Below, in pieces: positions 1 to 35,349 of a stretch of 35,349 nucleotides of DNA; position 1 is the first letter of the stretch; the number at the start of each line of letters is the position of its first letter. The notes under the pieces are model-generated. The model had not been told where the DNA came from and ran no database searches. It saw only the letters and a program-made list of their open reading frames with translations. This DNA comes from Solidesulfovibrio sp. GTDB taxonomy: Bacteria > Desulfobacterota > Desulfovibrionia > Desulfovibrionales > Desulfovibrionaceae. A program made the translations under genes and the position numbers. Location: the NCBI RefSeq assembly GCF_029978005.1, contig NZ_JARKOZ010000079.1, forward strand, positions 1 to 35,349. The letters are read 5' to 3'.

Positions 1-94
1 GCCTAGCTGCCGCTCGAAAACAATTTCAGGGAATTAGCCCCTTGGCCTCCGGAAAAACGGTGGTTTCCCTCATAGGCGAACCCCCCTTGATCAC

Positions 95-146
95 TTTTCC
101 CGTCGAGGGGGTCCGGGGGGGATCATCCCCCCCGGCCGCCGGAGGC
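95..146 (-). repeat. GC-rich intergenic double-hairpin element, copy 1
   Basis: Downstream of the minus-strand FmdB gene. Seven G and seven C flank an AT-containing centre (115-133), next to the 13-base block GGCCGCCGGAGGC (134-146) and a GTCC at 111-114. The same 13-base block, a GC hairpin and the GTCC recur at 11331-11384 in the same orientation relative to the gene upstream. Position after a stop codon suggests a terminator or a dispersed REP-like element. No U-run follows, so intrinsic termination is not certain. The rest of 1-276 shows no gene I can support. Confidence 0.55.
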
Positions 147-276
147 ATTCTTCCTCCCATTCCCAAGCCCACTTCCCGAAACACGAAAACGCGCCGCATC
201 CGCTGCCCTTTCCCGGGGATTCCCGGGCCAGGGAGCGCATGCGGCGCTTGGCGCGTCTGGCGAATTACACGAAACG

Positions 277-636
277 CTAGGAAGCGGCGCTGGCGTTGGT
301 CGACGCGGACGACGCGCCGGCGCAGGACGCACAGCCGGTGGAGGCCTTGTCGCAGGCGGGGGCCGGCTTGGACGCGGCGGAGGCGTCGCCGGATTCGGCG
401 GCCGGCTTGCTTTCGGACTTGCCGTTGCAGTTGCCGCCCGAGGCGCTGCAACCGCCGTTGGCTTTGTAGTCCGTCACGTACCAGCCGGTGCCTTTGAGCA
501 CGAAGGAAGTATTGGACATGATGCGGTGGGCCGGCGCGCCGCAGGTCTCGCAGGGGGCCTCGTCGACATCGAACCGTCTCTGCAGGATTTCCGAAACGTT
601 ACCGCATTTCTCGCATTTGTATTCGTAGATGGGCAT
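277..636 (-). CDS. FmdB family zinc-ribbon protein
   Basis: A 119-residue protein beginning MPIYEYKCEKCG. Two CxxC knuckles (C8-C11 and, after ~20 residues, CETC) form the zinc ribbon typical of the FmdB/CxxC_CXXC_SSSS family. A HRIMSNTSFVLKGTGWYVTDY segment follows, also characteristic of the family. The C-terminal ~55 residues are Ser/Ala/Cys-rich low complexity with extra cysteines (CDKASTGCASC). The ATG at 636 is preferred over an in-frame TTG six bases upstream because GGGAG lies seven bases before the ATG. The family is widespread and often called a putative regulatory protein; its molecular role is not established. It is monocistronic as far as can be seen, with a double hairpin downstream. 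Confidence 0.9.
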   Translation of the reverse strand: MPIYEYKCEKCGNVSEILQRRFDVDEAPCETCGAPAHRIMSNTSFVLKGTGWYVTDYKANGGCSASGGNCNGKSESKPAAESGDASAASKPAPACDKASTGCASCAGASSASTNASAAS

Positions 637-695
637 CGTCAAACTCCCCCGCCGGTCCGGTTGGCCGGCGATTTCGGCCGCAACAAGTGGTCCCT

Positions 696-717
696 GGGCC
701 TTTTTTTGTCAAGGCCC
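696..717 (-). promoter_or_regulatory. Inverted repeat containing a consensus -35 hexamer
   Basis: GGGCCTT (696-702) and AAGGCCC (711-717) are perfect inverted arms around a T-rich centre. On the minus strand a perfect TTGACA (712-707) sits inside the repeat, about 70 bases upstream of the fmdB-like ATG. No good -10 hexamer is found at the right spacing, so this is a possible promoter/operator only. Confidence 0.3.
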
Positions 718-835
718 TTTGCCTGGTCGCTCCACGCGGCAGCACTCGCACGTGTCGAGCGCCAAAAAAATAAGCGGATTGTCCGGCCAGTCAAGGGGGA
801 GGCGAGGGAATTCGCCCGGGCAGCCGCCCCGGGCC

Positions 836-863
836 ACGGCGGGGGCGCGATGTCCCCCGCCGT
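836..863 (-). terminator. Hairpin after the MucR-like gene
   Basis: Ten-base perfect arms ACGGCGGGGG (836-845) and CCCCCGCCGT (854-863) with an 8-base loop, about 85 bases past the stop codon of the minus-strand MucR-like gene. No U-run is present, so termination strength is uncertain. Confidence 0.4.
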
Positions 864-946
864 CCGGAGCCTTTGCGCGAGGGCGCGCCCGACCGCCGGG
901 CGCGGACCGTGGCGCGATGCCGCCGTATCGCCCCGGGAGCGTCGGG

Positions 947-1345
947 CTAGTCTTCGGCGCGGCGCTCCCAGAGCTTCATCTCCCGCATCTTCTTGCGGCG
1001 TTCCCGTTGCAGGGCCTTGCACACCAGCGGCGTGCCCTTGGGGTAGCCCCATTTGGCGCGGTACTCCTCGGGCGTGAGGCCGAACTTGGCCAAATGGCGC
1101 TTGGTGAGGATCTTGTAGGACTTTCCGGACTCCAGGCAGGTGATGCTGCGTTCCTTGACGGCCTTTTTGGGATCGCGCGCGCCATTGCCGGACGCGTCGC
1201 CATCGCCGCCGCAGGAGTTCAAGTCCATGTCGCGGATGCTGCCGGCCAGGCGGCCGACCATCATCGTGATCTCCTCCTCGGACATGTTGCGGACCTTGGC
1301 CTGCGCTTTGACGATTTCAAGAGCAAGGGACAAATACGAATCCAT
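947..1345 (-). CDS. Ros/MucR family transcriptional regulator with degenerate zinc finger
   Basis: A 132-residue protein. The N-terminal region (DSYLSLALEIVKAQAKVRN, then a helix with EEITMM) matches the MucR N-terminal oligomerisation segment. The C-terminal half carries the Ros/MucR core (residues ~67-100): ITCLESGKSYKILTKRHL followed by LTPEEYRAKWGYP. In metal-binding Ros proteins four residues (Cys, Cys or Asp, His, His) hold zinc. Here Cys70 and His84 remain, but the second and fourth positions are Ser73 and Phe88, and one residue is inserted between the ligands. The start at 1345 has GGAGGA eight bases upstream; longer in-frame starts are not needed. MucR proteins bind AT-rich DNA and act as H-NS-like silencers or regulators; the targets here are unknown. 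It is divergent from the lipoprotein gene at 1491. Confidence 0.88.
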   Translation of the reverse strand: MDSYLSLALEIVKAQAKVRNMSEEEITMMVGRLAGSIRDMDLNSCGGDGDASGNGARDPKKAVKERSITCLESGKSYKILTKRHLAKFGLTPEEYRAKWGYPKGTPLVCKALQRERRKKMREMKLWERRAED

Positions 1346-1431
1346 GGGTATGTTCCTCCGGGCGATTGTGCAAAACGCGATGCGGATCCCACACCACGTC
1401 ATGGTGGAAAGTCGCCCGGGCGGGAAAAAGG

Positions 1432-1460
1432 TTGCACACCGCCGTGAGAGAAAATATCCC
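1432..1460 (+). promoter_or_regulatory. Candidate sigma-70 promoter for the 1491 lipoprotein
   Basis: TTGCAC (1432-1437), 17-base spacer, TATCCC (1455-1460), about 30 bases before the ATG at 1491. The -10 is weak. The MucR-like gene starts on the other strand at 1345, so the interval is a shared divergent control region. Confidence 0.35.
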
Positions 1461-1490
1461 TTGGAGCAATTACCCCGCAAAGGAAGGCTC

Positions 1491-1814
1491 ATGGATCGCA
1501 AAACCCTCCGCCTCGCCCCGCTTGGCCTCGTCGCGGCGGCCGTGCTGGCCCTTGCCGGCTGCGGCCCCACCTACGTCAATCCGAGCATCGCCGATCCGGC
1601 CGACGCCAAGCAGCGCCTGGCCGTGGACACCGCGATCTGCCAGCAGGAAGCCAACATGGCCATCCCGCCCACCTACGCCCTGGAGCGTTTCGAACCCGAC
1701 CCCACCATCGAGGCCCAGGCCACCCGTTGGGTGGCCAACGTGTCCGAGGACGACGCCAACCTCGACGTCTTTTCCACCTGCATGCGCCATCGGGGCTGGC
1801 GCTACAAGAAATAG
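1491..1814 (+). CDS. Small lipoprotein, unknown function
   Basis: A 107-residue protein. MDRKTLRLAPLGLVAAAVLALAGC is a lipoprotein signal peptide with lipobox LAGC, giving a lipidated Cys24. The mature part is soluble and predicted periplasmic. It has two cysteines (CQQEAN and CMRHRGW) that could form a disulfide, and ends in a GWRYKK tail. The CMRxRGW-type ending is common in small envelope lipoproteins that count or sense, but I do not recognise a named family. The ATG at 1491 is chosen because AGGAAGG precedes it closely and the signal peptide starts exactly here; longer in-frame ORFs upstream would bury the signal sequence. A hairpin follows directly, so it is probably monocistronic. Confidence 0.85.
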   Translation: MDRKTLRLAPLGLVAAAVLALAGCGPTYVNPSIADPADAKQRLAVDTAICQQEANMAIPPTYALERFEPDPTIEAQATRWVANVSEDDANLDVFSTCMRHRGWRYKK

Positions 1815-1817
1815 GCG

Positions 1818-1859
1818 AAGGCCGCCCCGGACCTGGAAAAGGGTCCGGAGCGGCCTTTG
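1818..1859 (+). terminator. Rho-independent-type terminator after the lipoprotein gene
   Basis: AAGGCCGC...GGACC pairs with GGTCC...GCGGCCTT around a TGGAAAA-type loop, three bases after the stop codon, followed by TTTGT. The A and T flanks of the stem make it a typical terminator. Confidence 0.7.
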
Positions 1860-1957
1860 TCATGATGCCCGGGCGCGCGGTGAAGCGGTCGGGCCGCGTC
1901 GGCCCCCGAAGTCCGGCCATGCCCCTCGCGAGGCGACCGGGGGAGCGGTATGATCCT

Positions 1958-2443
1958 CTAGTGCACGGTCTGGCCCGAGGACGGCTCGCCGCCCCCGGCC
2001 AGGGATTCGCCGAAGCGCAGCACGGCCGGGTCCTTGCGCCACTCGACGAAGAGGCTCTCCCAGACGGCGAAGGGCATGACCTCGGCGTCGAACTCGGCCT
2101 CGTGGCCCGAGAGCCAAACCGAGAACAGCCGCATGATCAGGCGGAAGTACTTGCTGTCGAAGGCTTTGGCCACGGTGCCCGTGGGGAAGGTTCCGCCCTC
2201 GAAGGACTGGAACACGAATTCGCCCACGGAGCGCTGGGAGGACTCCATGTCGATGGGCCGGCCGTTGATGCCGGCGACGAATTCCGCCAGGGTCGGGTGG
2301 GTCTCCCGCATGGTCGAGAGGACCTCGTCCGGCACGCCCAGGTAGACCACGTCGTCCTGCTCCACGGCGTAGTAGAACCGGGCCCAGTGCTCGGCCATGA
2401 ACACGCGCAGAATTTCCTCGCCGGCTTTCTCGATGGGGTCCAT
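1958..2443 (-). CDS. Conserved-looking hypothetical protein
   Basis: A 161-residue soluble protein (MDPIEKAGEEILRVFMAEHW...). It has no signal peptide or membrane segment, is rich in aromatic residues (FYYAVEQDDVVYLG, KYFRLIMRLFSVWL, FAVWESLFVEWR), and has no obvious catalytic motif. It looks like a compact mostly helical domain with a disordered C-terminus (GGGEPSSGQTVH). I do not recognise the family. The coding case rests on the ribosome-binding site AAAGGAG about 8 bases before the ATG at 2443, balanced amino acid composition, and its place 13 bases after the ABC ATPase gene on the same strand, which suggests it is the third gene of that transcript. Confidence 0.75.
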   Translation of the reverse strand: MDPIEKAGEEILRVFMAEHWARFYYAVEQDDVVYLGVPDEVLSTMRETHPTLAEFVAGINGRPIDMESSQRSVGEFVFQSFEGGTFPTGTVAKAFDSKYFRLIMRLFSVWLSGHEAEFDAEVMPFAVWESLFVEWRKDPAVLRFGESLAGGGEPSSGQTVH

Positions 2444-2456
2444 GCCTCGTTCTCCT

Positions 2457-3431
2457 TTAGGAAAGGCGCGCGCAGCGCACGTAATGTTCCGGCCCGACCG
2501 CGACGAGCGGCGGCACGGCGGCGGCGCATTCCGGGGCCGCCGCCTCGCAGCGCGGATGAAAGGCGCAGCCGGAAGGCGGCGCGGCCGGGTCCGGGGTCTC
2601 TCCGGCCAGGCCGGCCGCCCGGCGCGCGCCGGGTTCGACGGTGGGGGCCGCGGCCAGGAGCGCCCTGGTATACGGGTGCAGGGGCCGCTCGTAAAGCTCC
2701 CGGGCCGGAGCCGTTTCCACGATGCGCCCCAGGTACATGACCGCCACCCGGTCGCTCACGTGGCCGACCACGGCCAGGTCGTGGGAAATGAAGAGGTAGG
2801 CCAGACCCAGGCGCTCCCTGAGGTCGGCCAGGAGGTTGATGACCTGCGCCTGGACCGAGACGTCCAGCGCCGAGACCGGCTCGTCGCATACGATCAGGCG
2901 CGGCGAAAGGGCCAGGGCCCGGGCCACGGCCACGCGCTGGCGCTGGCCGCCGGAAAACTGGTGGGGAAAGCGCCTGGCGTGCTCGGGGGCGAGGCCCACC
3001 TGGCCGAGCAGTTCCAGCACCCTGGCCCGGCGCGCCCTGGCCGTGCCCACACCCATGGCCCGCAGCCCCTCGGCCACGGTCCAGCCCACGGGCAGCCGGG
3101 GATTGAGCGAGGCGAAGGGGTCCTGGAAGATCATCTGCGCCAGGCGGGGCAGCTTCCTGCGGGCCGCGGCGTCGCCCGCCCAGGGATCGAGCCCGTCCAC
3201 GCGCACCGTGCCCGAGCTGGGCGGCTCGAGGCCCACGGCCAGGCGGGCGAGCGTCGATTTGCCGCAGCCCGACTCGCCCACGAGCCCCAGCGTCTCCCCG
3301 GGCCTAACGGCCAGGTCCACGCCGGCCACGGCCGCGACCTCGCGTCGGCCGCCGGAGAAAAACCCCGCGCGCACGGCGTACGTCCGTGTCACGCCCGCAA
3401 GTTCGAGCAGGGGGGCCGCGCCGTCAGCCAT
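2457..3431 (-). CDS. Peptide/nickel-type ABC transporter ATP-binding protein (DppF/OppF type)
   Basis: A 324-residue ATPase. Walker A GESGCGKSTLAR lies near residue 55, the ABC signature [14 protein letters not shown] near 160, Walker B LIVCDEP near 180 followed by VSALDVSVQAQ, and the H-loop FISHD. The C-terminus has the oligopeptide-transporter extension: LHPYTRALLAA, then PSGCAFHPRC and a further Cys pair, as in DppF/OppF. Its start overlaps the stop of the DppD-type gene by 8 bases, indicating translational coupling. Such ATPases energise uptake of peptides, nickel or related solutes as a DppD-DppF heterodimer. No permease or binding protein gene is adjacent, so the substrate cannot be assigned. 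Confidence 0.93.
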   Translation of the reverse strand: MADGAAPLLELAGVTRTYAVRAGFFSGGRREVAAVAGVDLAVRPGETLGLVGESGCGKSTLARLAVGLEPPSSGTVRVDGLDPWAGDAAARRKLPRLAQMIFQDPFASLNPRLPVGWTVAEGLRAMGVGTARARRARVLELLGQVGLAPEHARRFPHQFSGGQRQRVAVARALALSPRLIVCDEPVSALDVSVQAQVINLLADLRERLGLAYLFISHDLAVVGHVSDRVAVMYLGRIVETAPARELYERPLHPYTRALLAAAPTVEPGARRAAGLAGETPDPAAPPSGCAFHPRCEAAAPECAAAVPPLVAVGPEHYVRCARLS

Positions 3432-4392
3432 ACAGCCAGCACCTCGCGCGCCGCCCGTCCGGCAGAGTGAAAAACGGCGGGACCTCGCCGGCGCAGGGCC
3501 CGAAAGCCCGGGGACAGCGGGGATGGAAATGGCAGCCCGAAGGCAGGGCGGACAGGGACGGCACCATGCCCGGGATGGGCGAGAGCCGCCCGCCCCGGGC
3601 CGACAGGCGCGGCAGGGAAGCCAGCAGGCCCTGGGCGTAGGGATGGGCCGGGCCCTGGAAAAAAGTCTCCACCCGGGCGTATTCCACCAGCCGGCCGGCG
3701 TACATCACGGCCACGGCGTCGGCCGTCTGGGCCACCACGCCGAGGTTGTGGGTGACCAGGACCACGGCCGTGCCGGTGTCCCGGGCCAGGGCCGTCATGA
3801 GGTCGAGGATCTGCCGCTGCACGGTCACGTCCAGGGCCGTGGTGGGCTCGTCGGCGATGAGGAGTTCGGGCGAGAGGATGAGCGCCATGGCGATCATGAC
3901 GCGCTGGCGCTGGCCGCCGGAAAGCTCGTGGGGATAGCCGCCCATGCGCCGGGCCGGGTCGGGCAGGCCCACCCGGGACAGCATCTCCCGGGCCGCCTCC
4001 AGGGCCTGGCCGCGCGGCAGCCCTTTGTGGACCCGCACGGGCTCGGCCACCTGGTCGCCGATCGTGAGCACCGGATTGAGCGACGTCATGGGCTCCTGGA
4101 AGATCATGGAGGCCCTGGCCCCGCGCACGGCCCGAAGCTCCCGAGCGGAAAGGGAAAGCAGGTCGCGTCCGGCGAAGACGGCCCTGCCCGAGGCCACCCG
4201 CCCGGGCGGCGGCACGAGGCCCAGCACCGACAGGGAAAGCACGGTCTTGCCGCAGCCCGATTCGCCGACCACGGCCACGATCTCGCCGCGCCCCACGGCC
4301 AGGTCCACGCCGTCCACGGCCGCAAGCGCCCCGGAGGGCGTGTCGAAGACCGTGGTCAGATTTTCCACCGAAAGCAGGGGTTCGTGCAGCAT
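3424..4392 (-). CDS. Peptide/nickel-type ABC transporter ATP-binding protein (DppD/OppD type)
   Basis: A 322-residue ATPase starting [16 protein letters not shown]. It has Walker [14 protein letters not shown], signature [15 protein letters not shown], Walker B LLIADEP with [12 protein letters not shown]-loop VTHN, and the DppD-type C-terminal extension ([13 protein letters not shown], then [11 protein letters not shown] with later Cys residues). A longer ORF starts at 4482, but its extra 30 residues are Arg/Gly/Pro-rich and unlike the family, whose proteins normally begin a few residues before the first beta strand; I therefore use the ATG at 4392. The ribosome-binding site there is weak (AGG close to the ATG). 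First gene of a likely dppD-dppF-hypothetical transcript, divergent from 4515. Confidence 0.92.
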
Positions 4393-4514
4393 CCTGGAGT
4401 CCTGGCCCTCCCTACCGGCTTTGCCCGCCCCCGGCAAGCCGGGGCGACGCGAAGCCGGCCGCGCGCCGCCCCGGCTTGGCAAAAAACGCCAAAGCGGCTA
4501 GAAATCCTGCCGCC

Positions 4515-4973
4515 ATGCCCACGCCGCGCGCATACCACACGGACGCGTCCCCACCCGGCACGGGTGCGGGACGAACCCTCCGGGGACGCCGGCGCTTTCG
4601 GGCCGGGCTCGCGACCGCGACCCTTCTGGCCCTGGCCGGCCTCTTCACCCCCATCCCGGCCCCGGCCGGGGAGGACATCGTCCTGCACACGCCCATCCTG
4701 GCCCTGTGGCGCGACCCGGGCGCCCCTTTCGTGGTCCAGACCGGCCACGGCAACTTCGTCTATCTCGGCGACGGCACGATTCCGGCCGCAGAGGGCGGCG
4801 GCGCGCTACGCCAGAACGACCCCGGCGGCAGACTGCTGCGCACCGTCTTTTTCCGCGCCGACGGCATGGCCGTGGATCTGCGCGTCAGCACGGACCCGCC
4901 GGGCGTCCTGGTCGGCCTCGGCGACGTCCTGGCCCCCCTGGAACCAGTTCCCGCCGGCAAGGCCAGGCCGTGA
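4515..4973 (+). CDS. Small exported protein, unknown function
   Basis: A 152-residue protein with a long basic N-terminus (RTLRGRRRFR) followed by a hydrophobic segment AGLATATLLALAGLF and a likely cleavage site near PAPAGE. The mature part (~100 residues) is soluble and beta-rich in appearance (IVLHTPILALW, FVVQTGHGNFVYLGDG), with no cysteine pair or lipobox. I do not recognise it. The ATG at 4515 lacks a clear ribosome-binding site, and an in-frame ATG at 4476 is an alternative. The stop TGA overlaps the GTG of the glycosyltransferase gene (GTGA), so the two are probably cotranslated, and the protein may assist or be modified by that enzyme (inference). Confidence 0.7.
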   Translation: MPTPRAYHTDASPPGTGAGRTLRGRRRFRAGLATATLLALAGLFTPIPAPAGEDIVLHTPILALWRDPGAPFVVQTGHGNFVYLGDGTIPAAEGGGALRQNDPGGRLLRTVFFRADGMAVDLRVSTDPPGVLVGLGDVLAPLEPVPAGKARP

Positions 4974-7900
4974 CGCCGACCGCCCCGATCGCTTCCCGAC
5001 GCCTGGGCGACGACTGGCCGCTGTGGCTGGTGCTCGCCGTGGCCGCGGCCGTGCGCCTGCTCTTCCTGGATTCCATGGAGCTGTGGTGGGACGAGTTCGT
5101 CACCCTGGGGCGCTCTCTGCCGCCCGTGCCCCAGCTCCTTTCCGGGCTCATGTACCAGAGCCCCGCGCCGGTAAGCACCGACTGCAGCCCGCCGCTGCAC
5201 CACCTGCTCGTGCACGCGGCCCTGCACTTCGGCCACGACGGTTCGATCATCCGGCTGCCGAGCGTCGTTTTCGGCTGCCTCGGCCTGGCCTGCGTCATGG
5301 GCCTGGCCCGGCGCGTCGGCGGCCTGCGGCCGGCTGTCGCGGCCGGGCTCTTCTGCGCCCTGTCGCTTTTTCACGTCTACTACTCCCGCGACATCCGCTG
5401 GTACGCGGTCTATTACGGCGTGAGCCTCGGCGCGGCCTGGCTGCTGCTTGTGGCGACCACCGAGGACCGCCCCTGGCAGTGGGCGGCCTGCGGGTTGGCC
5501 ATGGGGGCGAGCCTTTACGCCTCCTACGTGGCCGCGCCGGCCCTGGCCGGGCTCGGGGCCTACGTGGCCGGGCTCGTGGCCCTGCGGCTGCGCTCGGGCG
5601 ACCGGACCGGGGCCTGGCGGCTTTTGCGCCGGGCAGGCCTGGCCTTCGCCCTGGCCCTGCTCCTTTACGCGCCCTGGCTGCCGGCCCAGTACTACGCCTT
5701 TCACTCCTTTTACGGCACAGGCACGGCCAATCCCCTGGACTGGGGCCAGATGGCGCGCAACTTCCGCTTCTTCCTGGAATACTTCTACCAGGGAGGGTTC
5801 GACCGGCTGCTGTTCGCCGCGCCCCTGGCCGTCATCGGCTGGATTCTGGCCCTGGCCGGGCCGGGTCGGGCCGGGGCCTGGCTGGTCCTGGCCTGGGGCG
5901 TGCCGCCCCTGGCCGCCGCCTACCTCGTGCGCACGGAATTTTCCGTCTCGCCCAAGTACGTCATGAGCGGCTTTTTTCTGCTGACCCTGGGGCTTGGCTT
6001 CGGGGCCGAGGCGGCGGGCAGGCTCGCGTCGCGCCTGGCCGGCCGAGCCGGGCCGGGCATCGCCCGGGCGGCGGGCTGGGCAGCGGCCCTGGCCTGCCTG
6101 TTTGCGGCCGGCGCCTCCAATCTGCACTTCCCGGCCTTCTACCAGGGCAAGACGTATTCGGACAAAGGGGCCCTGCGCCGGGTGGCCCTGGCCAAAAACA
6201 ACGTGGACGCGGTCTTTTACGAGGACGAGCGCAACTACAGCTTCGTCGGGGACTGGTACCTGGGCGACCTCTACCGCCGGGCCACGGGCCGGTTCGGGCG
6301 CGGCTACAAGCGCTACTGGTTCCTTTCCCCGGGCCGCCTGCATCCACCCGGCACGGTCCCGGCCTTTTCCGACCGCCCCTTCGACGCCTCCCTGGGGGCC
6401 GTGGTCAACCGCGCCCCCCTGCCCGTTCTCCCCGACGCCTCGGGCGGCTGGCGCTACGCCGACGGCTACCGCGACCTGCGCCTTTTCTCCGAGGCCTTCG
6501 CCACGGACAACGTCACGGTGAACCTGACCGAGGGCGGGCTCGCGCCGGCGGACATGTCCCGGCCGGGCACGGCGCTCTACGCCTTCTCCTTGGACGAGGG
6601 GGCCGAGGTCGTCCGGGCCCGGCTGCGGCTCTCGGCCCAATGCCTCAAGCGCAACGTCTTTTTCCCCGACGCCGCGGTCACGGTCCGGGCCGGCGGCGAC
6701 CCGGCCCGGCTCGTCCCCCTGGGCCGGCTCGACGCCCATTCCCCGCCCGGGCCGCCGCGGCCGGACGCGGACTACCGGGGGGCCTACCAGGTGGCCGACG
6801 AGTGGGAGATCCCCCGGGAGGAGCTGTCCGGGTCGGTCCTGTACGTGGCCCTGACCGTTTCCGACGGCACGCGCGAGGGTGCGGTCAAGGCCGCCTCCTT
6901 TTCCCTGGACTGCGACTGCCGGGGCCAGGGGTCGGAGCCGGTCCAGGCCCTGCGCCGCGAATGGACGCGCGTGCTCGGCAACCTGGGCCAGGCCGCCCGG
7001 CCCTCGGGCGGCGCGGACGTGGTCCCGGGGCGGCTGGCCGCCTTTTCCCGCGACCCAGCGGTTTTTGCGCCCGATCCGGCCGCCGGCCTGGGCTCGCCGG
7101 CCGAGGCCGAGGCCTTCCTCGCCGCCCACCCGGGTCTGGCCCCGGTCTACGTGATGCGCGACGCCGAGGGCCGGGCCGTGCTGGAGCTCTACGACCCCTG
7201 GCTCCTCGACCCCTACCTGCACCTGCCGCCGGCCGGGAGCCCGCCCCTGTCCGTGGCCCTGGACCAGCCCGCCGTGGGCTACGAGGCGCGCGGCTCCATG
7301 CGGCCCTCCCTGGCCGAGCTGGCCGGCCAGCCTCTGCCCCTGTCCCAGGGCCTGCCGGGACAGGCCACGGTCACCTACGCCCGGACCGGGGAAAGCTTCA
7401 TCCTGGTCCGCGAACTCTTCGACGAGGCCCATTTCGCGCCCGAGGACCTCTTTTCCACCCGCGACGCCCGGGTGCGGCCCGAGGCGGCTGTCATGACCTG
7501 CCTCGGCTCCTCGCCCTGCCAGGCCACCTACCGCCTCGCCTCGCTTTATCCCATGACGCGCCTGACGCTCACCACCTTCCCGCGCGTCTTCGGCGACCCG
7601 GACGGCAGGAACGCCCTGCGCCTGACCGTGGCCGCAGGCGACGGCCCCTTCGAGGAGGTCTATTCGCTTCAAAGCGACAGGTCGGGGCTGTGGAGCGACA
7701 CCGACGCCCACCCCCGCGTGGACGCCGTGCCCCTGCCCAAGGGAACCACGGAAGCGCGCGTGCGCCTGGAGATGGCGACCGACGGCAGCCTTTTCCATTC
7801 GAGCCCCGAGGCGGCCATGACCTTCGAGGCCGGCCTCGACGCCAGGGCCATGCCGCCCGTCGCGGCCGCGTCCGGAGAACTGGCCAACGGCGCGCCCGAG

Positions 7901-8005
7901 GCCGGCCCGGCCGCCGTGCGGTTCCTGCGCCAGCCGCCCTCGGCCTTCGAGAAGCTGCGTCCGGGCCTTGCGGTGACGCCCTTGTTGCGGCCCTTTTTCC
8001 GTTGA
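4970..8005 (+). CDS. GT39/PMT-like integral membrane glycosyltransferase with large C-terminal domain
   Basis: A 1011-residue protein. The N-terminal half is a multi-span membrane domain of the ArnT/PMT/GT39 superfamily. An acidic pair (D41-E42, WWDEF) lies in the first outer loop after TM1. PPLHHLLVHAAL follows, as does the YYSRDIRWYAVYYG stretch that resembles the re-entrant loop segment of these lipid-phosphate-sugar transferases. About 9-11 hydrophobic segments end near residue 385. Residues ~400-1011 form a long hydrophilic, presumably periplasmic, region with beta-sandwich-like character and few cysteines, much larger than usual. Such enzymes move a sugar from a polyprenyl phosphate to protein, lipid or polysaccharide outside the inner membrane. 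The GTG start at 4970 overlaps the upstream TGA; the longer reading frame back to 4706 runs through the 4515 gene and is rejected. Confidence 0.82.
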   Translation: MTPTAPIASRRLGDDWPLWLVLAVAAAVRLLFLDSMELWWDEFVTLGRSLPPVPQLLSGLMYQSPAPVSTDCSPPLHHLLVHAALHFGHDGSIIRLPSVVFGCLGLACVMGLARRVGGLRPAVAAGLFCALSLFHVYYSRDIRWYAVYYGVSLGAAWLLLVATTEDRPWQWAACGLAMGASLYASYVAAPALAGLGAYVAGLVALRLRSGDRTGAWRLLRRAGLAFALALLLYAPWLPAQYYAFHSFYGTGTANPLDWGQMARNFRFFLEYFYQGGFDRLLFAAPLAVIGWILALAGPGRAGAWLVLAWGVPPLAAAYLVRTEFSVSPKYVMSGFFLLTLGLGFGAEAAGRLASRLAGRAGPGIARAAGWAAALACLFAAGASNLHFPAFYQGKTYSDKGALRRVALAKNNVDAVFYEDERNYSFVGDWYLGDLYRRATGRFGRGYKRYWFLSPGRLHPPGTVPAFSDRPFDASLGAVVNRAPLPVLPDASGGWRYADGYRDLRLFSEAFATDNVTVNLTEGGLAPADMSRPGTALYAFSLDEGAEVVRARLRLSAQCLKRNVFFPDAAVTVRAGGDPARLVPLGRLDAHSPPGPPRPDADYRGAYQVADEWEIPREELSGSVLYVALTVSDGTREGAVKAASFSLDCDCRGQGSEPVQALRREWTRVLGNLGQAARPSGGADVVPGRLAAFSRDPAVFAPDPAAGLGSPAEAEAFLAAHPGLAPVYVMRDAEGRAVLELYDPWLLDPYLHLPPAGSPPLSVALDQPAVGYEARGSMRPSLAELAGQPLPLSQGLPGQATVTYARTGESFILVRELFDEAHFAPEDLFSTRDARVRPEAAVMTCLGSSPCQATYRLASLYPMTRLTLTTFPRVFGDPDGRNALRLTVAAGDGPFEEVYSLQSDRSGLWSDTDAHPRVDAVPLPKGTTEARVRLEMATDGSLFHSSPEAAMTFEAGLDARAMPPVAAASGELANGAPEAGPAAVRFLRQPPSAFEKLRPGLAVTPLLRPFFR

Positions 8006-8016
8006 GCAAGCGCCCC

Positions 8017-8045
8017 TTGCCAGGCGCCAAAGCGCGCGTTATAGG
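8017..8045 (+). promoter_or_regulatory. Sigma-70-type promoter for the BI-1 family gene
   Basis: TTGCCA (8017-8022), exactly 17 bases, TATAGG (8040-8045), about 40 bases before the ATG. Four or five of six bases match consensus in each hexamer. It starts just after the stop codon of the glycosyltransferase gene, so the BI-1 gene has its own promoter. Confidence 0.6.
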
Positions 8046-8084
8046 TCCATAAAGGACAGCCCGTCTTTCCAAGGAGGACAACGA

Positions 8085-8798
8085 ATGAGCTCTCCATATC
8101 GTTCGATGCCGACGACGCAGGCCCGCGTCGAAGTCGTCAACGCCTTCATGCGGGGCGTGTACGGCTGGATGTGCCTTGGGCTTTTGCTCACGGCCGCGGC
8201 ATCCGCCTTCACGGTTTCGAGCCCGGCCATGATGCAGGCCATCTTCGGCAATCAGATACTGTTTTTCGGTCTCATCATCGTGGAATTCGGCCTGGTGCTC
8301 GGCATCTCGGCCGCCATCAACCGCCTGTCCGCCGGCACGGCCAGCGGCCTTTTCCTGCTCTACAGCGCGCTCAACGGCGTGACCCTGGCCGCCATCTTCG
8401 CGGTCTACGCCAAGGCGGTGATCATAAACGCCTTCCTGGTCACGGGCGGCATGTTCGGGGCCATGAGCCTCTACGGCCTGCTCACCCGTCGCGACCTGAC
8501 CTCGCTCGGCAGCTTCCTGTTCATGGGCCTCATCGGCATCATCATCGCCTCCGTCGTCAATATCTTCACCAAGAGCGCGATGATGGACTTCATCATCTCC
8601 TGCGTGGGCGTGCTGGTGTTCCTGGGGCTGACCGCCTACGACACCCAGAAGCTCAAGGTCATGGGCGAGATGGCTCCGGCCGACGACGCCACGGCCGTGC
8701 GCCGGGGGACCATACTCGGGGCGCTGACCCTCTACCTCGACTTCATCAACCTGTTCCTCATGATGCTGCGGCTTTTCAGCGGCTCCAACCGGGACTAG
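8085..8798 (+). CDS. Bax inhibitor-1 (YccA/YbhL, TMBIM) family membrane protein
   Basis: A 237-residue protein with a short cytoplasmic N-terminus (RSMPTTQARVEVVNAFMRGVYGWM) and seven hydrophobic segments. It ends in the conserved TAYDTQKLK motif followed by the last helix (LTLYLDFINLFLMMLRLF) and the short polar tail GSNRD. This is the classical bacterial BI-1/TMBIM layout and length. Family members act as pH-sensitive calcium leak channels or modulate FtsH-dependent quality control; which applies here is not known. AAGGAGG lies 8 bases before the ATG and a good promoter lies upstream, so it is expected to be well expressed. Confidence 0.95.
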   Translation: MSSPYRSMPTTQARVEVVNAFMRGVYGWMCLGLLLTAAASAFTVSSPAMMQAIFGNQILFFGLIIVEFGLVLGISAAINRLSAGTASGLFLLYSALNGVTLAAIFAVYAKAVIINAFLVTGGMFGAMSLYGLLTRRDLTSLGSFLFMGLIGIIIASVVNIFTKSAMMDFIISCVGVLVFLGLTAYDTQKLKVMGEMAPADDATAVRRGTILGALTLYLDFINLFLMMLRLFSGSNRD

Positions 8799-8870
8799 CG
8801 GACCTCCGGGTTTTCCCGGCGGCCGGAACATGAACGTGCAGCACGCACTTCCGGAAGCGGACCGCTGACC

Positions 8871-10034
8871 GTGGCTGGCGCAAGACGACGACCGGAGGGG
8901 CGCAACCGCCGCCCCTCCGCTTTTTTTTCACCCCGGGACCGCCTCCTGGCCCTGGGCAGGCGGCTCCTGCTCTTCCTGCTGTTCCCCGTTTCGCGGCTCT
9001 ACGCCTTGTGGCGGCGAGGGCAGGCCAGGCTCCATGCCCTGGGTCTTTGCCGCACCTGCCGGCCCGGGGCCGTGGCCGTCGGCGTGGGCGGCATGTCCCC
9101 GGAAAGCCGGGGCCGGGTGCTTTTGACCGCGTGGCTCCTCGGCTGGGCCGCCGCCCAGGACGTCGGCGCGGCGGTGGTCGCGCCCCTTGGCGAGGGCAGG
9201 CCCCCGGCGCTGCCCTACCGGGTCGAGCCCGGCGGCGATCCCGACGATTCCGGCATCGAGGCGGCGCTGCTGGCCAGCTACGCCCCGAACGTGCGCTGCC
9301 TGGTCGACGTCGACCCCATCCGGGCCTGCGTCGAGGCCATGCGCGCCTTCTCCCCCCACCTGCTCATCCTCCAGGACGCCCTGGGCGACCCCCGGCTGAC
9401 CCGGGACACGGAACTGGCCATCCTTACCGCCGACGACCTGGGCCCGGGCTGGGACCGCGTGTTTCCGGTCGGGAGTTGGCGACGCGACGCCTCGGCCCTG
9501 AAAAACGCCTCGGCCTACTGCGTCTTCGACGCGCCCGGGACGCTGGAGGCCACCCTGGCCCTGGGCGAGAAGCGGCTCGGGGCCACGGGCAAACCCATCT
9601 TCAGCCTCTCCTTCGACATCTGGCGCTGGCGGGGCCAGGGCGGGACCATCGCCGCACGGGATCTGGCCGAATCGCCCTACGTGGCCGTGCTCGGCGAATC
9701 CGACCGGGAGATCCTGCCCGACATGCTGCGCCGCCACATCGGCGCGGCCCCGCGCATGGTCTTCTTCGTCCACGACCGCCACCGCTTCACCCGTCAGGAC
9801 TTCGAGTTCCTGCGCGCCGACGCGGCCCGGCTCAAGGCCCGAAACATCCTGACCTCGCCCCGTTTCGAGCTCAAGCTGCGCCAGGGCGGAGCCGCCCTTT
9901 ACGGCCATGCCGTGTGGACCTATGATCCGGAAGTGGTGTTCGGCCAAAGCCGCAACACCGACCTCACGTTCCTCGCCTGGTGGGAATCGGCTTTCCTCGC
10001 CGCCGCCAAGGGGCGCATCAGGCCAAGATCTTAG
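8871..10034 (+). CDS. LpxK-like protein with lost P-loop and active site
   Basis: A 387-residue protein that follows the tetraacyldisaccharide 4'-kinase (LpxK) plan: a hydrophobic N-terminal helix (LLLFLLFPVSRLYALWRRG), then GAVAVGVGG where LpxK has VVVVGNLTAGGTGKTP, a GDxxxxGIEAALLAS stretch, a VDVDPIRACVEAM segment, and HLLILQDALGDPRLTRDTELAILTA where LpxK has a DDGFQHRRLxRDLDLVLLDA-type sequence. RVFPVGSWRRDASALKNASAYCV and later VHDRHRFTRQDFEFL also align. The Walker A lysine is absent (GMSPESRGR at 74-82) and DDGFQH has become QDALGD (168-173). It is therefore unlikely to phosphorylate lipid A precursor; a binding or regulatory role is inferred. The GTG start at 8871 has only a weak ribosome-binding site; other GTG starts are possible. 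Confidence 0.72.
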   Translation: MAGARRRPEGRNRRPSAFFSPRDRLLALGRRLLLFLLFPVSRLYALWRRGQARLHALGLCRTCRPGAVAVGVGGMSPESRGRVLLTAWLLGWAAAQDVGAAVVAPLGEGRPPALPYRVEPGGDPDDSGIEAALLASYAPNVRCLVDVDPIRACVEAMRAFSPHLLILQDALGDPRLTRDTELAILTADDLGPGWDRVFPVGSWRRDASALKNASAYCVFDAPGTLEATLALGEKRLGATGKPIFSLSFDIWRWRGQGGTIAARDLAESPYVAVLGESDREILPDMLRRHIGAAPRMVFFVHDRHRFTRQDFEFLRADAARLKARNILTSPRFELKLRQGGAALYGHAVWTYDPEVVFGQSRNTDLTFLAWWESAFLAAAKGRIRPRS

Positions 10035-10096
10035 CCTCACGTCCCTGAGGGACATTTCTGCTTTCCAAGGGGCAACAGAGAAATATGATTGTTTTT

Positions 10097-10124
10097 CTTA
10101 AAAAATACCGACGTATTTTTTAAG
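10097..10124 (+). promoter_or_regulatory. AT-rich 12-bp-arm palindrome, copy 1 (candidate operator)
   Basis: CTTAAAAAATAC (10097-10108), spacer CGAC, GTATTTTTTAAG (10113-10124). The palindrome ends 23 bases before the ATG of the binding-protein gene and is followed at fixed distance by CGCAACAC. A sister copy lies at 18159-18185. TATTTT of the right arm could serve as a -10, with TTGTTT at 10089-10094 as a poor -35. It stands out from the surrounding GC-rich DNA. It could also be a weak hairpin after the LpxK-like gene, but the shared spacing to downstream starts favours a control site. Confidence 0.65.
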
Positions 10125-10147
10125 GGTCGCAACACGAGGAGCATCCC

Positions 10148-11317
10148 ATGCGCCGCCGTCCGCGCCTCGCCGCCGTCCTGGCCCTCGTTTCGGCCCTGTG
10201 CTTCGCCCACGGACCGGCCTCGGCGCGCCAGGCCGCCCCGGAGGTGCGCCTGGGGCTGGTGGCCACCTTCAGCGGCGAGGGCTTCCGCACCGGACGCGAC
10301 GCCCTGGAGGCCGCCCGCTACGCCGTGGAGGCGGCCAACGCCGCCGGCGTCCCGTCCATGGGCGGCAAGCCCTGCCGGGTGACGCTCTATCCCCTCGACG
10401 ACAAGGATTCCCCGGAGCAGGCCGCCCGGGCCGTGCGCGAACTCGTCGCCCACAAGCACGTGACCGCGATCATCGGCCCCTACCCGAGCGGGCTGGCCAA
10501 CGCCGCCGCCGTGGCCGCCGACGAGCTCGGCGTGCCGCTGGTCGCCCCGGCAGCCACGGCGGCCGTGGTCACGGCCGGGCGGCCCCATGTCTTCCGCATT
10601 CCCTTCACCGACGCCTTCCAGGGACTGGTCCTCGGCCGGCTGGCCAGCCGGGAGCTGGGGCTTGCGCGCGTGGCCGTGGTCGCCAACCGCGACAGCCTGT
10701 CGAGCACCTCCCTGGCCCGGGCCTTCGTGGAGGCCTTCACGGCCTGCGGCGGCGCGGCCGGGCTTTTCACCTACGCCGACCGCGACCGCGACTTCGGGCC
10801 GCTCATGACCAAGGTGCTGGCCGAAAAACCCCAGGCGCTCTTTTTTCCCAACGCCACCAAGGAAAGCATCCTGCTGGCCCTGGCCGCGCGCAAGGCCGGC
10901 TTTTCCGGCACGCTCATCGGCGGCGACGCCTGGGACGGCCGCGAGGTGTCGGGGCTGGCCGCCTTCGACGGGGCCTACTTCGTGGACCACTGGCGCGAAG
11001 GCTCGCCCGGGGGACGCTCCCGGGCCTACGTCGCGGCATTCAAACAGGCCCGAAAGCGCGCCCCCACGGAAATCGGAGCCCTGACCCAGGACGCCGTGGA
11101 CGTGGTCCTGGCCGCCGTGGCCCGGGCCGGTTCCACGGACCGCGAGGCCGTGACCCGGGCCCTCATCGAGCTGCCGCCCCACGACGGCGTCACCGGGACC
11201 TTCGATTTCGTGGACGACGGCAACCCGGTCAAATCCCTGTGCGTCACCCGGGTGACCGACGGCGGCACCCGCCAGGAAAGCCGTGTCCTGCCTCCGCCCG
11301 ACCCGTGCGGGAAGTAG
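10148..11317 (+). CDS. LivK-type periplasmic substrate-binding protein
   Basis: A 389-residue protein with a signal peptide (MRRRPRLAAVLALVSALCFAHGPASA, likely cut after ASA). It has the type I periplasmic binding fold of branched-chain amino acid/amide receptors: VRLGLVATFSGEGFRTGRDALEAARYAVEAANAAG, then HKHVTAIIGPYPSG, later LIGGDAWDG and TFDFVDDGNPVKS near the end. Length fits the family. GAGGAG lies 7 bases before the ATG. No permease or ATPase gene is adjacent, so it may serve a distant ABC transporter or a receptor. It is the sole gene between the palindrome upstream and the double hairpin downstream. Confidence 0.9.
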   Translation: MRRRPRLAAVLALVSALCFAHGPASARQAAPEVRLGLVATFSGEGFRTGRDALEAARYAVEAANAAGVPSMGGKPCRVTLYPLDDKDSPEQAARAVRELVAHKHVTAIIGPYPSGLANAAAVAADELGVPLVAPAATAAVVTAGRPHVFRIPFTDAFQGLVLGRLASRELGLARVAVVANRDSLSSTSLARAFVEAFTACGGAAGLFTYADRDRDFGPLMTKVLAEKPQALFFPNATKESILLALAARKAGFSGTLIGGDAWDGREVSGLAAFDGAYFVDHWREGSPGGRSRAYVAAFKQARKRAPTEIGALTQDAVDVVLAAVARAGSTDREAVTRALIELPPHDGVTGTFDFVDDGNPVKSLCVTRVTDGGTRQESRVLPPPDPCGK

Positions 11318-11330
11318 GGGGAGAAAAAGC

Positions 11331-11384
11331 GCCTCCGGCGGCCAGGAGGGGCGACGGCCCCTCCTGGACCTCCCGCAAGGGAGG
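11331..11384 (+). repeat. GC-rich intergenic double-hairpin element, copy 2
   Basis: GCCTCCGGCGGCC (11331-11343) runs into stem CCAGGAGGGG/CCCCTCCTGG (11342-11351 and 11358-11367, 6-base loop), then ACC and a second stem CCTCCC-GCAA-GGGAGG (11369-11384) capped by a GNRA-type loop. The 13-base block and the following GGAC match copy 1 at 95-146 read on the other strand. It fills the gap between convergent genes ending at 11317 and 11397, so it may terminate both. Confidence 0.6.
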
Positions 11385-11396
11385 CATGCATGTCGC

Positions 11397-11993
11397 CTAC
11401 GCTTCAAGCGTGACGAGGCCGTCGTCGAGCATGAAGCGCAGCAGGGTCATGCCGCCGCATTGGCGGCTGGCCAGCGTGTCGGACCATTTCCCGTCGGCGG
11501 CGTACTTGCCGCGCGCGTAGGCCGTGGAGCCGCCCCACAGGTAGGGGCTCGGCGTGGCCGGATGGTAGAGGCGGTAGCCGAAGCCGTTGTAGCGCTCAAG
11601 CACGTAGGCGATCCCGGCCGGGCTCCAGTCCGTCCAACGGTCGAGCCCGTGCAGCCGCAAGGCGTCGGCGGCGCTTCGCTCCCAGGAAAAGGGCGGCTCG
11701 CCGGCGCGCGGTCGGCCGGCCGGCACACGCACGGTGCGCCCGGTCAGCGGATCGCCGTTGTGCAGGTGGCGGTGGAAATCGAAGGCGCACTCCAGGCAGT
11801 GCACGATGCCGACCACATGGGCCGGCAGGCCCGTTTCTCCGGCCACGGCCCGGTAGCGGGTCAGGGACGCCTGGGCGAAGATTTTTGCGGCCGCGCGCCG
11901 GACCTCGGCCAGCCGCTCGGGGCGGATGGCGGCGTTGGCGAACATTTGGCGATATTCCCGTGACAACTTCTCGGTGAACGGCACGTCGGGCAC
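11397..11993 (-). CDS. Lysozyme-like fold protein (putative peptidoglycan hydrolase)
   Basis: About 198 residues. It has the pattern I associate with the lysozyme-like family seen beside peptidoglycan-binding domains: an FTEKL...IRPER start, VVGIVHCLECAFDFHRHLHNGDPL with the presumed catalytic Glu68, RTVRVPAGRP, SWERSAADAL, TDWSPAGIAYVLERYNGFGYRLYHPATPSPYLWGG, and a CGGM near the end. Neither possible start gives a signal peptide, so export is not explained by the sequence. The GTG at 11993 is preferred because AGGAG lies 8 bases upstream; an ATG at 12044 would add 17 residues and place a hairpin inside the gene. It could be an endolysin-type enzyme or a wall remodeller. No phage genes surround it. 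Confidence 0.72.
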   Translation of the reverse strand: MPDVPFTEKLSREYRQMFANAAIRPERLAEVRRAAAKIFAQASLTRYRAVAGETGLPAHVVGIVHCLECAFDFHRHLHNGDPLTGRTVRVPAGRPRAGEPPFSWERSAADALRLHGLDRWTDWSPAGIAYVLERYNGFGYRLYHPATPSPYLWGGSTAYARGKYAADGKWSDTLASRQCGGMTLLRFMLDDGLVTLEA

Positions 11994-12006
11994 AAGCGAG
12001 ACTCCT

Positions 12007-12031
12007 GTTGCAGGTTGCGGACACCTGCAAC
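12007..12031 (-). promoter_or_regulatory. Inverted repeat in the leader of the lysozyme-like gene
   Basis: Perfect 9-base arms GTTGCAGGT (12007-12015) and ACCTGCAAC (12023-12031) with a 7-base centre. It ends 13 bases upstream of the GTG at 11993, adjoining the AGGAG ribosome-binding site. It may be an operator or a leader hairpin that masks the ribosome-binding site. Confidence 0.45.
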
Positions 12032-12098
12032 CCGAGGAGTACATGCGCCGGGCGTTGCGTCAAGAATCGCGGGAAAAGGAACGATCGAGCGGGAGAGG

Positions 12099-13208
12099 CT
12101 AGACGGCCCAGGCCGTGCTGGCGCGCCGGGGGCCGGCGGAAAAGCGCATGGCCATCTCGTAGGCCACGTTGACGTCCTTCATGGCCTCCTCGTCGCCGCC
12201 GAGGTCCGGGTGGTAGAGCCGGGCCATGTGGCGGTAGGCGACCTTGATCTCGTCCACGGAGCAGGGATAGTCGAGGCAGAGGATCTCGTAGGCGCATTTG
12301 AGGTTCATGCCCGTGCGCCGCGCCGTTTCCCGGGCCCGGTACTGACGGTCCTCATCCATGCGGAATCCCGCGCCTGACGCCCTGGACTGGGCGCGCGAGG
12401 CCCCGGAGGCGCTCGATGACGCTCCGGCGAAGGTCCGCCGGCCAGCCTCGCCCTGGCTGCCGGCCGCCCTTTGGCCGTCGGTCGTCTTCTGGCCGCCGGC
12501 CTGGCCGGCCCCGGAGGCGCTTCGAAACGTGCTTTCGGCCCTGGGGCGTTCCTTCTGGGTCTGGCCCGTCGCGCCGCCCGGCCGCGAAGCCCCGGCCCGG
12601 AACGACCAGCCCTCGCCCGGACGGGCCTTTTCGCCCGTGGTCGCGCCCTGTCGGGCGCCCGCTTCCTCGGCCTTGCGCTCGGCTCCGGCGGTGGAACGGA
12701 ACGAGGCTCCGGCGCCGGTCCTGGCCTCTTCGCCCGGGCGGGTCCAGGCCCGGGCGCGCTCGGAACCGGCCGCGCCGGCCGTTCCCGTCGCGCCGGCCGT
12801 GCCGGTCGCCCCGGCCGTCCCGTTCGTCCAGTGCCGGGCCTTGCCGTTGCCGCCCGGGGCAGCGCCCTGGGCATGACTAAACGTCCGGCCCGTCGCGCCC
12901 TGCCCGGCGCCGTGGGGCGCGCCCGGGGCCTGGTGGGGCCGCGAGGCATGGGGACGCTGGCCGGAAGCGGCGCGACGCCAGGCGTCCTGGCCGCCGCTTC
13001 GCCCGGCCTCGGCCCCGGAGGCGGCGGCAAAGCCGCGCCCGCCGGTGCGGGCCATCTTCAGGTTGCGCAGGACCTCCTGGAGGTGGACGAGAATCTCCTG
13101 CAGGATCATGCGGGTGCGGTTGAGCTGCACCTCAAGGGCCTGCCAATCCGTCGCGCCGTGCGCGGACCTGGCCCCGAAGCCGCCGTGTCCCTGCGATTGC
13201 CTCTGCAT
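12099..13208 (-). CDS. Protein with C-terminal J-domain and long low-complexity linker
   Basis: About 369 residues from the ATG at 13208. Residues ~1-60 hold a helical segment (WQALEVQLNRTRMILQEILVHLQEVLRNLK) likely to form a coiled coil. Residues ~60-295 are Ala/Gly/Arg/Ser/Thr-rich and probably disordered, including three GATGTA-type repeats. Residues ~300-369 are a J-domain, LKCAYEILCLDYPCSVDEIKVAYRHMARLYHPDLGGDEEA in outline, with the HPD motif that stimulates Hsp70 ATPase. Most J-proteins put the J-domain first; here it is last and no zinc or substrate domain of DnaJ is present. It probably recruits DnaK to a partner bound by the N-terminal helix (inference). The start is uncertain: a further ATG lies in frame at 13286. 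Confidence 0.78.
   Translation of the reverse strand: MQRQSQGHGGFGARSAHGATDWQALEVQLNRTRMILQEILVHLQEVLRNLKMARTGGRGFAAASGAEAGRSGGQDAWRRAASGQRPHASRPHQAPGAPHGAGQGATGRTFSHAQGAAPGGNGKARHWTNGTAGATGTAGATGTAGAAGSERARAWTRPGEEARTGAGASFRSTAGAERKAEEAGARQGATTGEKARPGEGWSFRAGASRPGGATGQTQKERPRAESTFRSASGAGQAGGQKTTDGQRAAGSQGEAGRRTFAGASSSASGASRAQSRASGAGFRMDEDRQYRARETARRTGMNLKCAYEILCLDYPCSVDEIKVAYRHMARLYHPDLGGDEEAMKDVNVAYEMAMRFSAGPRRASTAWAV
12772..12825 (-). repeat. Three 18-bp tandem repeats inside the J-domain protein gene
   Basis: Units GCGCCGGCCGTTCCCGTC (12772-12789), GCGCCGGCCGTGCCGGTC (12790-12807) and GCCCCGGCCGTCCCGTTC (12808-12825) encode the repeated Thr/Ala/Gly hexapeptide of the linker. Copy number could vary by slippage. 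Confidence 0.7.
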
Positions 13209-13396
13209 GGTTGTCGCCCGCGTTCCCTCAGGTCTTCGCCAATGCGCCCCGACCGCCTGCATCAGGAACACGCAACGACTTGGCATTTCGAATAGTTACG
13301 AAAAAACCCATCGAGTCCTTACCATTTTTACTGGATAGCTCCGGCCAAGGCAAGGCGTAATTCCCTCGCCTCCGCGCCCCTTGGCCTGCTAGTGAC

Positions 13397-13446
13397 AGGA
13401 GGAGCGGTTATGATGTAAGACCGGCGGCGATAGGCCATTCGCCGCC
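13397..13446 (+). promoter_or_regulatory. cheX leader: minimal ORF ATG-ATG-TAA followed by a hairpin
   Basis: AGGAGGAG (13397-13404) sits 5 bases before ATGATGTAA (13410-13418), a two-codon reading frame. Directly after it, GGCGGCGA (13423-13430) pairs with TCGCCGCC (13439-13446), ending 22 bases before the cheX ATG. The strong ribosome-binding site has no other start nearby. Possible translational control of cheX, or a chance arrangement. Confidence 0.35.
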
Positions 13447-13468
13447 GAGAACGATCCCGAGGGAGCCC

Positions 13469-13936
13469 ATGAAACCGACCGACGCCGAAGTCGCCAAGCC
13501 ATTCGTCGACGCCACCAGGCACGTGCTCACCATGATGGCCCAGCTCGATCCCAAGCCGGGCAAGCCGTACGTGAAGAAAGCCGGCGCCGCCGCCGGAGAC
13601 GTCTCCGCCGTGGTCGGCCTGACCGGCGACCGCAACGGCAGCATTTCCATCAGCTTTTCCAAGAAGTGCGCCATCGCCGTGGTGAAGAACATGCTCGGCG
13701 ACGACATCGCCGACATCATCCAGGACGCCAAGGACGCCGTGGGCGAGATCACCAACATGATTTCCGGCCAGGCGCGGGCGGGGCTCAGCCAGCTCGGCCT
13801 CAACCTGTCCGCCTCCACGCCCACCGTCATCTTCGGCGACAACCACACCATAAGCCACATCACGTCCGGTCCGGTGGTGGCCATCCCCTTCACCTCGGAA
13901 CACGGCGACTTCACCCTGGAGTTCTGCTTCGAGTGA
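13469..13936 (+). CDS. cheX: CheX-like chemotaxis phosphatase
   Basis: A 155-residue cytoplasmic protein of the CheC/CheX/FliY family. It has the GxITNMISGQAR helix carrying the phosphatase pair Glu93 and Asn96 (GEITN), preceded by AIAVVKNMLGDD and followed by the VVAIPFTSEHGDF strand region. A single active helix and this length match CheX rather than CheC. CheX dephosphorylates CheY-P and so resets chemotaxis or related signalling. GAGGGAG lies 5 bases before the ATG, with an unusual leader upstream. No other che genes are in the window, so the partner response regulator is elsewhere. Confidence 0.9.
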   Translation: MKPTDAEVAKPFVDATRHVLTMMAQLDPKPGKPYVKKAGAAAGDVSAVVGLTGDRNGSISISFSKKCAIAVVKNMLGDDIADIIQDAKDAVGEITNMISGQARAGLSQLGLNLSASTPTVIFGDNHTISHITSGPVVAIPFTSEHGDFTLEFCFE

Positions 13937-14007
13937 TCCGCCGCGCCGGCCGGCACAACCTTCCGTCCGGAACCTTCCGGACGGCGGGACCGCCCGCAAG
14001 CGACGCC

Positions 14008-16083
14008 ATGTCCACCATGCCATCGCATGCCCCCTTCCGGCGACCCTCACGACCAAGTCGTGCGCCTTTTGCCGGGTTCCTCTTGGCCTGCAAGAAACGC
14101 TCCCGGCCGTGGCCCGTCCTCCTGGCCCTGGTCCTGACGACGGCGCTGGGCCTGGCCGCCCTGCCGGGCGTCTGCCCGGCGGCCGATCCGCCGGCCCCGG
14201 CGGCCGGGGCCGACGCTTCCGGCGAGGTGTTGCCGGCCAGTCTCGAGATCGCCCTTTACAGCCTGCCCCTGGGCGACCCCTCGGGCCGCGTCCTGGCCGT
14301 GCTGACCCTGGTCTCCGCCCCGGGCTGGCACGCCTACGCCGTGGGGCCGGCCGAGTCCGGCCAGTCCGCCCAGGCCACCCTCGCCGCCGGCAGCACGCCG
14401 GCCCTGGCCTTTTTTCCGCCGGGCGTGCCCACGCCGGACGCCCTGGAGCCGGAAAAGACCGTGCTCGTCTACGAGGGCCGCACGCCCGTCTTCGTGCCCC
14501 TGACCGAGGCCATGCTGGCCGCCCCGGCGCTCACCGGCCGGGTCAAGGTGTTCTCCTGCTCGCCCACCAGCTGCTGGCCGTCCAACCTCGAGGTCAACAT
14601 CCCCCTGGCCGGGGCCGGCGATCCGGCCTCCTTGCCCCCGGCCGAGTCCGCGCCGTGGTGGCCGGTCTTTTCCGCCTTGCGCAGCGCCGCCCTGGCCATG
14701 CCGGCGGCTGTGTGCCCCGAGCCGGCCCATCCGCTGCTGCCGCGCCACGAAGCCCGCCAGGCCCCGCCCGAGGCCGCCGGGCCCGAAGCCGCCGCCGACG
14801 CCTTTCCCAGCGACCTGAGGCCCCGATCCTTCACCCCGGCGCTCGAGGTCTCGAACCTGGTCAAGGCCGCCTCCCTGGCCTTCCTGGCCGGGCTCATCCT
14901 CAACTTCATGCCCTGCGTGCTGCCCGTGGTCAGCCTCAAGCTGTCCGGGCTGCTGGCCCTTTGCGGCGAGGAGGGCAAGGCCGAGCGCCGGCGCATCCTG
15001 CGCGAGCACAACTTCTTCTTCGCCCTGGGCATCCTGGTCTATTTCGTGTTCCTGAGCGTGCTGCTCGGGGGGCTCGGCATGGCTTGGGGGGAGATGTTCC
15101 AGTCGCCGCAGCTGGCCATCGTGGTCACGGTCGTGCTGTTCGCCCTGGCGCTGAGCCTTTTCGGCGTGTTCCACCTGCCGGTGGTGGACCTCAAGATCTC
15201 TTCCGGCGGCCGGGGGCACACCCGGCGCGGCGCATTTCTCACCGGCATGCTCACCACGCTTTTGGCCACGCCGTGCAGCGGTCCGTTCCTCGGCGGCGTG
15301 CTGGCCTGGACGCTGCTGCAGCCCCTGCATGTCGTCACCACGGTCTTTTGCGCCCTGGGCCTCGGCATGGCCTCGCCCTACGGCGTGCTGGCCATCTGGC
15401 CGCGTCTGGTGCGGCTGCTGCCTCGGCCGGGAGCCTGGATGCACGGCCTGGAAAAGATCATGGGCTTCATCCTGGCCGCCACCTGCCTGTATTTCCTGGC
15501 CCTGCTGCCGCCCGAGCGCCTGCTGCCGGCCCTGGCCGCGCTGTGGGCCACGGCCGCCGGGGCCTATCTCTTAGGCCACGGCGCGACCCTGTCCCACGGC
15601 CCCCTGCGCCGCATCGGCGTGGGCCTGGCCGCCCTGGCCCTGGCCGGCGGCGGCCTGGCCTTCGCCCTGACCTACGCGCCGCCGGCCGAGACCGGCTGGA
15701 TCGCCTACAGCCCGGAAACGCTGGAGAAGCACCTGGGCAAGGACAACGTGGTCCTCGACTTCACGGCCGACTGGTGCCCGACCTGCAAGCTGCTGGAGCG
15801 CACGGTGCTGACCGGCCCCCGGGTCGGGCAGTGGGCGGGACGGCACAGGGCCGTGTTCATGAAGGTGGACCTCACCCGCCAGACCCCGCCGGCCATGGCC
15901 CTGCTGCGGGCCCTGGGCAGCCAGTCCATTCCCGTGGTGGCCTTCTTTCCGGCCGGGGAAAAGGCCAAATCGCCGCTGGTGCTGCGCGACCTGTTCACGG
16001 CCGGCCAGTTCGAGCAGGCCCTGACCCAGGCCTTCGCCCCGCCGGCCGAGACGGCCGAAGCTCCCGCCCCGGTCCTGCCTTAA
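14008..16083 (+). CDS. dsbD: DsbD family thiol:disulfide interchange protein
   Basis: A 691-residue protein. It begins with a long n-region and a hydrophobic signal segment (PWPVLLALVLTTALGLAAL). A periplasmic N-terminal domain holds the cysteine pair FSCSPTSCWPSN. The eight-span membrane domain starts near residue 290 with FMPCVLPVVSLK and carries its second redox cysteine in ATPCSGPFLGG. The thioredoxin-like C-terminal domain has WCPTCK. All three cysteine pairs of the electron relay are intact, so it should pass electrons from cytoplasmic thioredoxin to periplasmic thiol proteins, for example in cytochrome c maturation. The start is uncertain: ATG 14008 and ATG 14017 are both near, with weak ribosome-binding sites. 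The stop codon overlaps the stop of the opposing GNAT gene. Confidence 0.93.
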   Translation: MSTMPSHAPFRRPSRPSRAPFAGFLLACKKRSRPWPVLLALVLTTALGLAALPGVCPAADPPAPAAGADASGEVLPASLEIALYSLPLGDPSGRVLAVLTLVSAPGWHAYAVGPAESGQSAQATLAAGSTPALAFFPPGVPTPDALEPEKTVLVYEGRTPVFVPLTEAMLAAPALTGRVKVFSCSPTSCWPSNLEVNIPLAGAGDPASLPPAESAPWWPVFSALRSAALAMPAAVCPEPAHPLLPRHEARQAPPEAAGPEAAADAFPSDLRPRSFTPALEVSNLVKAASLAFLAGLILNFMPCVLPVVSLKLSGLLALCGEEGKAERRRILREHNFFFALGILVYFVFLSVLLGGLGMAWGEMFQSPQLAIVVTVVLFALALSLFGVFHLPVVDLKISSGGRGHTRRGAFLTGMLTTLLATPCSGPFLGGVLAWTLLQPLHVVTTVFCALGLGMASPYGVLAIWPRLVRLLPRPGAWMHGLEKIMGFILAATCLYFLALLPPERLLPALAALWATAAGAYLLGHGATLSHGPLRRIGVGLAALALAGGGLAFALTYAPPAETGWIAYSPETLEKHLGKDNVVLDFTADWCPTCKLLERTVLTGPRVGQWAGRHRAVFMKVDLTRQTPPAMALLRALGSQSIPVVAFFPAGEKAKSPLVLRDLFTAGQFEQALTQAFAPPAETAEAPAPVLP

Positions 16084-16505
16084 AGCCTTTTTTTGAATCC
16101 CCGGGATTCGAAGTAGCCCAGGGCCGTGTAGAAGGCCCGGGCCTCGTCGCGGTCCGGGCCGGACACGAGCATCAGGTACAAGCAGTCCCGCGCCCTGGCC
16201 CGGGTCTCCAGGGCGGCGAAAAGACTCCGACCCACGCCGTGCCTGCGAAAGGGCGAGGCCACCACCACGTTTTCCACCACCATGAACGGTCGGCAGTCGC
16301 CGACCACGTCCAGACAGACGATGCCCAGGGCCGCGCCGGCCAGCACGCCGTCCAGGCGCGCGCCGAGGAGATGGTAGTCGGCATGCCCGGCCATGACGCG
16401 GTGCACGGCCCCAAGCCGTTTCATGTCCGTGTCCAGGCCCGAAAGGGAGCGCATGAGCGCGGCCAGGGCCGGCAGATCTTCGGTGGTGATGTCGGCCACG
16501 TCCAT
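16080..16505 (-). CDS. GNAT family N-acetyltransferase
   Basis: A 141-residue single-domain GNAT. Strand beta4 MVVENVVVASPFRRHGVGRSLF holds the acetyl-CoA pyrophosphate loop (R/Q-x-x-G-x-G/A, here RRHGVG). LYLMLVSG and EARAFYTALGYFESRGFKKRL complete the fold, the latter being the usual C-terminal GNAT signature. Substrate unknown. GGAGG lies 8 bases before the ATG. Its TAA overlaps the dsbD TAA on the other strand within the shared TTAA, so the two genes converge with no spacer. Confidence 0.9.
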   Translation of the reverse strand: MDVADITTEDLPALAALMRSLSGLDTDMKRLGAVHRVMAGHADYHLLGARLDGVLAGAALGIVCLDVVGDCRPFMVVENVVVASPFRRHGVGRSLFAALETRARARDCLYLMLVSGPDRDEARAFYTALGYFESRGFKKRL

Positions 16506-16599
16506 GGCGCGCCTCCGGGAGGTCCGTCCAGGAACGCGGGACGCGCCCCGGGGCAGGAGGAATCGGCCGGTCGCCGTATGGAAGGCGTAACCGCCCGGG

Positions 16600-17703
16600 C
16601 TACTGCTGCGTCTGTACGGCAGGCGGCTGGGGCGCGCCGGCCAGGACCGGGGTTTTATGGGAAGCCTTCTGGGCGGCGATGATCTTGAAGCCCTTGTCCA
16701 GGAGCTTGGTCGTCTCCCGCGCCCGCACCCCGGGGCTGCGCGAGCCCAGGACCACGGCGATGAGCCGGGTGTCGCCGCGCTTGGCCGTGGCCACGATGTT
16801 GTAGCCCGAGGCGCACACGAACCCGGTCTTGAGCCCGTCCACGCCCTCGTAGGTGCCGAGCAGGGAGTTGGCGTTATGCCGTTGACGGTTGTTGTGGGTG
16901 AAGTACTGCATGGAGTGGATGGTCAGGGCCTTGGGGAACTGCTCGAGGTAGGCGGCGGCCAGGCGCAGCATGTCGCGGGCCGTGGTCAGCTGGCCGTCGG
17001 CGGGCAGGCCGTTGGGGTTCATGAAGGCCGAGTTGCTCATGCCCAGGCGCTTGGCCGTGTCGTTCATGAGGGAGACGAAGGCGTCCACGTTGCCGCTTTC
17101 CAGATAGTCGGCCATGGCCATGCAGGCGTCGTTGGCCGAGGCCACGGCGATGCCCTTGATGAGTTCGGTGACCTTGACGGCCTCGCCCCGGCGCAGGCGC
17201 ATGTTGGAGCCGCCCTGGGTGGCGGCCCGCTCGGAAACGTCCACCACGTCCCAGGGCCGCAGCCGCCCTTGGCGGATGGCGTCGAAAACGATGTAGAGGG
17301 TGAGGATCTTGGTCAGGGAGGCCGGCGGGATCTGGACGTCGGGATTCTGCTCGTAAAGCAGCTCGCCCGTGGTCATGTTCCAGAGCATGGCCGACTTGAC
17401 GGTCAAGGTGGGCACGGCGCAGACGCCGATGTCGCCCTCCTCGTTTTCCTCGACCGCGGGCGCGGCGGCCTTCTTCGCCTTGCGGCCCTTCTTGGGCGCG
17501 GCCGGGGCTTCGGCGGCATGCTTGACCGGGGCCTTGGCCTTGCCGGACTTTGCGGACTTGGAGGCGGACTTGGCCTTGCCGGACTCCTTGGCCGCGTGCT
17601 CGGTCTTCTTGGCCAGGGCAGCGCCGTCGCCGACCATCGGCGCGATCACCAGGGCGAACACGGCCAGCACGGCCGCGAACAGGGCATGGGAAGTCTTTTG
17701 CAT
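16600..17703 (-). CDS. D-alanyl-D-alanine carboxypeptidase (peptidase S11, DacA/PBP5-like)
   Basis: A 367-residue protein. A signal peptide (MQKTSHALFAAVLAVFALVI...ALA) is followed by a Lys/Ala-rich linker (residues ~31-83). The S11 catalytic domain has SLTK (Ser129 nucleophile, Lys132), SAN (189-191) and KTG (292-294), all intact. It should trim the terminal D-Ala of peptidoglycan pentapeptides in the periplasm. The PBP5 C-terminal beta domain and amphipathic membrane anchor are missing: only ~70 residues follow KTG, ending in a Pro/Gln tail. The ATG at 17703 is supported by AGAGGAA about 9 bases upstream; the longer frame adds a segment that hides the signal peptide. Confidence 0.93.
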   Translation of the reverse strand: MQKTSHALFAAVLAVFALVIAPMVGDGAALAKKTEHAAKESGKAKSASKSAKSGKAKAPVKHAAEAPAAPKKGRKAKKAAAPAVEENEEGDIGVCAVPTLTVKSAMLWNMTTGELLYEQNPDVQIPPASLTKILTLYIVFDAIRQGRLRPWDVVDVSERAATQGGSNMRLRRGEAVKVTELIKGIAVASANDACMAMADYLESGNVDAFVSLMNDTAKRLGMSNSAFMNPNGLPADGQLTTARDMLRLAAAYLEQFPKALTIHSMQYFTHNNRQRHNANSLLGTYEGVDGLKTGFVCASGYNIVATAKRGDTRLIAVVLGSRSPGVRARETTKLLDKGFKIIAAQKASHKTPVLAGAPQPPAVQTQQ

Positions 17704-17848
17704 GCGGCAGGGTTCCTCTTGCAAGGCGAAAACGTCCGGCCGGCCCGGCACGCCCGCCCGGGGCGCAAAAGCGGCAGCCATGACGCCTGCGCTTGTACAA
17801 AGGCCGTCCGGGAATGTCAAAAGCCCCGGCGGCAAGGAATTGCGGGCG

Positions 17849-17877
17849 TTGCGCCCCGGGCGCGCTTGCCGTAGGAT
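17849..17877 (+). promoter_or_regulatory. Candidate promoter for the small lipoprotein at 17937
   Basis: TTGCGC (17849-17854), 17 bases, TAGGAT (17872-17877), 60 bases before the ATG. The -10 matches four of six consensus bases; the -35 three. Confidence 0.35.
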
Positions 17878-17936
17878 GGCGCGCTGGCGGGGAGACGGCC
17901 TGCGCCGCGATCCGCAGCACGCCCTGGAGCCGGACC

Positions 17937-18095
17937 ATGCGTCGTATCCTGTTTCTTGTTTTTCTTATCGCCATACCTGTCCTTGGTGGCTGTGGGACGC
18001 CGCGCCAGGACTCCAACGTGGAGGTCCGCACCACCGGCGACGCCCAGGTCTACGGCGTGTATTCCAGGCATTTCACGGCCCCGGGCCGGCCCTAG
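17937..18095 (+). CDS. Very small lipoprotein
   Basis: Only 52 residues. MRRILFLVFLIAIPVLGGC is a clear lipoprotein signal with lipobox LGGC (Cys19). The mature peptide is about 34 residues (GTPRQDSNVEVRTTGDAQVYGVYSRHF...). GGAG lies 7 bases before the ATG. No family recognised; tiny lipoproteins like this sit in the inner or outer membrane and are often overlooked. It lies between the divergent carboxypeptidase gene and the histidine kinase control region. Confidence 0.75.
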   Translation: MRRILFLVFLIAIPVLGGCGTPRQDSNVEVRTTGDAQVYGVYSRHFTAPGRP

Positions 18096-18158
18096 TGTCG
18101 CGTTCGCGAAGTTCGCGCAGGCGAATTTCTCGGATAACATATCCTAATAATTACATTT

Positions 18159-18185
18159 CGTTAAAAATACGCCGTATTTTTAACG
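18159..18185 (+). promoter_or_regulatory. AT-rich 12-bp-arm palindrome, copy 2 (candidate operator)
   Basis: CGTTAAAAATAC (18159-18170), spacer GCC, GTATTTTTAACG (18174-18185). It ends 22 bases before the histidine kinase ATG and is followed, at the same distance as in copy 1 (10097-10124), by CGCAGCAC. TATTTT in the right arm is placed to act as a -10, with TTACAT (18151-18156) as a possible -35, so a bound protein would block RNA polymerase. Confidence 0.65.
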
Positions 18186-18207
18186 CACGCAGCACTAGCG
18201 ACAACAC

Positions 18208-19728
18208 ATGACCGACAATCGCGATTTTCCCGACATCCAGGAACGCCTGCTCAAGCTCGAGGAGGCGTTCGCGGACCAGAACGCCTACCAGTTCAAGAAG
18301 ACCATGGCCGAGCTGCGCCGCGCCGCCAAGATGCGCGCAAACGCCGCCGCCCTGTCCCGGGAGGAGCTCCTCGACTGCCGCAAGGAGTCCGAGCGCACCC
18401 GCAAGCAGTGCGTGGACCTGCAGGCCAAGCTCAAGACCGTGGTGGACCGGTTCGAGGGGAGCCTCACGGCCTTCGAGAAGTTCCGCAAGGCCATCCGCGT
18501 GGTGGAAATGATGCGCGCCCACGAGGACCTGCCCACGATCCTCGACCGCATCCAGGATCTCTTCGGGCTGCGGGCCGTGAGCCTGCTGCTCGACGCCGCC
18601 GAATTCGGCCCCTTCGACCCGCCCGGAGCCAGGCTCGTGCCCCTTGCCGCCATGCGCGAGGCCCTGGCCGGGCTTTCGCCCGAAGCCGCCAGGGGCCGGC
18701 CCTGCATGTGCCCCGTCAGCGCCGTGCCCGACCCGGCGTTTTTTTTCGGCCCGGATTTCGTGGCCGGCCGCAAGGTGCTGCTGCTCGGCTCGTGCTTCAT
18801 CTCGCCGCTGCGCGACAAGTTCGGCGCCCAGCGCCTCATCGGCGTGCTGAGCTTCTTCGATCCCAACCCCGACCGCTACACGAGCGAGAAGGGCTCGGAA
18901 TTCGCTTCCCATTTCGCCGACATCCTGGGCTACACCATCGTGGACATCACGGACCGCAAAAAGGCCGAGAGGCTTCGCGAGGACGTGGAGCGCATGACCC
19001 GCCACGACCTCAAGTCGCCGCTGACGGCCGTGCTCACCCTGCCCCAACTCCTGCGCCGCGACGGCAACCTGACCGAGCGCCAGACCGACATGCTCGGGCT
19101 CATGCAGCACGCCGGCTACCGCATGCTCAACATGATCAACCAGTCCCTGGACCTCTACCGCATGGAGCGCGGCGTCTACGAGCTCACCCCCGACAAGGTG
19201 GACATGCTCTCCATCGTGGACAACATCGCCGGCGAACTGCACGGCATGCTGGAGGCCAGCCGGCTGACCCTGGACGTGCTGGTGCGGGGGGCTCCCCGGG
19301 CCCCGGGCGACGCGTTCGTGGTGCGCGGCGAGGAGATGCTCCTGTACACCATGCTCTCCAACCTGGTGAAAAACGCCCTGGAAGCCTCGCCCGAGGGCGC
19401 GCGGGTGACCGTGTCCATGGCCGAGGGCGAAACGACCCTCGACGTGGCCATCGCCAACGCCGGCGCGGTCCCGGCCCGCATCCGCGACTGCTTCTTCGAG
19501 AAATACGCCACCGCCGGCAAGAAGGACGGCACCGGCCTTGGCACCTACGGCGCGCGGCTGATCGCCGAAACCCACGGCGCGCGGATCGCCATGGCCACTT
19601 CCGAGGCGGCCGGCACCACGGTGACGGTGTCCTTCCCCCGGCCCCGCCCGGCGCAGCGGCAAGCCGCCCCGGACGGGCAAGCCGACGCCTCCTTCAGCCT
19701 TCCCGGCACGGCCGCCGGCCGGGCATAG
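18208..19728 (+). CDS. Soluble sensor histidine kinase
   Basis: A 506-residue protein without membrane segments. Residues ~10-95 are a long coiled coil. Residues ~95-245 are a GAF/DUF484-like sensor domain (HEDLPTILDRIQDLFGLRAVSLLL ... RLIGVLSFFDPNPDRYTSEKGSEFASHFADILGY) with several cysteines (C166, C168, C196). A linker (IVDITDRKKAERL) leads to HisKA with phospho-acceptor His266 (MTRHDLKSPL), then HATPase with N-box NLVKNALEAS and G2 GTGLGTYGARLI. The G1 box reads IANAG, with Asn for the usual Asp, as in a subset of kinases. The C-terminal 45 residues are disordered. No response regulator is adjacent. A palindrome precedes the gene; the ribosome-binding site is poor. Confidence 0.9.
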   Translation: MTDNRDFPDIQERLLKLEEAFADQNAYQFKKTMAELRRAAKMRANAAALSREELLDCRKESERTRKQCVDLQAKLKTVVDRFEGSLTAFEKFRKAIRVVEMMRAHEDLPTILDRIQDLFGLRAVSLLLDAAEFGPFDPPGARLVPLAAMREALAGLSPEAARGRPCMCPVSAVPDPAFFFGPDFVAGRKVLLLGSCFISPLRDKFGAQRLIGVLSFFDPNPDRYTSEKGSEFASHFADILGYTIVDITDRKKAERLREDVERMTRHDLKSPLTAVLTLPQLLRRDGNLTERQTDMLGLMQHAGYRMLNMINQSLDLYRMERGVYELTPDKVDMLSIVDNIAGELHGMLEASRLTLDVLVRGAPRAPGDAFVVRGEEMLLYTMLSNLVKNALEASPEGARVTVSMAEGETTLDVAIANAGAVPARIRDCFFEKYATAGKKDGTGLGTYGARLIAETHGARIAMATSEAAGTTVTVSFPRPRPAQRQAAPDGQADASFSLPGTAAGRA

Positions 19729-19749
19729 TTTTCCCCACACCGTTTCCCC

Positions 19750-19778
19750 TTGACCCCGCCTGTCGGGCACTGTAGCTT
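19750..19778 (+). promoter_or_regulatory. Candidate promoter for the padR operon
   Basis: TTGACC (19750-19755), 17-base spacer, TAGCTT (19773-19778) with a TG just before it. The expected transcript start falls near 19785, at the left edge of the PadR-gene palindrome, so a regulator bound there would block initiation. Confidence 0.45.
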
Positions 19779-19785
19779 GGCGCAA

Positions 19786-19806
19786 TTAGTAGACGAGGTC
19801 TAATAA
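19786..19806 (+). promoter_or_regulatory. Near-palindrome over the padR ribosome-binding site and start codon
   Basis: TTAGTAGAC (19786-19794), GAG, GTCTAATAA (19798-19806), one mismatch per arm. It contains the GAGG ribosome-binding site and the A of the ATG. PadR proteins commonly bind palindromes at their own promoters, so autoregulation is likely. Confidence 0.5.
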
Positions 19807-20192
19807 TGGAATTCCTCGACTGCCCCTGCACCGGCAAGTCCCTGACCCGCCTCGTGCGGCCGGCCGTGCTCACGCTTCTGGCCGGCGAAACCCTCCACGG
19901 CTACGAAGTGCTGCGCCGCCTCGCCGCCATGCGCATCTGCGGCGGGCGCCGGCCCGACGCCGCCGGCGTCTACCGGACGCTTCGCGACATGGAGTTCGAG
20001 GGCCTGCTCGCCGGGGCCTGGGACCTGCCCGAGCAAGGGCCGGCCAAGCGCCGCTTTTCCGTCACCCCGCGCGGGCTGGCCTGCCTGGCCCGCTGGAACG
20101 CGACCCTGGCCGAGTACCAGGCCGCCATCGGCCAGCTGCTGGAGGCGGCCGGCGCGGCCCTTGGCCCGGCGACGGACCGGGAGGCGTCATGA
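19806..20192 (+). CDS. PadR-like winged-helix transcriptional regulator
   Basis: A 128-residue protein. The winged-helix domain covers residues ~15-90: VLTLLAGETLHGYEVLRRL (typical PadR helix 1-2 with the HGYE motif), DAAGVYRTLRDMEFEGLL (recognition helix, VYRTL), and a wing with KRRFSVTPRGLACL. A short C-terminal helix (LAEYQAAIGQLLEAAG) would dimerise. An N-terminal CPC (C6-P-C8) is unusual and could bind metal or sense thiols. The stop overlaps the next start (ATGA), so it leads the transcript encoding the channel-GTPase fusion, which it probably controls. The inducer is unknown. Confidence 0.85.
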   Translation: MEFLDCPCTGKSLTRLVRPAVLTLLAGETLHGYEVLRRLAAMRICGGRRPDAAGVYRTLRDMEFEGLLAGAWDLPEQGPAKRRFSVTPRGLACLARWNATLAEYQAAIGQLLEAAGAALGPATDREAS

Positions 20193-22129
20193 CCTCCGGC
20201 CGCGAGGCCTTCGGGGCCTGCCTGGCCGAGGCCGCCGGCACCTTCCTCATGGTCTTTTTCGGCACCGGCACGGTGTTCGTGGCCGTGACCACCGGGGCCC
20301 TGCAAGGCCTGTGGCAGGTGGCCGTGGTCTGGGCCGTGATCATCGCCGTGGCCATACAGGCCATCGGGGCGATCAGCGGCGCGCACCTGAATCCCGCCGT
20401 GACCCTGGCCTTCTGGGCCTGGCGCGGCTTTCCCCGCGCCCGGGTGCCGGCCTACCTGGCCGCCCAGCTCATCGGGGCCTTCGCCGCCGCGGCCGTGCTC
20501 TTCGGGCTCTACGCCGGCGTTCTGGCCGGCTACGAAGCCCGGGAGGGCATCGTGCGCGGCCAGCCCGGCAGCGAACGCAGCGCCATGGTCTTCGGCGAGT
20601 ACTTCCCCAACCCGGGTCTTTTCCCCGACCCCGCCGCCGGCCGCCTGGCCGTGGCCGAGGCGCAGGCCATGGCCGCCGAGGGCCTGGGCACGGCCGTGCT
20701 GGCCTTTTGCATCTTCGCCCTGACCGACCGGCGCAACCGCGCCCGGCCCAGGGGGGCGCTCCTGCCGGCGGCCATAGGCCTCACCGTGGCCGGGCTCATC
20801 GCGGTCATCGCCCCCCTGACCCAGGCCGGGTTCAACCCCGCCCGCGATTTCGGGCCGCGCCTTTTCGCCTGGCTGGCCGGCTGGGGCGCGGTGGCCGTTC
20901 CCGGACCCAGGGGCGGCTTTTTCACGGTCTACATCCTGTCTCCGATCATCGGCGGCCTCGTCGGCGCAGGCCTGTACGAACGGGGGCTGCGCCGCTTCCT
21001 GCCCCCCTTCGCCGACCACAAACCCGAAAGGAGCCCCGCCATGTCCCGCAAACGATTCATCCTCCTCGGCGGCTTCCTGGCCGCCGGCAAGACCACGGCC
21101 ATGGCCGCCCTGGCCGGGCGACTCGCCGCCCGGGGCCTGCGGCCGGCCGTCATCGCCAACGACCAGAGCGAGGGGCTGGTGGACACCGCCCGCCTTTCCC
21201 ACTTGAACCTGCCCATGGCCGAGATCACGGGCGGCTGCTTCTGCTGCCGCTTCGACGCCCTGGCCGAGGCGGCAGACGGCCTCGCCGGCGTGGCCGACGT
21301 CATCCTGGCCGAGCCGGTGGGCTCCTGCACGGACGTGCGGGCCACCGTGGCCTATCCCCTGCGCCGGCTGTACGACGCAAGCTACGCCACGGCCCCGCTC
21401 TCGGTCCTGGTCGACCCCGAAACCTGCGCCGCCATGCTCGGCCTCGACGGGGCCGCCCCGGCCCTGTCCCCGGACGTGGCCTACATCTACCGCAAGCAGT
21501 TGGAGGAAGCCGACATTCTGGTGGTCAACAAGATCGACCGTATCTCCCGGGAGGCGCGCGACGCCCTGGTCGCCGCCCTGTCCGCGCGCCACCCCGCCGC
21601 CAGGGTGCTCGCGGTCTCGTGCCTGACCGGCGAGGGCCTGGACGCCTGGCTCGACGGGCTGCTCCAGGGAACGCCGGACTCCCGCGCCGCCATGGACGTG
21701 GACTACGACCGTTACGCCGAGGGCGAGGCCCTGCTCGGCTGGTACAACGCCACGGCCGACCTGGCCCGGGAACCGGAGGACGCGGCCGCGGCCGTGGCCG
21801 CCCTGGCCGCCGGGCTGCGCGACCGGCTGGCGGCGGAAGGCATCCCCGTGGCCCACTTGAAGTGCAGCCTCAACGACGCGGTAGGCAAAGCCGCCGCAGC
21901 GGTGAGCGTCACCGCCGCCGACGGGCCGTTGGAAGCGACCTGCCGCCCGCAGGGCGGCGCGACAGGCCGACGGCTGGTCGTCAACCTGCGCGCCGAGGGC
22001 GACCCCGAGGCCCTGGCCGGCATCGTCGCCGCCGTGGCCGGGGAGGCCCTTCCCGGCCAGGAAGCGCTGGCGGCCCGGGCTTTCCGGCCCGGCCGGCCCA
22101 ATCCGACGCACCGGTTGCAAACGCCCTAG
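20189..22129 (+). CDS. Aquaglyceroporin (MIP) fused in frame to a CobW/P47K-type G3E GTPase
   Basis: One 646-residue reading frame. Residues 1-~275 are a complete MIP channel: EAAGTFLMVFFGTG, first NPA at 68-70 (GAHLNPAVT), second NPA at 216-218 in GFNPARDFGPRLF. The Asp after NPAR is the mark of glycerol facilitators. Residues 285-646 are a G3E GTPase: Walker A GGFLAAGKTT (294-303), the metal-binding CxCC motif GGCFCCR (C350, C352, C353), a switch region ILAEPVGSCTD, and NKID (447-450). The C-terminal part resembles P47K proteins of corrinoid/methyl-transfer clusters. An internal ATG at 21041 with AAAGGAG 7 bases upstream suggests the GTPase is also, or only, made separately. No stop codon separates the two parts. 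The start overlaps padR by 4 bases. Confidence 0.85.
   Translation: MTSGREAFGACLAEAAGTFLMVFFGTGTVFVAVTTGALQGLWQVAVVWAVIIAVAIQAIGAISGAHLNPAVTLAFWAWRGFPRARVPAYLAAQLIGAFAAAAVLFGLYAGVLAGYEAREGIVRGQPGSERSAMVFGEYFPNPGLFPDPAAGRLAVAEAQAMAAEGLGTAVLAFCIFALTDRRNRARPRGALLPAAIGLTVAGLIAVIAPLTQAGFNPARDFGPRLFAWLAGWGAVAVPGPRGGFFTVYILSPIIGGLVGAGLYERGLRRFLPPFADHKPERSPAMSRKRFILLGGFLAAGKTTAMAALAGRLAARGLRPAVIANDQSEGLVDTARLSHLNLPMAEITGGCFCCRFDALAEAADGLAGVADVILAEPVGSCTDVRATVAYPLRRLYDASYATAPLSVLVDPETCAAMLGLDGAAPALSPDVAYIYRKQLEEADILVVNKIDRISREARDALVAALSARHPAARVLAVSCLTGEGLDAWLDGLLQGTPDSRAAMDVDYDRYAEGEALLGWYNATADLAREPEDAAAAVAALAAGLRDRLAAEGIPVAHLKCSLNDAVGKAAAAVSVTAADGPLEATCRPQGGATGRRLVVNLRAEGDPEALAGIVAAVAGEALPGQEALAARAFRPGRPNPTHRLQTP
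21027..21043 (+). promoter_or_regulatory. Internal ribosome-binding site and start inside the channel-GTPase frame
   Basis: AAAGGAG (21027-21033), 7 bases, ATG (21041-21043) opening MSRKRFILLGGF, exactly where stand-alone CobW-type GTPases begin. This would give a 362-residue GTPase ending at 22129. It suggests an ancestral gene boundary from which the upstream stop codon was lost. Confidence 0.65.
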
Positions 22130-22215
22130 GCGGCGCGCCGGCAGTCCCCCACGCGGGTCCGCCGCCGGGCCGGCGGCGGGCGCGCCTCTCTCCCGTCATC
22201 ATGCAAGGAGCGATC

Positions 22216-23253
22216 ATGTTCGAAATGGACGTCCCGACCAGGCGCATCCTGGAGGCCGCCCTGGCCGGCCTGCCTCCCACCGAGAAACAGTGCGCCGCGC
22301 TCCTGGCCCTGCCCGAAGCGTCCCTGGAAGCCGCGGCCGTGCGGGCCGTGGCCGACGCCGCGACCAGGCGACGCCTGGGCGACGCGGGCATCCTGCTCGG
22401 CCAGATCGGCCTGGAAATCGACGCCTGCCCGGGCAAGTGCGCCTTTTGCAGCTTCGGGGAAGGGCACACGGCCTTTGCGCCCTCCAGAATGACGGAGGAA
22501 GAAATCCTGCGAAACGCGGCGGCCTTCACGGAGGGAGGGGAACTCTACGCCCTTTTCCTCATGACCATGCACGTGTTCGATTTCGGCCGGCTGCTGCGCG
22601 TGGTGGAGCTTTTGCGGGGGCGCGTCCCGGCCGCAACGCAGCTCGTCGTCAACATCGGCGATTTCGACCGTTCCCAGGCCATGGAGCTGCGGGCCGCCGG
22701 CGTGGATGGAGCCTACCACGTCAACCGGTTGCGGGAAGGCATCGACACGGCCCTCGACCCGGCCGGACGCAAGGCGACCATAGGGGCTATCCGGGAAAGC
22801 GGCCTGGACTGGTATTATTGCTGCGAGCCCGTGGGTCCGGAACACGATCCCGAGGAACTGGCGGAACAGCTGTACCTTGGCGTCGAACTCGGCTGTTTCC
22901 AGCACGCGGCCATGCGCCGGGTGTTCCTGCCGGGCTCGCCCCTGGCCTCGCGGGGCCAGATTTCCGAGCGCCGCCTGGCCCAGGTCGTGGCCGTGGCGGC
23001 CCTGGCCTGCCTGGGCTGTCCCGAGACCCGCAGCATCGCCGTGCACGAGCCGAACCCGCTGGGCCTGACCGCCGGGGCCAACACCGTCTACGCCGAGGCT
23101 GGAGCCAATCCCCGGGACACGGAAGAAGATACCGCCGGGCATCGCGGACGCGACATCGCCGCATGCAAAACGATGCTCTGGGAATGCGGATTCACGCAAC
23201 TGCTCGTTTCCCCGGATGCCCGGACGCCGTTGCGGGAAGCCTGCCAAGCGTGA
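22216..23253 (+). CDS. BioB/HydE-like radical SAM protein
   Basis: A 345-residue protein. The radical SAM cluster motif is C71-PGK-C75-AF-C78, preceded by QIGLEIDA and followed by SFGEGHTAF. It has a TIM-barrel pattern with a glycine/acid-rich segment (NIGDFDRSQAMELRAAGVDGAYHVNRL, as in BioB/HydE proteins), DWYYCCEPVGPEHDPEELAEQ, and a C-terminal ANTVYAEAGANPRDTEED region like the BATS domain of BioB/HydE. Extra cysteines (C-C at ~205, LACLGCPETR) might bind a second cofactor. The substrate is unknown; biotin synthase is unlikely because no bio genes are nearby and the sequence is divergent. AAGGAG is 5 bases before the ATG at 22216. It lies 86 bases after the GTPase, probably in the same transcript. 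Confidence 0.82.
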   Translation: MFEMDVPTRRILEAALAGLPPTEKQCAALLALPEASLEAAAVRAVADAATRRRLGDAGILLGQIGLEIDACPGKCAFCSFGEGHTAFAPSRMTEEEILRNAAAFTEGGELYALFLMTMHVFDFGRLLRVVELLRGRVPAATQLVVNIGDFDRSQAMELRAAGVDGAYHVNRLREGIDTALDPAGRKATIGAIRESGLDWYYCCEPVGPEHDPEELAEQLYLGVELGCFQHAAMRRVFLPGSPLASRGQISERRLAQVVAVAALACLGCPETRSIAVHEPNPLGLTAGANTVYAEAGANPRDTEEDTAGHRGRDIAACKTMLWECGFTQLLVSPDARTPLREACQA

Positions 23254-23286
23254 GCGGCGGGAAAAAGGCGCGAGGCCCGGCGTCGC

Positions 23287-23721
23287 CTAGGCCCGGGCCG
23301 AGAGCATGCGGCCCGTGGACGCGCCGGCCGTCCGGCCGCCGCGCGAATAGGCCCGAAGAGCCAGGCCCGTGGAGGAAGCGGCGGTCTCGCCCGAAGCGGA
23401 AGGCGTGCCTGTCCCGCCGGTCGCGGCCGACGTGACGGCGCTCCCGGCAAGGCTCGCGGCCACGGCCGCGCCGCGCGCTCCGGCCTCGCCCTCGCCGGCG
23501 TACTGCCGGCCCGAGGCGGCCGCCCCGTCCTCGCCGGCCCCGGCCGCTTCCACCGGTCCGCTGCCGACCTCGGCCGCCTCGGAAACGGCCGGGACGGCGA
23601 CGGCCGACGTGTCGGCCGGGGCCGTGGCCCTGGGGACGGGGGGCGGATCGGTCGCGGGCGGAGACTGGGCCGCGTAGAGCCCCAGCCACCCGTATCCCGC
23701 GTTGTCCACCGCGTCGATCAT
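23287..23721 (-). CDS. Low-complexity hypothetical protein
   Basis: A 144-residue ORF (MIDAVDNAGYGWLGLYAAQSPPATD...) that is Ala/Gly/Ser/Thr-rich after the first 25 residues, with no domain I recognise, and ends ALRAYSRGGRTAGASTGRMLSARA. GTGAGG precedes the ATG pair at 23727 and 23721; the second start has the better spacing (8 bases). Composition is extreme and the opposite strand is also open, so this may be a disordered protein or a spurious ORF. It converges with the radical SAM gene and diverges from cbiG. Confidence 0.45.
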   Translation of the reverse strand: MIDAVDNAGYGWLGLYAAQSPPATDPPPVPRATAPADTSAVAVPAVSEAAEVGSGPVEAAGAGEDGAAASGRQYAGEGEAGARGAAVAASLAGSAVTSAATGGTGTPSASGETAASSTGLALRAYSRGGRTAGASTGRMLSARA

Positions 23722-23820
23722 GACCATCACCTCACGGAATCCACCTTGTCCATTCCTCTTATCGGCGCATCGGGCCGGCCCCTTTAGTCCCGGCCCGAAA
23801 AAGCCTATGGTCGCCTTCCC

Positions 23821-24858
23821 ATGCCGCAGCATCCACCGGCCGTGTACGCCGTCACCGAAAAGGGCCTGGCCCTGGGCCGCCGCCTGGCCGACCACCTGGG
23901 CGCGCGGCTTTGCGCCCCGTCCCGGCTGGCCGCCGCCCATGCGGCCGAGCCCTTCGATTCCCTGCCGGCGCTCGTTGCCGCGACCTTCCGCGACCGCCCG
24001 GCCCACGTGTTCGTGTGCGCCTGCGGCATCGCCGTGCGGGCCATCGGCCCGTGCCTCGGCGACAAGGCTCGCGATCCGGCCGTGGTCTGCCTGGACGACG
24101 CCGGCCGTTTCGCCGTAAGCCTCCTGTCCGGCCATCTGGGCGGGGCCAACGACCTGACCCGGGAGTTGGCCGCCGTGGTCGGGGCCGTAGCCGTGGTCAC
24201 CACGGCCACGGACGCGGCCGGCGCGCCGGCCGTGGAGGTGCTGGCCCGGGAGATGGGCCTTGCCGTGGGCAACCCGGCGGCCGTGCGCCGGGTCAACGCC
24301 GCCCTGGCCGCCGGCAGGCGCGCGGCCGTGTTCGACCCGCTGGGACTTTTCGCCGTGAGCGATCCGGCGGCGGCCGGCTTTTTCGAATGGGTGGCCGCGC
24401 CCCAGACCCCGGACGGCGACACGCCGCTCGTGGTCGTGGACTGGCGCGTCGGCCCCGAGGCCCCGGACCGGCTGTATCTGCGCCCCAGGGTTCTGGCGGC
24501 CGGCGTGGGCTGCCGCAAGGGCACGCCCGCCTCGGACATCCTGGGACTCGTGGCCCACGTCTGCCGGCAGCGCGGGCTTGCGCCGGAGAGCATCGGCGTG
24601 GTGGCCAGCATCGAAGCCAAGCGCCGCGAACCCGGGCTCCTGGAAGCGGCCGCGCGCCTGGGGGCGCGCCTGGAATTTTTTACGGCCGAACAACTCGCCG
24701 CCGTGCCCGCGCCCAACCCGTCGGACACGGTCAAGCGACACATGGGGGTGGGCAGCGTATGCGAAGCGGCGGCGATGCTGGCCTCGGGGGGCGGCAGGCT
24801 CCTCGTGGCCAAGACCAGGACCGGATTCTCCACGGCGGCCATATGCCTGGCCGTCTGA
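23821..24858 (+). CDS. cbiG: Cobalt-precorrin-5A hydrolase CbiG
   Basis: A 345-residue cytoplasmic enzyme of the anaerobic cobalamin pathway that opens the ring-A delta-lactone of cobalt-precorrin-5A and releases acetaldehyde. The N-terminal domain has the CbiG signature FVCACGIAVRAIGPCLGDKARDPAVVCLDDAGRFAVSLLSGHLGGANDLT in outline. The C-terminal domain starts near residue 220 with LAAGVGCRKGTPASDI and includes VVASIEAKRREPGL and LLVAKTRTGFSTAA. Both domains and length fit. It overlaps cobJ by 16 bases. The ribosome-binding site is weak; a GC hairpin (23771-23797) lies in the leader, but no cobalamin riboswitch B12 box is seen. Confidence 0.95.
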   Translation: MPQHPPAVYAVTEKGLALGRRLADHLGARLCAPSRLAAAHAAEPFDSLPALVAATFRDRPAHVFVCACGIAVRAIGPCLGDKARDPAVVCLDDAGRFAVSLLSGHLGGANDLTRELAAVVGAVAVVTTATDAAGAPAVEVLAREMGLAVGNPAAVRRVNAALAAGRRAAVFDPLGLFAVSDPAAAGFFEWVAAPQTPDGDTPLVVVDWRVGPEAPDRLYLRPRVLAAGVGCRKGTPASDILGLVAHVCRQRGLAPESIGVVASIEAKRREPGLLEAAARLGARLEFFTAEQLAAVPAPNPSDTVKRHMGVGSVCEAAAMLASGGGRLLVAKTRTGFSTAAICLAV

Positions 24859-25604
24859 CCGTGGTGGGCCTGGGCCCGGGCGACGCCTCGCTGCTCGCGC
24901 CCATGGCCCTGGACGCCCTTTGCCAGGCGGACACGGTCGTCGGCTACACGGCCTACGTCGAACTCATCGCGCCGGAGGTCCTGGCCGGCAAGACCGTGAC
25001 GGCCACGGGCATGACCGGCGAGGTGGCCCGCTGCCGGGCGGCCCTGGAGGCCGCCGCCGCGGGCCGGCGCGTGGCGCTCGTCTCCAGCGGCGACGCCGGC
25101 GTCTACGGCATGGCCGGCCTGGCCCTGGAGATGCTCGAGGAAACCGGCCTGGCCGAGCGGTTGGCATTCGTCGTGGTCCCGGGCATCCCGGCCGTGTGCG
25201 CCGCCGCCGCCCTGCTCGGCGCGCCGCTCACCCACGATTTCGCCGTGGTGAGCCTGTCGGACCTGCTCACGCCCATGGAGGCCGTCCGCCGCCGGGTGCG
25301 GGCGGCGCTGGCGGCCGATTTCGTCCTGGCCCTGTACAATCCCCGTTCCCGGCGAAGGCACGGCCATCTTGCCGAGGCCCTGGAAGAGGCCCGGCAATAC
25401 CGCGACCCGGCCGTCCCGGTCGGCATGGTCAAAAACGCCTTCCGCCCCGGCCAGGAGATCCGCGTCACGCCTTTGTCCCAGGCCGATCCGGACTTCGCCG
25501 ACATGCTCACCCTGGTCGTGGTCGGCAACAGCGCCACGCGCCTGGCCGCCGGGCGCATGCTCACCCCGCGCGGCTACGCGGAAAAATACGCCCTCGGCCA
25601 GTGA
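24843..25604 (+). CDS. cobJ: Precorrin-3B C17-methyltransferase (CobJ/CbiH)
   Basis: A 253-residue SAM-dependent tetrapyrrole methyltransferase. It opens with LTVVGLGPGDASLLAP, followed by DTVVGYTAYVELI, VALVSSGDAGVYGMAG, VVPGIPAVCAAAALLGAPLTHDF, LYNPRSRRR and TLVVVGNSATR, all hallmark CobJ/CbiH segments. It methylates C17 with ring contraction in corrin formation. The gene starts inside the end of cbiG (16-base overlap), so cbiG-cobJ form a coupled pair. A hairpin with a U-run follows. The product is present without the 4Fe-4S or CbiH60-type extension. Confidence 0.95.
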   Translation: MPGRLTVVGLGPGDASLLAPMALDALCQADTVVGYTAYVELIAPEVLAGKTVTATGMTGEVARCRAALEAAAAGRRVALVSSGDAGVYGMAGLALEMLEETGLAERLAFVVVPGIPAVCAAAALLGAPLTHDFAVVSLSDLLTPMEAVRRRVRAALAADFVLALYNPRSRRRHGHLAEALEEARQYRDPAVPVGMVKNAFRPGQEIRVTPLSQADPDFADMLTLVVVGNSATRLAAGRMLTPRGYAEKYALGQ

Positions 25605-25610
25605 TTTCAG

Positions 25611-25641
25611 ACGGTTTAAGGCTGCAATCCTTCCGTTTTTT
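25611..25641 (+). terminator. Rho-independent terminator after cobJ
   Basis: ACGG-TTT-AAGG (25611-25621) pairs with CCTT-CCGT (25629-25636), with a 3-base bulge and 7-base loop, followed by a run of T to 25641. It separates the cobalamin genes from cytochrome c3. Confidence 0.65.
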
Positions 25642-25654
25642 CAGCCGGCCCTCC

Positions 25655-25684
25655 TTGACAGGCCCTTCGGCCAGGCCGTACAGA
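25655..25684 (+). promoter_or_regulatory. Promoter for cytochrome c3
   Basis: Perfect TTGACA (25655-25660), 18-base spacer, TACAGA (25679-25684), 38 bases before the ATG. It lies between the cobJ terminator and the c3 gene. A strong -35 fits a highly expressed gene. Confidence 0.55.
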
Positions 25685-25721
25685 CCCTATGGGTTAAATT
25701 ATTTTGAAGGAGGTGTGAGGG

Positions 25722-26108
25722 ATGAGAAAGGCGTTGTTTACGGTTCTTGCGTGCGCGGCGTTGGTGGGCTTCGTGGGCCTGCCCATGCTGCAGGCCGTGG
25801 AAGCCCCGGCGGACCTGACCATCAAGGCGCCGGCCGGCATGACGGCGACCCAGGCCGAAGTGGCGTTCTCCCACAAGGGACATGCCAAGATCGACTGCAA
25901 GGTCTGCCATCACAAGGGCGATGCCAACCAGAAGTGCGCTTCGGCCGGCTGCCATGACAGCACCGATCCCAAGGACAAGACCAGCGACAAGTCGTTCTAC
26001 AAGGCCTACCACGACATGAAGAGCGAAAAGAGCTGCATAGGCTGTCACAAGAAGGAAGCCAAGGGCCCGACCAAGTGCCCTGAGTGCCATCCCAAAAAGG
26101 GCGCTTAA
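25722..26108 (+). CDS. cycA: Tetraheme cytochrome c3 (class III)
   Basis: A 128-residue exported cytochrome. A signal peptide covers about residues 1-25 (MRKALFTVLACAALVGFVGLP). Four heme-binding motifs are present: C59KVCH63 (CX2CH), C72ASAGCH78 (CX4CH), C105IGCH109 and C119PECH123 (CX2CH). The protein has exactly eight histidines (51, 54, 63, 64, 78, 97, 109, 123), enough for four bis-histidine hemes. It is the periplasmic partner of hydrogenases and formate dehydrogenases in sulfate reducers, passing electrons to membrane complexes. The second heme uses CX4CH and the fourth CX2CH; several c3 proteins use CX4CH for both. GGAGG lies 9 bases before the ATG. It has its own promoter and terminator. 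Confidence 0.97.
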   Translation: MRKALFTVLACAALVGFVGLPMLQAVEAPADLTIKAPAGMTATQAEVAFSHKGHAKIDCKVCHHKGDANQKCASAGCHDSTDPKDKTSDKSFYKAYHDMKSEKSCIGCHKKEAKGPTKCPECHPKKGA

Positions 26109-26118
26109 ACCACCCCTC

Positions 26119-26160
26119 GCGAGGCCGGTCGCCTATCCTCCGGCCTCGCCCTCCCCTTTT
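26119..26160 (+). terminator. Rho-independent terminator after cytochrome c3
   Basis: Perfect 10-base arms GCGAGGCCGG (26119-26128) and CCGGCCTCGC (26140-26149), 11-base loop, ending in TTTT at 26157-26160. Confidence 0.75.
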
Positions 26161-26189
26161 CCCGACGCCACGCGCGGCCGAGGTATCCC

Positions 26190-28346
26190 ATGGCGACCGA
26201 CAAATCCCTTCCCGACGCTGACGACGACATCATCGACCTGACCGACCTCGTGGAAGACGGACCCGCCGGGGCCAAGGCTGCGGCCGACGACGGCCCCGTG
26301 GACATGAGCTTCGAACAGGAGCTCGAAGACCTTTTCGGCGACGCCGATCCCGGCCTGCCCAAAGCCGCCGCCAAGCCCGACGCCGCGCCCGCTTCCGACG
26401 AGGACGACGACGTCATCGACCTGACCGGGCTCGCCTTCGACGAGGGAGAACCGGCCAAACCCGACGCCGCCTCCGCGCCCGGGCAAGACGACGCCCTGGA
26501 CCTTTCCGGCTTCGGCCCTGGCGAGGTCGGGGCCAAGCCCGACGCCCCGGCGGCCAGGGACGCGGACGAGGACGCCCTGGACCTCTCGGGCTTCGGCATC
26601 GACGACGAAATCGAAATGATCGCCGCAACCCCTGCCGAGGACGCCGACGCCGACGCGTTTGACCTCTCCGGCCTCGGCATTGACGTGGAAGCCCCCAAGC
26701 CCAAGGGAGAAGTCGACGAGGCCGACGACGACCTCGATTTCGCCGGGCTGGGCCTGGACGACGCGGCCGCGCCCGCCCCGGCCGCCGCCGTGGCCCCGGA
26801 CGCGGCGGACGTCGCCGTGGACGATCTTTTCGCCGAGGCCGACAAGCCCGCCCCGGCCGCCCCCGGCGACGAGGCCATGGACCTCGCCGCCATGGACCTC
26901 GACGGCCTGGCCAAACCGGCCGACGCGGCCATCGGACAGGACGACGCGGCCATGGCCGACCTGCTCGGCGAACTGCCCGACGCGGCCGGCCTCGACGACA
27001 TCGACGTGTCCGAACTTTCCAACCTGTCCTCCCCGGAGGCTCCGGCCCAAGCGCCCGCCCCGGCCGGGGAAGAAGCGCCCGAACCCTCCGTCGCCCAGGC
27101 CGTCGCCGGCGCGGCGGCCCTGGGGGCCGTGGCCGGGGCAGCGATGGGTGCGGCCGCGCCCGCCCGGGTGGGCTCCATCGACCTCGGCGCGCTGGACAAC
27201 CTCATCGACGCCGCCAAGGGGCCCCCGCCCGAGCCCGAACCCGTCGCTGCCCCGGACTCCGGCCGCCTGGACGAGCTGGCCCAGCGCCTGGACGCCCTGG
27301 AGACGGCCGCCGACGACCTGCGCGACCGGCTCGAATCCGTCGCGACCACGGACAACGAGGCCCTGGCCGACGCCCTGTCGCTGCGGCTCGAGGAAGCCCT
27401 GGCCGAGCGCCTGGAGGCCTTCGCGGCCGGGCTGCCCCAGCCGCCGGACACGGCCGGGCTGCACGCCGGGATCATGGCCGAGATGGACACCCGGGCCGTC
27501 AAGGACCGCACCAAGCTCCTGGCCGAACTGGCCACCACTCTGGACAAGCGCTTCGACGCGCTGGTCGCCGGGCTGCCGACGCCGGCCGAGCCGGCGGACC
27601 TGTCCGGCCCCCTGGAGGAACTCGGCCAGTCCCTCCAGCGCCTGGAGGCCGAGTCCAGGGAGCGCGAGGCGTCGTTTAAGGATTTCGCCAGCGCCATGGA
27701 GACCCGGCTGGCCGAACTGCGCCGCGAACTGCCCGAGCCGGGGGAGTTCGCCACCCGCACGAGCGTGAGCGAAGGCCTGGAAACCCTGCGCGAGTCCCTG
27801 GCCCGGGACATCGCCGGCAACCTCGACGAACGCCTGGCCGAACTGCGCCGGGAACTGCGCGAGGCCCTGGCCGGCGACATCGCCACCGGCCTGGACGAAC
27901 GCCTGGCCGCCCTGGCCGGGGAAGCGCGCCAGGCCGCCCGCGAAGAGGCCCAGAAGGCCGCCCGCGAAGAGGCGCAAGCCCTGGGCGAGGTGCTTTCGGG
28001 GCGCATCGAGGCCCTGGAGACGGACCGCCTCGATCCCGACGCCCTGGCCGCGAAGATTCGCGTCGCCTTGACGGCCGACCTGCCCGACGCCGAGACCATG
28101 GCCCGGCTCGGCGCCAAGCCCGACCGGCAGGACCTCGACGACGCCCTGGCCGCGCTGCGCCGGGAGCTGACCGGGGAGCGCGAGGAGGAGGCGGCAACCC
28201 TTCGCGGCGAAACGGAGCGGGCGCAGCGGGAAGCCGTGGACGCCCTGCGCCGGGAAATGGCCGAAGCCCTGGAAAAGGGCGTGCCCAAGGCGGCGGCCGC
28301 CGTCATCCGCGAGGAGATCGCCGCCCTGCTCAAGGAATTCTCGTAG
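26190..28346 (+). CDS. Acidic repeat and coiled-coil protein, unknown function
   Basis: A 718-residue soluble protein in three parts. Residues 1-~310 are acidic and disordered, with a repeated motif [ILF]-D-L-[ST]-x-[LF] at 15, 76, 103, 130 and 157 and a variant near 182. The copies at 76, 103, 130 and 157 are spaced exactly 27 residues apart. Residues ~310-330 are an Ala/Gly-rich hydrophobic stretch (AQAVAGAAALGAVAGAAMGAAA), possibly membrane-associated. Residues ~355-718 are predicted coiled coil rich in Glu/Arg/Ala/Leu, with TGLDERLAAL and NLDERLAEL repeats, ending in AAAAVIREEIAALLKEFS. The last helix resembles the C-terminal assembly helix of some polar scaffold proteins (inference). No enzymatic motif. 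Candidate scaffold or polarity protein. GGTATCCC lies before the ATG; the ribosome-binding site is weak. Confidence 0.82.
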   Translation: MATDKSLPDADDDIIDLTDLVEDGPAGAKAAADDGPVDMSFEQELEDLFGDADPGLPKAAAKPDAAPASDEDDDVIDLTGLAFDEGEPAKPDAASAPGQDDALDLSGFGPGEVGAKPDAPAARDADEDALDLSGFGIDDEIEMIAATPAEDADADAFDLSGLGIDVEAPKPKGEVDEADDDLDFAGLGLDDAAAPAPAAAVAPDAADVAVDDLFAEADKPAPAAPGDEAMDLAAMDLDGLAKPADAAIGQDDAAMADLLGELPDAAGLDDIDVSELSNLSSPEAPAQAPAPAGEEAPEPSVAQAVAGAAALGAVAGAAMGAAAPARVGSIDLGALDNLIDAAKGPPPEPEPVAAPDSGRLDELAQRLDALETAADDLRDRLESVATTDNEALADALSLRLEEALAERLEAFAAGLPQPPDTAGLHAGIMAEMDTRAVKDRTKLLAELATTLDKRFDALVAGLPTPAEPADLSGPLEELGQSLQRLEAESREREASFKDFASAMETRLAELRRELPEPGEFATRTSVSEGLETLRESLARDIAGNLDERLAELRRELREALAGDIATGLDERLAALAGEARQAAREEAQKAAREEAQALGEVLSGRIEALETDRLDPDALAAKIRVALTADLPDAETMARLGAKPDRQDLDDALAALRRELTGEREEEAATLRGETERAQREAVDALRREMAEALEKGVPKAAAAVIREEIAALLKEFS

Positions 28347-28400
28347 GCAAACCGGGGAAGGCACAGGAGCCTGTCCGTCCGACGACTCGATCTTCCGCCC

Positions 28401-28445
28401 GGGGGCGGCCCTTCGCCGCGGCGCGTCCGGGCGAGGGCCGCCCCC
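28401..28445. terminator. Hairpin between convergent genes
   Basis: GGGGGCGGCCCT (28401-28412) and AGGGCCGCCCCC (28434-28445) are perfect 12-base arms, extended by TCGCC/GGCGA with one bulge. It sits between genes ending at 28346 (plus) and 28464 (minus), so it can serve both. No U-run. Confidence 0.5.
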
Positions 28446-28463
28446 GCCGCGTTTCGCCGCGCT

Positions 28464-30953
28464 TCAGGACTCCCTGCCGGCCGGCTCGTCCGGGAAGAGG
28501 ACGACATGCACGCCCGGCGCGGCGCACAGGCGTTCGAGGTCGAGATCGTGGCCCAGGGAGGCCGGTATGAAAACGGTGCCCTCGAAGCCCTGCTCCACGA
28601 CGCGCCACAGTTCCGCCTCGTCGTAGAGGATCAGGCTCTCTCCGGGGCACATGTAGAACCGCTTGACGGGCACGCCTTCCCCGTTTCGGGCGTAGAGCAG
28701 GCACGGCCGGGACGGCACGGCCTGGCGGCCCTCGAGGAGCCCGCGCACGGTGTCGAGGAACGCTTCCTGGGTGACGGGCTTGACCACGGCGGCGTCGGCC
28801 CCGGAGGCGACGCCTTCCCGTCTGGAGGCCACGGACACCACGAGCACCGGGATGCGCCGCGTGGCCGGGTCGGCCCGCAGCCGCCGGATGGCTTCGCGGC
28901 CGTCCATGCCCGGCATGCGCAGGTCCATGGTGACGCAGTCGGGCCGCCAGGACGCGGCCAGGGACAGGGCTTCGACGCCGCTCGCCGCCGTGGCCGCCAC
29001 GTAGCCGGCGTCGGTGAGCAGCGTTTCCAGGAACCGCCGCACGGCCGCATCGTCGTCGACCACGAGCACGCGTCCCCTGCCGTCGCGCGACGCCGCGGGC
29101 ACGGCCGGCGGCGTCCAGGCCGGCAACGGACAGGCCGCTCCCTCCTGGAGGACGCCCGGGATCGGCAGGGTGAAATAAAAGACGCTCCCCCGGCCCGGTG
29201 CGTTCTCGGCCCAGATGCGCCCGCCGTGGCGCTCCACGATCTGGCGGCAGATGGGCAGCCCCAGGCCCGTGCCCTTGGGCTTTTCGGTCAGGGTGTCCCC
29301 GGCCTGCTTGAATTTCTCGAAAATCCGCTCCAGGTCGTCCGGGGCGATGCCGCAGCCCGTGTCGCGCACGGCCACCACTATCTCCGGGCCCTCGACCCGG
29401 GCTTCGATGCGGACCCCGCCCGAGGCCGTGAACTTCACGGCGTTGCCCACGAGGTTGACGAAGACCTGGACCAGCCGGTCCCGGTCGCCGACGATACGGG
29501 GAAGCGAAGGCGGCAGCTCGCAGGCAAGCGTTAGCCCCTTGTCCCGGGCCAGGCCCTGGACGGCCCTGACCGCGTGCCCGGCCGCGTCGGCCAGGGACAG
29601 GGGGGCCATGTCCCATTCGCAGCGGCCGGACTCCATCTTGGCGATGTCCAGGACGTCGTCCACGAGCTCGGTCAACCGCTGGCCCTCGGCCACGATGATG
29701 TCCAGGTTCTCGCGTATCTGCTGGGCGGCGCGCCAGGTTGCGGGCTTGGCCTCGGCCAGGGCCGGGGCCACGGCGTCGCCGAACTTGCGCCGGATGATCT
29801 TGGCGAACCCCAGCACCGAGGTCAGGGGCGTGCGCAGCTCGTGGGACACCGTGGAGATGAACTCGGTCTTCATCCGGTCCACCTCCTTTTCCACGGTGAC
29901 GTCGCGCACGAGGATGATGACCACCTCGCGCGCCTCGCCGGCCAGGCGCACGGCCGTGGCCACGGCCTTGCCCGTGCCGCCCTCGGCCAGACCGACCTCG
30001 GCCACGGCCAGACGGCCCTCCTTCCGGGCCGCCTCGGCCAAGTCGGCCAGTTCCCGGGGAAAGGACTCCGCGGCGGGCCGTCCGTCCGGCTCCCCGCCCA
30101 GGCGACCGAACATGGCGAGCAGAGCCGGGTTGTGCAGCGTGACCAGACCGTCGGCGTCGAGCACCAGCAGCCCGTCGGCCAGGTTGTCGATGATGGCCCG
30201 GGTGTGGGCCAGGGAGCTTTGCAGCCCCCTGGTGGCGTCGGCCACGTCCCGGGTCAGGTCCGAGACGAGCTGGGACAGCTGGGAGGCCATGGACTGCATG
30301 GCCCGGGCCAGCAGGCCCACCTCGTCGTCGCCCGTTCGCGGCGGCGTGGCGGAGAAGTCGTGGTCGCGGATCTTCACGGCGTACCCGGCCAGTTCCGCCA
30401 GGGGACGGACGATGCCGCCGATCAGGGCGTAGAAGACGACCACGGCCACGAGCAGCATGGCGAGCATGAGCGCCTCCTGGCCCATGACCGCGCCGCGCAT
30501 GATGCGCCAGATGCCGGCCTTGTCCATGCCCACGGACACCGACCCGCCCTCTCCGGCCAGGATCGGGGCCGTCACCTGGATGAACTCGCCAAGATTCGGC
30601 AGGGCGAGCTGGGCCACGCCGCGCGGGGCCGGTCCGCCGGCCAGGGCGGCGGGCATGGCCGGCACGAAGGTGTGGGCGACCACCCTCTCCTGCCTGTCCG
30701 TCACGAAGACGTAACCCACGCCGTCGATGTGCAGGAATTCGTCGATCATGGCCTGGACCGCGGCGGCGTCGCCGGCGGCCAGGGCGTCGGGGCTCCCGGC
30801 GGCGATGGCCATGGCGATGGCCCGGCCGGTGGTGACGTACTCGTCGGTCAGGTGACGGTGCAGCAGCCAGGCGGAAAGCAGGGCCGTGGCGTTGGCCGCC
30901 ACGCCGAAAACCAGGACCACGGCCAGGAGCGTCTTGCGAAAGAGCCGGGACAC
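28464..30953 (-). CDS. Membrane hybrid histidine kinase with extra C-terminal domain
   Basis: An 829-residue protein. TM1 (~7-31), a periplasmic sensor domain (~32-155) with Cache-like features (DEFLHIDGVGYVFVTDRQERVVAHTF), and TM2 (~157-180) are followed by HAMP (~181-235). A PAS domain (~250-355, AIIDNLADGLLVLDADGLVTLHNPAL) precedes HisKA with His371 (VSHELRTPL) and HATPase with N-box VNLVGNAVKF, G1 DTGCGI and G2 GTGLGLPI. The receiver domain (~628-740) has Asp677 (MDLRMPG) and Lys725. About 75 further residues (~750-829) form a separate globular tail I do not recognise. The GTG start lies 5 bases after the binding-protein stop, so the pair is cotranscribed; the periplasmic protein may present a ligand to the sensor. 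Confidence 0.93.
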   Translation of the reverse strand: MSRLFRKTLLAVVLVFGVAANATALLSAWLLHRHLTDEYVTTGRAIAMAIAAGSPDALAAGDAAAVQAMIDEFLHIDGVGYVFVTDRQERVVAHTFVPAMPAALAGGPAPRGVAQLALPNLGEFIQVTAPILAGEGGSVSVGMDKAGIWRIMRGAVMGQEALMLAMLLVAVVVFYALIGGIVRPLAELAGYAVKIRDHDFSATPPRTGDDEVGLLARAMQSMASQLSQLVSDLTRDVADATRGLQSSLAHTRAIIDNLADGLLVLDADGLVTLHNPALLAMFGRLGGEPDGRPAAESFPRELADLAEAARKEGRLAVAEVGLAEGGTGKAVATAVRLAGEAREVVIILVRDVTVEKEVDRMKTEFISTVSHELRTPLTSVLGFAKIIRRKFGDAVAPALAEAKPATWRAAQQIRENLDIIVAEGQRLTELVDDVLDIAKMESGRCEWDMAPLSLADAAGHAVRAVQGLARDKGLTLACELPPSLPRIVGDRDRLVQVFVNLVGNAVKFTASGGVRIEARVEGPEIVVAVRDTGCGIAPDDLERIFEKFKQAGDTLTEKPKGTGLGLPICRQIVERHGGRIWAENAPGRGSVFYFTLPIPGVLQEGAACPLPAWTPPAVPAASRDGRGRVLVVDDDAAVRRFLETLLTDAGYVAATAASGVEALSLAASWRPDCVTMDLRMPGMDGREAIRRLRADPATRRIPVLVVSVASRREGVASGADAAVVKPVTQEAFLDTVRGLLEGRQAVPSRPCLLYARNGEGVPVKRFYMCPGESLILYDEAELWRVVEQGFEGTVFIPASLGHDLDLERLCAAPGVHVVLFPDEPAGRES

Positions 30954-30958
30954 GACCG

Positions 30959-32200
30959 TCAGTCTCCGTCCGCGGCGGACACGGTCTCCAGGGGAGCAAG
31001 CGCGCCCCTGGCCGCCGTGAAGAGATACACCGCGCGCAGGGCCTGATGGGCCGGGCCGTCCAGGAATACGGACGCGCCGAGGCCGATGTCCGCCGGAGAG
31101 GCGGCGCGCGCCGCCGCGTCGAGGCCCCGCCGGTCGTCCGGGTCGGGCATGGCCCGCAGCACCGCGATCATGAGCCGGGCGTTGAGGTAGCCCTCGAAGC
31201 CCACGGCGCTCCCTTCGGGAAGCCGCGCCGGCCAGCCGCCGGGCGGGGCCGGGGCCTGGCCCAAGGCGGCCAGGTCGCGCCGATAGTCGACGGCCGCCGG
31301 CAAGGCGTCGTCGCGCCAGGGCGGCGTCACCTGGGACAGGATCAGCCCGTCGTCCAGGGCCAGGCCCAGGGGTTCGCCCAGGGCGGCCAGCTCCCGCAGC
31401 AGGATCTCGCCGCCGGCGAAGGAGACCACGCCCACGGGCACGGCCATCCCCTGGCGGCGCAGGTCGCGGATGAACGCGGCGCAGGCCGGGGCCGCGCCGA
31501 TGAGCAGGACGGCCTCGGGCCGGCTGGCGGCCAGGACGCGCACCTGCGGCGTCATGTCGTAACCGGCACCGGCCAGCCTGGGGAAAGTGGCCTCGCCGCA
31601 CAGGGCGCGCCCCCGGCGGGCCAGGGCCAGGCCGGCCCCGTCCCAGCCGCTGCGGCCGAAGGCGTCGGCCTGGTGGCAGATGGCCACGCGCGCGGCTCCC
31701 CGGCGGGAGAAGGCGTCGACGAGGGCCTCGATCTCCTGGCGGTAGGAGGCGCGCAGATTGTAGACGTAGCGGACATAGGGCGGCGTGCGCAGGGCCTCGA
31801 GCCCGGTGACCGGAAAAAAGAGGCGCGCCTCCCTGGCGGCCCGGCCCCGCAGCACGGGCAGCACGCGGCTCACGGTCGGCGTGCCCAGGGACGAAAAAAG
31901 GGCCAGCACGCCCTCGTCGAGGAAACGCACGGAGTTTTCGATGGCCGGATCGGGCTCGTAGCCGTCGTCGGCGGCGAGCAGTTCGATGGGTCGGCCGGCC
32001 AGACCGCCCTGGCGGTTTTGTCGGGCGAACATGGCCAGGGCTCCGCGGTAGAGTTCCACGGCCATCTCCCGCGTGGACCCGGTGAAGCCGGCGGACATGC
32101 CCAGGCGGATGGGCGGCGCGTCCCCGGCCGGGGCCGGCCTGGCCGCCACAAGCGACGCCGCGACCACGACCCACAGCAACGCGCGTAACCTGCCCGCCAT
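30959..32200 (-). CDS. LivK-type periplasmic binding protein, likely sensor partner
   Basis: A 413-residue protein with signal peptide MAGRLRALLWVVVAASLVAARPAPA. It has a type I periplasmic binding fold: IRLGMSAGFTGSTREMAVELYRGALAMFARQNRQGG, LAGRPIELLAADDGYEP, VLALFSSLGTPTV, LFFPVTGLEALRTPPYVRYVYNLRASY, then a VAICHQADAFGRSGWDGAGLAL half and VGFEGYLNARLMI. The ATG at 32200 has AAGGAAGGGG about 8 bases upstream; a TTG at 32230 is less likely. It is the first gene of an operon with the hybrid kinase and diverges from phoB. ABC transporter partners are absent, so a receptor role in the two-component system is inferred, as in known binding-protein/kinase pairs. Confidence 0.9.
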   Translation of the reverse strand: MAGRLRALLWVVVAASLVAARPAPAGDAPPIRLGMSAGFTGSTREMAVELYRGALAMFARQNRQGGLAGRPIELLAADDGYEPDPAIENSVRFLDEGVLALFSSLGTPTVSRVLPVLRGRAAREARLFFPVTGLEALRTPPYVRYVYNLRASYRQEIEALVDAFSRRGAARVAICHQADAFGRSGWDGAGLALARRGRALCGEATFPRLAGAGYDMTPQVRVLAASRPEAVLLIGAAPACAAFIRDLRRQGMAVPVGVVSFAGGEILLRELAALGEPLGLALDDGLILSQVTPPWRDDALPAAVDYRRDLAALGQAPAPPGGWPARLPEGSAVGFEGYLNARLMIAVLRAMPDPDDRRGLDAAARAASPADIGLGASVFLDGPAHQALRAVYLFTAARGALAPLETVSAADGD

Positions 32201-32317
32201 GCTCCGCACCCCTTCCTTCACGGCTTTCAAGGCCTTGCCACATCCCTAGGCCCTTTAACACGCTCCGTCAAACGGGCCGCCGGGCTTGCGGCGCGCTATT
32301 GCTGGAAGGCGCGAACA

Positions 32318-32357
32318 GTGTCACACAATCGTCACGAGGCATTCATCCCTGTGTCAA
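32318..32357 (+). promoter_or_regulatory. Two tandem Pho boxes upstream of phoB
   Basis: GTGTCAC (32318), TCGTCAC (32329), CATTCAT (32340), GTGTCAA (32351): four 7-mers starting exactly 11 bases apart with 4-base spacers. The PhoB consensus is CTGTCAT repeated every 11 bases; these half-sites match at 4 or 5 of 7 positions. They lie 44-83 bases before the phoB ATG, so phoB is probably autoregulated by phosphate starvation. Confidence 0.7.
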
Positions 32358-32400
32358 GCCGCCATGTTCTTTCGAGCGTCGAAACACCCGAGGTGGTCGC

Positions 32401-33084
32401 ATGTCCAAGGATTCCATCCTGATAGTGGAAGATGACGACGACATCGTCGAATTGCTCGCCTTCAACCTGCAAAGCGCCGGCTTCGCCACCGAAACGGCAA
32501 AAGACGGCTATGACGCCCTGGCCAAGGCCCGCCGCTCGCCGCCGGCCGGCATCATCCTCGACCTCATGCTCCCCGGCCTCGACGGCTTCGAGGTCTGCAA
32601 GGAGCTCAAGCGCGATGCCAAGACCGCCGCCGCGCCCATCATCATGCTCACCGCCCGGGGCGAGGAGGTGGACCGCATCGTGGGCCTGGAGCTCGGGGCC
32701 GACGACTACGTGGTCAAGCCCTTCTCCCCCCGGGAGCTCATCCTGCGCCTGCGGGCCGTGCTCAAGCGCCACGCCCCGGAACAGGAGAAACGGCAGGTGC
32801 TCAGCCGCGACGGCCTGTCCGTGGACCTCGGCGCGCACCGGGTGACCCTCGACGGCGAGGAGGTGGCCCTGACCGCCACGGAGTTCCGGCTCCTGGCCGA
32901 GCTGTTCCAGAGCACGGGCCGGGTGCTCACCCGCGACCGGCTGCTCAATTCCGTCTGGGGCTACGAGTTCGAGGGCTACGCCCGCACCGTGGACACCCAC
33001 ATCCGCCGCCTGCGCCAGAAGCTCGGCGCCTGCGCCCGCATGATCGAAACCGTCCGGGGCGTGGGCTACCGGTTCAAGGAGTAG
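32401..33084 (+). CDS. phoB: Phosphate regulon response regulator PhoB
   Basis: A 227-residue OmpR/PhoB family regulator. The receiver domain has the acidic pocket (E10, D11), phospho-acceptor Asp54 (LDLMLPG), Thr84 and Lys106 (VVKPFSPREL). The C-terminal winged helix has LTATEFRLLAEL, RVLTRDRLLNSVWGYEFEGYARTVDTHIRRLRQKLG and VRGVGYRFKE. Assignment as PhoB rests on phoR and pstB directly downstream and Pho boxes upstream. GAGGTGG precedes the ATG at 32401; the longer frame to 32299 overlaps the Pho boxes and is rejected. Confidence 0.95.
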   Translation: MSKDSILIVEDDDDIVELLAFNLQSAGFATETAKDGYDALAKARRSPPAGIILDLMLPGLDGFEVCKELKRDAKTAAAPIIMLTARGEEVDRIVGLELGADDYVVKPFSPRELILRLRAVLKRHAPEQEKRQVLSRDGLSVDLGAHRVTLDGEEVALTATEFRLLAELFQSTGRVLTRDRLLNSVWGYEFEGYARTVDTHIRRLRQKLGACARMIETVRGVGYRFKE

Positions 33085-33088
33085 GTCC

Positions 33089-34576
33089 TTGCGCGCCGTC
33101 GCCACCCTGGGCCTGCGGGCCGCGGCCGTGTGCCTGGCCGTGACCGCCGCCAGCCTCGCCGTGCCCGAACTTATGCCCTCGGCCACCCGCACCGAACGGC
33201 TCTTCGCCCACGCCGGAGCCCTGGCCCTGGCCGGAGGGGCCTTCTGGCTCATCGGCGCAAGCCTGTCCCGGTCCCTGGCCGAGGTCATCGCCGTGGCCCG
33301 GGCCATCGGCGACGGCGACTACCGCCGCCGGCTCCATCTGACTCCCGGGGGCGAATTCAGCGACCTGGCCGAAGCCGTCAACCACATGGCCCGGCGCATC
33401 GAATCCCACATCGCCACCATCACCGACCAGAAGACCCAGCTGGAAGCCATCCTCGACGGCATGCGCGAGGGCGTCATGGTCCTGGACGCGGCCGGCAGGA
33501 TCCGCGTGGCCAACCCGGCCCTGCGGCGCATCGTCCCGGTCAGCGGCGAACTGGCCGGACGGCGGCCCATCGAGGTGGCTCCGAGCCCGGAGCTGCAGAT
33601 GGCCTGCGACCGCCTGCTCGGCGACCGGGCCGACGACGCCCCGGCCGGGGCCAGCCTGGAGATGGAGCTCGGGCCCGGGCGGTTCTACGAGGTCTCCCTG
33701 GTGCGCCTGGGGCGCGATCCGGCCGACGCCCGGCGCGACCACGGCGCGGTGCTGGTCTTTCACGATGTTTCCGAAACGCGCCGGCTTTCCCGGGTGCGGC
33801 GCGATTTCGCGGCCAACGTCACCCATGAGATGCGCACGCCGCTGACCTCCATCAAGGGCTACGCCGAGACGCTCCTTTCGGCCGCGCCGGAGCTGGCCCC
33901 GGAAAAGCGCCGGTTCCTGGACGTCATCCTCAAAAACGCCAATCACATGTCCAAGATGGTGGACGACATCCTCACGCTGGCCCGGCTCGAGGAGCAGCCC
34001 GGCGCGGCCGAGGGCGGGGCCGACGGGCGGCCCGAGCCCAGGGCCGACCCCGTCGCCGCCCTGGCCGACGCCGTGCGCGAATGCGAGACCCTGGCCCAGG
34101 CGCGCCGGCTCGCCCTCGACAACCAGCTGCCGGCGGACGCCGACCTGGCCGTGCGCTGCGACGCCGGCCAGCTCACGCAGGTCTGGCGCAACCTGATCGA
34201 AAACGCCGCCCGCTTCGCCCCGGAAGGCTCGCGCGTCGTCATGAACGCCGCCCGCGACCCGAGCGGCGGGGCCGTGACCTTCGGCGTCCTGGACCAGGGC
34301 CCGGGCATCCCCCCCGAGGAGCGCCAGCGCGTGTTCGAGCGCTTCTACCGGGTGGAGCGCCATCGCTCCAAGACCCCGGGCAGCACGGGGCTCGGCCTGG
34401 CCATCGTCAAGCACATCGTGGAGCGCCATGGCGGCCGCGTCTGGGCCGACCGGGGCCGGGGCGAGATGACCGGGGCGGCCGTGTACTTCACCCTGCCCGC
34501 CGCCCGCCGGCCCGCGCCCGAGGTCGAGGCCTCGCCTGGGGGCCAATGTCTCGGACCATCGACCCAATCGTCATGA
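33089..34576 (+). CDS. phoR: Phosphate regulon sensor histidine kinase PhoR
   Basis: A 495-residue protein. Two hydrophobic segments at the N-terminus (~5-25 and ~42-60) have only a short periplasmic loop, as in PhoR. A HAMP-like region (~60-110) and a PAS domain (~115-230, [26 protein letters not shown]) lead to HisKA with His246 ([20 protein letters not shown]) and HATPase with N-box [17 protein letters not shown] and [11 protein letters not shown]. The start is TTG at 33089, five bases after the phoB stop, with AGGAG 7 bases upstream, so this unusual start is well supported. The last ~25 residues are a disordered tail that contains the Pho box for pstB. Confidence 0.93.
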
Positions 34577-34585
34577 AACTTCCAC
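34568..34585 (+). promoter_or_regulatory. Candidate Pho box before pstB
   Basis: TCGTCAT (34568-34574), GAAA, CTTCCAC (34579-34585), matching the CTGTCAT pattern at about 5 and 4 of 7 positions in 11-base register. It overlaps the last codons of phoR and ends 67 bases before the pstB ATG, so pstB may be transcribed separately under phosphate limitation. Confidence 0.45.
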
Positions 34586-34652
34586 ACCCGGCCGTCACAA
34601 TGCGCCCGACGAACTCCCCGCCCGACCGGCTGTGAACGAAAAGGAACCGCCC

Positions 34653-35349
34653 ATGCCAGACACCATCAAGATGGCCGCCAAGAACCTCAATTTCTATTAC
34701 GGCCGCTTCAAGGCCCTGCAGGACATCAACCTGACCGTCAACGAGCAGCAGGTCACGGCGCTCATCGGCCCCTCGGGGGGCGGCAAGTCCACGTTCCTGC
34801 GGTGCCTCAACCGCATGAACGACCTCATTCCGGGCACCCGCGTCGAGGGCGAACTGACGCTCGACGGCGAAAACGTCTACGCCGCGAGCCTGGACGTGGT
34901 CGAACTGCGCCGCCGGGTGGGCATGGTCGTCCAGAAGCCCAACCCCTTTCCCAAGACCATTTTCGAAAACGTGGCCTACGGGCTTCGCGTCGGCGGCGTG
35001 CGCGACAACACCTACATCTCGCAGCAGGTGGAAAAGAGCCTCAAGGGCGCGGCGCTTTTCGACGAGGTCAAGGACCGCATCCACGACTCGGCCCTGGGCC
35101 TGTCCGGCGGCCAGCAGCAGCGCCTGTGCATCGCCCGGGCCCTGGCCATCGAACCCGAGGTGCTGCTCATGGACGAGCCCGCCTCGGCGCTCGACCCCAT
35201 CGCGACGCAAAAGATCGAGGAACTCATCCACGAGCTCAAACGCACCTTCACGATCATCATCGTCACCCACAGCATGCAGCAGGCCGCCCGCGTCTCGGAC
35301 CGCACGGCCTTTTTCTACATGGGCAAGCTGATCGAAGTGGACGCCACGG
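34653..35349 (+). CDS. pstB: Phosphate ABC transporter ATP-binding protein PstB (3' end outside window)
   Basis: The first 232 residues are seen; the family is about 250 long, so only the C-terminal end is missing. Walker A is GPSGGGKST, with Gly where most PstB proteins have Cys. [13 protein letters not shown], then [21 protein letters not shown], the signature [15 protein letters not shown], Walker B VLLMDEP with ASALDPIAT, and [21 protein letters not shown] are all PstB hallmarks. It powers high-affinity phosphate uptake with PstSCA, none of which lies in the window. AAAAGGAA precedes the ATG at 34653. Part of the phoB-phoR-pstB cluster. Confidence 0.96.

Follow-up and report, generated by a model that had tools for sequence, protein, structure and literature searches.

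A single uninterrupted reading frame joins an aquaglyceroporin channel to a G3E-type GTPase in the window (the whole 35,349-nucleotide stretch of Solidesulfovibrio sp. DNA that was analysed), and such a frame occurs in eight genomes: that of the window, one other of the same genus (L252 in G153), three more of the phylum (L244 in G767, L245 in G726 and L247 in G656) and three of the class to which a Phycisphaerales record belongs (L032 in G154, L248 in G1107 and L249 in G950). The architecture and recurrence of the fusion are well supported. As read from the sequence, the gene most likely makes both a channel-tethered GTPase and a free GTPase. We lean towards the view that the locus is a horizontally moved, PadR-regulated operon in which a channel and a metal GTPase were fused, which yields these two products and which handles a metal or metalloid. 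The features of the locus are:

19790–19802, no strand assigned, candidate operator, palindrome TAGACGAGGTCTA, just upstream of padR
19806–20192, forward strand, PadR-type regulator, 128 aa, N-terminal CPCTG (Pfam PadR, E = 9.4 × 10−10, 38.8 bits against a cut-off of 27)
20189–22129, forward strand, fused frame (channel and GTPase), 646 aa, computed mass 66.8 kDa, ATG start
20189–20998, forward strand, channel part (aquaglyceroporin), residues 1–270
20999–21040, forward strand, linker, residues 271–284 (pLDDT below 50 at residues 275–285)
21027–21033, forward strand, internal Shine–Dalgarno-like AAAGGAG, forming AAAGGAG-N7-ATG at the junction
21041–22129, forward strand, G3E/SIMIBI GTPase with internal ATG start, 362 aa, computed mass 37.4 kDa
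22216–23253, forward strand, radical SAM gene, an optional accessory (Pfam Radical_SAM at 27.8 bits, under the cut-off of 29.5)

Translation of the fused frame runs through its 646 codons without an internal stop, and all motifs that the first-pass annotation had named in it are present. Pfam MIP covers residues 7–263 (E = 7 × 10−48, 163.8 bits against a cut-off of 25), TIGR00861 matches the channel part at 183.9 bits (cut-off 171.25), and the NPA boxes read NPAV and NPARD, the second being followed by Arg and Asp; by sequence, the channel part is a GlpF-type aquaglyceroporin of the MIP family. Pfam cobW covers residues 291–471 (E = 6 × 10−19, 68.7 bits against a cut-off of 20.7), the GTPase motifs are GGFLAAGKTT (Walker A), CFCC (CxCC) and NKID (NKxD), and C66, C68 and C69 of the GTPase are invariant across 35 sequences. 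These matches identify the second half as a HypB/UreG/CobW-type GTPase, and its resemblance in family and fold suggests a metallochaperone role. Many COG0523 proteins carry a C-terminal CobW_C domain; Pfam gave no CobW_C match on the C-terminal part of this GTPase at E = 0.001, and its structural matches are mostly to the N-terminal GTPase domain. The Pfam scan also found no LMWPc match, and thus no arsenate reductase (LMW-PTP) domain, in the fused frame. In the predicted structure of the fused protein both domains are confidently folded and the linker between them is flexible; the relative placement of the two domains is uncertain (pTM 0.67). A second forward-strand frame (20161–23253) is open for 1,030 codons across the whole fusion and then becomes the radical SAM gene. 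This is probably an effect of the G+C content of about 74%, and it shows why gene callers may stumble at the locus.

The first-pass annotation had read an AAAGGAG–ATG pair at 21027–21043 as a retained internal start. The pair is real, its ATG (21041–21043) is in frame with the channel, and a pair of this kind stands at all eight fused junctions, where a Shine–Dalgarno-like match ends 5–8 bases upstream of an in-frame ATG at the GTPase start. The match is AAGGAG in the window, L032, L244 and L248, TAAGGAG in L245, AGGAG in L247, GGAG in L252 and only AAGG in L249. In duplex energy with the anti-Shine–Dalgarno sequence, the junction beats every other in-frame ATG in seven of the eight fused genes; by energy alone, each gene has 7 to 75 positions, out of approximately 635 codons, at which the duplex is at least as strong. 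Because equally strong positions are common in the genes, the signal at the junction is the Shine–Dalgarno match and the ATG combined. Unfused relatives use the same GTPase start, with ten split starts at −5.6 to −11.4 compared with −5.8 to −8.8 for the fused ones. A conserved internal start at the fusion junction is therefore well supported by sequence comparison.

Relatives in which the channel and GTPase genes are adjacent but unfused exist. The channel TAG overlaps the Shine–Dalgarno sequence of the GTPase in L246, the channel stop and GTPase start overlap as ATGA in L286, and the stop ends two bases before the ATG in L285. Given these side-by-side relatives and PadR matches in 18 of the 30 loci examined, the fusion is, on gene content, the fused form of a PadR–channel–GTPase operon that also occurs unfused. 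On a tree built from the concatenated sequences of 26 loci, the two states are interspersed and require at least four changes, three of them forced by well-supported branches (L285 and L286 were left out; loci in reverse order were scored as split, as were L254 and L260, where another gene intervenes). The main rival to our reading holds that these changes are near-neutral read-through: in an operon whose genes are closely packed and translationally coupled, the channel stop would be lost occasionally, most of the GTPase would still come from its own start, and the fused protein would be a by-product that is tolerated but serves no function itself. The repeated changes of state fit this view, as do the persistence of the GTPase start signal in every fused copy and the split relatives that stop at or beside that same start. 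So does an unconserved linker: comparing the window with G153 gives a Ka/Ks of 0.17 in the channel, 0.43 in the GTPase and 0.54 in the linker (only 20 codons), so that both domains are constrained at the sequence level and the linker is not clearly so. The behaviour of the frame argues the other way. It is kept between the window and G153 (646 codons in both, counted in G153 from a GTG aligned with the window start; an ATG further upstream would give 678 aa) and inside two diverged pairs, L244/L245 and L248/L249, and it survives linkers that differ by nine bases (L244 compared with L245, and L032 compared with the window), which means that the frame is kept while the length changes. We regard read-through as possible, though rather doubtful.

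A further alternative, which we consider improbable, is that the long fusion is the only product and that the junction carries its Shine–Dalgarno-like sequence and ATG as a relic or by chance. Such a match is found at 8 of 8 junctions but at only 5 of 64 other in-frame ATGs of the same frames (Fisher's exact P = 10−7), and a match of at least five bases at 6 of 8 compared with 1 of 64 (P = 10−6), both P values counting related sequences as independent; the GGAG is also retained in G153 though neighbouring bases have changed. The alternative draws what strength it has from the position of the window junction inside an actively translated frame and from the frequency of comparable signals in the gene, in which 35 of 632 codon positions are as strong as the junction in Shine–Dalgarno-like energy.

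The genome search for MIP–G3E fusions that the first-pass annotation had proposed yielded the eight fused copies and split homologues as well. Searching 14 same-genus genomes (its own included) with the DNA of the window showed that G153 aligns through window positions 18204–22132 at 82%, with its fusion on a 261-kb contig. Full-length protein searches gave uninterrupted matches in 4 of 345 genomes of the phylum of the window (G000, G767, G726 and G656; the match in G716 has one TAG), in 1 of 343 of the phylum to which the Phycisphaerales record L032 belongs (G154, which carries L032; G293 has one TAG) and in 3 of 347 of the class of G154 (G154, G1107 and G950; G913 has one TAA). There were none among 201 genomes of the phylum of an Armatimonadetes record, where G1272 has one TAA, and none among 288 of the phylum of a Verrucomicrobia record. 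From a scan of 84,980 species genomes, 80 of 149 loci were kept, one of which is fused (L032). A search of 149 genomes of the family, with 35 matching at E = 10−10, did not find a second fusion because G153 was absent from that draw. As the searches for relatives used the fused protein as query, in-frame pairs score higher, and the tally of tandem channel-then-GTPase pairs without a gene between (8 fused, 4 split in frame and 9 out of frame) does not give frequencies. L057 and L107 were rejected as further fusions, their long N-terminal GTPase extensions looking, by eye, like G+C-rich overcalls, and apparent stops within some channel matches were discounted because the alignments simply extend beyond the gene end. 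The loss of a stop or frameshift at the junction through faulty assembly or sequencing, the outcome that the first-pass annotation had said would undo its reading, might be suspected from the exactly one in-frame stop at the junction of several relatives (L246, L250, L251 and L262), but is excluded for practical purposes by the independent assemblies, G153 with a fused frame of identical length and six others uninterrupted. Counterparts in distantly related bacteria make the fusion look like a genuine protein architecture, not an artefact of sequencing.

The padR stop overlaps the channel ATG as ATGA (20189–20192). All 18 PadR matches have an N-terminal C-x-C-x-G, and seven of the eight fused loci are among the PadR-positive loci; the contig of the eighth, L247, has just 286 bases upstream. 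The order differs in L256, with the PadR gene downstream of the channel–GTPase pair. The exact TAGACNNNGTCTA site occurs once in the genome, before padR, compared with four times per strand for a backward-read control pattern. Across loci, the 60 bases before the padR gene contain RGAC-N3-GTCY in 6 of 18 cases (500 mononucleotide shuffles, mean 0.046, maximum 2 of 18). This pattern was picked after looking, and the window and L252, as well as L285 and L286, are close pairs; the palindrome is therefore only a lead as an operator. The window palindrome (19790–19802) resembles sites before padR genes of other phyla.

Three observations suggest that the operon moved horizontally. In same-genus genome G149, the flanks (16001–19646 and 23444 onward) lie approximately 0.3 kb apart, leaving an empty site; G153 carries the fusion with no radical SAM gene beside it; and in both the channel and the GTPase tree the nearest neighbours by path outside the genus are L032 and others of its phylum (one near-neighbour row, G486, came from the search of that phylum). 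The radical SAM gene was not found in the other 13 same-genus genomes searched. A copy 51% identical to it lies between channel and GTPase in L254 (PadR–channel–radical SAM–GTPase). Of 29 other genomes with the channel gene, the GTPase gene or both, only 5 have the radical SAM gene, and besides the window it adjoins them in one (G1080); the gene was therefore rejected as a core part. In L260 (6458–7627), a transglutaminase-like gene occupies the corresponding place (PadR–channel–X–GTPase).

The window channel shares its fold with Escherichia coli GlpF and is 41% identical to it over 251 aligned residues. At the positions that we take to be the selectivity filter of GlpF (W48, G191, F200 and R206), it keeps the equivalents of W48 and R206 and has I and A in place of G and F at 191 and 200; the resulting W-I-A-R is found in 19 of 21 channels and presumably resembles plant NIP-I filters. 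This filter and the predicted fold indicate that the channel may pass glycerol or similar neutral solutes. In the scan of 84,980 genomes, 11 of 34 channel-only loci have an ArsC-like LMW-PTP match by the channel (ten adjacent, one approximately 1.2 kb away), and one representative of these neighbours is Pfam LMWPc. Given these relatives of the channel, our best guess from gene neighbourhoods is that the operon handles a metal or metalloid. No arsenic gene was recognised beside the eight fused copies, and arsenic was dropped as a demonstrated substrate because the ArsC-like neighbours are those of channel-only relatives. Among representatives scanned, a DGC-domain family occurs at five channel loci; a CDF efflux gene precedes the nearest stand-alone GTPase (L135/L263), another CDF gene lies near L255, and the fused L247 adjoins an RND pump gene. 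In L259 (1156–5047) and L274 (1772–5504), a related channel adjoins other CobW-type GTPase genes, and L259 also has a DUF2284 predicted metal-binding gene near the channel.

The surroundings of stand-alone GTPases differ. At the 58 loci called GTPase-only (L035 and L093 do have a channel), a GcvH-like gene occurs in 26, a DUF116–polyprenyl synthase gene in 26 and a radical SAM gene of another family in 23, with labels taken from one representative scanned per family. As most stand-alone GTPases are in the GcvH-like cluster, the task of the GTPase may not be the delivery of metal to a channel substrate. L064, L088, L036, L058 and similar loci combine GTPase relatives with GcvH-like, DUF116–polyprenyl synthase fusion, radical SAM and 4Fe–4S genes, and the cluster is found in Planctomycetota, Verrucomicrobiota and Acidobacteriota.

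Aquaglyceroporin–arsenate reductase fusions of actinobacteria were reportedly described by Wu, Song and Beitz in 2010. Such fusions, which passages of two papers also place in actinobacteria (PMC12838822 and PMC9775063), are the closest known system. They share with the window fusion a soluble enzyme domain at the C terminus of an aquaglyceroporin, as a natural channel–enzyme design, and a likely metalloid context; they differ in their partner, a phosphatase-like reductase rather than a G3E GTPase, whereas the window fusion keeps an internal start, has a PadR gene in front and belongs to other phyla. The AqpS-type arsenite channel of ars operons is likewise an aquaglyceroporin with an ArsC-like neighbour, as in the channel-only relatives, but is described in the passages of PMC4531530 as stand-alone, beside arsR and arsC and without a GTPase. 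Known G3E/COG0523 GTPases (HypB, UreG, CobW and YjiA) share Pfam cobW, Walker A, CxCC and NKxD with the window GTPase; its fold is nearest, among the 50 structural matches listed, to HypB, UreG and MeaB, and its sequence is far from solved members (YjiA, E = 5.9 × 10−4). Its lack of a CobW_C match at the threshold above and its tether to a channel set it apart from them. No YjiA or CobW chain is among those 50 matches, which excludes neither. The first-pass annotation had called the fusion an unfamiliar design, and titles and passages of the open-access papers searched yielded no report of a MIP–G3E fusion or of the PadR–channel–GTPase operon; the passages of PMC12838822, PMC9775063, PMC4531530 and PMC12114714 report no such fusion either, and those of the COG0523 survey (PMC2770081) contain none of the words aquaporin, fused and fusion. 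The design is not a one-off, as it recurs and has an unfused operon form.

Our account of the two products, of a function for tethering and of the substrate is inferred. Under the reading that we favour, ribosomes starting at the channel ATG would make the membrane fusion, with the GTPase at the cytoplasmic mouth of the pore, and ribosomes starting at the internal ATG would make the soluble GTPase, the mix setting the number of GTPases per channel tetramer. Through its CxC, the PadR protein would sense a metal or metalloid that reacts with thiols. A small solute without charge, for example a metalloid hydroxide or a compound resembling glycerol, would pass through the channel, and the metal concerned would be bound or delivered by the GTPase. 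A bolder version, which we hold to be unlikely, is a repeatedly evolved channel–metallochaperone fusion with programmed dual translation, in which the nucleotide state or metal loading of the GTPase would gate the glycerol-type channel, or catch its cargo at the mouth of the pore, under a thiol-sensing PadR.

If dual translation is true, one gene would fix the proportion of GTPase tethered to the pore relative to free GTPase. The presumed role of G3E GTPases is to pass metals to partner proteins, and the partner is usually hard to find; a natural tether to a membrane channel would identify both the partner and the site of action. The fused and split versions, with their shared junction, are a ready-made experiment on gene fusion with a second start retained, and the occurrence of the PadR–channel–GTPase operon in several phyla makes its substrate and signal directly testable.
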